From Rhizophagus irregularis (taxonomy: Eukaryota; Glomeromycota; Glomeromycetes; Glomerales; Glomeraceae), in assembly GCF_026210795.1 (NCBI RefSeq), contig NC_089433.1, forward strand, positions 434,001-498,000: a DNA stretch of 64,000 nucleotides, read 5' to 3'. Positions 1 through 64,000 of this stretch are shown here, piece after piece. The first letter of the stretch is position 1. Every line of letters begins with the position of its first letter. The position numbers and the translations under genes are program-made. The notes under the pieces were generated by a model. That model searched no databases. It was given only the letters and a program-made list of their open reading frames with translations, and had not been told where the DNA came from.

Positions 1-1560
1 AATGACAGATTGTTAACATAAAAATCTCATAGGGTGATTCCATGGGTTGATTTTGAATATACATATTTTTTTTGAGTAGCTACCATAAATATTTAATATA
101 TCAACGTAATAAGAGATTGGAAAAATATATTTATTAATACATTTATTAATAATAGAATTATTATGATTTAGGAGAATCAGTTAAATCAAAAAAATTTTTT
201 TTTTTATGATAATAAATAAATATTTCATTTGGTAAAAAACTTTTTTCTTTTTCTTTCTTTTTTTTTTTGAGGAAAAGTAGAATACCTTTTAGTATTTATG
301 AAAAGAAGAAATTTTTTAAACATTTAAATAAGAAAAATTATACAATAATAAGGAATCGAACCGGCTTTAGACAAACCCTCAAATGCTGAAAAAATTCGTC
401 ATAAATTCTTTTTATTGGTTAAATTATACGTAATAGCTAGACGCAAAACTATTGGTAGATTTAACATATTGATTGGACATCTGACAGTTCTGATCACGGA
501 TCATAAAAAAAATAATAATGTATGATATCTAAAATTCTTTAAGTTCATCTATAATAATATGGGAAAAATTGTGTTATGACATAAATAATAATAAAGTTGT
601 ATTTACTTAATACAATGTTTTAAAATAAAAGCCTATTTATAAATTTATTAAATATTGGCATAAAAAAATATATATATATATTTTTTATTGGAATTTTACA
701 ATAAAAAAAAATCTAATTAATTTTATATAAATTGTAAAATTAGATTCACGTGGCACGAAAAAAGTTGGAACGTAGCCCATGATCATAATTACTCTTCCTC
801 TTTCTTGAAATAACCTTGAACCCGTTGCTTTTCATCACCGGTTTCTTCTCATCTTCCACCTATCCTTTAACAAACCAACTATAACCTCCATTACCCGCTT
901 CACATTTTTATGCAAATCCTTTTCTTCTTCCGAACTTTCTTCCAAAGCAGACTCGACAAACCGGATATTGAGTGGATTTCTACTCGTGCAAGAAATTACG
1001 TCTGGAGTATAAAGGAGAAAATGCCATTAGTGTTGTATGGTGATCGGTTTGTTGTGATCATCACCGTTGGCCGGAATTATCAATTTTTACCGGCACTATA
1101 TTTTTTTAATGCTGGTCGATCGTCATAATTTCAGTCACCGGTGAACTGTGATATTGCCATATTTAAATTATGTTTTCATATTTCACAAATTAATATAAGA
1201 TTTAATTATTACTAATTATTCTTTGAAATTTTTCTCTAACGTCTCACATCTGATAACTGGTTAACGCGTTAAGTAGGACTCCATGTTCTTATATTTTATT
1301 TATTTTTAATATAAATTTGGTACATTGATTCTCTTAGCATAATTTTGACGAGGGAGAGTTTTTTTTTATGATCGTTTAAAATCTAAATTAAATTATAAAT
1401 TTATGATAAAAATTGATCATTGAGATTTAATACTATTATAAAATAATAAAATAAAAACTGTTACAATAAAATATATAAAAAATTAACTATTTAATTTTAC
1501 ACAAAATATTTTATAACATTAAATACATATTTAATTCTGTTACTATTGAATCCCGTGATT
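1..1560. repeat. Duplicated segment, copy 1
   Basis: This stretch is collinear with 28236-29515 plus the bases just after 31565, with many short indels. Landmarks shared by both copies include the tract ending in CATGGGTTGATTTTGAATAT near 40 and 28270 and the ACGTGGCACGAAAA motif near 748 and 29088. The block 780-1140 is present only here; copy 2 has unrelated sequence in its place. The site equivalent to the Helitron insertion in copy 2 is empty here, between bases 1425 and 1426. I see no protein family that explains the repeat, so its nature (old segmental duplication or decayed transposon) is open. Confidence 0.8.
835..1026 (-). other. Possible exon remnant, Glu/Lys-rich
   Basis: An open frame of 63 codons without a start, ending at a TGA. 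It reads through an acidic-then-basic helix-like stretch (LEESSEEEKD, then KNVKRVMEVIVGLLKDRWK). It lies in the part of the duplicated segment that is unique to copy 1 and is less AT-rich than its surroundings. No family recognised; it may be a captured exon or chance. Confidence 0.25.
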
Positions 1561-1779
1561 TTATATGAAGTCATATGACATAAATTAGATCTGAGTTAGT
1601 TTTATCAAAAATTTAGACTGTGTTCTTGATTAAAATGTGTATGTAGTATATTAAAGTACTTTAATATGTCTTAGTCAACTATAATAGATGTTAATAAAAA
1701 TAATAAAGATTTCTATTATTTCTATTGTATATTTAATTAAATCTCCTAAATAGATATGAGGAGTTAAAAATTAAACAGA

Positions 1780-2285
1780 TAATCAATTAGACTCTGACAA
1801 AAGTAGAAATTAAACAGGTATCGGTGATTAGATATTGATCTGAAAAAATAGATGATATGATTGATATCTGTTTAACTACTTTTTTGTGTTAATTTTTACT
1901 TTTTTGGTTAATTTCTACTTTTTTGTGTTTAAATTTCTACTTTTTTATGTCTTAGATTATGATATACTACTTTCACTACAGATTTTATTAATTAGACACA
2001 GATCCAAAATATAACAAAAGTAGAAATTCGGTAATTAAATATTAATCTGAAAAATAGAGATTAATAGATATTGTTAGATCCGAAATATAACTAAACAGTT
2101 ATCGGTAATTAAATATTAATCTGAAAAATTGAGATTAAATAGATATCGTTAGATCCGAAATATAACTAAACAGTTGTCGGTAATTAAAGATTAATCTGAG
2201 AAATAGAGATTAAATAGTTAAACACTGATCCGAAATATAAAAAAGTAAAAATTAAACAGATGTCACTAATTAGAAACCGGATATA
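1780..2285. repeat. Diverged short tandem and inverted repeats
   Basis: A motif of about 65-75 bases built around TAGATCCGAAATATAAC and GTCGGTAATTAAA recurs several times, with an inverted arm near 1860-1950 (ACTTTTTTGTG motifs against AAAAGTAGAAATT). It occupies the upstream region of the gene at 2415. It looks like a decayed foldback element; no coding capacity. Confidence 0.55.
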
Positions 2286-2414
2286 GCATACTTACATCTT
2301 AAAAATTATGTATCTTCACTAGTTAACATTTTTGTATAAATAAAAGGTATTTAAAGCAATAAAAAGTAGATTTTTTTTCGTAAATTACTTTCATATTTTT
2401 TTTCTCAAAAGATC

Positions 2415-3610
2415 ATGTCTAGTGAAAGGTTCTTGAGACATCAACTCATTTCCTACTTAAGGGAAAAGAAAAATAAGTCGTATCGCAGTTTTCTCCTTCA
2501 TTACAGAAAAGAAATCAGCGAATATTTTTTGCATACCTCAGTAATGTCTTGGAGAGATCACGACAATACATGGTCCCAGTTCTTCTTATTAGAGGCCAAG
2601 AGGTTGTTAAATGAAAACAACTTTGATACATTAGAATATAAGGTGCGTCTTTTTATTTTGCAATGAGAGGGTAACTCCTGGTCGAGTCCAGCGTGTCGTT
2701 GCTCAGGAGAATTACTGTGCTGGGATTGCTGGTAACCACCCCAGCTTGCACTGTACAGGCGTCCTCACGTTGTCGTTGATAAAAGTCTACTAATCTTGGA
2801 TGAGAGATTGGTCATGTACCTTCCTTTATCACTAAATAAATAGCGCATTCTGCTAATATTAGCTTCCTTTTATTAGGTTAGAGTAGAACGATGCAATGAT
2901 GGTCTAAAGAATTACTGGGAGGAAATAATACAAGAGTGTGAGAAGGTAAACAATCTGATTCATAATTTTAAAAACTTTCTTCATTCTTCAGGAATTCTTA
3001 AAGATTTTTTCGTGTGTATTTTATCTGTTAACCAATATCTATTATATCCATAGAAACAAGAACTTATCTCATACGAAAGTGAAAGGGATCGTCTTCTTCA
3101 TTTACTTTCTGAAGTAAATGAAAAAATTAATATAACGAAGGCAGAACTTACCAGATTTTCTAGCTTAGGTAATAATTCTGATTTAATTTCTGATAATGGA
3201 TCAGAAATTCAGTCTGGTATCGGAGGTGATCTGTATGAGGATATTAATGGAGACCCTAGTGGTGATACTGAAATGAACACTGAAGATAGTATTTCCTCAG
3301 ACAACGATTCTTCTAGAAAGAAGAATCGTCGTAATCTTGTTCGAGTTAACTATAATTGCGGTTCTCCACCAAGAAAACGCAGAAAAACTAGGCCTGTAAG
3401 TCTTATAATTATAAATTAATGACAATCTCATTCACAAAGTGATAAAGATTTTTTACTCTAAATATATAGGCCTCACGACGATCAACGCCACGACAGTCAC
3501 CATGTACATCATTACCGTCCACGCCGACAGATCCCTCTCATACAGATTTTCCCGATGATGAGAACCTAAGGTGCACAAATTGCCCCGTTCATTGCCCTAA
3601 TAGCTCTTAG
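2415..3610 (+). CDS. Four-exon gene of unknown function, 259 aa, basic and serine-rich C-terminus
   Basis: Exons 2415-2642, 2877-2945, 3054-3395 and 3470-3610; introns are GT-AG and all junctions are phase 0, giving 76+23+114+46 residues. The ATG at 2415 is the first in frame. Exon 1 encodes an aromatic and basic helical region (ISYLREKKNKSYRSF). Exon 3 starts with a likely coiled coil (KQELISYESERDRLLHLLSE), then an acidic Ser/Asp stretch and a basic patch, PPRKRRKTR, that resembles a nuclear localisation signal. The end holds three Cys (CTNCPVHC). I recognise no domain. A decayed paralogue lies at 42880-44045, and the N-terminal module recurs in front of the bromodomain gene at 47.8 kb, which hints at a chromatin or nuclear role. 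Intron 1 carries a structured RNA. Confidence 0.75.
2643..2876 (+). ncRNA. Structured intronic RNA, copy 1 (intron 1)
   Basis: The 234-nt intron (donor GTGCGT, acceptor TATTAG) can form three hairpins: H1 2675-2680 with 2704-2709; H2 2728-2732 with 2741-2745; H3 2789-2796 with 2805-2812 (8 bp, 8-nt loop TGGATGAG). Compared with the intron at 48032-48263, both partners change together at two pairs of H1 (2676-2708, 2680-2704), two of H2 (2728-2745, 2729-2744) and three of H3 (2789-2812, 2795-2806, 2796-2805). Such covariation is the usual mark of a selected RNA structure. The class is unknown: no H/ACA or C/D box set is convincing. Confidence 0.7.
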
Positions 3611-3738
3611 ATAATTTTTTTAAATAAGCTCGCAATTAAATATAAAGTAAAAAGTTGCTAATCTACTTTTAATTAAATTTAAAAATTATTTAACTTACTT
3701 CATATTTAATTGCGAGTTTATTTAAAAAAATTATCTAA
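3607..3738. repeat. Foldback (MITE-like) hairpin at the gene's 3' end
   Basis: Two arms of about 45 bases starting TTAGATAATTTTTTTAAATA at 3607 and its near-perfect inverse ending at 3738, with a short spacer. The TAG stop codon of the 2415 gene is made of the first bases of the left arm, so the element sits exactly at the end of the reading frame and would give the transcript a strong 3' hairpin. Related sequence lies after the paralogue near 44060-44160. Confidence 0.7.
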
Positions 3739-3984
3739 CTTCTAAAATCATATTTTTTTAGTTTTATCAAATTTACGGTGTACCGTTTGGACAAAAAGTG
3801 CCAAAATTTCATCTCTTATAATAATTGTTTAATAAAAATATTTGCATATTATTTTATCTTCCTCAATTAAATACTATTTTCTCATATACAAATTTAAGCA
3901 TCGTTTTCTCATAATTTTCAGAGAAATATTTAAAATATTTTAATTTGAAAGTGCATTAAAAAATTGATTTATAAACTGATTTAA

Positions 3985-4240
3985 CTCAGTGAGTGATTTA
4001 CGGGAAATGGGATAATAAAAAACAAAGTTGGGAAAGGACACTTCAACACGTTGAAGTTACATTGGAGTTTATAATTTATATAACCATTAATTTGTTGTTA
4101 AAATTGGCTTATTATTAGATTGCGTCACATTATAAAGTTGGCGGAGGCGCAGTTATTATGCTTTACGGAATAACACAAGACTCAGACACAAAGAATTATA
4201 TGATAGTTTTGGAATATGCTTTAATGGCGGTTTACGTAAC
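3985..4240 (+). pseudogene. Protein kinase remnant, N-lobe part
   Basis: Decayed coding sequence of the large fungal tyrosine-kinase-like family. Readable pieces are KKQSWERT near 4010 and YGITQDSDTKNYMIVLEYA, the hinge region, near 4160-4220, then NGGLRN after a frameshift. The reading frame changes more than once. The rest of the domain resumes at 7758, beyond a Helitron, so this is the left half of one interrupted gene. No lysine or glycine-loop motif is intact. Confidence 0.6.
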
Positions 4241-5212
4241 TTATTATTTTATTATTTTTTGTTAACTAATTATTAACCATATTAAATTCCTAATTATAAA
4301 CAAAAAACTATCTTTAATTTACTTAGTATTACATTATAATACTAAATTTTCTATTTAAACAAACCGGTGAGAAGCAACGGGTAACTGCTATTAATGATTT
4401 GACGTTTGAATTTGGATTAATTAAGGAGTTGTGAATAAATAATTATCGATTAATTTATTAATATTTATATGAAAATACTTCAAATATTTTTATTTATTAT
4501 AAATTATTTCTTATTATTTTATATTACGTCTTATAACAGTTGAACAATTAAATGTATTAAAATTTGTTCATTTCATTTATTATTATTCTTTTGATACTCA
4601 TTTTACTCGAATAAATTATTAATTAACTAAACCATTTGAATTACAATCTTTATTCAAAAATCTGGTGATAATTTAGTAGAGAAGTCCGGATATGGATTTA
4701 ATCTATTATTAAATTAACAATTTCTTCAATTAATTAATTATAAAATATTGTAAAAATATCAATTTTTTTTTGATTTTTATGATAATTTTGTAAATATATT
4801 TAATATAATATCTTATTTCTTTATTAATAATAAAAAAAAATTGAAAAAAAAAATTGGGGGGAAAGAAAAAGATAAAGAAATTTCCGAAAAAAAAGGAATC
4901 GAAAAAAACAAGTACCGAAAAAAAATTCTGAAAAGACAATAATTCGGTCTAAAAAATTTTTTTAAATAAAAAAAAAAAATTTTTCAGTTTGGGAAAAAAA
5001 ATTAAACCTAAACGGGAAAAGAATGAGAAAAAAAATTAATAAAAAAAAAATTCCGATTAAGGTAAAATTCATTAACTGAAATTGGATTAGTTGATTGGAA
5101 TGCACACGGATCAAATAGTTTTTGACCATAAATAGATTAGACGGAGGCATGTTACGGTTTTAATTATATGACGTGGGATTTCAAGTTACATAATTCAAAT
5201 TATTTATGCGGA

Positions 5213-7698
5213 AGTTACTCTTTCCCCCTTTTTTTCTTTTTATTAGTATTCTGCAGTAAACACTAGTTTTACTTTTTTTTCGTTATCTGTCGATAACGAC
5301 AGGGGAGGGAGCTCGCCCACCAGTGGCTTCGGAGACGTAAAGATATTTTAACACCAATAACCAAGGGACTATGAGTTATTTTCCTCGAGCAGACGGAAAT
5401 TTTTTTACCTCACAATATGACAGTTACGACAACTATGAAGACTTCGAAGTCGATATTGAATCTTCCGAGATAACTTATCTCAATAATGACACTCAACCCG
5501 AAGAAACTATTTCTTCTCCCACTTTCCTTGATACTTCTTAGAGTGGAAAATTCTTTTCTCATTTCGTTCAAGAATTTCACGTGACCAAAAATTAAAAACA
5601 GGTTATAACAAGATTTACGAATTTAGGCGTTCCAAAAGTTTCTTTTTTGAGATTGCCAATCACACCAATGAAATTCACTTAAGGGTACACACGAACGACT
5701 ATCTCATGTCTTCTAACCCGATTAGATATAAAAAAATATTTTAATTCGTAGAAAATTATTGGAGCGTATTCCCCTTATCAAATCACGTGGACAGAAATTT
5801 GATTGTCGCAATCGTACGTCGAAGACCTTTTTCAACCTTTCGTACAAAAGATACCGATTTTATTTCTTTCATGTAATTTTATGGTCACTCACGAATTTAA
5901 TCCCGATCAGCATCATATACTCCTTGTCCGATTATAATGTCAAGGTAGACACGCTTGCGGAGTTCATTTATCACAAGCGTTCAATGAAATTGTAGTTCGC
6001 AGTGAAAAAGAAAAATTGGGCAACATTCCTGCTGATTTTGTTAATAACAAAGCTTCACATGCCAATCTTCTCTATAATCAATGGCATCCGGACGGACTAA
6101 ACACGTCCTATCTAAAAGATTGGGTATATCTTATAATGAAACATTTCACGCTCATGACGCGAATTCTGGTATGAAACTTGGCAACAAGCATATGTATCGG
6201 AAGGCCTTCAGTACACGCCTAGTGCCAACCCTCGCACAAAAAAGAAACAAAAAAACGTTTTGAACGTTCCTGCAGAAGGATTTTTAATAAGACAAAACTG
6301 CAGCCAGGTGCCACTCATAAGTTGGCGGATAAGTTATCCATTGCTAAAAAATATCTGTTTTTATTTCTTGGATCTCAGTATGTTCACAAACCGATCAAAT
6401 ATTTGAAATACAAGCAAGCTCGGGTTGCTCCTAATGCTAATGATTACCGTTTTTAAATTCTTGACTTCATTGAAAAACATGAACGTCAACTTATTTCCTG
6501 TGGTAACAAGTTAACTACTGTTATACCTGTAGAATCTCCAATTCCGATATCTCCAATACACACGGTTGCGCCTTTTAATCCAATAACGGATATGTTTATT
6601 TCTCACTAGTATTGGGATATTATACCGCCTGATCCGATATACGCCGATGATGGCACGATTGGCACGACAAAATTCAGCATGTCGAATTTTAATGATTTTT
6701 GAATGGCACGTTCATTGTTCCTGGATCACGTGAATGGTTCATGTGTATACAGATTGGATTTACGTACTGAAGACGAACGTCGTAAAAAAGCTCAGATCGC
6801 TAAAAGGGAACGATTAGATCGAGAACAACATTTAGAAATAGAGGCTGCTAAACAAGCTGATATAGTTCAAAAGAAAGAAAAAGCCGCACTCATCGGCACA
6901 AGTTGGAAACACGTTGAATCGCGCAGTAGAATGATGTTTAAATATATTAGACTTAACGATATGTTTCATGCAGCCATGACGCGTATTCGAGAAAAACAAT
7001 TGCAAAACCTAGGTAATACCAAAGTTCAAAAGGCACTACGCAAAGAAATGAATGGTTTTCTCAAATCATTTCCTAGCTTCTGGTGGGACAAATCACTATA
7101 CGAAGACTGCACGTGAAGATGATCCATACGCTTCTCCGTTCACCTCAGAGGATACGAAAGTCCTCGAATTTCAGCCCAATAAGCGCGATGTTGATAGTAA
7201 TTATAATCTTCCTTCGCATCGCAGTTTAATTAAACAGAAACGGCTATGCCCTGATTTGATGACTCCACGGTAGCGGGCCCGTCGAATAGTTTAAAACTAC
7301 TTAATTTACTTTTCCTTTTACTTTACTTTATTTTCTTTTTTGGAGTCGGATATCCTTTCAGTTTACATATAGATTTTCTATTTCTAGGTTCGATTTTTTA
7401 CCTTATGGGTTTGGTTAAATTTTACCAATTTAGAATAGTGTGAACCATTCCACCTATGACAATATTTACAGGTGGCGGCTTTTTGCCGAAAGGAAAATAC
7501 GGATCATTAATTTTACTTTGATTGCTTTCCTGAAGTCTAATTTCGGTTGCGTCATTAGATAGGCCTTTTTCTTTTAATTCTAGTTAGGGCCCTTAACGTT
7601 TGTCGGGGGGTGAAACTACTATATTGTGTGTTTTTTATATTATCTTAATAGTCTTTAATAACCAATGTATAGTTCCTGACTATCAATAAATAAATAAA
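5213..7698 (+). mobile_element. Non-LTR-retroelement-like insertion with 18-bp target duplication
   Basis: The 18 bases at 5195-5212 are repeated exactly at 7699-7716, and the two copies sit inside one Helitron sequence that is otherwise continuous, so the intervening 2486 bases are an insertion. The right end is a short (AATA)n-like tail (CAATAAATAAATAAA), and a long target duplication plus such a tail is typical of target-primed non-LTR elements. It is noticeably less AT-rich than the host DNA. Open frames inside (5370-5541, 5759-5995, 6081-6263, 6703-7116) do not show reverse transcriptase motifs that I can recognise, so it may be an internally deleted or non-autonomous member. Confidence 0.65.
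6703..7116 (+). pseudogene. Charged helical ORF inside the insertion, 137 codons
   Basis: Starts at an ATG and runs to a TGA; strongly charged and probably coiled coil around residues 20-70 (RKKAQIAKRERLDREQHLE), then KEMNGFLKSFPSFW. A second frame continues downstream to 7273, which suggests a frameshift close to 7085. Preceding frames at 6250-6690 read similarly but contain stops. The whole 5.4-7.27 kb stretch therefore looks like one broken retroelement protein. No family assigned. Confidence 0.4.
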
Positions 7699-7757
7699 TC
7701 AAATTATTTATGCGGAGACTAATCCAAACGTCAGACAAATTTTTTTAGTTATATAGA

Positions 7758-8335
7758 TTAAGTTTGAAGATATGGTTGGGAATATAAACTTGTTGATTTA
7801 CGTTGAATTGCAAAAGGGCTTAACCAAATTCACGCAAGTGGACTTATTCATTGAGACCTACTGTATATATAGGAAATATAGTTCATAATGCCACCGCTTG
7901 TATAACTGATATGGGATTATGTAAGTCAGCAAATTATAATGAACTAGAAAATACAAAAAAATGTATTTATGGTATGTTACCTTTAAGAGATAAAGTTATA
8001 CAAAATCTGGTGATATTTGTATGAAGTATTTTTCGAATTACCTCCATTTCGTGATTTAGACATGATCAATTGGCAATAAAAATCTGCTGAGGTCTTGGAC
8101 CAAGGTTTAGAGATGGAGAAGTAAATAAATGAAGCATATGAATTCAATCATAATTTAATATTAACCACTAGCAAAGAGCTTTCTTTGGGTTATCATATGA
8201 ACACATTCTGAAGCTATTATGCAAGTAGATTACTTGACTTCGTCCGAACCATAAAATTCAGATGATTATTACGAACAATGCGATAATATAATTAGCAGAA
8301 AATTTTCAGGTATCAATTGTTGATTCTTTTTTTTT
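7758..8335 (+). pseudogene. Protein kinase remnant, catalytic part
   Basis: Continues the kinase interrupted at 4240. Readable in shifting frames are WEYKLVDLR, IAKGLNQIHASGLIH followed by a stop where the HRD arginine codon should be, ITDMGLCKSANYNE (activation segment start with DMG for DFG), YGMLPF, and FFELPPFRDLDHDQLAIK. In-frame stops and at least three frameshifts rule out function. The order of pieces matches the usual kinase subdomains VIb to XI. Confidence 0.65.
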
Positions 8336-8719
8336 ACTATTACTGAAAACACTAATATTCTATTTTTCATTAGAATCTTTACAAATTGATATTTATCAAT
8401 TGAATACTAAAGGTGGTAGGTTTTTGATTGTATAGTAACTTCATATAAAAGTATTAACGGTTAATTTTATTTTTATAAAACAAATAGATGAAGACAAGGG
8501 GAAAAATGGAAATGTTTCCATAATGATGGATTAAAAAAATTCTTATTTCTGCTGACACTTGATCTCCAAATAACGTTAAATTTCCATATCAATAAGAGTG
8601 AAAAACATGACAGAGTTAATTATACGAAGGAGGGAGAGTTCCTGTTGACTTTTTTTTCTTTATTCTCCTGACATTTCTTCCCTTAATCAGCAGAAAGTGA
8701 ACAAAATTGTTAACAAATC

Positions 8720-9263
8720 AGGACCCCGAGCAATACTGAAAAAGGTAACAATCAAGTTTGCATAGAATATACTAAAATAATTTGTAGATCTTTTCTACGA
8801 CATAAGTTTAAATTAATTGAGAGTGAAATAAAGAAATGGTATTTAGGTAGTGCTTCGATCCGGATGAAAACTTGAATATTTTCATGTGACGATTATGGCT
8901 GAGAAAGATTATGAATTTCAGATTTAAATAGACTATAATTTAAACCAACATTAAAGTATTATTATCCCAAAAATTTATACTAATTCTGGCCAAACTAGTG
9001 AAATTTAATGAAATTCAATCCGGATGAAAATCTGGGTAAAACCGCTACGGATCGAAGCACTATATTTAGGGATAGTTAAAATGTCCATTGTGTTTTGTTA
9101 CAGTTATTACCATTTTATCTACTTTTTCTGGATAATGCCAGCCAGAGTTTTGTGACATCTTTAAATCATCTTCTGGTATTATGCGTCTCCGACCAGAATT
9201 AAGATAAATAGAGTAAATGTGCGCTGATGACTTGTTACCTCTTTATGTATCGCTCGGGGTCCT
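8720..9263. mobile_element. hAT-like TIR element, 544 bp, 8-bp target duplication
   Basis: Terminal inverted repeats AGGACCCCGAGCAATAC at 8720 and its inverse with one mismatch ending at 9263, flanked by the exact 8-bp duplication AACAAATC at 8712-8719 and 9264-9271. Eight-base duplications fit the hAT superfamily. It is non-coding and contains a second, younger TIR element at 8848-9062. Interior GGCCAGAATTAAG-like motifs recur elsewhere in the window (53.5-55.6 kb). Confidence 0.8.
8848..9062. mobile_element. Nested hAT-like MITE, 215 bp
   Basis: Inverted ends TAGTGCTTCGATCCG at 8848 and the inverse ending at 9062, flanked by the exact 8-bp duplication TATTTAGG at 8840-8847 and 9063-9070. 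It lies wholly inside the 8720-9263 element and is the short relative of the 716-bp copy at 45477-46192. Interior is rich in ATCCGGATGAAA motifs. No ORF. Confidence 0.85.
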
Positions 9264-9271
9264 AACAAATC

Positions 9272-11090
9272 GCAGTTATATTTGGACGCAATATACTCCT
9301 AATCAATTTTGTCATAACTATTATTTTTTATTATCCATTATTGCTATTTATGTATTTTATTATTTTTAACAATACAAGATCAAATAAAAAAACTATCGAT
9401 CGTCTCAACTACGAGATTACCGCTTCATTATAACTTTACTATAACACCAATATCAACAATAAAATAATATCTCGTCTATATCTCACATATCACAAACAGA
9501 AACTTGATAAGTATGTTGAAAAATGATGCCATATATTATAATAATAAAGATGTTTGTGAAATCAGGAAACAGAAATTCTTCTGCGTCATGAGAAAGTGCT
9601 ATGTCCACTTTATACTTTATCTTTCACAATCAGAAAATAAAAGCAGCAAAGCTGAAAGTGTCTTATGTGGCTTTCCACTGACCAATTATGTCACTTTTAA
9701 AATTTTCTGGAGTCATCAACAGAAAAAATAGAGGGCAAGAAAAATCATATATATGGCTGCTGCAGAATGCAGATATCGATTGCAGATATCAATAACAATT
9801 AACAAACTATGAGACCGTATACCTTGCTTTATTTTTTTAGGATAATTACTTTGAATAAATCCTTACTTTTATTTATCATAATTAGTTGGAAAGAATATTT
9901 CCGATAACATTAAACAACTAACCGGATTAGCTCAGTTTCTTACAATAAGTTTCTTACAGTAAGTTCTTTACATTGTCACATTTTCCCTATTTGAGTCCAG
10001 AAAATCTCCGAATGCTTAAAAATTAAATTAATATGGCACTTTAACCGTCACTTCACAAGTAATTAAATGAGATCTTTGAACTTTGCAGACTTTTTGCAGA
10101 TTGATATAAAGTCATGGGAAGATGATAATTATAATTAATTATTAAGGCAGATTTACAACATTCGCTCCTAATGGGACGATTATTCGACAAACAAGGAAGT
10201 ATTAATGGTTTGAAACTATCCAATTGAATTAGGGTTTATCTTTGAGATATTGCTGTTTGCAAAGTAAATAAATTATTGTAGAGTAAAAAAATAGACAATA
10301 GCCTTTTCCTATTCGGTAATCTGTCGTATTCTCTGAAATATAGTGTTACAATCTTTTTTTTATATTTTTAAAATAAGAATTCTAAATCTAAGAGTATACC
10401 GCCCACCCTTTTTCTTTCTTCATTTTTTTTTCATTAAAAAAAAAGTATTTATGTATTACTCAAAATAATCAATATTACTTTATTTACACTCAATTTATTC
10501 AAAAAGATTTTCTTCATTTTGCAATATCTACAAAAAATTTTACGTATTACTCAATAATCAATATACAGTATACTATATTATATAATATAAAATTTATCAA
10601 AATAAAAAAAAACGTGTTACCGCAATAAAATTTATTTTTTTCATAAAAATTTTACGTGTTACTCAAAATTAATATATTTCGCAAATATATTTCGCAAAAT
10701 TTATTTTTTTCATAAAAATTTTACACGTTACTCAATCAGTATATTTTGTAATATAAAAATTTATTTCTATCAACTTTTTATTTTTTACTCATTTACTCAA
10801 TCAAATTTTATAATTTACATTTTACATAATAAACTAGAAATTGCGTTTTGTGGGGGACTTCGTCCCCCATTGTTTAATTTTGTGTATTGAAATGTTGATA
10901 TCAAATCAAGTTGCATTTTACTGGCGTTTATAAAATGCTCTAACAGAAAAAATTTAATTTTTTTTTTTTGATTCAAATTATTTAATGACAAGTGACAACT
11001 AACATTATCATATTTATTAAAAGCATTTATTAAAAGTATTTACAAAAAAAAAATAATAATAATTTACTGTATGCTAATAATTAAAATTCC
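9272..11090. other. AT-rich stretch without a recognisable gene
   Basis: Contains one short open frame (9504-9731) with no recognisable features. At 10430-10830 there is a loose repeat of TTTTACGTGTTACTCAAAAT-like phrases separated by T-rich tracts. Nothing else is supported. Confidence 0.5.
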
Positions 11091-11099
11091 ACCTTTACT

Positions 11100-12688
11100 A
11101 AAAATTTACATGTTGTTAATGGTTTGGATATTGGTTCCAGTTGGTTCGATTCCAACAGACAACAAATAAAGGTAAGAAATTCCATAGAAGCTAAAGTCCT
11201 ACAAAAATCGTGCATTATTCATAAAAGATCTACTATTGGGATTCAGGTGCTGATTTCCCTACAAAAAGAAAAAGTAACATTAAAAATAATAAAAATAAAG
11301 CTTTTTTTAAAGTTTTGAATCAAAACTTACTTATGGTATCCAAATTGGAGTCAATTTCCTTAAAAAGAAAATTCTGGAGCATTCTTTGAATCTCACAGAT
11401 CCAAAGATATCGCAGCTGAAACCTAGAAAATAAAGAAAGAGTCAAATTAAAAAACAATTTTTATTAAAGAAGTTTTGAAAAGAAAATGAAACTTACCGAT
11501 CCAAAGCCCAATGAGATGTCGCAGCCATTACCTATAAAATAAAATAAAATAAAATAAAATTAAAAATCTTTTTTAAAGTTTCAAAAAGAAAGCAAAACTT
11601 CAATACTCACCTATCCAAAGCCCAAGGATATTACAACCGATAACTACAAAATAAAAAAACAAATAAATAAAATTAAAAAAAATTTTTAAAGTTTTGAAAA
11701 GAAAACAAAACTTTGAAATTTACCTTTAAATCAAATGCATAAGAACTGAAAGCCGAAATCTACAAAAATAGAAGAAAAAAAAATTAAAATAAATTAATTT
11801 ATCTTAAAAAAAGTTTCAGCTCTTTCGCTCTGAAACTTACCTATATATCAAATACCCAAGAACAAAAAGCCGAAACCTACAAAATAGAAGAAAAAAAAAA
11901 TTAAATAAATAATTTATTTAAAAAAAGTTTTGGTTCTTTCACTCCGAAACTCACCTATATATAAACGTCCAAGAACTGAAAGCCAAAACCTACAAAATAA
12001 AAAAACAAGTAAATTAAAAAAAATATTTTTTAAAAAAGTTTCAAAGTTTTCACTTCGAAACTCACCAATATCAAATGCCCAAGAACTGAAAGCCGAAATC
12101 TACAAAATAGAAGAAAAAATTAAAATAATCATCTATTTTAAAAAGGCTTCAGCTCATTCGCTTCAAAACTTACTTATATATCAAACTTCCAAGAACCGAA
12201 AGCTGAAACCTACAAAATAGAAGAAAAAAAAATTAAAATTAATTTATTTTAATAAAAATTTTGGCTCTTTCGCTCCAAAACTCACCTATATATCAAACAT
12301 CCAAGAACCGAAAGCTGAAATCTACAAAATAGAAGAAAAAAAAAATTAATTTATTTTAAAAAAAGTTTAGGCTTTTTCGCTTCGAAACTCACCAATAACA
12401 AACGTCTAAGAACCGAAAGTTGAAACCTACAAAATAAAAAAAAAAATAAGTAAATTAAAAAATTTTTTTTTTTAAAAAATTTCAAAGGTTTCGCTTCGAA
12501 ACTTACCAATATTAAACGCCCAAAAACTGATAGCCGAAATCTACAAAATAGAAGAAAAAAAAATCAAAATAAATAATTTATTTTAAAAAAAGTTTTGGCT
12601 CTTTCGTTCTGAAACTCGCCTATATATTTAACACCAAGAACCGAAAGCTGAAATCTACAAAATAGAAGAAAAAAAAGATTAAAATAAA
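11100..12688 (-). repeat. Exon-like cassette array A, right part (before the inserted element)
   Basis: On the minus strand, units of about 110-150 bases repeat. Each holds a pyrimidine-rich tract ending TTTTGTAG or TTTATAG, a unit of about 33-36 nt beginning GTTTCGGCTTTCGGTTCTTG, and then a donor-like GTGAGTTT or GTAAGTTT. Clear examples are 11497-11531 and 11611-11643, with further units about every 115-150 bases up to 12650. In one frame a typical unit reads FRLSVLGRLIYR. The array continues at 15096 after an insertion. The units look like tandemly amplified exons with both splice sites attached. Confidence 0.65.
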
Positions 12689-15095
12689 GGATCATTTTAA
12701 CGCTCACCAGAGGTGAAATTCACCGGAGGTGATTTTTGCCAGATCACGTGATTTATAATTATTTTTATTAAAACTCGTTTTTGAACAAAGTACAATTTTT
12801 AATTTTTAACATCTCTAATTATAACACAATGCATATATACAGTATAATACATTATTGGTACTAATTGTTAAATAATCAAATGATTTAATAAACTTGAATA
12901 GATAATGAAGGAGTGAAGGTAATGATAAAAGAATGAAAATAATAATGAAAATGTAAAAAGAGTGAAAATGATGATAAGAGAGCAAAAGTAATGATAAAGA
13001 AACGAAAATATGATGAAAACATGTAAAGAAACAAAATAGATAATGAGGGAGTGAAAATGATGATGAAAACACGTAAAGAAACAAAATAGATGATGAGAGA
13101 GTAAAAATGATGATGAAAAAACGTAAAGGGACAAAATAGATGATGAGGGAGTGAAAATGATGATGAAAAAACGTAAACAAACAAAATAGATGATGAAGGA
13201 GTGAAAATGATGATGAAAAAATATAAAGGGATGAAACAGATGATGAGGGAGCGAAAATAATGATGAAATAACGTAAACAAACAAAATAGATGATGAAGGA
13301 GTGAAAATGATGATGAAAAAATATAAAGGGACAAAATAGATGATGAGGGAGCAAAAATAATGATGAAATAACGTAAAGGGACGAAATAGATGATGAGGGA
13401 GTGAAAATGATGATGAAAAAACATAAACAAACAAAATAGATGATGAAGGAGTGAAAATGATGATTAAACAACGTAAACAGATAAAATAGATGATGAAGGA
13501 GTGAAAATGATGATCAAAAAATGTAAAGGGACGAAATAGACGATGAGGGAGTGAAAATGATGATGAAAAAACGTAAACAAACAAAATAGATGATGAGGGA
13601 GTGAAAATGATGATTAAAAAACGTAAACAGATAAAATAGATGATGAGGGAGCGAAAATAATGATGAAATAACGTAAACAAACAAAATAGATGATGAAGGA
13701 GTGAAAATGATAATGAAAAAATATAAAGGGACGAAATAGATAATGAGGGAGCAAAAATAATGATGAAATAACGTAAAGGGACGAAATAGATGATGAGGGA
13801 GTGAAAATGATGATGAAAAAACATAAACAAATAAAATAGATGATGAAGGAGTGAAAATGATGATTAAACAACGTAAACAGATAAAATAGATGATGAAGGA
13901 GTGAAAATGATGATCAAAAAATGTAAAGGGACGAAATAGACGATAAGGGAGTGAAAATGATGATGAAAAAACGTAAACAAACAAAATAGATGATGAAGGA
14001 GTGAAAATGATGATGAAAAAATATAAAGGGACGAAATAGATGATGAGGGAGCGAAAATAATGATGAAATAACGTAAACAAACAAAATAGATGATGAAGGA
14101 GTGAAAATGATGATGAAAAAATATAAAGGGACGAAATAGATGATGAGGGAGCAAAAATGATGATGAAAAAATGCAAAGGGACGAAATAGATGATGAGGGA
14201 GCGAAAATAATGATGAAATAATGTAAACAAACAAAATAGATGATGAAGAAGTGAAAATGATGATGAAAAAATGTAAAGGGACGAAATAGATGATGAGGGA
14301 GCGAAAATAATGATGAAATAACGTAAAGGGACGAAATAGATGATGAGGGAGTGAAAATGATGATGAAAAAACATAAACAAACAAAATAGATGATGAAGGG
14401 TGAAAATGATGATTAAAAAACGTAAACAGATAAAATAGATGATGAAGGAGTGAAAATGATGATTAAAAAATGTAAAGGGGCGAAATAGACGATGAGGGAG
14501 TGAAAATGATGATGAAAACACGTAAAGAAACAAAATAGATGATGAGAGAGTAAAAATGATGATGAAAAAATGTAAAGGGACGAAATAGATGATGAGGGAG
14601 CGAAAATAATGATGAAATAATGTAAAGGGACGAAATAGATGATGAGAAAGCGATAATGATGATGAAAGAATGTAAAAGGAAAGAAGGGATAATGAAGGAG
14701 CGAAAGTAATAATAAAAGTATAAAAGAAACAAGGTGAAAGTGATAAGAAAGTGATGATAAAACAAAGAGGAAGCAAAAGGAATGATATAGAGAATAAAAA
14801 GAATAAAAAACTGATTAGTACTGTAACTACTGTTTAGTAATAAAAAAACAATAACAATAAAACAGTAAGAAAGCAAATCTTACCTTAAATTCCTTGAAAC
14901 TATTTGAAATTATTGTTATCTAAAGAAGACGAAGTTAGTAAAAAGCAAGCAAAAAAAATAAAAAATCTATTTTCAAAACTAACGTGTAAAAAGTATGTAG
15001 TACAAATCACCTGGTGAATTTCACCGGTGTAAAATTAAAAATTTTAATAATTTGCAGATCATGAAATTCACCGGAGGTGAATGTAAAATTAATCC
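12689..15095. mobile_element. TIR element carrying a 50-bp minisatellite, 9-bp target duplication
   Basis: Flanked by TAAAATAAA at 12680-12688 and 15096-15104. Joining the flanks restores an ordinary spacer of cassette array A, so the boundaries are firm. The ends are imperfect inverted repeats: GGATCATTTTAACGCTCACC on the left and, inverted, GGATTAATTTTACATTCACC on the right, each followed by CACCGGAGGTGA blocks. Almost all of the interior is minisatellite. A related element occurs at 56829-57965. No transposase; superfamily uncertain. Confidence 0.8.
12890..14765. repeat. 50-bp minisatellite, about 37 units
   Basis: The unit is TGATGAAAAAACGTAAACAA followed by acaaaataga, then TGATGAGGGAGTGAAAATGA, 50 bases in total, with variants at the first third (ATATAAAGGG, ACGTAAAGGG). 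The unit length is not a multiple of three and the minus strand has no stop in any frame, so three overlapping minus-strand ORFs of up to 420 codons appear that all spell the same FIIIF-HHHFHS-SSSILF-type peptide. These ORFs are by-products of the repeat, not genes. Confidence 0.9.
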
Positions 15096-16450
15096 TAAAA
15101 TAAATTAATTTATTTTAAAAAAAGTTTTGGCTTTTTCGCTTCGAAACTCACCAATAACAAACATCCAAGAACTGAAAGTCAAACCCTACAAAATAAAAAA
15201 AAATAAGTAAATTAAAAATTTTTTTTTTAAAAAAATTTCAAAGGTTTCACTTCGAAACTCACCAATATCAAACGCCCAAAAACTGATAGCCGAAATCTAC
15301 AAAATAGAAAAAAAAATCAAAATAAATAATTTATTTTAAAAAAAGTTTCAGCTCTTTCATTCCAAAACTCACCTATATATTTAACACCAGGAACTGAAAG
15401 CTGAACCTACAAAATAGAAGAAAAAAACAATCAAAATAAATAATTTATTTTAAAAAAGTTTCGTCTCTTTCACTCTGAAACTCACCTATATATTCAACAC
15501 TCAAGAATCGAAAGTCAAACCTACAAAATAGAAGAAAAAAAAAATCAAAATAAATAATTTATTTTAAAAAAGTTTCAGCTCTTTCACTCCGAAACTCACC
15601 TATATATTCAACACCTAAGAACTGAAAGCCAAAAATAGAAGAAAAAAATTTAAAAAAATTTGATTTTTTTTTTAAAAAAAAAAGCTTCGATTCTTTCACT
15701 CTGAAACTCATCTATATACTTAACACCCAAGAACCAAAAGCCAAGATCTACAAAATAGAGAAAATAGAGGGAAAAAAAAATTAAAAAAAAATTTTTTTTT
15801 AAAAAAAAAGGTTCAATTCTTTCGTTCTAAAACTCACCTATATACTCAAAGTTCAAGAACTGAAAGCTGAACCTACAAAATAAATAAAAAATATAAGTAA
15901 ATTAAAAAAAATTTTTTTAAGTTCTGAAGTCAAAACTTACCCATCTAACGTCCAAGAACTAGAAGCCGAAACCTACAAAGTAGAAGAAAAAAAAATCAAA
16001 TAATTTTTTAAAAAAATTTCATAGTTATCATCTATATATTCAATGCTTAGGAACCGGAAGTCAAAACAATTAAAAATAATTTTTTTTTGAAGCTTTCACC
16101 TCAAAACTCACCCATATATCCAACGCGGAGCCAAAATCTACAAAATAGAAGAAAAAAAAAAATTAAAAAAAATATTTTTTTTTAAAAGTTTCAAATTGAA
16201 ACTTACCTATTGGAGATCTGGTATCCAAATCGGAACCAATTTCTCTACAAAAATAAAGAAAAACATCATTTTTTTTTAAAAGTTTCAAATTTTGAAACTT
16301 ATTGAGATTCCGATATCCAGTTGATTTCTTTACAAAAAAAGAAAAAAACGTTAATGTTTTTATTTTTAAAAGTTTATAGAATTTTTATTAGAGTCAAATA
16401 CCCTACAAAAAAATAAAAAAAATTAAAAAAATTAATTTTTTCTAGAAATT
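15096..16450 (-). repeat. Exon-like cassette array A, left part
   Basis: Continuation of the array at 11100-12688: at least nine more units on the minus strand, each with TTTTGTAG, a GTTTCGGCTTTCAGTTC-type unit and GTGAGTTTC. Towards 16450 the units become more diverged (GATTCCGATATCCAG type), resembling the weaker array at 37940-38600. No start codon or gene-like flank is obvious on the minus-strand upstream side. Confidence 0.6.
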
Positions 16451-16980
16451 TCTCTAATAAAAAATACTAAGTTTCGTAACAAAGTAAACTATTACAAAAC
16501 TCACCTTTCCACCTATCCAAACTTGTCTGAACATAACAAAATAAAAGGAAATATTAATAAAAATGTTTCCTTCCAAGAAAAAAATTTTTTTTTTTTTAGT
16601 AAAACGAAAAAAAAGGGAATTAAATAATGATAAGTATTGTAATTGGATAATGATAATCAAAAAAAATGATGTTTCTTTCTAAAAAAAGAAAGAAAAATGA
16701 TTTTTTTAAAAAAAATCCAAGATCTATTTATGACGCAATATTTTTTTATCCAACCAATTTTTTTTTCCTGCAAAAAAAAAAAGATGTAACACAATATTTT
16801 GGGGGTTTTTTTTTTAGCTTAGAAAAAAAAATATTCGTAGCTTTATTTCTTTGAAGATCATCTAAATCAAATTTGATGTGAAATCCTATTATTTGATGAC
16901 TAAATTAAACATGCAATGAAAGTGGCACAGGAATGCTTAATTTGTAATTTTATTCTAATGATATCAAAAGAAGCAATTTA
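16450..16980. other. AT-rich spacer
   Basis: Poly-A/T tracts and two short opposed open frames with low-complexity Phe/Lys content. No supported gene. Confidence 0.5.
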
Positions 16981-17014
16981 GTAAAAGCAATATTTTTTGC
17001 TATTTAACGTCTAT

Positions 17015-17110
17015 AGCTATAGCTATATAGCAATAGCAATAGCAATAGCAATAGCAATAGCAATAGCAATAGCAATTGCTATTGCTATATAGCTATAAAA
17101 CATAGCTATA
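17015..17110. repeat. AGCAAT/AGCTAT microsatellite with self-complementary arms
   Basis: About eight AGCAAT units flanked by AGCTATA units. Because the right side turns into TTGCTATTGCTATATAGCTAT, the whole tract can fold on itself. No gene. Confidence 0.9.
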
Positions 17111-17634
17111 TAAAATTGAACAATTAAAGTTCACGTTGTGCATTTCCGAAACTATGAAAAAATGTATGAAGATCGCACAACAAATTCCATATTGAGCGAA
17201 AAAGTGAATAAATATGGAAGATGATCGTCAGAAATTTATCATCCAAAAGCATACTATCGCTAACGAATCATGTATAAAACCATAGCCGAAAAACGGATCC
17301 GAATTCCTGATTGCCGATCATCCGGACCCAGTTTAATCGCAGAAAATCCCCTGGAATTCCACGACGATATACGCTTTAGGTAGGAAAGTAGAAACTGAGT
17401 CATAACTCATAACTCATTATAAAAGGAGAACTTAGATTTAGATAAAGAAATAGAAAAAATATAAAATAAAGAAGATATAAAATTAGAAAATACCAAAAAT
17501 AGATTAATTACAAATAGCGTAGAATTAGGTACGAAACGGTAAATTATCTTGGGCCAAATATATAGAGAACATTATTTAATATCCTTAATATAGGGTAATA
17601 GTTCTTAGAAATGTAATAATAATTATATATACTG
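17111..17634. other. Spacer with a less AT-rich patch
   Basis: 17120-17400 is richer in G+C than its neighbours and contains GATTGCCGATCATCCGG, echoing the GCCGATCAT motifs in the ends of the neighbouring element at 17645. No open frame of note. Confidence 0.4.
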
Positions 17635-17644
17635 TATATCTAAT

Positions 17645-18261
17645 AACAGGGCGGACATCCTCATATTATCACATTATTGCCGATCATTTTGCCGATCATC
17701 TATTTTAATATTATCACATAAAAAATACCATTTTTTTGCAAATTTAACTATATAAATTTTATTTGTTATCAAAATTCATCCAAAGTCCGAAAATTAATGT
17801 TTTCAAATCCAAAAATTAACTAAAACCCAAAAATGGGCTGAATTTTAATAATAATTAGAAAATTAAATTATTTTAATGATATTGTGACAACCAGTGATTA
17901 AAATATAATTTTTGTTAGTTTTTTAGATTCATCTCGTCAAGACAAACATTTTGATAGTAATTTCATAAAATTTTTACACTAAATTGATTGAGAAATTGCA
18001 TTTTGAAAATTTCTATTTATTATATAGATTATAACAAATATAATTGCAAGTATAAATTTAGCCATAACTTCTTGATTACCTAAAATTAGGAATGATTACT
18101 TCGGCCATTGATTTTAAATCAGTTAAACTATGACCCATAAAAGTTTCAAGTTTCGGCCAAACTTCTGTGACTTCGGCCGAAGCTTTAAAGTCTGATATCA
18201 CCCAATTTACTATAAGATCGGCAAATGATCGGCAAGGTGATATAAGGATGTCCGCCCTGTT
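17645..18261. mobile_element. Mutator-like non-autonomous element, 617 bp, 10-bp target duplication
   Basis: Ends AACAGGGCGGACATCCT at 17645 and its inverse ending at 18261, extending as imperfect inverted repeats for about 45 bases with repeated GCCGATCAT. The flanks TATATCTAAT at 17635-17644 and 18262-18271 are identical. A 9-11-bp duplication is usual for Mutator-like elements, so that superfamily is favoured. A minus-strand open frame over the right end (18076-18342) is probably fortuitous. Confidence 0.8.
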
Positions 18262-18439
18262 TATATCTAATAAAGAAACGCGTTTATAAAAAAAAATTAA
18301 AAGAGTATTTAATAGAGTACTTTGAAATTTTAATTCAAACATGATTTGATTTTTTTTCTCATTGCATTCATTGTACAGTAAATTAACGAATGTGGGTGTA
18401 ATAAAAATGGTTTAATGATTTTATTTTATTTTTTTAATA

Positions 18440-19760
18440 TATACAATAGGCGTAACCCGTCACGTTGCGCCGGGGATGATACTTGCCCATCAAATAAGAA
18501 AGTAATAATAACACACTTATATTTTATTTGCCATGCAGTGTTGAATAAGTCTAGTTTTTACTATTATTATGATGGGATTAGTAGGAAATAAATGTAATAA
18601 ATTACACAATTTACATGATTATAAAATAACAATGAAATTGTGTGCAAGTGTTATACAGTATATGAAATACTATTAATATTAAATGCAAGTTTTATTTATC
18701 ACATGAAACAAAATGTTGCAGTACTGTAAAATTTACAAATACAATTTTATATAAGTAGTTTATTGTTACATTGTTACAAAAAAAATCTTTTTTTTTATCT
18801 TAAAAAATTGCATTGTGGCATTAAAAAAATACATCCTCTAAAAAAAAAAAATTATCTCACTAATTAATATGAAAAAAAAATTGATCCATTGTTACAATAA
18901 ATAAATAAGTAATTATCATTGAGCTTAATACAAAAAATTAATGTTATTATTAATAAGAATCGGGAAAAAAAGGAATTAGATCCAAACCTAAATGGGTATT
19001 TGGGAAAAAAAATTCGGTTTGAAAGAAAAAAAGCCAAACCGAAAAAGGAAAAGGGGAAAATTTTCTGATTGGAAAAAAAGCCAACCGGAAAAATCAAAAA
19101 AAAATTGAAAAAATAAAATGAAAAAAAAAGTTGTGGGGAGGAACAAAGAGAAAAATCGGGTTGAAAAAAAAACCGAATAGGAAAAAGAAAAAAAAATTTG
19201 AGGGAAAAGAAAAAGGATAAAGAAGAAATTGGTTTAAAAAAAAAATAAGTACTGAAAAAATTCCGAAAAAAAAGGACAATAATTCGGTCCAAAAAGACCG
19301 AAAAAAAAATTCAAAAAAAAATTAATAATGTCTAAAAAAAGACCGAAAAAATAATATAAAAAAAAATCATCTTAAAAGACCGAAATAATAGGATTATTTA
19401 ATAATAATAATTTAAATGGGAAAAGAATGAAAAAAAAAACAAAAAAGAAAGAAAGAGGAAAAAAACCGAAGAATTTTTTAAAAAAGAAAAAAAAAGGAAA
19501 AAAAAAAGGTGTTTCGAAAGAGAAAGAGAAAATTTGAAAAAAAAGAGAGAAACTATTTGTAAAGATAAAGAAGGGGGAACCGAAAAAATTTAGATCGGTT
19601 GGAAAAAATAGAAAAAAATTTCCGATTAAAATTTCGTTTAATTATTTATAATTTCTTCAAATCACACTAAAAATTGTTCGTATAAAAAAATTTCTGACTT
19701 AAATTCTTGGCAATTTCTTCAGTAAATAAACCGAAAAAATTTCATACGCTGATCTAATCC
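18440..19760 (-). mobile_element. Degenerate Helitron-related sequence
   Basis: Read on the minus strand, 18446-18475 gives CCCCGGCGCAACGTGACGGG followed by TTACGCCTA, which resembles the hairpin and CTRR end of the 29516 Helitron but is not exact. The purine-rich interior at 18960-19330, with GGACAATAATTCGGTCC, matches the inverse of Helitron interiors near 4900 and 40480. The 5' terminus is not found. Stretches of Lys/Phe-coding ORFs here are low complexity. Confidence 0.45.
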
Positions 19761-20040
19761 GAATAAGTTAGCCATAGTCACATGCGTAGGACCCGAGTTA
19801 TCGCCCAGTGCAAAATGATGACTATTTTGGGATAAATTTTTGTTTATCTCCCCGAATATTAGCGAGTTATATATATAGGCCAGGGGAAATCGACACATTT
19901 ACTATTAGCTCTACGCATTTCTTTCGCAGGATATTAGCAAATACTTTTTAAATTTTTAAATGAAGTAATTATTATTTTTTATTTTATAATATTTACGTAA
20001 TCACATTAAACTAATTATTGGATTTATGATTTTTTTTTAG

Positions 20041-20612
20041 GTGAAATCACTTCATCGATGTTATGATACAGTTTTTATTATGGTATTACGCAAGACCCCG
20101 TGAAAAAAGATTATATGTTAATAATAGAATATACGAGCGGTGGAAATTTACATAGTTATTTAAAAAAAAAATTTTATAAATATTAAATGGATCACAAATT
20201 AGCTATTTTATGTCAAATTTCAGATGGGTATATATTATTATTAATATTTCTATCAATCTTATTTATGTGAAATAATATTAAATTATTTAATATTATTTAT
20301 TCTAGACTTAAGACTATTCATCATGAAAATTTTATACATTGAGATTTTATAGTGGAATTATATTATCATTAAAAAATAATCACAAAAAGTGGGTAATTGG
20401 AGATCTAGAATTATCGCAACCAGCAGATAATTCGTCGAATAATGAAATATATGGAGAAATACCTTATGTTCGCACCAGAAATATTTCAAGGTGGTGTATT
20501 TTCGAAAGAGTCTGACATATATAGTCTAGGTATGGTTATGTGGGAATTAACAACAGGCCGTAAACCATTTTTCAATATTGAGTATGATATTGAACTTGTT
20601 TTCAAATGATTG
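20041..20612 (+). pseudogene. Truncated protein kinase pseudogene
   Basis: Kinase of the same expanded family as at 4-8 kb. Readable are YYGITQDPVKKDYMLIIEYT, SGGNLHSYLKKKF, an in-frame TAA, MDHKLAILCQIS, then after an intron-like gap [17 protein letters not shown] (activation segment with GDL for DFG), [40 protein letters not shown]. It stops at a TGA at the start of cassette array B, which replaces the C-lobe. The missing catalytic Asp region and the stops make it non-functional. Confidence 0.7.
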
Positions 20613-20639
20613 AGGGGAACATCATTAACGTTCCTTTTA

Positions 20640-21235
20640 CTTCTTTTCTTTAGGAAACGACCTTCCTGGTCCTGGATTCGGCTTGGGCTATAAAGGTAAG
20701 TTGGGGAGGGTATTTTAGCGTTTTTTTGTCTTTGGGAACATCATTAACGTTCCTTTTTCTTCTTTTCTTTAGGGAACGCCCTCTTGGACTTGAATTTCGG
20801 TTTTGGATTATTAAAGGTAAGTTGGAGTGGGGTCATTTCGGTTTCATTGGAACATCATTAATGTTCCTTTTTCTTTTTTTTCTTAGGGAATGCCAACCTG
20901 GACCTAGATTTTGGCTTAGGCTATAAAGGTTAGTTGGACTTTTGTTGTTTTTGTCATTGGGAACTCATTAACGTTCCTTCCTCTTTTTCACTTTAGGGGA
21001 CGCCTGGATTTCGGCTTAGGTTATGAAGGTAAGTTGGGAGACAGGGATTTTCATTCTTTTTGCCATTGGGAACATCATTAATGTTCCTCTTTCTTTTTTT
21101 CTTAAGAATGCTTTCCTGAATCTGGATTTTGGCTTGGATTTGAATTGTAAGGGAAGGAGTATTTTATTTATTTTATTTTATTTTTTTTTATTTGGGAACT
21201 CTTGCTTCTTTTTTTTAAAAAATAGGAATTTTTGA
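20640..21235 (+). repeat. Exon-like cassette array B, plus arm
   Basis: Four clear units: 20654-20695 (42 nt), 20773-20816 (44), 20887-20928 (42) and 20997-21028 (32), plus a weaker fifth near 21110. Each is preceded by GGGAACATCATTAACGTTCC, a pyrimidine tract and TTTAG, and followed by GTAAGTTGG or GTTAGTTGG. The would-be introns are 77, 70 and 68 nt, the normal intron size here. In one frame a unit reads NAFLDLDFGLGYK; differing lengths mean the frame is not kept between units. Confidence 0.7.
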
Positions 21236-21719
21236 GATTATTAGTTTTAGGATTTTACAATAATAATAAAATAATAATATAATAAAAATAATAATTTATT
21301 TTTAATAAAATTATACAATATTAATTTAGATATAAATAATTATCCATAAATACTATTAACTTTAATTGCATTTTTTAAAAAACATTATACACGTTAAAAA
21401 AGTTCAGAGTTCATCCTAGATCTTATTACTGAAAGCAAAATTCCTGCATCAGAAAATAACCTTTCTGATAGTGTGGATGTTGTGGAATGGATAAATAAAA
21501 TTTCTCTCTCCCAAACTTATATTATCATGGAATGCTAATAATGGTTAAGATTTGTCGGTCTGGTGATGTATTATTAATCATTGCGGCAGTTGGAAAAAAA
21601 CCCGCTGCGCCCTCGGGAATTACAGAAACATGTGATAAAAAAAAAGAAGTATAAGGAATGTTAGTAACATGTAACATTTCCAACTGAGACAAAAAAAAGT
21701 GACATTTACCTATTCCCAA
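21236..21719. other. Spacer between opposed cassette arms
   Basis: AT-rich to 21400, then a less AT-rich part with a short minus-strand open frame (21525-21731) that overlaps the first minus-arm unit. No recognised family. Confidence 0.4.
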
Positions 21720-22560
21720 TATACCTTTCATAGTCCAAGCAAAATCCCGGCCAGGAAGGTATTCTCTAAAGAAAAAAGCAAAGGAACTTTAGTGACGTTC
21801 CGAAGACAAAAAAAAAAAAAAAACACGCCCCTAACTAACCTACATAGCCCAAGCTAAAATCCAGGTCCAGGAAGTCATCCCTTAAAAAAAAGAAGAAAAA
21901 GGAACGTTAATGATATTCCAGAGACAAAAACTTCTCTCCCAAACTTACCTTTCATAATCCAAGCTGAAATCCAAGTCCAAGAAGGCGTTCCCTAAAGAAA
22001 AAAAAAAAGGAACGTTAATGACGTTCCAGAGACAAAAAAAAACGAAAAATCCCACCCAACTTACCTTTCACAATCCAGGCTGAAATTCAAGTCCAAGAGG
22101 GCGTTCCCTAAAGAACGTTCCAGAGACAAAAAAAAAAAGTTTCCCACCCACTCTACCTTTCATAGCCCAGGCCGAAATCCAGGTCCAGGAAGGTGTCTCC
22201 CAAATAAAGCAGCAGAAGGAGCATGACTCCTTAAACAAAAAAATAACTATCTTTAACTTACCTTTCGCAATTCAGGTCCAGGAAGGCGTCCCTAAAGAAA
22301 AGAAGTGAAGAGCACGTTTAGTAACATTCCCTGTTCAAAAACAACTGAAGTTGTCCAAGTTGTCCAAGTCAGTCCTAGGCCAAGGAGAAGGCGTCCCTAA
22401 AGAAAAAATACAAATGGAACGTTAGTAACGTCCCAAAACGAAAGAACAAGGAAAACCAATACTTACCATTCGAAATCCAAGAATCCAAGCTGGTCATTCA
22501 AGTCCGAAGTCCAAATTTCTAGTCAGAAGGAAGTAAATGACATTCCAAAAGTAAAAAATA
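21720..22560 (-). repeat. Exon-like cassette array B, minus arm
   Basis: At least seven units of the same family as 20640-21235 in the opposite direction, for example near 21940-22010 and 22060-22110. On the minus strand each shows an AACGTTCC-type lead, pyrimidine tract, TTTAG, a unit of about 43 nt starting GGAACGCC, and GTAAGTT. The two arms face each other around 21.4 kb. Confidence 0.65.
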
Positions 22561-23074
22561 TTATTGAAATTCGCAGTCTGTAATGCCGTTGTAACCCTAT
22601 ATTAAAAGAAACTAATCAATAAAAATAAAAAAAAACCCAATTAGAAAAAAACTAACCTTTTTTGGTCTTTTGCCCTTTGTCATCTTATATTATTTAAAAA
22701 AAAATTAGTTTAAAAAGCTGTTAGAAAAAAAAAAATATCACCGGATATCCGATGATCCATCTGGTCAATCCGGTGATACAAACGGTCCAGGATATGAGAA
22801 CCAATTTTTTTTGTTTCGCCTTATTATTCCTATTTATAATTATATGGAACTATTTAGAAGTTGTTGTTTATATAAAACAAGACTACTAGTTGCAGTGCGT
22901 ATATTTTCTTTATGTAGGGTTTTATACTATAGTTTAAGATAAATAAATACAAAATGGTACTTTTATTTATTTTAAAATTTATTTATTTGAAAATTTCCTT
23001 ATATATACTATGTACAACCACGCACAAAAAAAAAAAAACTTAAATTTGATTCACAATGAAAATTTTTTTTATGT
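22561..23074. other. AT-rich spacer
   Basis: One short patch of GATATCCGATGATCC-like sequence near 22750; otherwise homopolymer-rich. No gene. Confidence 0.5.
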
Positions 23075-23505
23075 CGAAAGGTCTAAAGTTGATCATTGCT
23101 CAATTAACTTTTCATAATAAGAAAATTTTTTTTTTTTTTATGCAAGAGGGCAGAGGCGAAGTTTTACGTACAGACATGCATATCTATATATGTGTTTCAA
23201 AATAAAAAAGGCTCAATTAACTTTTCACAATAAAATTTTTTTTTTTTTTATGCAAGAGGGCAGAGGCGAAATTTTACGTACAGACATACATATTTAATTT
23301 GTGTTTCAAATAAAAAATCTCAATTAACTTTTCATAATAAAAAAAATAGATTTTTTTTATGCAGGAGGCGAAATTTTACCTACGGCCATGAATATTTGAC
23401 ATGTGTTTCAATAAAAAATCTTAATTAGCTTTTCACAATAAAAAAAAATTCTTTTTTTATGTACGTACAAACATGCATATTTACACGTGTTTCAAATGAA
23501 AAAAA
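23075..23505. repeat. Tandem repeat, about 110-bp period, upstream of the channel gene
   Basis: Three to four decaying copies of a unit containing GCAAGAGGGCAGAGGCGAA, ACGTACAGACATGCATAT and CAATTAACTTTTCA, at about 23140, 23250, 23355 and 23455. It lies just upstream of the gene at 23590 and may include its promoter. Confidence 0.75.
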
Positions 23506-23589
23506 GTATATAATCGCAAATGGACGATATAAAAAAAAAATAATTTCTTTGGAAATAAATTTATATATTTATAAGCAAGCTATTACCAA

Positions 23590-26500
23590 ATGAGTAAAGT
23601 AATCGAAATTGAAGTTGACGATGTTTATAAAAATGATGCTGAAAATGATGATAAAAATAATGTTGATGAAAATGGTGTTGATAAAACATTTTCCTTCGAT
23701 GATAAACGACATAATGGTAAACCTATTACTATGTTAGAAATATCACCAAATGAAAAATACCTTGTTACTTATAGTGAAGAAGATCGTTCAATTGTCGGTT
23801 GGAATATTGAAGATATAGATAAGGCTCAACTTAAATTTCATCAAACTGTTGAAGTTGAAGAAAATAATGAACTTTATATTCATCAAGGATATAAATATAC
23901 AATCAAAAATTTATGCGTTTCTGATGATAAGAAACTTGCTTATATTAATTGTCTTATTAACGTTTATAATTTTAAGAAATCTTATGGTGAAAATATTTAT
24001 GGTAAGTAAAATTATTTGATTATGTAATTATTAAATTATGGTAATTGATATTTATTTTAATATTTTTTTAGTAATCGATATGAATAATAAAGATAAAAAA
24101 ATTGCATTAAGTTTTGATAAATCTGGTTCTGTAAAGTATTGTACCTTTAATTTAAAAGGTGAATTTATTTTATATAATGAATATTCCGTTCGTTATTTTG
24201 GACAACTTAATTTTATTTGGATTTATTCCACACAAACTAAAAATAACAAATGGGAATGTAAGAGATTATACAGGATACCCAAAGATTATGAAATAATTAG
24301 TATATCAAAATATGAAAAAGTTTACCTGTATTCAAATGATTACATTTATGAATGGAATATTAATACTGAAAGAGGCGTAAAAATATTTGGTAATAATGAG
24401 GATAAGAATAAGGTAATAAATATTATAAAATTTATTTTCTAATCAATATTAAATTATAATTAAATAAATAAATACTATTTATTTTTTTTAGCTTGAAACA
24501 GAAAACATCGGAATATTCAGTAATGATGAAAATTTTATTTTTCTAAAAATCAATGATAAAATCATCGTTTATTTAATCGAATTGAAAATTACTATTGCTT
24601 CTTTGGATATAAATGATGGTAACCATTTTTAAAAAATTTTATTTATACTTTAATTATTACTAATATTAAATCATTATTTTTTATTTAGATATTCAACTAT
24701 ATAATTTTATGAATCATACTGGTTTATTTCTTTTACCTTCTTTATTCTATTATACCCCAGATAAAGAAATCAAACATTGCTGGAACAATAAATACAAAAC
24801 TAGGTTTAATTACACTTTATTTGATAAATCAATTGATAAACCGACTGATGAACCAACTGATGAACCAACTGATGAACCAACTGATGAACCAACTGATGAA
24901 TCAACTGATGATCAAACAAAGTTTGTGTTTGGAATTCGAAATGGATGTGTTTGGAAATCTAAATTTGACGAAAAGATGCCAAAGACGAACTTTTCAAATT
25001 CTGATGAATTAAACAAAGAAAATAATAAAATTGTTGAATGTGATGAATACTTAAATTTTCATCTATTTAATATATATAGTATGGATACTATGTCTACTTT
25101 ATTTCAAAAAGCCATAAATGATTATAGTTTTGGATATTCAACTGAATTAACTGGAAATTTAATTAAATGGAATATACATATTGGTGACGGTGAAATTAAA
25201 CTGGAAGTTTTCAAAAAAGGAAAATTAATTAGCACGAGAATTGAAAGTTTTCTTTCTTTTTTTTATCCAGATTATAACAAAAAGAATATCATATATGTCA
25301 CAATTGATCATAAATTAGTTGCAAGCTCATTATTTAATAATGATGATATTGTTATATTGACAACATTTGGAATTCTTATTTATACTTTTAATGAAAATAA
25401 CAAATCTAATGATAATGACAAACATATTTTTTTAAACTATTTTTATTCTATGGAATTAACTTTTAATAGAAAAAAAGATATGAAAATACTTCAATATTAC
25501 AAAAAAATGTTTTCAAAATCTACTTTACCATCACCAAATTATGATAGTTTTAGATCACTAGATGGATGGATTTCAGATGTAAAAAATAATAAGTTAATTC
25601 TTTTGAAATATGGAGTTGAATTATTAAAATTTGCAATTATAGAACATAAGTTAGAATTAATTGATGATATTTATAAAAAATGTATGACTTATTTTAAAGA
25701 GGATTTAATGAACAATAAGTCATTTTTAAGCATTATCACTTCTGCAATGCCATTACTAGATGAATATTATCCAGAATATATTCTAAAATATTCATCAGAA
25801 ATGAATATGATCATAGATTCTCCTTTTTATAGTATAGAGCATCAAAATAAAAATTTCCATCTTTATTCTTTTTTTAAATCTCCTCAAATAGCTAATTTAT
25901 CGAAATCTCTTTTATGGACAAAATACAGTTATAAATTTGGTTATTACAAATCTTATTATTCATTATTGTTAAAATTATTGCGTATTATATTGATAATTAT
26001 ATTTGTTATAACTTTACCCCTTTATTTAGCTACATTTTATATTTTATCAAAATACAATTTTATTAATAATATTTATAGAGAAGAAATATTTTCTCTTACT
26101 TATTTCTACATTGAACGTAAAATTTTTAAAAAATATATAACAACAACACCAACAATTACTTTTATGATTCCTTATATTAATTTTGTTAATTATTCAAGAG
26201 ATTATAATTGGTTTTTAGAATTAATTAAACCTCAACCTAGTCCATTTACTGAAACAATAAATAGAAATATTTACAAAACATGGAATGGAGAAGCATTAAT
26301 TAATTTTAAATGGAATGCTTATGGAAAATATTATTATGCAATGATTTGGATTTTATTTATGGCTTTGCTTGGATGCTTTACTACTGCTGCAACAATTTCT
26401 CAGAAATATATTAATGAAGAAGTTAGACAACAACTTTTTATTGTTTCGATTATACTTGGATTTATTCATCTGATTTTAGAAATTCGTCAATTTTTTTATA

Positions 26501-27858
26501 AAATTACTGAGTGGTTCAAGAATTTTTGGAATATTTTTGGTAAATATAAATGTTTAATTTAATTATTTTACAATATTTTAAGAAAATAAAATTAATTATA
26601 TAATATTATAATAATGTAGATATAATTGCTTATGTCCTTTCAATTTACACTTCTATTTATTGGCTTCAAACAAATGATAAGAACAATAATAAGTATCTAA
26701 TTCAATTGCTTTCTTTTTCATGCTTATTTTTGGATATAAAATTTTTGTTATTTTTTAGAGCATTTGAATATTTTGGTGTATATTTTGCAATAATTATTAG
26801 TGTTGGAAAAAAGATTTTTTCGTTTTTATTAGTCTTATTCATTATTATAATAAGTTTTGCACATGCATTTTATATTTTATTATCACCAAAATCTGAATTT
26901 TCACTTGATCAATATAATACAAATAGTAATGATGATCCAAATAATCCTTGGAATTTAGCTCCTAGTTATAGTCAAATTGATAATAATGGAAATATAAATT
27001 CCAATCCACTTATGATTCAAATTCCTGATGGAAATACAAACATGTTTATAGATGTTAAAACTTCCCTTTTTGCTATATATTTATTTTTAATAGGTATATT
27101 TAAATTTTCATAATTATGTAAATATACATAAATATTTTCTAATATTTTTAAGCAATTCTTCTTAACAATAGGTGATTCAAGCGCATTATCCAATTGGACA
27201 TATACAGAAAATTCATCAATTGCAGTATTGATTGTTTTATTTTCCCTTTTAGTTGTTGTATATCTTATGAACTTGTTAATTGGATTACTCAATATAGCAA
27301 TTGAAGAAGATAATAATAGAGTCTCATATTTGATGCAGAAGGCAGAGGTAAATAATATTATCATTAATCATTCCATTTCTGTAAATATATTAATATATCT
27401 CGATTTTATTTTTAAAGATTTTGGCTGAGATTGAGTTATTTTACCTATTACCAAATCAAAGACGTTGGCATACATGGTTTCCTGAAGTAATGTATGTAAT
27501 TTTACTTTTTAAAAAAAAATTTAATGTTATGATTTTATTAATAATTATTCAAATTTATTTTTCAAGATATTATTATGCCGATGTTGATAAGACTCGAGTA
27601 GAAATTGAAAGATTGATTGAAAAGGGTGAATGGGATACTAAGGAACAGGAACTCACAGAGATGCGGAAAAATTTATTAGTTGAACTTAAAATTAAACATG
27701 ATCCTATTGACAATAAGGTAATAATGGAGAAATTAAAAATTGATAATGAGGAATTAAAAATTCGCAATGGGGAATTATTGGAGAAATTAAAATCTCATGA
27801 TGGAAAATTAGATAAATTAGAGGAATTATTGAAAGAAATACATAAAAATAATTCTTAA
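23590..27858 (+). CDS. TRP-like cation channel with WD-like N-terminal domain, 1248 aa
   Basis: Eight exons: 23590-24001, 24072-24412, 24492-24618, 24689-26539, 26620-27093, 27172-27347, 27418-27491, 27567-27858. The summed length is a multiple of three and every junction is GT-AG in frame, so the model is coherent. Residues 1 to about 560 look like a beta-propeller (MLEISPNEKYLVTYSEEDRS, IVGWNIED) with a TDEP repeat (about six copies, 24836-24905). Exon 4 ends in membrane segments near 25975-26080 and 26330-26470. Exon 5 contains FFRAFEYFGVYFAIIISVGK followed by a hydrophobic segment; exon 6 ends a membrane helix with YLMNLLIGLLNIAIEEDN, the S6-like signature of TRP channels. Exon 8 is a coiled coil. 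Expected at a membrane as a cation channel; ligand unknown. Confidence 0.85.
24836..24915 (+). repeat. In-frame 12-bp repeat coding TDEP
   Basis: Six tandem copies of ACTGATGAACCA-type units inside exon 4 of the channel gene, with flanking variants (TDKP-like before, TDES and TDDQ after). Likely variable in length between isolates. Confidence 0.9.
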
Positions 27859-28235
27859 TATTATGTTGGTTTTATAATTCTGTTTGTTATTTAAATAATT
27901 CTTTTTTATATGGGTTATCCAATTATTATTAAGTAAAATATATTCTTACTTTTTTTTTACTCAGAATTATTTAAACACTAATGTTAGAGTAATGAATATT
28001 TTAAAAAATTCTTAGTTCATAGTTTAAATAAATCTTGATTTTTCTTAACTTATCCAATTATTAAATATAAATTATCAAAATGATGCATATAAGTATAAAA
28101 CCATCTCCAATTTGCGAAATCAAAATAAAATAATGTAAAATTTTTTATATTCATCTTCAAGACAGTGTTGAAGAAATTAAAGTAATTAAAACTTCATTAG
28201 CTTCATAATTTCTAAATTATATAAAAGCTTTTTTG
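27859..28235. other. Channel gene 3' flank
   Basis: AT-rich, with no open frame or structured element recognised. Confidence 0.5.
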
Positions 28236-29515
28236 ATAATGACATAAAAATCTCATAGATTAATTCCATGGGTTGATTTTGAATATACATATTTTTTTTT
28301 TGAGTAGCCACCATAAATATTTAATATATAAACGTAATAAGAGATTGGAAAAATATATTTATTAATACATTTATTAATAGAATTATTATGATTTAGGAGA
28401 ATCAGTTAAATCAAAAAAATTTTTTTTTTATGATAATAAATAAATATTTCATTGGTAAAAAAAATTTTTTTCTCTTTTTTTTTTCTTTTTTGAGTAGATC
28501 ACATCTTAGTATTTTATGAAAAGAAGAAATTTTTTAAACATTTAAATAAGAAAAATTATACAATAATAAGGAAATAAAGATTAGAATAAGGTTAATTTTC
28601 AAATTCCAAATATAGACCAACCATACTTAATGCTATGCTAGAGGATTAACCAAATGTTAATATTATTACTAATGAAAATCATTAACAGAAATAATTAAAA
28701 TTGGCTAGGAACCATCTGTACTAATATAGTTGCTTTTTCTCAAAATTCTTGGTGTTGTGTTTTAGGGTGTACTATAATATGGAAATGTCAAATGCAGAAA
28801 AAATTCGGCATAAATTCTTTTTATTGGTTAAATTATACGTAATGGATCATAAAAAAAAATAATTCATGGGATGATATCTAAAATTCTTTTAAGTTCATCT
28901 ACAGTATAATAATATGGGAAAAATTGTTACGACATAAATAATAATAAAGTTGTATTTACTTAATACAATGTTTTAAAATAAAAGCCTATTTATAAATTTA
29001 TTAAATGTAATGTTGATTGGCATAAAAAAGTATATATATTTTATTGGAATTTTATTATAATTTTGTATAAATTATAAAATTAGATTCACGTGGCACGAAA
29101 AGTTGTTAGAACGTAGCCCAAATATTTTATTACGGTGTGATACATGACGAATTTGTGTAATATTAATACATCGGATAATCACTGCGGTAAGACGCATTTT
29201 TGTTTAAAAAATATGATTGTGTTTAAAAGATTAAAGGAAATAACCTTAATAATAAATTTTTTTGCCATAATTAAATTATGTAATAGTTTCATATTTCACA
29301 AATTAATATAAGATATAATTATTACTAATTATTCTTTGAAATTTTCACATCTGATAACCGATTAACGCGTTAAGTATGACTCCATGTTCTTATATTTTAT
29401 TTATTTTAATATAAATTTGGGTACATTGTTGCATAATTTTAGCGAGGGATGAGTTTTTTTTTATGATCGTTTAAATTATTATTTAGAAAATTATGATAAA
29501 AATTGATTATTGAAA
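28236..29515. repeat. Duplicated segment, copy 2
   Basis: Collinear with 1-1425. The homology is broken at 29515 by the Helitron and resumes at 31566 for about 50 bases (TTTAATACTAT). The block at 28565-28790 is extra here, and the block equivalent to 780-1140 is replaced by about 160 unrelated bases. Confidence 0.8.
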
Positions 29516-31565
29516 TCTATATAACTAAAAAAATTTGTCTGACGTTTGGATTAGTCTCCGTATAAATAATTTGAATTGTGTAACTTGAAATATAATTTAT
29601 GGTCAAAAACTATTCGATCCGTGTGCATTCCAATCAACCAATCCAATTTCAGTTTACCTTAATCGTTTGATTATTAATTTTTTTTGTCCGATTTTTTTTT
29701 TAAAACCGAAAAAAAATTTTTTTCTCTTTTTTCTCTCATTCTTTTCCCGTTTAGGGTTAACTTTTTTTTTCCAAACTGAAAAATTATTATTTTTTTATTA
29801 AATAATCCATTTTTTTTTCACTTTTTTGGACCGGATTATTGTCCTTTTTTTTCAGATTCCTTTTTTTCAGAAATTTTCCTTTTTTTAAAACTTATTTCTT
29901 TCTTTATCCTTTTTCTTCCCCCAAATTTATTTTTAAAATTTTATTTTCTTTTTCTTTCAATTTACAAAATTATTATTTTTTTAAAAAAAATCAATATAAC
30001 ATATCAGATATAGGAAAATTGACCAGCATTGATAGAAAGATGAGTAAGATTTTTTCAATTAAATTGAACACTGGATAAATAGTTTGATTTTCAAAATCAA
30101 TTAATTAATTATAAAATATGTAAAAATGTCAATTTTTTTTGGAGAAATTGTTGATTTAATAATAGATTATTATAACCAAATCCATATCCGAAATTGTCTA
30201 AATAACTATCAGATTTTTGAATAAAGATTTTAATTCAAATGGTTTAGTTAAATTAATAATTTATCGAGTAAAATGAGTACCAAAAGAATAATAATAAATG
30301 AAATGAATAGATTCTAATACATTTAATTATTCAAATATTTTTCCTAAGTTGGTTATAAGTTTAAGATTAACTTAATATAATAAGAAAGAATTATAAAATT
30401 TATAATTAATTAATAAAAATATTTGTAGTATTTTTATAATATTAAAGCTTTTTCGAAAATACTTCTAAAAATTAAAAAAAATGAGGGTGAATGAAAAAAT
30501 AGGGAGTAAATGGAATAAAAGAAACGAAGGGGGAGAAAAAGGGGGAATGAAAGAAACAAAAGGAACGAAAAATATCAAGTGGAAATTTTTAAAAAAAAAA
30601 ATGAAAAGAATGAAGAGAGTAAAGGGGAATAAAAAAATGAAAGGAACAAAGGATAGTGTAAAGAGAAGTGGGAAAGGATAATGTAAAGGAACGAAAAGAT
30701 GAAGTGGGAATAGAATAAAAATGAAAGGAATGAAGGGTAGTGTGAAGGAATGAAAAAGACGAAAGGAACGAAGAAGAAATAAAAAACAACGAAAAAAATG
30801 AAGGAAGGGAAGAATAAAAAGAGCAAAAGAAACGAAGAAACAAAAAGAAAACAAAAATGGATAAGGGACGAAAGGAGACAAACAGGGGACCAAGTAAAAC
30901 CAAACCCATAAAATAAAAGAAGAAATAAAGTTAGTAGGGAACGGAAATTACATTTAATAAATAAACAAAAAAAAATAAAAAACATACCTTAGTAGTTGCA
31001 GAGAAGAACCGAAAGACCTAAGAAGAATGAAATACAAAATGTAAGAAACGAAATATTAAGAATGGAATAAAAAATAACTGAAAAGAAGAAACGGCCATAT
31101 AGTGCTGGTCATATCTTAATTGCATAAAAAAACGAAATAAAGGTAGTAGGAAACAAAATGCAAGAAGCATCTTAAAAATGAAAAAAAAAGAAAGAAACGT
31201 ACCTTGAATGCCGTGCAAAGAAGTGAAAGGACCTAAAGAAAAAAGATTATCCGAGTACGCCCAGGGTGAAAATTAGTTATAATCTTCCTTAATTAATCCA
31301 AATTTCATTCTACACCCAAACGTCAAATCATTAATATAAACTATATTATTGTAAATATAATTTATATCATTCTAATATTATAAATATAATTTAATACATA
31401 TTATTTTATTATATTTATTAGCTAATTATTACCCATATTTAAATTCCTAATTATAAGCAAAAAATTACTGTAACCATCTTTAATTTACTTAGTATTACAT
31501 AATACTAAAATTTTCTATTTAAACAAACTCATTGGTCCCGGTGCGAAGCAACGGGTGACTGCTAG
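29516..31565 (+). mobile_element. Complete non-autonomous Helitron, 2050 bp
   Basis: Begins TCTATATAACTAAAAAAATT after an A. It ends with a hairpin at 31537-31555 (CCCG...CGGG with inner TGC/GCA), six bases, CTAG at 31562-31565, then T: the textbook Helitron 3' end inserted between A and T without target duplication. Copy 1 of the surrounding repeat shows the unoccupied site between 1425 and 1426. It has no Rep/helicase ORF. The interior is purine-rich low complexity (30480-30960, giving spurious opposite-strand ORFs) plus two 30-nt exon-like units on the minus strand at 30988-31017 and 31203-31232. Relatives lie at 4222-7757 and 39050-40863. Confidence 0.9.
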
Positions 31566-31693
31566 TTTAATACTATATAAAAATTGTTACAATAATATAA
31601 ATATATAAACAAGAAAAATTTTTTAGTTACGTTATTTTATGGCTTATATTTGAACTAGTTTTTTTTAATCTTAGTTCCGTCCATAAAATTTAA

Positions 31694-33066
31694 ATGGCTC
31701 GTATCACGTTAAAATCTTGTTTGAAAACCGGTATTTTTTTTTATAATTGTGATTTTCGGGAGAAATTAAAACCGAAAAGTTTCTTTCCCATTATCGATAA
31801 ATAATGGAAACGTTCATCCAGATGAATGGATAAAAGATCTTCAAAATTTATAGACCAATTAGCGGTTTTAATTTTGAACCCAATCGTGTGAAGTTTGCTT
31901 TATCATTAGTGGATTCTAATATCTTACTTCCAACTGAAATTGATAGTATTGCTAAACTTCGTAATGTACTAATAGAAGATATTTCTTTTACAATATTTAA
32001 AAATACAAATAAAAGAAAATTACAATCATTAAAATATATTCCCGAAAGTAAGGGTGGTGATACTACAAAATTTATTTCAAATTTTCTCAAATTATGTTAT
32101 AATGCTGAAATTAATGATACAGAAGAACAAAAGAATTATCTTTATAAATCATTTACAATGAATAGTTATTTTTCGAAAGAATTTTATAATAAAACGAAAA
32201 ATGCGAATTCAATTAATGAATTAATTAAAGGATTTGAAGATATTGTTTTTGATGAATCAAATTTAATTAAAAATGATTCTATTGTAGCATTAAAACATGT
32301 TGCTACAGAATAATATTTAAGTTCAGCTGAAAATTTATGTTATACAACTGGAAGTCAGAAACAATTGGTATTACGATTTTTTGTGTATATGAATATTTAG
32401 TTACATTTTAGTAATTTTACAGAACTAACATATAATGTATTTTTTCTTGGGTTTTTGTAGGGAGTTTCCAAAATTCTAAACTCTTTATGGAAAATTAAAT
32501 TTGTTAAAGAATTGATTACGTACTCCAATACTTGTAAAATATTACAACGCGTCAAATCTAGTAATAAATTTCTTGGAATAGACGATAGATTTACCTCTCC
32601 GTCAACTAATCACACGGAAGGTAGTAGATTAAAATTTTATTTGTTTAATGCTGTTTCTTGAATCCAAAGTAATATTATATTTATTATTATTTTAGTGAGT
32701 AGTTGTAATGATACCTATCATTGTTGGTATACGGATTGGAAATTTAATCATAGTAAATTAGAAAATCATCAAGGATATTTAAAATAAAATGATATTATCA
32801 ATCTTAGCATTAAGAAATCTACCAAAACTGACAAGTTGAATTTCTACGTAATTATGATATTCAATTTACTATTGGGAATAATACTTATCAAGAAAGTTGT
32901 TTGTCATAATGAAAGATTAGGAGGAAACGATGAAGTGAGTAGAAATATTTATTTAACTTCATTTTTTATCATTGAAGATTTAACAATCAATACTTATCCT
33001 TTTTTTTAGTGGTGTATTGAGCTTATTAAACAACATATTTTGACCATAGATACTTTGCACGATTAA
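31694..33066 (+). pseudogene. MIR-domain protein pseudogene
   Basis: Starts MARITLKSCLKTG at the ATG at 31694, hits a stop, then resumes HPDEWIKDLQ and a long open stretch 31888-32313 (KFALSLVDSN, PESKGGDTTKFISNFLKLCY, VALKHVATE, stop, YLSSAENLCYTTGS). After an intron it continues with LWKIKFVKEL, SSNKFLGIDDRF, WYTDWKFNHSKLE, IINLSIKKSTKTDK and VCHNERLGGNDE, ending near IELIKQHI. The beta-trefoil-like phrases match the MIR family that is expanded in these fungi, but stops and frameshifts interrupt it at least four times. A fragment of the same 5' end recurs at 34180-34260. Confidence 0.65.
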
Positions 33067-34179
33067 ATAATTTTGATTATTAATTCATTTATTAGTCATT
33101 TGTTAGTATACAAATTCTTCAACTTTAATAAATTATACTAAACTTTAAAAGGAATTAAAATGTATTAAATTATTTAGTTGCAATTTATATTTAATACAGA
33201 AATTATCTCATGTGGCGTAAATAATTCACCTACTAAGTCCTGGCCTTGAACGAAAATAATGTCATAAAATCATACCATCACATCATATATTAAAATACCA
33301 TGAAAGATATTCTTCTGAAATATCATTTGACAATGTGCCTTAGAATTGCAGCAGAATGGAAAAAGAATTTTGATTTTATATAACAGAAGAATTTGAGGTA
33401 AATTTGTTTTTTGATTATAGTACGTGTTAAGAAAATGTGATTATGGCACAACAGTTCAAAAAAAATTTACTGAATTTGGTAAGCGAAATTGAAAATCGGT
33501 ATTGCTTTTTAGCCGTTCAATATAAATTTATAAACCACATTTGTTTTTAATCTACACACCTGCTAAGACATTTTTTTCAAGGATAACTCATCATGATCCA
33601 ATGATCATAGAAAGATGAACCAAAGCTCATTGGAATCGTCATTAAGAGAAATTTATTTCATGTCTCTAACGAAAATTTATTGGCATTTTATTATTTAGAG
33701 ATTTTTTGAGAATAACTTATCTATCGATCCTAAATATGATTTCAATTAAATGTCAATATCCTGATTTAACCTTCTTTAAAAAATGCTGTCCACCATCATT
33801 AGAAGATAATAAAATTTGATTATTAAATATAATTTTATACCAAACTTAATATTTTGTTCATTTGTTTTGATACCAATAATTTCATTGATTATGTGAATTT
33901 TTACTAGGAAAATATTGAAAGGCGATCTTATCCTGGTTAGTTAACCTGGACCGTTAAGTTTCCTTATTAAAAAGTTAAATTTTATAACTAGTATAATTAA
34001 AAGTTAAAGAATCTATTGGATGCATAACAAATTTAATCAAAAAGTTTTGACTTTTTTAAGTTTGCTGCAATGAATAAAATGTAATTTGATCTTTTTTTAC
34101 CCTATTAAAACAGTTCTCATCCTCGACAAATAGAAATCATCCGTTAATTCCATTAATTCAAAATTTTGGTATATCGATT
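33067..34179. other. AT-rich intergenic stretch
   Basis: Short coding-like phrases near 33560-33840 in changing frames, none recognised. No supported gene. Confidence 0.4.
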
Positions 34180-34260
34180 AAGTTGTTTTATCTTAGTTCC
34201 TCAAAATGGCTTGTATCACATTAAACCTTGTAATATTGCAAATGTTTAAATTTATGCTTA
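34180..34260 (+). pseudogene. Fragment of the MIR gene 5' end
   Basis: The sequence around ATGGCTTGTATCACATTAAA at 34206 matches the start of the pseudogene at 31694 with several C-to-T or G-to-A differences. The similarity is lost within about 60 bases. Confidence 0.5.
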
Positions 34261-34859
34261 TGTAGAAAATCTGTGCGAGTAAGACCGAATATCGGATCCC
34301 ATTGCTGAAAAATGTGAAACATAAATAGATTAAATAATAATGATTATCAAAAAATCAAAGTAAATATAATCCGTATTACAAGTCAACATAGATAGATACA
34401 TATATGTGAAATGATCGAATGACTCATACAAAGAAATAATCATCCATCAGAACCTCAAATCTGTTGATTATGATCGCAACTATCAGTTTTAAACTCAACT
34501 GATTCACAACAACTTTTCCCACGAAATATTTATATTAAAAAATTCTTTTTCCCACACTTCAATACTTGTAACTTTTTAAAATTTGAATATTTATTATAAC
34601 GCGTAAACTTTTTTTTTTTATATAAACATTCCTTCTTTTTCATATTTATTATAACATATAAACTTTTTTTTTATTACAAGCATAAAAATATTTCAAGTAT
34701 TTCAGCTCCTAGTCAAGATATTAACTCCCTATTTAGAAACATATTATCAAAAAAAATATGAGCTTTACTTCTAAGCAACTTTTAGTTATAGTCTTGAAGA
34801 GAAAAGTTCAAAATAAACATCAAACTTGAAATATTTATTATTCTGGTAAGTAGAAATGA

Positions 34860-35250
34860 CTAAGCTGGGATGTATAAGGGATTTGTGCACCTAGAGTGCT
34901 TCGGTTATCCTCCTCTTCTAGTAGTCTGGTTACCTTAAATGAGAAAAATATAATTTCTCAAGCTATGTCGCAGACTTCTGTATGTGGGGCCTTTCCCTTT
35001 GGTGGTGGGTCTCATGTCTTATTATTAATGTGACAGTACCTCTGCACGAGTTTGATCACTCACGATATATCGTTAATGTCAGTTAATAGTAGGCATGGGG
35101 GCTTGAATCTGTCTTTCTACAAAGCTTACTTAGTCTTCTAACCTATTTTACTATATATTATTTATTTTTAGATTCCATTCTTTAGCTTTTTACTTTGCAG
35201 TAAGGATTGGTATGTTGTAAGATTTTTTGGCTATTAGTTTAATATATAAT
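34860..35250. other. Less AT-rich non-coding tract, probably a transposon fragment
   Basis: 34860-35110 is markedly richer in G+C than its flanks and free of long open frames (GTGCACCTAGAGTGCTTCGG, GGTGGTGGGTCTCATGTC). It resembles an untranslated region or LTR of a retroelement, but no terminal repeat or target duplication was found. Confidence 0.35.
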
Positions 35251-35449
35251 GAATCTTATTCCTATTAACCTATTATCTATATACCACTGTATGTTTCAAC
35301 ATATATATTTATATTTTGCCATATAATTACTTATTTGTAGGTTAAACAAAAGATAATTTTTTTGTAATAAAAATAATCCCCTTTATGATCTTATACTAAA
35401 AATGGTTAAACACAACTTAGAACTTAGACATAACCTCACAGTACTCTGC

Positions 35450-36110
35450 TGATCTGCTTTATGAGCTGGTTAGGAAGTTACATCAACAGCATATGAAATT
35501 TTAAGAGAGGCTGCATGTCGGGACCTTCAAATTTATACAAACAAAATGGCGAATCAAATGAAGAAAAAAAATAAAAGGCCAAATAAATATGAAGTAGGAG
35601 ATTTATTGAGAATTTCTATTCCAAAAATTGATCGTTCTGGTACAGTTTGTCCTAAACTTCCATGTAAAATAATAAAGATGACAGAAAATAATCAATATCT
35701 CTTAGGATCAAAATTTGGAATTATTAATATATTATTATTCACCTGGAGAAAGAGGGAGGTAGTACGCGGATCCTAGGCCATTTAATGATAAATAAATTGT
35801 AATATATTTGTAGCACAATAAAATTAATTTAGTATGGAAATATCAAAAATGAATCCTATAGAAAACAGGAGAAATTTATGGAAAAGAGTTAATGGAGATA
35901 AATATCAGGTAGAACAATTCAAAATTATTGAAACACTTGGTACAATGTTTTTTCATGAACTCAACAATTTGCCTTCTAACAAAATTTCTGTAAGAAAAGG
36001 TACTACTTGTAATTGTAAAGTGAATGTAATAGTCTGAAATGTAAATAGAAAGTTATTGTGGAAGTAGTTGTCATAGTGGTCGTCCATGTAAAAATAAGTG
36101 TAATGACTAG
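35450..36110 (+). pseudogene. Integrase-type transposon protein remnant, C-terminal part
   Basis: Reading 35455-35775 in two frames gives SADLLYELVRK and then MANQMKKKNKRPNKYEVGDL, VRISIPKIDRSGT-like (with L for V) and ITKMTENNQYLLGSKFGI-like phrases. From 35834 there is ENRRNLWKRV and, across frameshifts, a Cys-rich tail (CNCK, CNSLKCK, YCGSSCHSGRPCKNKCND). A basic post-integrase segment followed by a Cys cluster fits the cellular KRBA2/Ginger-like integrase derivatives. Several stops make it non-functional. Confidence 0.5.
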
Positions 36111-36149
36111 ATGAATTTGTGAAATAAATATTACAAAATGTCATTTCTT

Positions 36150-37190
36150 AATCACAATACAATATGCAGCAAATATAAAATCAAAGGTTGTCTTATAAAA
36201 AAAATAAAATTCAACGCTCAAAAACACTTTTTCTAAAAATCTGAATGTTAATTCAAATATTCAAATACCTTTTCAATAATTCTAGACATTAAATTCAAGT
36301 CTCCAAGTTTAAAATCTATAAAAAAAGGGAAGAAAACATCAGTAAATGTTCTTAAATAATAAAACAGAAGAATTTAACAAAATCACTTCTAAAAATACCT
36401 TTTTCAAGGGTTTTAAACGTTTATTTTAAGATTTTAAACATAAAAGTGTCTTAAGAATTTTAATAATATTTTATGTTTTTAATTTTACGCTTAAAAAAAT
36501 ATTTTTGTGTTACAAGATTAGGTAATGATTAACGCATGTCAGATGATAATTTACTAATGTCAGTTATCTATTGACGCAAATCGCACACCTGAATTCTTTT
36601 TTGGTATTTTGTTCTATTTTTCTTATATGGACACAGAACTGAGGGGAATATAAAAAAATAGATACTAATTTTACCCAAAGAAAAAGACTATACTAATATA
36701 TAAGTTACCTAAAGAGTCATCTTACCCGCTATTTACAAAAGAAATTAAAATTTTTTATTCAATTATATCTGATATGCAGAATAATTATCATTAAAAAGTC
36801 ACGTGAATGTTGGCAATTCGAAGAGTGAGATGACTAGTGAGAAAAATTTTGAGATTAAAACTTTTATGTAGTTGTACTCGATTTTCAAATGGTTTGTCAT
36901 AAAAAATTCTTATAATTTAACTATTTATACTGAAGTTCTAAAATGAATGGCAGATGTCTGGCAATTTATTTATAACTATAAACTAAGCTAACTTCTATTT
37001 TCCATAACATATTCCATCATTTTATCGAGCGTAAATGATTTTTCTATTTTTTTACTATTAATTTTTCTTTTGTAATTATTATAATTTTCATCCTTTTTTT
37101 GTCTTTTCCTATTTTATCGTCTATATCTATATTTTTCTTCACTACTATCCCTTTGTTTCCTCTTATCTCTGTTTTTATATTATTCTCTTT
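36150..37190. other. AT-rich stretch without genes
   Basis: No open frame, repeat array or terminal inverted repeat recognised. Confidence 0.5.
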
Positions 37191-37397
37191 TTATATTTCA
37201 ATAGCCATTCTACAACGTTCATTCCAAAAATATTTTTTAATATTTTCGTAGCACCATCCCCAAATTGTTCTGGTTAATTCCCTTTTAACAGGTAATTTGT
37301 ACAAATTCGTATTAACAATCCCATGAATTAATTCCCATACTTTAGTTATCCCGTTTAAAATTCTTGAATTTTCATGTAAAAATTGCATAAACCCCAC
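37191..37397 (-). pseudogene. Unrecognised coding-like ORF, 68 codons
   Basis: Reads MGFMQFLHENSRILNGITKV, then VWELIHGIVN, IWGWCYENIKKYFWNERC. The composition (Trp, Cys and charged residues) is protein-like. Basic residues continue after the stop in the same direction for about 40 codons. It could be the C-terminus of a retroelement protein; no firm family. Confidence 0.3.
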
Positions 37398-37939
37398 ATC
37401 CTTCTCATCTCATTTAATAGATCATCTTGTTTGATAATAATACGAATTTCTTAACTGTTAATAATTTTTAACAAAAAACAAATTTCTTAATAAGTTATAA
37501 TGAAAATAAATTTTAATAACTTTGCAGAAACTTTTAAAATCGAAACTATATCGTGACTATATCAATACTTTACTATAGAACTTACCATAAAGATTTAATA
37601 TCGTGACCAAATCTTGATTTATAAGTTTATTCAGATTGTAGATATAAAGTTAAGGAAATCAATAATCATCACCTGGTTTATCCAGCAGATCATACAAAAA
37701 TTGTATTGGAATCGAAAACATATAGTAAATGTATATTTAAACTATATTAAATACATGTTTAAGTTATAATAAACAAATATTAAAGTTGTAGTAATGCTAT
37801 AGTCTATTTATTTTAAAAAGTTGAAAAATTATTAAAATGCTCAAGTCTAAGTCTAATCATAGATATTCTATTAATACAGTATCCTATAATGTTCAATGCT
37901 CTCTTAACTCTATTAATGATTTTTCAAAATTTTTGAAAC

Positions 37940-38610
37940 TTACTAGAATCTGTTATTCCCATGTAAAGGTTTTAAAATGCTTTTTAAAAGAAAGTTTTAA
38001 AGTACTCTGAAAATGCACTTTCAGAGTTCCAGTAACAAAGACAGAGCTGGTATTTTATGAAAGTGATGAACAAAAAATGTTATTAAAACATCTTTTTAAA
38101 TTTAGCTTCAAAATTATTTTAAAACCTATATTCATTCTTTAATCTTCATAATTCCATATAAATGAATATTATTATTATAAATAACCATTTCTCATTGAAG
38201 TTTAAGCTATAAAAAAACAGCAAAAAATTTAAATAAATATAACAAGTAAAAAATATCTTATCAAAAATAGTTGATTCTGGTATCATGAAGGGCCAGATTC
38301 TTACAAAATTTTGAAAACTATCCAGGTTTGAACTTCAAAGCTGGTTTCTTATAAATAATGATGAATAAAAAAAAGTTATTAACACGTTTTAGAAAAAGTA
38401 AAAATTGGTCTCAAAATTGTTTTGAAACTTACTAATATTCAATTTAATATTATGCTTCCTTTAGATTCTGGTATCTAGAAGAGGCCAGATTTCCTACAAA
38501 ATTAACTGAAAGTTAATTGATATATTTATTAAAAAACTTTTGAATTCTTTCAAAAACTTTACCTAAGGGATCAATGCTTAAACTTCAGAGCTAGTTCCCT
38601 ATAGATCTGA
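37940..38610 (-). repeat. Weak exon-like cassette array E
   Basis: On the minus strand at least four diverged units, for example around 38560-38595: ATCTATAG before GGAACTAGCTCTGAAGTTTA, with GTAAAGTTTTTG after it. Others lie near 37950, 38330 and 38430. It resembles the far left part of array A (CTGGTATC-type units) more than array B. Splice signals are less regular than in A and B. Confidence 0.4.
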
Positions 38611-39049
38611 AATAATATCCATCATTTTAAAAAAAAAATGTTAGTGTTGTTTTGTACTTTATTACTTTTGTTAAAAATAAATAAATATATTGAAAAAATG
38701 TACCTATTGAAATAATTAAATTCCCATGCATATTTAAGTCAAAATGAAGATAAAACCTAAAAAAAAAAAAATTAGCACAAATGAAAAAAATCAAAAAATC
38801 ACCTTCATTCCACAAAAAATTTTTAATAAAAAAGAATTTTATATAAATTATTCCTGATGATTTTTTTAAACGTCATCTTACTCTGGTGCAGTGTCATAAT
38901 TTTACCATCATTAAAAATAGTAGATATGACAGTAAATTAGGTATTTGATGATCACGTGATGTAGATCATTTTATTATGAAACGAATATGAATAATTATGA
39001 TGTAACATTAAAGGATAGTAAAACATTATAAGTTAACTAGGGAAGAATC

Positions 39050-40863
39050 AGGAGTCAAGTTGGCACACTCTTCAATTAATTAAAATTTTCAATAGTTTTT
39101 TGTTTTTAAATTATATTTATAATATTAGAATGGTATAAATTATATTTACTATAATATAGCTTATATTAATAATGATTTGACGTTTGCGATTTAATAATTT
39201 TTCACCTAGGGTGATTGATGAACCTATAAATTTTATTGGCTAATTAATGAGCTGATCATTTTATATTTTGAATTCATTCTTTTTAGGTCTTTCGGTTCTT
39301 CTTTGTAACTACTAAAGTATGTTTTTTATTTTTTTGTTTTTGTTTATTTATTACATGTAATTTCCATTCCCTACTAACTTTATTTCTTTTAGTTTTATGG
39401 GTTTTGTTTTTACTTGGTCCCCTGTTTATCTCATTTCGTCCCTTCTCTATTTTTTTGTTTTCTTTTTGTCTTTTCATCTTTTTTGCTCTTTTTATTCTTC
39501 CCTTCCTTCATTTTTTCCATTGTTTTTTATTTCCTCTTAGTTCCTTCGTCTTTTTCATTCTTTTACAATACCCTTTGTTTCTTTCATTTTTATTCCATTC
39601 CCACTTCATCTTTTTCATTCCTTTACACTATCCTTTGTCATTTTCATTTTTTTTCCATTCCCACTTCTCTTTACACTACCCTTTGTTCCTTTCATTTTTT
39701 TATTCTCTTTGCTCCATTTCGTGCCCCTCCATTCTTTTCATTTTTTTCATTCTCACTTGATCTTTTTCGTTCCTTTTGTTTCTTTCACTCCCCTTTGCTC
39801 CATTTCGTTTCTCCCTCACTCCCCCTTCATTGTTTTTATTCCTTTTACCCTCCTTATTTTTTCATTCACTCTCATTTTTTTGATGAATTTTTTTTATTTT
39901 ATATTACGTCAATCTTAAACTTACTATAACCAACTTAAAAAGAATATTTGAATGATTAAATGCATTTATAGAATCTATTCATTTCATTTATTATTATTCT
40001 TTTGGTACTTAATTTAACTAAATCAGAATTAAAATCTTTATTCAAAAATCTGGTAGTTATTTAGAGAATTTCGGATATGGATTTGGTTATAATAATCTAT
40101 TATCAAATCAACAATTTCTTCAAAAAAAATTGATATTTTACATAAATTAATTTTAAAATTGATTTTTATGAATTTGAAAAATCAAACTATTTATCCAGCG
40201 TTCAATTTAATTGAAAAAAACCTTACTCATCTTTCTATTAACGTTGGTCAATTTTCCTATATTTGATATGTTGTGGTGATTTTTTTAAAAGAATAATAAT
40301 TTTGTAAATATATTTAATATATAATATTTTATTTTTTATTTAATAATAGTAAAAAATTGAAAGAAAAAGAAAAAAAAATTTAAAAAAAATTTGGGGGAAG
40401 AAAAAGGGGAAACTTCCGGAAAAAAGGAATCCGAAAAAAATAAGTACAAAAAAAATTCTGAAAAAAAGGACAATAATCCGATCCAAAAGAGTGAAAAAAA
40501 TAACAATACGGTCTAAAAAAAAAGATCGAAAAAAAAATAAATAAAATTGGTCTTAAAAGACCAAAACAATGAGGATTATTTTTAATAAAAAAAAATATAA
40601 TTTAAGTTTGGGGAAAAGAATGAGAAAAAAAAATTTTTCGGGTTGAAAAAAAAGGGAGAAAAATTTTTTTAAAAAAAAGGAGTTAAAAATATTTGAAAAA
40701 AAAATCAGATAATAATCAAAAAAAATTGGATTTAGTTGATTGGAATCGAATAGTTCTTGATCATAAATAGTTCAGGCGGGATTTCAACTTTCAAGTTACA
40801 CAATTCAAATTATTTACACGGAGACTAATCCAAACGTCAAACAAATTTTTTTAGTTATATAGA
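39050..40863 (-). mobile_element. Minus-strand Helitron copy, 3' terminus not found
   Basis: The 5' end is at 40863 (minus strand TCTATATAACTAAAAAAATT after A). The sequence is the inverse of 29516-31400 throughout, including the purine-rich interior (here 39380-39900, giving plus-strand Phe/Ser-rich ORFs) and one 30-nt exon-like unit at 39287-39316 read in the plus direction. Similarity fades near 39100 before the hairpin and CTAG end are reached, so the left boundary is approximate. Confidence 0.7.
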
Positions 40864-41339
40864 TAAGTAGATGTGTTAGTTATATGGAAATTTGATGCAA
40901 ATCTTATTATTACACGAAGGAGATGTTGCAGTATTGTAGAATTTATTATTTATTTATGTAAATAATTTATTGATATAAAAACAAAAATACCATCATAATG
41001 TTCTATTGTTAAAAAAATCTATATTAATCTATATAATTGAAAAATACATCTCAAAAAAAACATCCGTTATAGGGATCTATCATTATTGCTAAAGATAGTT
41101 AATTATTTATTTTTTATCAGTAAAAAAATTTATTTTTCTATATTAAAATTTTTTATAGATATAGATTATACTGATCTATTGTTATTCCTATAAAGTTAAT
41201 TACCTATCATTTATAAGTATTAGTGAAAGGGTGATTACCGAGAATCAAAATTAATTCTCCTGTACGTTAGTAATTAGAATGAATTTGCCGATCAAGTGGT
41301 CTTAACTATTAAGCGTAGATCAGGCGGCAGGCGTGAACA

Positions 41340-41508
41340 CATTAATAGATTATATCAAATGTTACATAACATTAGTAATTAACAATGTATATATTGAACA
41401 GAACGTAATAGTTCAGGTGCAGAGGTACAGATGAATAACACATTGGACAATTCAAAGATTATTTATATAGGCTAATCTAAACAAACACAATTTTTTTAAT
41501 TATATAGA
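41340..41508 (-). mobile_element. Decayed Helitron 5' end
   Basis: Minus-strand sequence from 41508 begins TCTATATAATTAAAAAAATT and continues with a diverged GTTTAGATTAGCC in place of the usual GTTTGGATTAGTC. Only about 60 bases are clearly related. Confidence 0.5.
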
Positions 41509-41979
41509 TTAAAAAAAAAATGAAAATGTATTTATGGTATATTTTTTTTAATTAATTTTTTAAATCAAAAGAGAGGCTTCTTATTTTATTGGTTTTTTAT
41601 AAAAAAAAATATTTGTATAAGTGTTATTAATTAAAAATGAAATCACTATTTTATAATAAATAATTTTTTATAAGAAAATATTTTGACATAATTGTTTATT
41701 ATTGTTGTTTTTTTGAGAAATATTATATATATATTTTTTCCTCATTTTAGTAAATAAAAAACGAAAGTGAATGGTAATTATTACAAAATTTTTCCTGTCT
41801 AAATTAATTATTAATGTTTATATCATCATAGTAATTACGTACTTATTTATGTCTATCATCATTTTATTACGTATTATATTGATCATTTTTTTTTCATCAA
41901 ATTGATTTTTTCATTGTCACTCTTTTTTTTCATAAATATTAACCCACCATCCATAAAGAAGCTAACTGCGGATTCAATA

Positions 41980-42046
41980 CTTGAAGCTTGAAGCTTGAAG
42001 CTGGAACTTAAGTTTAAACTTAAGCTTAAGCTTCAAGCTTAAGTAT
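41980..42046. repeat. AAGCTT-rich self-complementary tract
   Basis: Tandem CTTGAAG units followed by TTTAAACTTAAGCTTAAGC and a return to CTTCAAGC; about 65 bases that fold on themselves. The short open frame after it (42047-42232) is not recognised. Confidence 0.8.
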
Positions 42047-42879
42047 ATGAATAAAAAATCTTGGAAAGGTCTAAACCATATTTGGCCTCAAACTAACCAT
42101 ATTTTGAATTTCATGGTTAGTACGATCATCAAATTAATTAAGAAAATAACCACAATTAAAGTTAGACATATTACACAAGATTTTCGGCATTCTTTTCTTC
42201 AGGCTAATAACCCTAAAAATAAATACCCCTGAATTAGTTATATAAGGAGTAACTTTTGGGAGAAGTTTAAGCGAGTTCTTACATCCTCACATCATATATT
42301 CTTTATTTTTGAGAATTATTTTTATGATGTAATAATTTTAACCCAATAAATATTATATTTTATAACCCAATAATTTGTGTCTTAATATTTTTATGTAATA
42401 ATAAACCAAGCAATGCATTTTTTTTAATAAAGTTTTTATTTTATTTAATTTTAACTAAATATCACTTGTCATGTCATATGGCACTGTGTACATATGATTT
42501 TGTTAATGATCATCATTATTATAAAAGATCTTTTATTTACATGATTTATACTTTATGATACTTTCCTTTATTTTTTACATTTTCCTTCTTCCTTTTTACC
42601 ATCTTTATTTTTATAATATGAATTAACCTGAAATATCTATTTTATTACCTCCTTCTTACTATGAAATATCTAAAAAAAGTCTGCTTGAATCACTTAATAT
42701 ACCTGATACTGCTTTTGATCAAGCAACAAAATTATGTGTTGGAATACAATTTAATCATTAAAACTGTGCATATTAGTTTTATTAGCTTATGGGCAAAATA
42801 AAAAGTATTTAAGTAATAAAAAGTAAATTTTTTCTTGTTAATTACTTTCATATCTTTTTATCTCTTAACTAGTCAAAAG

Positions 42880-44045
42880 ATGTCTCAAGAACTTTCCAAT
42901 AGATATAGTCAACTCATTTCTTACTTAAGGGAAAAGAAAATTAAGCCATATTACAGTTTTCTACTTCATTATTACAGAAAAAAATCATCAAATATTTATT
43001 ACATATTTCAATAATATCTTGGAGAGATCTTAACAATACCTGATCCAGTTCTTCTTATTAGAGGCTAAGAGGTTGTTAAATAAAAACACCTTTGATACAT
43101 TAGAACATAAGGGCCATTTTTTATTATGCAAAGAGAGGGTAACTCTTAATTGAATAAAGTATGTCATTGTCCAGGAGAATTACTGTGCTGGGTTGTTGGT
43201 AATTATCCCAGTTTGAATTGTACTGGCATCTTCACATTACCATTGATAAAGGTTTACTAATCTTAGATGAAAAATTGGTTATTTACCTTCTTTATCGCTA
43301 AATAAGATAGCACATACTGCTAATATTAACTTCCTTTTATTAGGTTAAAATAGAATGACATAATGATGGTTTGAAGAATTACTGGAAGGAAATAATCTGG
43401 GAGTGTGAGAAGGTAAACAATCTGATTTATAATTTTAAAAAATTTTTTCATTTTTCTAGAATTCTTAAAGATTTTTTTGTGTGTATTTTGTTTGTCAATC
43501 AATTTCTATTATATTTACAGAAACAAAAACTTATATCATAAAAATTGAAAGAGATCTTTTTCTTTGTTTATTCTCTTAAGTAAATGAAAAAATTAATATT
43601 ATAATGAAGGTAGAACTTGCCAGATTTTCTAACATAATGATTTAATTTCTGATAATGGATCAGAAATACAGTCTGATCTCAGAAGTGATTTGTATGAGGA
43701 TTGATATTGATTAAAGCCAAAATGGAGGCCTTAGTGAGGATACTTAAAAAAATACTGCAAATAGCATTTCCTTGAATGATGATTCTTCTAAAAAGAAGAA
43801 GAATCATCATAATCTTAATCAAGTTAATTATAATAGTTGAAGAATTAGGCCTGTAAGTTTTATAATTATAAACTAATAACAAACTTATTCACAAAGTGAC
43901 AAAGATTTTTTACTCTTTGGACATTTAAATATATAGGCTTACAATGATCAATACCACATACATCATCACCATCTATACTAACAGATTTCTTATATACAGA
44001 TTTCCTGATAATAAATTTGCTATAATATACAATTGCCCTTTTTCA
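42880..44045 (+). pseudogene. Decayed paralogue of the gene at 2415
   Basis: Starts MSQELSNRYSQLISYLREKK and follows the same exon order as 2415-3610, but contains stops in exon 1, a lost intron-1 donor (AAG-GGCCAT), frameshifts, and stops in exon 3. Many differences from the intact copy are CG to TG or CA, the pattern of deamination at methylated CpG. The intron-1 RNA structure is partly kept. Confidence 0.85.
43112..43344 (+). ncRNA. Structured intronic RNA remnant, copy 2
   Basis: Aligned with 2643-2876. H2 keeps its middle (TTGGTAATTATCCCAG) with wobble pairs outside. H3 keeps seven of eight pairs around TAGATGAA. H1 keeps five pairs. The host gene is dead and the donor site is lost, so this copy probably decays neutrally. 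Confidence 0.55.
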
Positions 44046-44329
44046 TTGCCCTAATATGTCTTATTAAATAATTTTTAAAATTAATTAAAAGTAGATTAGC
44101 AATTTTTTATTTTATATTTAATTACAAGCTTATTAAAAAAATATCTAACTTCTAAATCCATATTGTTTTAATTTGGTCAAATTAATTAATAAATAAAATT
44201 TCATTATTATAATTGCTTAATAAAAATTTTGAAAATAAATTTTATAAAAGAGCTTAGAAAAAGAAATTGTAATATCAGTTATGAATATTCCTCAATTAAA
44301 TACTATTTCTTATATACAAGTATTTCAAC

Positions 44330-44960
44330 CCACAGATAATCCATTATCCATCAATCCAATCCATTTAATATCTGTCATCTGTTAAACTGATTCGTCTAAT
44401 CAAATACAATCCGGATAATCCATAGTGACAGATTGAAGATTATCTGGATATCCTAATGGATCTATCTGGATACTCTTCAATAATCTAAATATATGGAGAT
44501 ATTTCCAAAGTTTAAGTGGCCAAAGAACTTAAGGATCTAAAGAAGAAAAACAAAATTAGTGAAAAAATAAAAAAAAGTAACAAAATACGAAATAAAAAAA
44601 GTTAACCTAACTATTGTCTCTGGTCAAAGAACCAAAGGATCAAGGATAATCCATTAGTGATACAGATAATCTGAATGATCTATTACGGATATCCTCAATC
44701 CTCTCATCCATATCTATTTATCATCCACAACCATTTAAAAATCCTATCCGGACAGGTTTGACATTTTTTAATAAAAAAACATTTTTTTTTTGTTTCTTTA
44801 ATTGAACCCGACGTTTTTAATAAAAAAAGACGTTTTTGTAATTATTTTTAATGAAAAAACGTCAGATTCAGGTCAGTTTGGCATTTTTTTATATATATAA
44901 AATGCTGAAATGTCTTAACCGTAAATGGTGAATATCTGTCCACAGATATAGATTATGGGT
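44330..44960. repeat. GGATAATCC-rich stretch with short inverted repeats
   Basis: Repeated GATTATCTGGATATCC-like phrases at 44340-44480 and 44640-44750, two weak cassette-like units near 44510 and 44610, and opposed GACGTTTTTTAAT blocks at 44770-44890. Probably a degraded transposon; no coding. Confidence 0.4.
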
Positions 44961-45476
44961 AAACGGGTTGAAACATTAAGTTTAAGCATTGTTTTCTTAT
45001 AATTTTTATAGTATTTTTTTAGAAATATTCAAAATAAAAGTAATAAAAAATTTGATATATAGTCAAAAGTGCTTTTTAGCAACCTACAGTTATTTTTTGT
45101 GTACAGGAAATACAAAAAACAATGCACTATTGTACAGTTCTACTGATTTTATTTTGGTTAAATGTTTGCCATGCTAAGCATTAAATATATTCCATTAATT
45201 TATGTCCACAGTTTGTTAATAAATAGAAACTTTGCCAAAAAATAGTTGGTACATAATTAGTTATTATGGAATAGAGGTCCTGAAGTGTAATTCCATCTGA
45301 GATTGTTATTTATTATGCTAATTGATAATGATCAAAAGTTGATAAAAATCCTGAAAATTTTCAGGTTTCAGTTCTGATGATGATATATAAACTCCTGCTG
45401 ATATCAAGAGATCACATGGATAAATTGGGATAAGATAAGAATACAAAAAAGTAAAACCATAATATCATAGTAATAG

Positions 45477-46192
45477 TAGTGCTTCGATCCGTTTCTAGTC
45501 CATCCGGATGAATCCGGATGAATCTGGATTTTTTTTCATCCGGATATCCAGTTTTGATCCAGATTTTGATCTGGATGAAAAATATCCGGATTCATCCGGA
45601 ATCCGGATAGAAAAAAAAAAATTTTTCTAATATTTTTTATAGATTTTGTAATAAATAAATAGTCTATTAGTTTCACAACTGATAAATAATTTTGTAATAT
45701 ATAAATTTTGTCATGAACAACGATAAATTGATGATTAGTAAAAAATTATTTATTTATTATTAATTTATTTAATATAATTAAAGTGAAAATTATTTTTATA
45801 TTTTTATTAATCTTATTAAGTAAAATCATAATTTAAGAAGCGATATTGTTTTTTAAGCCTGATTATATCAAAATTTGAATAAAATTTGTAACTCAGGCCA
45901 AATTAATAGTGCCGGCCCGAATTACGATAAAATAAGCTAATTCAAATTCAATAATCAAATCGGAAAAAAGGCTACAAAATTTAAAAAAACCTACCAAATT
46001 GTATTAATAAGTACCATTATCTCTAATATGGATCGTCATATGCAATCTAAAAAATTTTATATATGAAATCTGATCCAGATTCTGGATTTCACCCAGATTT
46101 CTGACTCGAATTTCAATCTGGATCAAACCGGATATAATCCGGATTTTTTTTGTGTAATCCGGATGATGGATTTCATCCGGATCAAAGCACTA
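45477..46192. mobile_element. hAT-like non-autonomous element, 716 bp
   Basis: Ends TAGTGCTTCGATCC at 45477 and its inverse (one change, ATCAAAGCACTA) ending at 46192, flanked by the exact 8-bp duplication AGTAATAG at 45469-45476 and 46193-46200. It is the longer relative of the 215-bp copy at 8848. ATCCGGATGAAT motifs are tandem near both ends. No ORF. Confidence 0.85.
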
Positions 46193-46200
46193 AGTAATAG

Positions 46201-47690
46201 GACTCTGAAATATATATGTAGAGGTTAGGTCCAGAAGTGGTCTAAAATACACATTCTTTTAGGGCCAGAATTACGATAATTTTAGCCATTATCTAAATTA
46301 GGAAATATTATTTTGGCTGGGATTATCCATAAAAGGAATGATCTACATGATCTTTTAACTCATTATACTCAAACTCTAAACTGACTCTTTTATGTATATT
46401 TTGGGATCCTATAGTAATACATAAGTGATGGTTTATTTTCAATTCTCCATATTACTTGTAAAGTCAAAATTATTATAGTATGCAAGTGATGTCATATATT
46501 GGTAGCAAAAAATTTAATCAAGATAAATACAGATGGTTATATACTATTATTTGTTGTAATATAAGTTTATTTCTCTTTACTTGCACCTTTGGTAGTTTTA
46601 CTAGTTTATAAAAAGGATTAAAGAGAATTGCAAACAATCAAAATAAATATCATTTCTAAGATTATCTGGAATATTTACAACCTCTGCTGTATAAAAATGT
46701 TGTTAAGTTCATAATTCCTCTTATCACCTGAGGTGGCTACTAATTGGTATTTGGGATTTTTTTCGCCAGTTATAAACTGGTGGACCAATTAGTATATCTA
46801 GGATGATATACTACTAGATTATTGCCTTGTATTGTAATAGTAAAGGTTGCAACCTATTACATAATGATTTTCAGAAAATTTCCTTTTTTGGTATTAATAA
46901 AAAAAAGAAATACTATAGTACATATTTGTATAATTAGTAATAATTATAATTAGAATACTGATAGTAATTATGATACTATATAATAATTACAATACTGTGT
47001 TGTAATTACAGCAAAGGATTACAACTCTACAACTCATTATTACATACTTTGTTAAACATCATATTATTTTATACTTTGTCAACATGTTTTATCTTTTTAA
47101 TACATTATTCCAAATGGGTCAGTACTATAGTACATATTTGTATAATTAGTAATAATTATAACACTAGTATATAATAATTACAATACTGATAGTAATTATG
47201 ATACTATTTATACTTTATCAACATGTTTTATCTTTTTAATACATTATTCCAAATGGGTCAAATTGACAATTAAACTATTTACTATATTTGGCAAAATGAC
47301 TCAGGTTTTGTCAGTATTATCAATATAATAAAAATTATTGTTAAATTTTTCACTTAATGTGTCACTATTTGCAAGAAAATTTTTTTTTATTTAAGACCCT
47401 TCCTATACAATAATTTTTACAGTTACCAATAAATTTTTCAATAATTCAATTTTTCAATAATATATCCAATTTATTTAAAAATCCAATTTATTTTTTCAAT
47501 AATATATCCAATTTATTTAAATATCAAATTTATATTCAGAAAAATATTAATCCTCTAATACCATTAATATAAATTATTGTTCATAAATAGTTAATTTACA
47601 ATGTAAACTTAGAAAAATCAAGATTTTCCTTATTAAAATAGATAATTGTTAAAATAGTTTAGAAATGGTTAATGTTTGAGAAATTACTTG
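46201..47690. other. Intergenic, with one local duplication
   Basis: The phrases ACATATTTGTATAATTAGTA (46920 and 47137) and TTATCTTTTTAATACATTAT (47090 and 47230) are duplicated. No gene recognised. Confidence 0.5.
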
Positions 47691-47702
47691 TCACGAGAAG
47701 GT

Positions 47703-49602
47703 ATATATCCAATTTATATTCAGAAAAATATTAATATAAGTATATCTGAAGGCTATTCTGGTCAAGATGGTAAGTCTATTAAAATCTAATAATAATAATC
47801 TGATAAATTTTAATAGCTAACTAATTCCTCATCTTTCTAGCTCTTATCTCTTATATAACAAAAAATAAAATAATATCATATTGTAGATTCTTAAAAAGTT
47901 ACTGTAATATCATTGTTGCTTCAATTACTAATTCTTCATCAACTTTCTCAGATAATTGGAATAATCTTGATAATCTTTGGGCTGGCTGTTTTTTGTGTGA
48001 AGGAAAAGATTTTCCTGACTTAAAGGATAAGGTGCGTTTTTTATTTTGCAATGGAAGAATAACCCCTAAATCGATCATATGCTTGACTTAGGGGAATTAC
48101 TGGATTTGACAACCTTGGTAACCACTCCAAGCTCTCAGTTCAGGTGTCCTGACTTTGTAGTTAATAAAAGTCTGCTAATTCTGGAGGAGGAATTGGCTAT
48201 GTACTTTCTTTTATTACTAAATAAAATCATAATGCACTACTAATGTTTTCTTTCTTATAACAGATAGCAACAGAACGTTTATGTTATGCAAAAATATTGC
48301 AAATATTCTGGAAAGGAATTATTAAGGAGTATAAAAAGAAAAAAAAATCTAGTATCTGCTCTTGCATCTCATTCAGAAAATGTAATTGAAATTCCTACAA
48401 ATGATCATTCTATTTCAGTTAAAGATGATTATTGCAAAATTACTAAGAAAAATGCATCTCATTCAGAAAATGTAATTGAAACTCCTACAAATGATCATTC
48501 CATTTCAGTTAAAGATGATTATTACAAGATTACTAAGAAAAACAATATTATTGACTTTTGTTGTGATATTCTTCAAGAACTTGATGGCAAGTATAATATT
48601 CATCCATTTTATAAATATGATGAAAAAGAAACAGCTATAAAAAATCCAATAGATTTATTTACTATAAATTCAAAATTAGAAAATAATCAATATACAAGTA
48701 TAAAAGAATTTGAAAAAGATATTCGTCTTATATTTTGCAATTGTTATGCATATAATAATATAGAAAGTGATATATATTATTTGGGAAAAGAATTAGAATC
48801 AGTTTTTAACAAAATATGGACTAAAAAAATAATTTCTTATGCTGAACAAAAGGAAAAATTAAAAAGAGTATGAGATATTAGTGATGCTAATTTATCTTCT
48901 GGTAAGTTATAATATTTTAATTACTTATTCTGCATTTGTATTATTAACTCTTTATATATAATTATTTATTAGAACCTGTAACAAAACAAATTCGAATTTT
49001 AGAACAAAACAAAGATAAATTAGTATATAACCAAGTTGTAAATAATGCTTTTCTTATTGCTTCAGCATATGAAAATCTTGTTGCAGGTAATTTGTTACCT
49101 TTTATTGAAATTTTAAAAACATTCCTATCAGCAAGATCAAAAATGTCATTATCTTCTGCAAATGCAGGCAATTGTTGAAAGCCTTTTACCATTAGAATAT
49201 AGTATTCCTGAACTTTCACTTGTAATGGATGGTACAAAATTAAAAGGATTTGGTCATTTTGGATATTCTGATATTTTTGTTCTAAAAGGAATATGAGATA
49301 ATTATGTTAGCTTAGAATTAAAATACATTTCATTAGTTAATTTAATAAAAAATCAAAAAGATAAGTTTAATACAAATGTTCTAGAAAAATTGGATAAAAT
49401 TATTGAAAAAGAAGATGAAAAAGTTTTACTAGGAAGATCATATGCATATTGGTCAAAAGAATATAAGGAAACTAAACAAACAACTATAGGAGAAATATTA
49501 GACAGTGGAGTTAATCAATTAAAATCATATATGAATATTATTTCAAAGGTAAAACAAGTGATTATTTTAGTTCAGGAATATTTGACAAATGGATTAAAAT
49601 AA
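47703..49602 (+). pseudogene. Broken gene: N-terminal module, bromodomain and PD-(D/E)XK-like domain
   Basis: Exon 47841-48031 encodes a module like exon 1 of the 2415 gene (ALISYITKNKIISYCRF). The structured intron follows, then 48264 onward. A one-base shift at an A-run near 48345 leads into the bromodomain ORF (195 codons from 48286). It has a 29-codon tandem duplication (SHSENVIEIPTNDHS), then FYKYDEKETAIKNPIDLFTI, FEKDIRLIFCNCYAYN (the YN pair that binds acetyl-lysine) and GKELESVFNKIW. After an in-frame TGA and an intron (48901-48972) comes a second domain with FGYSDIFVLKG and VSLELKY, resembling the D...ExK core of PD-(D/E)XK nucleases, again with a frameshift and a TGA. TGA stands where Trp would be plausible. 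Confidence 0.7.
48032..48263 (+). ncRNA. Structured intronic RNA, copy 3
   Basis: The 232-nt intron (GTGCGT...AACAG) is at the homologous position to 2643-2876. Stems: 48063-48068 with 48089-48094; 48114-48118 with 48127-48131; 48174-48181 with 48190-48197 (8 bp, loop TGGAGGAG). The stems are intact although several pairs differ from copy 1 on both sides. The intron is at least as conserved as the neighbouring exons. Confidence 0.7.
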
Positions 49603-50800
49603 TAAAATCCAATCCCAATAAATTAAGTGGATTTGTTATTTTGGTAATTGGTTTTCATCGTATTTTATGAAAATCTGTGGAAGAAAAAGTATACAATTAT
49701 TCATATAATAAGGTTTAAGATTTTTTATAGTTATATTTAAATATGCACTTAAATCATATTATTTATAGTATATTTTCTCAGAATTGCAATAATAATGTCA
49801 TTTTCACTATATTATAATAATTAGTTTTTTTTAGTAAAATATTGTTTAACTAGTGGTTTATTATGATAAAATATTATAGATGCTTCAAAAATTAATTAGT
49901 ATGGTAAATTTATTAGTAAAAATTTAAAATATTATCAAATAATTTGTTTTACTATTATGCACAGATATTTAGTATTTCATCAAAGAAATGACACTATAGT
50001 CTATATACTATACTTGTTAAGTTTTATAAATGTTAATTTATTGGATTTACACTTAATATATAAGCAGCTTGATTCATATTAAAGTTATTATAATGAGTAA
50101 TAATGTTTTTTATTAAATAAATAATACAATACTTTTAGTATTATATTTTTTTTCAAAACTGATAAAACTGTCATTGATATAATTTTAATCAAAAATTATA
50201 TCATTCCATATTTGGAGAAAATAACTATATAATTAATCAAAATAAGCATATATATGTTGTGATTTCCAATTGACTATTGATGCTAAAAACATTACCTTAA
50301 TAAGATGATTTGAGTTAATGTAACATTGTTGTAGTATGGTGTTTTAATTTTTTATTGTCTTATTTGTCCTAGCAAAAGATATCATAATTGATCATAATTA
50401 AATAAGCAAATACCTTTCAACAATTCTATATTTTTTTGTTTGTACACTGCAAAATCTTAAACATTTCAAATCAATAATCTTTTCAGTGATCAATTTGTTG
50501 GTTATCATGTATATCAAAGATCATTTTCATGGTCAGAAGTAGAAGTAATATGGGAATTTTCTGTTAAATATGCAAGAATCCATTTTTTTTGAATGATATG
50601 AACTTGCCATATAGACATTTTGATTTGACATTTATATTAAAGAATGTAACATAATCACATCAACAAGTTAGAACGCAATGGACTTCTATTTTAACACATT
50701 TCCAAACACTTCCATGCATTAATATTACACAAAGATCTAATCATATCACAATTTATATTCATCTAATTTCATAATAAAATAAAAAGGTTTACTATTTTTC
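49603..50800. other. AT-rich intergenic stretch
   Basis: No gene, array or inverted repeat recognised. Confidence 0.5.
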
Positions 50801-50804
50801 TTGA

Positions 50805-51120
50805 TAACTTGGTTTTGTGCAAAGAATGTAAAATAAATGCCGGAAATGATACGAAAATATATTGTGTTCCATGTATCTCAAATTTTTAGTGACAAGAATT
50901 TGGAAATTGTGCTAGTAGTAATGATGTTATTAATAAATTCATTCAAAATCAAACTCCAGATTGTAAATACCTTACAATAAATTTGATAATATTTTATATA
51001 TTACAAAGGTGGTTTGGTAAAGTGTATAAAGCAATATGGACTGATGGGTTTATTACAGGAAATGGAATAATAAAAACAAAGTTGCATTTTCAATGTGAAC
51101 CTCATACTTTGGCATAGCTG
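50805..51120 (+). pseudogene. Protein kinase remnant, N-terminal segment
   Basis: Readable phrases are LVLCKECKINAGNDTKIYCV followed by PCISNF, a stop, WQEFGN, then NDVINKFIQNQTPDCKYL, and after a frameshift WFGKVYKAIWTDG, which matches the end of the glycine loop and the first strand of kinase domains. A Cys-rich leader followed by a kinase is a common layout in this expanded family. It ends in a stop near 51115. Confidence 0.55.
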
Positions 51121-51454
51121 ATTAAACTGATTAAACTGATTAAAAAGTTATTTTAAATTATGTAAACCATATATAAACTTTCAGAAAATTACTTTTGTTT
51201 TATTATTCATATTCTTCTCATAAATAACATGAGTTATATAAAATTTGCAAAATATAAAGAATTATTTCCAAATGCAATATCAGAAGAAGTCAATACTGCT
51301 TTTAGAATTAGCAGTAAGTTGAGCTATGATAACAATATTTTTTGAGAAAATCTTGACATATTACTATATTAAAAAGTTTAATTGTATCTAATCCAATTTA
51401 GATGAACATCAAGGTAAGTTATTGCATTATAATAATTGGCAATATGAACATGAC

Positions 51455-51864
51455 TAGAGATGGCAACAGTCATAATTATTAACCAGTCATGACTGGTTAT
51501 AACCATAACCGATATCAGTCAGTCAAAGGCTTTTGACCAACCATTTAACTGACTGGTTTGACCGACCATTTTGACTGACCATTTAACCGACCGTTTAACT
51601 GATTATTTAGCCATATTTATTCACTTAACACTTTTTTTATGAATTTAATCAATAAAAAAAGTTAAATAACATTTTTTTTAATTAAATTACACTTTTTAAT
51701 GTTTTTTCTTGATTAAAATTCGTTAAAAAGAAAAAAGTGATTAGTTAAATGGTTGGTTAAACAGTTGGTTAAACAGTCAGAAAAACAGTCAGTCAGTCAG
51801 TCAAAGACCCTTAACCGGTTATGACCGACCAATAACCAACTGTAACCGACCGTTACCATCCCTA
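51455..51864. mobile_element. hAT-like MITE, 410 bp
   Basis: Ends TAGAGATGGCAACAGTC at 51455 and, inverted, TAGGGATGGTAACGGTC ending at 51864, the TAGRGATGG style known for hAT elements. Flanks AACATGAC (51447-51454) and AACGTGAC (51865-51872) match at seven of eight bases. The subterminal regions are packed with GACTGACC/GGTCAGTC-type repeats. No ORF. Confidence 0.8.
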
Positions 51865-52431
51865 AACGTGACTAGAGAATCATATAATCAAGATTTTCAT
51901 ATAAATTATTATTTATAAAAATTTATAAACGTAAACAAGTTTCATGATATTATTATACATGCAAATTATCTTGATTAAACAATGCATTAAATTTATCAGA
52001 CAAGTTCGCTTGAAAGTAAGTAGACCAAATTGTATGCAGAATATTAATATTGCAAGAGATGCTAGCTTTTATTGCAGTTTAAACTTTCAATAAATTCCAA
52101 ACCAATCAGACGAACATTGGTAATCACTCATAATATCAATACTGGAACTGCCACTCTAGTTAAACAAAGGTTTTAATGAACTTCATATCAAAACCAACTG
52201 TTTATAAAAGACAAAATACAATGGCTTTTAGGTCACTAATAGGTAACCAATTTTTCATATTTTGACCTGTGGTGCTGAGTCCACAATTCTAAAGCTTATT
52301 TCCAATTTTACAATCTTGCCTTCTTGGTAATCTTTGCAGTAAAACAACAAAGTTTTAAACAACTTATTTGTTTTGTTTCACTGTACACTAACTCTAAGCA
52401 TTATTTCTTTTCATCAGTCCTTATTGAAAAT

Positions 52432-52680
52432 AAGATTACGTAAAAATACAACAAAATGGTGCTGAAAAATCAGAAGATGTAAGAAAACAAGGAGATATAG
52501 AAATACAACAAAATGGTGCAAAAAAGCAAGGATGGAAAAAACAACTTAAAAGTAAATTCAATAAAATTAGAAAAAAATTACCTTCTGTTAAAATTAAAAG
52601 AGCTTTTGATGATTTTCTTTTTTTATTATCTCTTTTTGTTCTACCAAGTATAGTGTTTCATAAAAACCACGAAAAGTATT
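52432..52680 (+). other. Small ORF with repeated IQQNGA and a hydrophobic C-terminus
   Basis: An open frame without its own ATG encodes two IQQNGA phrases, a basic region (KKQLKSKFNKIRKKLPSVKI) and a hydrophobic segment (FLFLLSLFVLPSIVF) before a TAA. It could be the last exon of a small membrane-anchored protein. No family recognised. Confidence 0.3.
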
Positions 52681-52841
52681 AATATAAAATGGTCAAAAAT
52701 TAGAAAAAATTTTTTTGAAAAATTTCTTATTCCTGCACTTCTTTTTTCTTTTTAAATTCTATTATTTAGAATATTTCAACTATACAAAATCAAAATTTTG
52801 AAGATTCAATAATTAATTCAATTTTATTCACCAACCTTATA

Positions 52842-53027
52842 AAAATGAAATGTGCTAAATTTGTTTTAAATTCGTGCTCATGTATAATAAATGTCTAAAA
52901 AAGCACCATTTTGTTTAATTAATTTTTGTTTTTTTGTAATAAGACATAAATTGGATAAAATGGTGCTTTTTTATACATTTATTATACATGAACACAAATA
53001 TAAAACAAATTTAACACATTTCATTTT
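52842..53027. repeat. Foldback element, 186 bp
   Basis: AAAATGAAATGTGCTAAATT at 52842 and its inverse ending at 53027, with arms of about 70 bases containing AAAAGCACCATTTTGT and a short T-rich centre. TATA-like bases at both outer edges would fit a TA target, but this is not certain. Confidence 0.7.
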
Positions 53028-53191
53028 ATAGGGCAATATTTTATTTATTCCTCAACTTGATATTACTCTCAACATTTCATCATATATAAATGATGCACAA
53101 GACATTCCAGTCACTTTTGACAATCATATCTCTCAAGTTTTGATAATGATCCCTATTATCCTACCACCACCCAATCCAAATGATCGACATA

Positions 53192-54938
53192 GTTTATAAG
53201 CTGAAACTTCGTGCACAAAACCTCAGCTAAGAAACTGCCCATGGGCAGATTTGCCCATGGGATTTGATTGGCTAATACTTAATTGGTATATATCGGCCAA
53301 ATAAGGTAACTGAATGCAGATTTGCCTATAAACCAGCATGTGAGGATTGCATTGATATAAATTTTGTACTACCTAATAACCAAAAAAAGTCAAAAAAAAA
53401 TTAAGGTTACACAGTAATTCTGACTGAAGTTGAAATCATTATAGCCAGAATTAAGCTAATTCTGGTCGACCAGTTTCTGTATAATAATTCGTCCAATTAA
53501 ATTCCATCAATTCCTTTACCAAATGCGCAGTAATTTCTGGCCAAAATTAAGGTAACCGGCCAGAATTAAGTTATTTTGGCTGGACAAAATTGTCCATTTC
53601 AAATGAACCAATCAAATTTCATCAAATCATTTACCTAATAGACAAAATTGTCCGCTTTAAATGAGCCAATCAAATTTCATCAAATCATGGACAAAATTGT
53701 CTATTTTATATGAACCAATCAAATTTCATCAAATCAAAGACAAAATTGTCCATTTTATATGAGCCAATCAAATTTCATCAAATCATGGACAAAATTGTCC
53801 ATTTTATATGAGCCAATCAAATTTCATCAAATCATGGACAAAATTGTCCGTTTTATATGAGCCAATCAAATTTCATCAAATCATGGACAAAATTGTCCAT
53901 TTTATATGAGCCAATCAAATTTCATCAAATCATGGACAAAATTGTCCGTTTTATATGAGCCAATCAAATTTCATCAAATCATGGACAAAATTGTCCGTTT
54001 TATATGAGCCAATCAAATTTCATCAAATCATGGACAAAATTGTCCATTTTATATGAGCCAATCAAATTTCATCAAATTATAAACAAAATTGTCCGTTTTA
54101 TATGAGCCAATCAAATTTCATCAAATCATGGACAAAATTGTCCATTTTATATGAGCCAATCAAATTTCATCAAATCATGGACAAAATTGTCCGTTTTATA
54201 TGAGCCAATCAAATTTCATCAAATCATGGACAAAATTGTCCGTTTTATATGAGCCAATCAAATTTCATCAAATCATGGACAAAATTGTCCGTTTTATATG
54301 AGCCAATCAAATTTCATCAAATCATTTACCTAATATGCGGTAATTTCTGGCCAAAATTAATGTGAACAGCCAGAATTAAGTTAATTTGGCTGGACAAAAT
54401 TGTCTGTTTTATATGAGCCAATCAAATTTCATCAAATCATGGACAAAATTGTCCATTTTATATGAGCCAATCAAATTTCATCAAATCATGGACAAAATTG
54501 TCCGTTTTATATGAGCCAATCAAATTTCATCAAATCATGGACAAAATTGTCCGTTTTATATGAGCCAATCAAATTTCATCAAATCATGGACAAAATTGTC
54601 CGTTTTATATGAGCCAATCAAATTTCATCAAATCATGGACAAAATTGTCCATTTTATATGAGCCAATCAAATTTCATCAAATTATAAACAAAATTGTCCG
54701 TTTTATATGAGCCAATCAAATTTCATCAAATCATGGACAAAATTGTCCATTTTATATGAGCCAATCAAATTTCATCAAATCATGGACAAAATTGTCCGTT
54801 TTATATGAGCCAATCAAATTTCATCAAATCATGGACAAAATTGTCCGTTTTATATAAACCAATCAAATTCCATGGCAGATTTCGCCCATGGGCAGTTTCT
54901 TAGCTGAGATTTTCTGCACAAATTTTCAGCTTATAAAC
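53192..54938. mobile_element. TIR element enclosing the 49-bp satellite
   Basis: GTTTATAAGCTGAAACTTCG at 53192 begins an inverted repeat of about 53 bases that runs to CTGCCCATGGGC. Its inverse lies at 54886-54938 with only a few mismatches. A third, right-oriented copy of the same end follows at 54977-55034. No target duplication was recognised. The contents are almost entirely satellite, with no ORF. Confidence 0.65.
53575..54855. repeat. 49-bp satellite with palindromic core, about 25 units
   Basis: The unit is GGACAAAATTGTCCGTTTTA, then TATGAGCCAATCAAATTTCA, then tcaaatcat. GGACAA and TTGTCC form an inverted repeat around AA. Units are nearly identical, suggesting recent amplification. 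A larger block including the leader TTTCTGGCCAAAATTAA at 53535 is itself duplicated at 54333. Confidence 0.9.
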
Positions 54939-55039
54939 TTTATCATTTAAATTCAACCAATCAAATTTCATGGGCATTTATCCCATGGGCAGTTTCTTAG
55001 CTGAAATTTTGTGCAGAAACTTTCAGCTTATAAATTACG

Positions 55040-56828
55040 TAGTTTGACCACCGGCCAGAATTAAATGTAATTCTGGCCAAATCGTTCTATTTATTGCAAA
55101 AACTGTTTACCTACATACCATTAAGCACTTTATCACGTGAAGTTACTTTAAATCCAAAAAAGGAAAATTTTTTGGTTCTTGCAAAAATAACGTGATTTAG
55201 GTTTCACAATATTTAAAAAAGGAAATTTTTACACTGATCACATATATGCAGTCAGCATTACAGCTATTAAAAATCTAACGTCCAGAATTACATATTACAG
55301 GGGGTTTAAATCCTTATCTTACATACCCTATTTTTAAGAGATTTCAGTTACTAATAAAATTTATATTATTAGATTTGTCCTAATACAAGGAATTCCAGCT
55401 AAATCTGCCTGCTTTAGGCAACCCACAACCCAAATAAGGTAATTTTGTAATTTCTGACTGCAGATTTACCTATAAACTAGCATACTATCTAATATTAAAT
55501 CAAAAATAAAAAAAAATTAAGTAATTATAGCCAAAAAATTATGGCAACTATTAAGCTAATTCTGGCCAAACAAATTGTCCAATCAAATTCTGCAATCAAT
55601 TAGACAAAATTGTCTACTTTCAAATCAACTAACAAATGCCTATTACAAATAAATTCAAATTAAGGTAATTCTGGCTACAATTCTGGACAAAATTGTCAAA
55701 TCTATTCAAATATAACTTTCATTCAATAAACAATAAGTACTATTTTTTTAATTGTCTACTTTTTCAAATTAATCAATCAAATCAAAAAGTCAAAAGGCGC
55801 AGTAAACATGTTCTATCCAGTAATGGCATTAAGTGTAAAATTATGGGTGTGATGGATATGCGTAACAAATAAGATTAGTATACAAAAAATTCGTCCCCAG
55901 AATATTTATATAAATGGAAAACTTAGAGGGTGTAATGTAGAGTGACGAATAATTTTTATGATCACATGAGTGCAGAATTTTGTTGGGAGACTAACCAATC
56001 AAGTTTTATTGCAGATTTTGTTTATGGTGTTACAAAATCAAATTCGATAAGAGTATGTTAATCATTCAAATTAGGTATATTACATTTGCATGAGTAAGCA
56101 AAAAATTTTTTTACTTTCTGATTTTTAAAAAAGAAATGGAATACCTTCATGAGTTATTTCTTCTCTCTAAATCAACATTGCTCAAATATTTCTCCTGGTA
56201 TATGGAATACAACTCCATCTAACACTAATATCACAGAAGTTGCGCACGCGAATGTTAACAAAAAGAAACTAATTTAAAACTAAAAACCAATGTCAGTAAT
56301 ATATATTTATTTTTATTTAAAAATTTTAATTATTATTATTATTAATTCGTAATTTTATAATTATTAGGTCATGAAATTTTGATCTAACACTTTATGGAAG
56401 AATTCAAGTTCATAATAAATTTACAATTCCTTTGGCATCAAGTAATATAAGTGCTGTTAATAGAAAATTAAACGAATAAATGTATTAAAATTTATTTTAG
56501 AATTTGTCCTATTTGTATAATTTAAATTAATTAATTAATTAATTAATAATATTAATAATTATCTAGATGCATTGTTAAAAGAAAATCAACGTCAATAAGT
56601 TCAGTTCAAGCGTAAAAAAAGTAAAATTGCTTGTAATACAAGAAGTAATAATATAGATACAAAAGAAACTTCTTGTATTAAATTAATCTTGATTATTAAG
56701 AAAAAATGATTGAATTAAAAGAACGTGAACTGTTAGTGGAAGAAAGAGAATTGAAATTCTCAAAAAAAGAATTTGAACTACAAAATTGGAGGAAAATAAG
56801 CAATTTAATTCATAATATTAAATTTGGA
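55040..56828. other. Repeat-derived spacer
   Basis: 55420-55640 repeats 53290-53530 (AAATAAGGTAA, GCAGATTT, TATAAACTAGCAT). 56705-56833 reads MIELKERELLVEERELKF and FSKKEFELQNW in one frame, a coiled-coil fragment of the kind found at the end of transposon-encoded DNA-binding proteins, with stops upstream. No intact gene. Confidence 0.4.
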
Positions 56829-57965
56829 GGTTAATTTAAAAAAAAATTCACTAGAGGTGATATTCACTGAGTATTTCATTTGGTACATCTCGTGATTGGC
56901 ATCATTTTAATTACATTATAATGAATGTATTTATTTATTTAGAAACTTTAATGTTGTAAGGTAAATGCCATTTCACTTCTTTTTCTGCTCTTTTTTGTTT
57001 TCCTCTTTGATTGAAACATTATTAACATTTCTTTTTCTTTTCCTATTTTTTGAAATAGACAAAAATCAACCTGTATTTTTAGTTTGCGAGGTAAGTGACA
57101 TTTTGTTTCTTTTTCATTTTTTTGTTTTTTCTTGACTTGAGAACGTCACTTCTCTTTCTATTTTTTTTAGGAATGGCTGAATGACTCTAAAAATTGACCT
57201 GTATTCTGGTTTACAAGTAGGTGGCGTTTTAATTTTTTTCATTTCTTTTTAATATAAATGCCTTCATTTTTTATTGATTTGGGACGTCACTAACGTTTCC
57301 TTCTCTTTCTTTTTTTTTAGGAATGGCCAAATGAGAAAATCGACCAAGAATTTAAAATTACAAGATGTGTTTTATTTCCTTTTCATCCTGTTTCATTTTT
57401 TGTTTAATTTGGGAACGCTACTAACGTTCCTTCTTTTTTTTTTTTATGATCATCCATCTTTTCATTAATCTCTTTCTGATGGCTTTATTTGAGATGTAAT
57501 TACACAAACTATTTTTTCGTTAATCGTTTTGATTATATTGTTCTTAATGATTTTATTTAAAATTTGATGTCTCTTAAATTTTCTATTTCTGTCAATTCTT
57601 TTTAATTGATATATTACCTTAATTATTTATTTTGTTAACTTTTGGTATAATGGATTATGAAAACAATAAATCAAAAATTTTTATTACATTTAGTGTTCCA
57701 ATGGGGAGAATGTTCATTAAGCTGAATTTATTTTAAAATAATATGTAACTTATTGTATATATCATATTTGTTTGTTGTATAATAAAATATAGTGAGTGAT
57801 TATGTAAAAAAAAAAAATTATATTTATTATGTTTATGAATAGTTATTAAATTTTTTTTATTCAAATGAAAAAAAAATCATAGTTATATAATATGATAAAT
57901 TTTACTGGTGAAGTTCACCCCCTTTCCCAGTGAATTTCACTTTCCAGTAAGCATTAAAATCGTCC
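56829..57965. mobile_element. TIR element carrying exon-like cassettes (array C)
   Basis: The right end inverted reads GGACGATTTTAATGCTTACT and then GTGAAATTCAC blocks, like the ends of the 12689-15095 element. The left end near 56829 starts GGTTAATTT with TTCACTAGAGGTGA. Inside, on the plus strand, are units at 57059-57090 and 57171-57216 and further ones near 57320 and 57410, each after a pyrimidine tract and AG and before GTAAGTGA-like donors. No clear target duplication. Confidence 0.5.
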
Positions 57966-58175
57966 TTTCATTTTATTTGTAGCAAATTCTGGCTATTTAG
58001 GCTTTAGTAATAAGTTTTATTAAAATGATATAAATGGAATAAAAAATAGATGATGTAAGTGGACAAAATTGTCCCTTTGCAAGTAAAATTATTTTTATTT
58101 AACATTTTGCATTGTTACCAAAAAAAAAATCGATAAAATTCTATCTACTAAAAAATTGACCAAATAAAAAAATAT

Positions 58176-60900
58176 CTAAGTAATGATATATTCACTATTT
58201 CGAAATTCATCAGTTACATTTTCAAAGCCTTTACTCAAATCTAATTTGAAGATAACCTTTTTTTGAGGTACTACTGGCACGTTATCAAAAACTTCATCAT
58301 ATAGTTGAAGCCGTTCTGATTGAGAAATATCTAGTAAATCTGAAAGACGCTCATTTGATAAATTTGATGAAATTGAATGGCGTGTTTCCAATGAGGGTAT
58401 TTGGGATAAAAAAATTTCGTAATTTTCATTTTTGGTAAAAAAATCACATTTACGTAACCCAGACTGCACAAGTTGTGCACATGTAATACCTTCATTAAAT
58501 AACTTGCGCAATCGATTACATCCTAGCCTAATTCTTTGTTCTGCTTTACTGTTTGTTTTCAGCTTATCGCGCATAAAACCTATTACCCAGGTTCTTACAT
58601 TTTTAACACCATTTTCGGGATTTTTTTTCAGTTCTTCACCAATTCTTATAAGGTCTTCATAAACTCGAACTAATGACATTAAATGTAATAAGTTATATGA
58701 TTCTGCAGTTATTCTAAATTTTTCACACTGCAATTCTTGGTTTTTCCATTGAAGAATTCTCTCTTCTGCAGTTTTCACATCAGTTACTTTTATAGGTGTA
58801 GCTGATAATTCAGCTATAACATTCGTTAGTTCAAATTTTGAATGCTCAAGATTGATAAGAGTCTCATTATCAGTTTGTGAATTCAATAAAATTTCACGTA
58901 ATTTTTTCCCTTTTTTGAATAATAATAATTGGGTGGAATTTAATGTTTGTTGTTTTGCAACTTTCATACTTTCAGTATCATTCACATAATTATAATCCTC
59001 CTCATCTTCATCCGATGAAATATAAATATAATCGCATTTTTTTTGTGCTACTGCTTCTGGTATAGCTACTTGGGAGTGTAATTGTGATGTTGAAGCAGAT
59101 GATTGTGATGTTGTATTTTTTGAGACTTCTGGTATAGCTAATACTTGAAAATCTGATAATTGTGATGTTGAAGCAGTTATTGGTCGTGATGCTTTTTTTA
59201 AGGAAGCAACTGATTGTGATGTTGGTTGTTTTTCTAAAGCAGCTATTGGTTGTAGTATTGTTTTATTTGAGGTAGATAACGCTTGTGATTTCATGTTTCC
59301 TGAAGCAGATAATGTTTCTGGAATAGCTGATACAGAAGCTAGTGTTATTTCTACCAAAGGAGATGGTGGAGATGGTGGTAATTCTGTTTCTTTTGAAGGA
59401 GATGATGGATGTAATTCTATTTCTTCTAAAGAAGATGATTCTTCTTCTGAAAAGGCCGGTGGCTGTGATGGTATTTCTTTTATATGAGATCGTGGTTGTG
59501 ATACTATTTTTACTGAAGATGATGGTATTTGAGATGCTTCAAATCCTTCAGAATTTTTTGAATTGAAATCGTCGATTCTTGCGATCCACCTCTTGATATC
59601 ATTATGATAATTTACTATCCAACTCCAACTTAAATAGGCAGGTAAGGTCGTACACGCCCAAGTTATGTCAGAAATGGTAGCATTGCTTTTTATACAGTTA
59701 TTATTACCAAATTTTTTAATGCAACGTCTATTTAAATTTACCCAAATTTCATCAGGCGTATTGATAGTTGTCAAACCGTTAATAGCCATATCACAGTTTA
59801 CAATACGTGCAAAATCCAAATTATCAGAATCTTGACAGAATACTGAGCCAAAAGTTGATTTGGGAGGCAGTTGTTCAAAATTCAATTCATCAGAGACTAT
59901 GGTGTCGACAGTACCAGGAGTACATGAAATATTTGAAGTTTGGAGTTGATGTAATTCATTCTTTCATAAAAAATAAAAATAAAATTATTATAAATTATAA
60001 CGCATAGCAAAAATACTTAAAAAAAAATTTAATATAATATTTTTACCTGTAAATGAATATTTTGATTTGAAATTTCCTCACATCTACGCCTATAAATTTC
60101 AAGCTCGCTACTCAATTTTTTCTATATAATAATTACATAAAATGGTGAATAATAAATAACCCTTACGAAAAGACATACAGAAAATACTAATATATACTTT
60201 GATTTCTTGTAATTCATTTTCTTTCTGTTGAAGTTTCTGAAGGTGTTAAATTAGATAGAATAAGATTAATTAAAATTAAAAGAAAAAAATGATAAAATTA
60301 AAATTATTCACGAACAAAATTTAAAAAAAAGACAGAATTATCCATGAACGAAATTAAAGAAAAAATAGAAAAAACTGTCCATGAACGAAATTAAAAAAAA
60401 AGTGGACAAAACTGTTTACAAATAAGATTATGTCCATAAACAAAATTTAAAAAAAAAATGGACAAAATTGTCCATAAATGAAATTAAAAAAAAATTGACA
60501 AAATTGTCCAGAAAAAGTTAAAAAAAAAGCAAATAAAATTCTTCACCAACAAAATTAAAAGAAATGGACAAAATTTGAAATTAAAAAGAAAAAGCGAATA
60601 AAGTCATTTATGTACGAAATTAAAAAGTAGATAAAATTTTCCATCAAATTCTACCTTATATTCTAATGAACTTAGTTCCTCGCGCTCAACTAGGTCAAAA
60701 TATATACGACCATTTTTATTACAAAATACTGTAGCTTTGTTTCTTTCAAATAAACATGATTCAACTTTTTTATGCGTTTTAGTCCAAATGATGGATAAAG
60801 CCTCTGAAATTAAACTTTGATCATGTTCGTCAAGCTCTATTATTTTTCCACGTATCCTAGAATTAAAAATTGAAGAAGGTGTAAGAGCTTCCTTTGACAT
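58176..60900 (-). CDS. Four-exon gene of unknown function, 714 aa, divergent partner of the KDZ transposase
   Basis: Exons on the minus strand: 60655-60900, 60198-60236, 60047-60121, 58176-59960; all junctions GT-AG and phase 0 (82+13+25+594 residues). Starts MSKEALTPSSIFNSRIRGKI. A coiled coil spans exons 2-4 (KLQQKENELQEIK, KKLSSELEIYRRR). Next is a conserved-looking patch (INTPDEIWVNLNRRCIKKFG, ITWACTTLPAYL), then a long Ser/Pro/Gln-rich linker of about 190 residues with repeated SQ/TSQS phrases and the acidic SSDEDEEDYNY. The C-terminal helical domain contains VRTWVIGFMRDKL and RIRLGCNRLRKLFNEGI. No known domain. Head-to-head with the transposase, it may be a second gene of the same element, perhaps DNA-binding; this is inference. 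Confidence 0.75.
60237..60654. repeat. Intron with repeated TGGACAAAATTGTCC phrases
   Basis: Intron 1 of the minus-strand gene contains about seven degenerate copies of a 40-50-base phrase combining CGAAATTAAAAAAA and GGACAAAATTGTCC or GGACAAAACTGT. The core equals that of the 49-bp satellite at 53.6-54.9 kb. Confidence 0.75.
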
Positions 60901-62310
60901 TATTTTTTATTAAGAATGGTTAATTGAAAAATTAGGGCAAACATGCAAACGTAAAAAACAAAACACGGAGAATAAATAAATAGTTTATAGCTAGTGACGC
61001 AACAAATCAGCATACCAAATTTGATCGTCAGTTTTTTGTGTCACAGGATGACAAATAGAGATCAGGAAACTGAAAGTGCAATTTGATCTGTACAATATAT
61101 ACAGTTATAATGAATTTGTATCAGGGCAAATTATCCTTCGTTATAAGAAAAATATATAGTATAATATGGGAAATTTGGGAAAATATGGTATAATGTTAAT
61201 ATTTATTATATTATGAAAGGTTTCGCGTCGCACAGAATATCTTTGTTATAGTAAAAAAATTTGTTATAGTAAAAATTTGTTATAATAAAAAAATTTGTAT
61301 AAAAGAAAATTCATTATGGGAAGAGTCATTTTATATTTGTTATTTGTAGAAGTTACTTTGTTAAATGGCATAAGGCATTTATTTAATTAGTAATATTCAG
61401 TTTGGTATAACGAGATTTTTTTTTATATATTAAAATTGGTAAGATCCGTTATATTAAAAAATTTGTTGTCAAAATTCAGAGCTGATTGTACCATGATTGT
61501 ATTGATACTATTATTTTGATATTTCTACTTGCTTGTGCTCTCAATTTTGATGCTTTATTAAAAAAATAAATAAATAGATAAATAAAATTAAGATATAAAT
61601 TTTAAAATCCATTCACATATTTTTTATATAATTTATATAGTGATTTGTAACGTTTAAATTCAGTCAATTTACCTTAAAAAATAAAGAACTTTGTCTAAAA
61701 ATGAAATTATTCTAAACTAAAGTATAAAAATAGAGAAAATTATTCAGACGAAATTATTTTAGCTTGATATAAGAGAAAAAGTGAACAAAATTGTCTAGGA
61801 ACGAAAATTCAAGGAAAAAAATAAAATGAAAATAAGTGGACAAAATTGTTTAGAAATGAAAAAGTAAATTACATGATTTAACTTTTTATTAGCTTTTAAC
61901 CAGGCAAAACTCAAATTCGCGAATTTTTAATTAAGAGATGGTTTGACATTTTGATAACGAATTTGTAGCAAAAAGTAATACTTATATTAGTGTGATTTGC
62001 AAATGATATAAAATTCATGATTATTGACGTTGATCATATACAGATATAATTTGAATTTTTTAATATTTCAATAAATTATTTTTTTTATTTTTAAACTCCA
62101 TTAATTATGGACAGTCTTAACGTCTGTATATTTAAGTATTACTAATATAGTAAATTATAGTTTCAGGCATTTATTAACTTTTATATTGTAAACTATTAAC
62201 AGCTTTTAAGCTCTAATATAAATAAAAAAAAAAGAAAAATAGGTATGCTTATAATAATTTAATTCTCTATAGACCAAAGAATTTTAGGTAACAAATATAA
62301 TATTTTGTAG
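60901..62310. promoter_or_regulatory. Divergent intergenic region between the KDZ gene pair
   Basis: About 1.4 kb between the two gene starts (the transposase's first exon is probably also in here). It contains repeated TTTGTTATAGTAAAAA phrases at 61230-61300 and two more cores, GAACAAAATTGTCT at 61794 and GGACAAAATTGTTT at 61838. No TATA element can be singled out in such AT-rich DNA. Confidence 0.4.
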
Positions 62311-64000
62311 GTCCTAAATATTACAAACCAAATCGAGCGTCGATAAATAAAAGAAATGCTAAAAAAATCATAATTCAAAAGTATCAAAAAGGATATAAAA
62401 GGTTTAGAATAAATAAAAATGTAACTGTGAAAGATGAAAAAGTTGAATGGGAAGACATCGACGAAAATAAATTACACACACACTGTGTAAATGGCCAAAA
62501 TTTTAATGCAGCAAAAGGTTTATATCGCAATGCACAGAAAAAGCTTATTGATAATTGGAAAGAGATTTTACCTAGACTATTTAATGTAATGATTGAGAAT
62601 AATGCCCTGGATAAGGACCGCAATTGTATTAAATGCAAGAAACCTGCCACATTCCGTTGCATGGATTGTGGATCTGATGTATATTTTTGCTCAGTCTGTG
62701 AAGACTTATTCCATAATAACATTAATATTTTTCATCAGAGAATTTTATTAGATCAAGATAGCAATAGTAATCACAATAGGACGTTAAAATTGCCTCAAAT
62801 CTGTTCTGAAAACTGTGAACATCAAGCTTTCAAAATATTAGTAGTTCATTTAAAAGGTAAATAAGTTAATGAGTTAATGTTATTGATATTATTTATATTT
62901 CTATTAATGAAATAAAAATAATTTAAATAGGACAATTTTCAGTGAACATTCCAGGTTGTAAAGGAATTGTTGAAACGCTAATTAAGCATAAACTATTTCC
63001 TTCTACACCTGTTAATCCAAATGTTGCATTTACATTTGAACTTCTTGATCTTTACGCAGAATTATTACTACAAGCACACGTTCCCTATCATTCTTTTTGT
63101 CGAGTTTTAGATGCACTTCATTCCTCTCAAAATATTAATAAAGTAAGTTCAATATAATTAATTATTTTTAGTTTTAATTTTATTATTACATGATTCTGAA
63201 TAATTACCATTTAATTATTTAATTTTACAACTTTCTAAATTTTCTTCAATTTTGATACTATTTGATATTATATATTATAGAATATTTACTATCTATTCAC
63301 GTCTACTGCTCATTACTATTTAGCAATTAAAAATCAAATCAAAAATACTGTTACAAGTATGCTCAAAAAAAATTATGATTTTAATTGCCCAGCATGTCCG
63401 CAGGTATTTATTCTAGATAATTTACTGTAGATTGGTTGTCTTATATTGTATTTCTAAATGTTATTTTCTTTTAATAATCATAGCCAAATGAAAAAAATGC
63501 AAAAATAATAGTTGCACTGGATGGAAACTTCCAACTAAGAAGATTAAAATGTGCTGGAAATGATATCAATGATCAATTAGTTAAAGATCAATTTATTATA
63601 AAGCAAAAACAATTTGATGAATGGATGATTACACATGATTCATCTCGAAATAAATCTACTAAGAATCAAGTATGTAAAAAACTGTAGTTATATTGTTTTA
63701 TATTTGTATTTTTATAATTTTATAACAATTTTTTTATTTCAAGGAAACTGCGTGTGACAGTTATTTTAAAGCAGCTGATCAAGCCCGTTCTAATATAAAA
63801 TCAAAACATTTAGATGATACAGGATTATTTGGTAGCACATGTAGGCATGGAATACCATTAAAGTTTATTAATCTAAAAGGAATTGGAGAAAGGTAAAAAC
63901 GTAAAATTATTTATTACTTTATTCATTCAATTAAGCTTAATTAATTATGTATATGGCTTTATCATTATAGGTTTTCGCTAGCAGAATGCCTTCTTTATCA
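62311..64000 (+). CDS. KDZ-family transposase, incomplete at both ends
   Basis: Exons 62311-62856, 62931-63142, 63281-63403, 63484-63669, 63744-63892 and 63971 to the window end; all junctions GT-AG in frame. The first exon of the gene was not located (the frame enters 62311 in phase). Features in order: a CxC-type Cys cluster (CIKCKKPATFRCMDCGSDVY, FCSVCEDLFH), a helical segment ending in CRVLDALHSS, CPACPQ, then DGNFQLRRLK with the first catalytic-type Asp, and ETACDSYFKAADQ, TGLFGSTCRHGIPLKFINL. These phrases are characteristic of the Kyakuja-Dileera-Zisupton transposases of fungi. No stop or frameshift is seen in the part shown, so the element may be active or recently so. Confidence 0.85.

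Follow-up and report, generated by a model that had tools for sequence, protein, structure and literature searches.

Structured introns of Rhizophagus irregularis in which the 5' splice site covaries with bases beside the branch-point-like element

The first intron (2643–2876) of a 259-aa gene starting at position 2415 of the 64,000-nucleotide stretch of Rhizophagus irregularis DNA analysed here (the window) belongs to a set of introns which, judged from the comparison of their sequences, are almost certainly structured RNAs under selection. The earlier note on this DNA had left it open whether such an RNA would be a non-coding RNA hosted in the intron or a splicing-control structure. The latter was favoured and the former disfavoured because the 5' splice site covaries with bases beside the branch-point element. 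The intron is thus regarded as probably an RNA that acts in cis to control the splicing of the intron itself, perhaps in a riboswitch-like manner (with no known ligand), splicing, retention and switching all being inferred in the absence of RNA data.

The intron at 2643–2876 (GTGCGT...TTAG; forward strand, as for all features of the window given below) is in phase 0. The spliced frame is open to its stop over 259 codons, and with the intron retained the frame ends 7 codons in. The features of a spliceosomal intron (GT donor, branch-point element and AG acceptor) are present in the sequence, the splicing itself being unobserved. A paralogous structured intron, also starting with GTGCGT, was located at 48032–48263, and a decayed copy (relic) at 43112–43343, with the donor GG instead of GT (it starts GGCCAT) and a stop in the upstream exon. 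The presence of all three and their alignment from end to end, as previously claimed, were confirmed. Of the 51 base pairs of the structure described below, 46 are formed in the 2643 copy, 47 in the 48032 copy and 40 in the relic. Between the 2643 and 48032 copies nine pairs show compensatory changes on both sides, and all seven compensatory pairs reported before were found among them; in three pairs only one side has changed and the pairing is kept, and seven exist in one copy only. No two-sided compensatory changes were observed between the 2643 copy and the relic. The loops TGGATGAG/TGGAGGAG and GGTAACCAC, which had been described as kept, are indeed the same in the 2643 and 48032 copies, but the relic has TAGATGAA and GGTAATTAT. 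Likewise, the statement that the exons diverged more than the intron holds for the 2643 and 48032 copies (identity of 0.51 in the upstream exon, 0.73 in the intron core and 0.49 in the downstream exon), but not for the 2643 copy and the relic (0.86, 0.78 and 0.78, respectively).

The search for further copies covered the R. irregularis genome (146,748,485 bases in 32 contigs), with no other fungal genome in the comparison. A DNA search with the 2643 intron gave 74 candidates, the best 40 of which were scored and all matched, and the best 40 of 259 candidates were scored in a search with copy L017. A total of 131 stretches from the genome was taken for analysis. The first 40 copies comprised three in the window and 37 elsewhere; 39 of them (L022 being excluded) were searched with the model R1 and all matched it, 33 of the 39 having also been used to build the model. 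In the next 66 stretches, 54 matched R1 at >80 bits and 12 shared little besides the P3 hairpin described below. In all, 93 intron copies (39 + 54) matched the model of the full fold; they are referred to as the main class.

RNAalifold predicted 38 pairs, including 18 with two-sided changes, from 38 full introns. The RIBOSUM-scored consensus comprised P0, Pa (about 14 pairs), P1, P2 and P3 with its outer and inner stem, as well as a further helix between P1 and P2, beginning CUG/CAG. In the 2643 copy, Pa (helix 1) closes the 5' domain, which includes P1, P2 and the helix between them; its strands lie at 2660–2672 and 2761–2773, and P1 (helix 2) is formed by 2675–2680 and 2704–2709. The P2 hairpin (helix 4; 2728–2745) has the loop TAACCACC and contains a second donor-like GGTAAC; like Pa, P1 and P3, it is supported by covariation. 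The P3 hairpin module (helices 5 and 6; 2777–2831) carries the hexaloop GGATGA, which is GGAGGA in most copies, and a conserved internal loop GUCU / AUGUACCUUC. The three hairpins recognised in the earlier note correspond to P1 (its H1), P2 (H2) and P3 (H3); the large helices Pa and P0 had been missed. Many loop and junction bases are invariant across the copies, and the GT-AG borders, the branch-point-like element and the pyrimidine-rich tail are conserved. The P2 loop GGUAACC (2731–2737) is partly self-complementary, so that two such RNAs could conceivably make contact through their loops. In three copies (L022, L047 and L082) the P1-P2 unit is, by eye, seemingly tandem-duplicated or the 5' part replaced.

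The structure was evaluated by covariation against shuffles, slid structures and a parsimony count on a tree. For 33 copies aligned with MAFFT without regard to structure, 92.9% of cells in the 51 pairs were paired and 27 pairs had two-sided changes; the covariation score was 0.209 in comparison with 0.148 for shuffles (none of 500 reached the observed value), and slid structures gave 5–8 such pairs and scores of at most 0.075. For 54 copies outside the derivation of the structure, with an alignment fitted to the model, 88.5% were paired, 35 of the 51 pairs changed on both sides and the score was 0.293 against 0.169 for shuffles (slid structures: 12–16 pairs, at most 0.098). The 78 copies pooled gave 91.8% paired, 36 two-sided pairs and a score of 0.256 against 0.161, with 9–17 pairs for slid structures. 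Since counts of sequences overstate independence, changes were also reconstructed by parsimony on a tree, which gave 39 compensatory branches over 25 pairs (0–4 branches for slid structures), and on a tree built from the unpaired columns only, which gave 63 over 29 pairs (slid, 0–7). Against the structure stand the pair-breaking branches, 123 on the first tree and 140 on the second, and the weakness of some Pa pairs, the outermost of which fails in 44 of 75 copies and two others in 22 of 71 and 27 of 78. The z-score of the minimum free energy had a median of -2.33 over 71 copies (range from -6.8 to 0.16) and was only -0.64 for the 2643 copy, so the case rests on covariation and not on energy. 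Together with the conservation of the intron above that of the exons, the covariation in the 33, the 54 other and the 78 pooled copies strongly supports the proposal that the intron contains a selected structured RNA. Similarity of this kind could also arise neutrally among paralogues or by gene conversion, with pairing by chance, and recent duplicates do exist, such as L001, which is 97% identical. However, compensatory events were about ten times as frequent as in the slid controls. Moreover, among 700 random pairs of copies the intron core had a median identity of 0.76, the upstream exon 0.55 (0.49 being the shuffled baseline) and the downstream exon 0.59; the core was the more similar part in 686 pairs when compared with the upstream exon and in 670 when compared with the downstream one. 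Both observations contradict the neutral explanation, to which hardly any credence can be given.

Both exon borders could be located for 72 of the 76 introns examined (L053, L075, L086 and L097 were dropped). A lysine codon closes exon 1 in 71 of these 72 copies, and the motif W-(3-4)-[FY][LFM] precedes the intron in 60, in 53 of them in the phase-0 frame. Exon 2 of the main-class copies starts with E[RHY..] in 58 of 72 and contains [FY]W[QKE] in 50. Because these motifs are shared, most copies are assigned to one gene family and one phase-0 intron site; the exon-1 motif is absent from 12 copies, some of which are plainly decayed relatives. The 40 codons upstream are open in 52 copies and interrupted by a stop in 20, which suggests that many of the host genes are probably pseudogenes. 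Retention would bring an in-frame stop in 70 of 71 introns (the relic excluded). No Pfam match was found for the product of the 2415 gene, and in nine other exon pieces the cut-off was passed only by a bromodomain-coding stretch at 48540–48780 (PF00439, E 4.4e-16), downstream of the 48032 intron and shifted in frame relative to the exon that follows this intron. A protein search of viral contigs with exon 1 revealed no relative. In the main-class copy L020, an inserted inverted repeat of 56 bases (L020:682-737), which resembles a small mobile element, separates the outer P3 strand from the branch-point region.

The remaining helix, P0, involves the splice site itself. In the 2643 copy its 5' strand is the 5' splice site GTGCGT (2643–2648) and its 3' strand is GCGCAT (2843–2848), two bases before the branch-point-like TGCTAAT (2851–2857), the branch point being inferred from the motif. 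The helix was evaluated in a set of 76 introns, 38 from the first 40 copies (without L020 and L022) and 38 from the 54 new ones, of which 15 had been excluded because their 5' part was different or uncertain, and L066 because it gave no donor. Removal of the relic and of two introns that did not fit the region pattern reduced the set to 73, in which the first six intron bases were compared with the 34 bases after P3 and CTAAAT. A partner hexamer scoring at least 4.5 of 6 was found in 68 of the 73 introns, with P0 starting at nucleotide 1 and usually ending 0–3 nt before the branch-point-like element. The mean score was 5.39, in comparison with 4.55 for partners taken from introns with another splice site and 3.79 for shuffled regions, and none of 5000 permutations reached the observed sum. 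No excess of pairing was observed for the next two six-base windows (4.12 vs 3.99 and 3.96 vs 4.15). GTGTGT/ACACAC, GTGCGT/ACGCAC, GTGCAT/ATGCAC, GTATGT/GCATAC and GTGAGT/ATTCAC were among the pairs seen. Position +4 of the splice site and its partner changed jointly on seven branches, positions +3 and +5 on one or two each. The median pairing probability of the splice site was 0.988, in comparison with 0.708 in shuffles that kept the splice site, and was higher than these in 65 of 71 introns.

A helix between the two ends of an intron might serve splicing by bringing the ends together, as zipper stems do. According to the part of the source available, such stems are common in yeast introns, being predicted for 32 of 88, and in modelling, those compatible with splicing require a distance of at least 10 nt for their start and at least 20 nt for their end (PMC12350175). 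The ends of the present intron are likewise brought together. However, P0 includes the splice site and as a rule reaches up to the branch-point element, at distances which the yeast modelling excludes. Being inside both limits, P0 argues for masking and not for zipping, an inference drawn from another fungus. In addition, sequence conservation is poor in the zipper stems of yeast, as far as the same source goes (PMC12350175), whereas many bases of the present loops and junctions are invariant. The zipper explanation is considered unlikely, if still a real possibility.

None of the known RNA families that were looked for could be recognised. No Rfam family, including TPP, hammerhead and group I/II introns, matched at gathering level in the window, and in a permissive scan of five loci the best match reached 22 bits against a cut-off of 90. 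No tRNA or tmRNA was found in the window. By simple patterns, 0 of 71 introns contained the TPP core (CUGAGA with an ACCUGA-type element), the C/D snoRNA boxes (RUGAUGA and CUGA), the hammerhead core (CUGANGA and CGAAA) or the H/ACA boxes (hinge ANANNA and ACA near the end, a loose pattern with fixed position ranges). The earlier note had likewise stated that no snoRNA box set or riboswitch core fits. A compact domain with conserved loops could nevertheless be an independent non-coding RNA, freed from the intron after splicing and acting in trans, and this is regarded as quite improbable. In addition to the lack of an Rfam match and of C/D or H/ACA patterns in all 71 introns, such an RNA would leave the covariation of the splice site with the bases adjacent to the branch-point element unexplained, which the favoured reading, control of the intron's own splicing, accounts for.

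The P3 module extends beyond the main class. A 29-base piece of the 3' hairpin was found, with up to three mismatches, at 112 places on many contigs, and its reversed control at none; a looser P3 pattern gave 260 places against 4 in the control. Exact P3 patterns were absent from viral contigs and from a prokaryote collection. At 22 loci P3 was found and the rest of the main-class fold was not, with different contexts and different basal stems. The basal strands of these loci pair better with their own partner than when swapped (7.16 vs 5.28; reached in 0 of 10,000), as do those of 14 further loci (6.46 vs 5.13; 3 of 10,000). Because some loci are near copies of one another (e.g., L084/L088/L116/L125 and L115/L129), these counts overstate independence, and the intron status of the P3-only loci, read by eye, is ambiguous at several. 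At three loci (L085, L106 and L110) P3 seems, by eye, to lie in a first intron right after a very short coding exon, e.g., M-E-E-G-G or M-G-R-G, of other gene families. Tandem arrays of short hairpin-like units often adjoin P3, again by eye (L110, L112, L108, L113, L094 and L122), for example CACCCTCCC..GGGAGTG or GAAGGAGTATTCTCCTGG; alternatively, three GTGCTACACCC...GAAGAAGAGCGTCTGG units lie upstream. Coding of a peptide by P3 (S-G-G-G-I-G-Y-V-P-S in one frame) was rejected as a general explanation because the frame is short, being open for no more than 30 codons upstream in 32 of 37 P3-only loci and in 61 of 68 copies of the main class (median of 5 codons), and because the stem changes are compensatory.

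The spread of P3 over the 112 places and into several other contexts could suggest mobile structured introns, similar to introner-like elements or proliferating stwintrons, whose paired ends would serve their spread. Proliferating introns whose ends are inverted repeats have been described in fungi, and they resemble the present ones in being many similar paired-end introns in one genome, as described in the accessible part of the source (PMC8469720). In contrast to those, which occupy novel sites, the copies described here share, for the most part, a single site in a single gene family. Exon motifs are shared (60, 71 and 58 of 72, as given above) and most copies therefore spread with the gene; the basal stems of P3 also differ between contexts, unlike after recent transposition. 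Mobility as the explanation is thus held to be very unlikely. The definition of an introner-like element as near-identical introns in unrelated genes is not met by the main class, since it is mostly one site of one family, and an introner-like origin is not excluded for the P3 module alone.

A switch-like layout was noticed in one group of P3 loci. A search with the L117 intron gave eight places, two of which were short P3-only matches. At the other six, which are related loci (L108, L113, L117, L121, L130 and L131), the strand after P3 (ACTTAC/ATTTAC) is complementary to the splice site (GTAAGT/GTGAGT), and a second strand, by which P3 is extended, competes with it. The predicted fold with the splice site bound is better by 2.5 kcal/mol in L113, the two folds are equal in L108 (0.1), and the fold with the splice site free is better in L117 (by 3.6), L121 (6.1), L130 (2.9) and L131 (1.0 kcal/mol). 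P3 stays intact in both folds at five of the loci and is broken up in the free fold of L113. Because shuffled tails reach the observed complement in 1–5% of cases at five loci and in 23% in L113, and because the six loci are related, the competing folds are suggestive and not a proof. They belong to the L108/L117 type; in the main class no fold freeing the splice site stood out, in the absence of a systematic search. Of 71 main-class introns, 63 contain GGTAAC close to where P1 begins and 56 contain it in the P2 region; an in-frame stop lies ahead of the first site in 12 of the 63 and ahead of the second in 49 of the 56. This recalls the layout of type III fungal TPP riboswitches, for which two donors with a stop between them and internal introns of 200–400 nt are described in the part of the source available (PMC5882874). 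By analogy only, the internal GGTAAC could be a second donor of this kind, and its bases may equally be conserved for the structure.

The present introns were also compared with known systems. TPP riboswitches are found in a few thiamine genes, and the copy number observed here is far higher; neither the TPP core nor an Rfam match is present, and, apart from the one bromodomain, no Pfam match passed the cut-off for the host exons tested. The likeness to the fungal intron TPP riboswitches (types I–III) lies in a structured intron RNA with strands that pair at or near the 5' splice site, as far as these are covered by the accessible portion of PMC5882874. Conserved intronic structures, presumed to act in cis, are likewise reported for fungal introns of RPS13, lysyl-tRNA synthetase and metacaspase 1B in the available part of PMC8216456; those are single genes across species, whereas here many paralogues within one genome are concerned and a module is shared by intron types. 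The main text of that paper contains no word starting with Rhizophagus, Glomero or Mucoromyc. The nonconventional and intermediate introns of euglenids have ends joined by secondary structure as well, according to what could be consulted of PMC4770533. In contrast to these, the present introns have conserved borders (GT-AG), a conserved pyrimidine-rich tail and a conserved branch-point-like element, and the partner of their splice site lies ahead of this element and not in the last bases. In the literature on Rhizophagus and on fungal structured introns nothing similar was found among the titles and beginnings of abstracts listed, a survey outside of which most subscription papers and bioRxiv remained.

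If the intron controls its own splicing, the following course may be inferred. In the folded state, with the 5' splice site paired in P0 to bases that abut the branch-point element, U1 and U2 could not load. The intron would then be retained, and its in-frame stop would lead to a truncated or destroyed message. The conserved loops and junctions of P3 might be bound by a metabolite or by a protein such as a GGA-binding factor of the SR type; any such binder is hypothetical. By shifting the fold, the binder would determine how much spliced mRNA is made, and the occurrence of P3 in other introns would put several gene families under one signal. That these introns represent a new eukaryotic riboswitch class or a trans-regulated splicing switch, with P3 as a sensor fitted to several intron types and acting through the hiding of the 5' splice site, can be put forward only tentatively.

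The 5' splice site co-evolves with its own mask one base at a time, and splice-site masking can therefore be tested directly. TPP was described in 2018, in the part of the source available, as the only riboswitch class also present in fungi, plants and algae (PMC5882874), and about ninety introns with a switch-like layout are for this reason a rare lead to another class. If the tentative proposal were true, many lineage-specific genes of one symbiotic fungus would be run as one regulon. The introns would also provide a way into the study of gene regulation in arbuscular mycorrhizal fungi.
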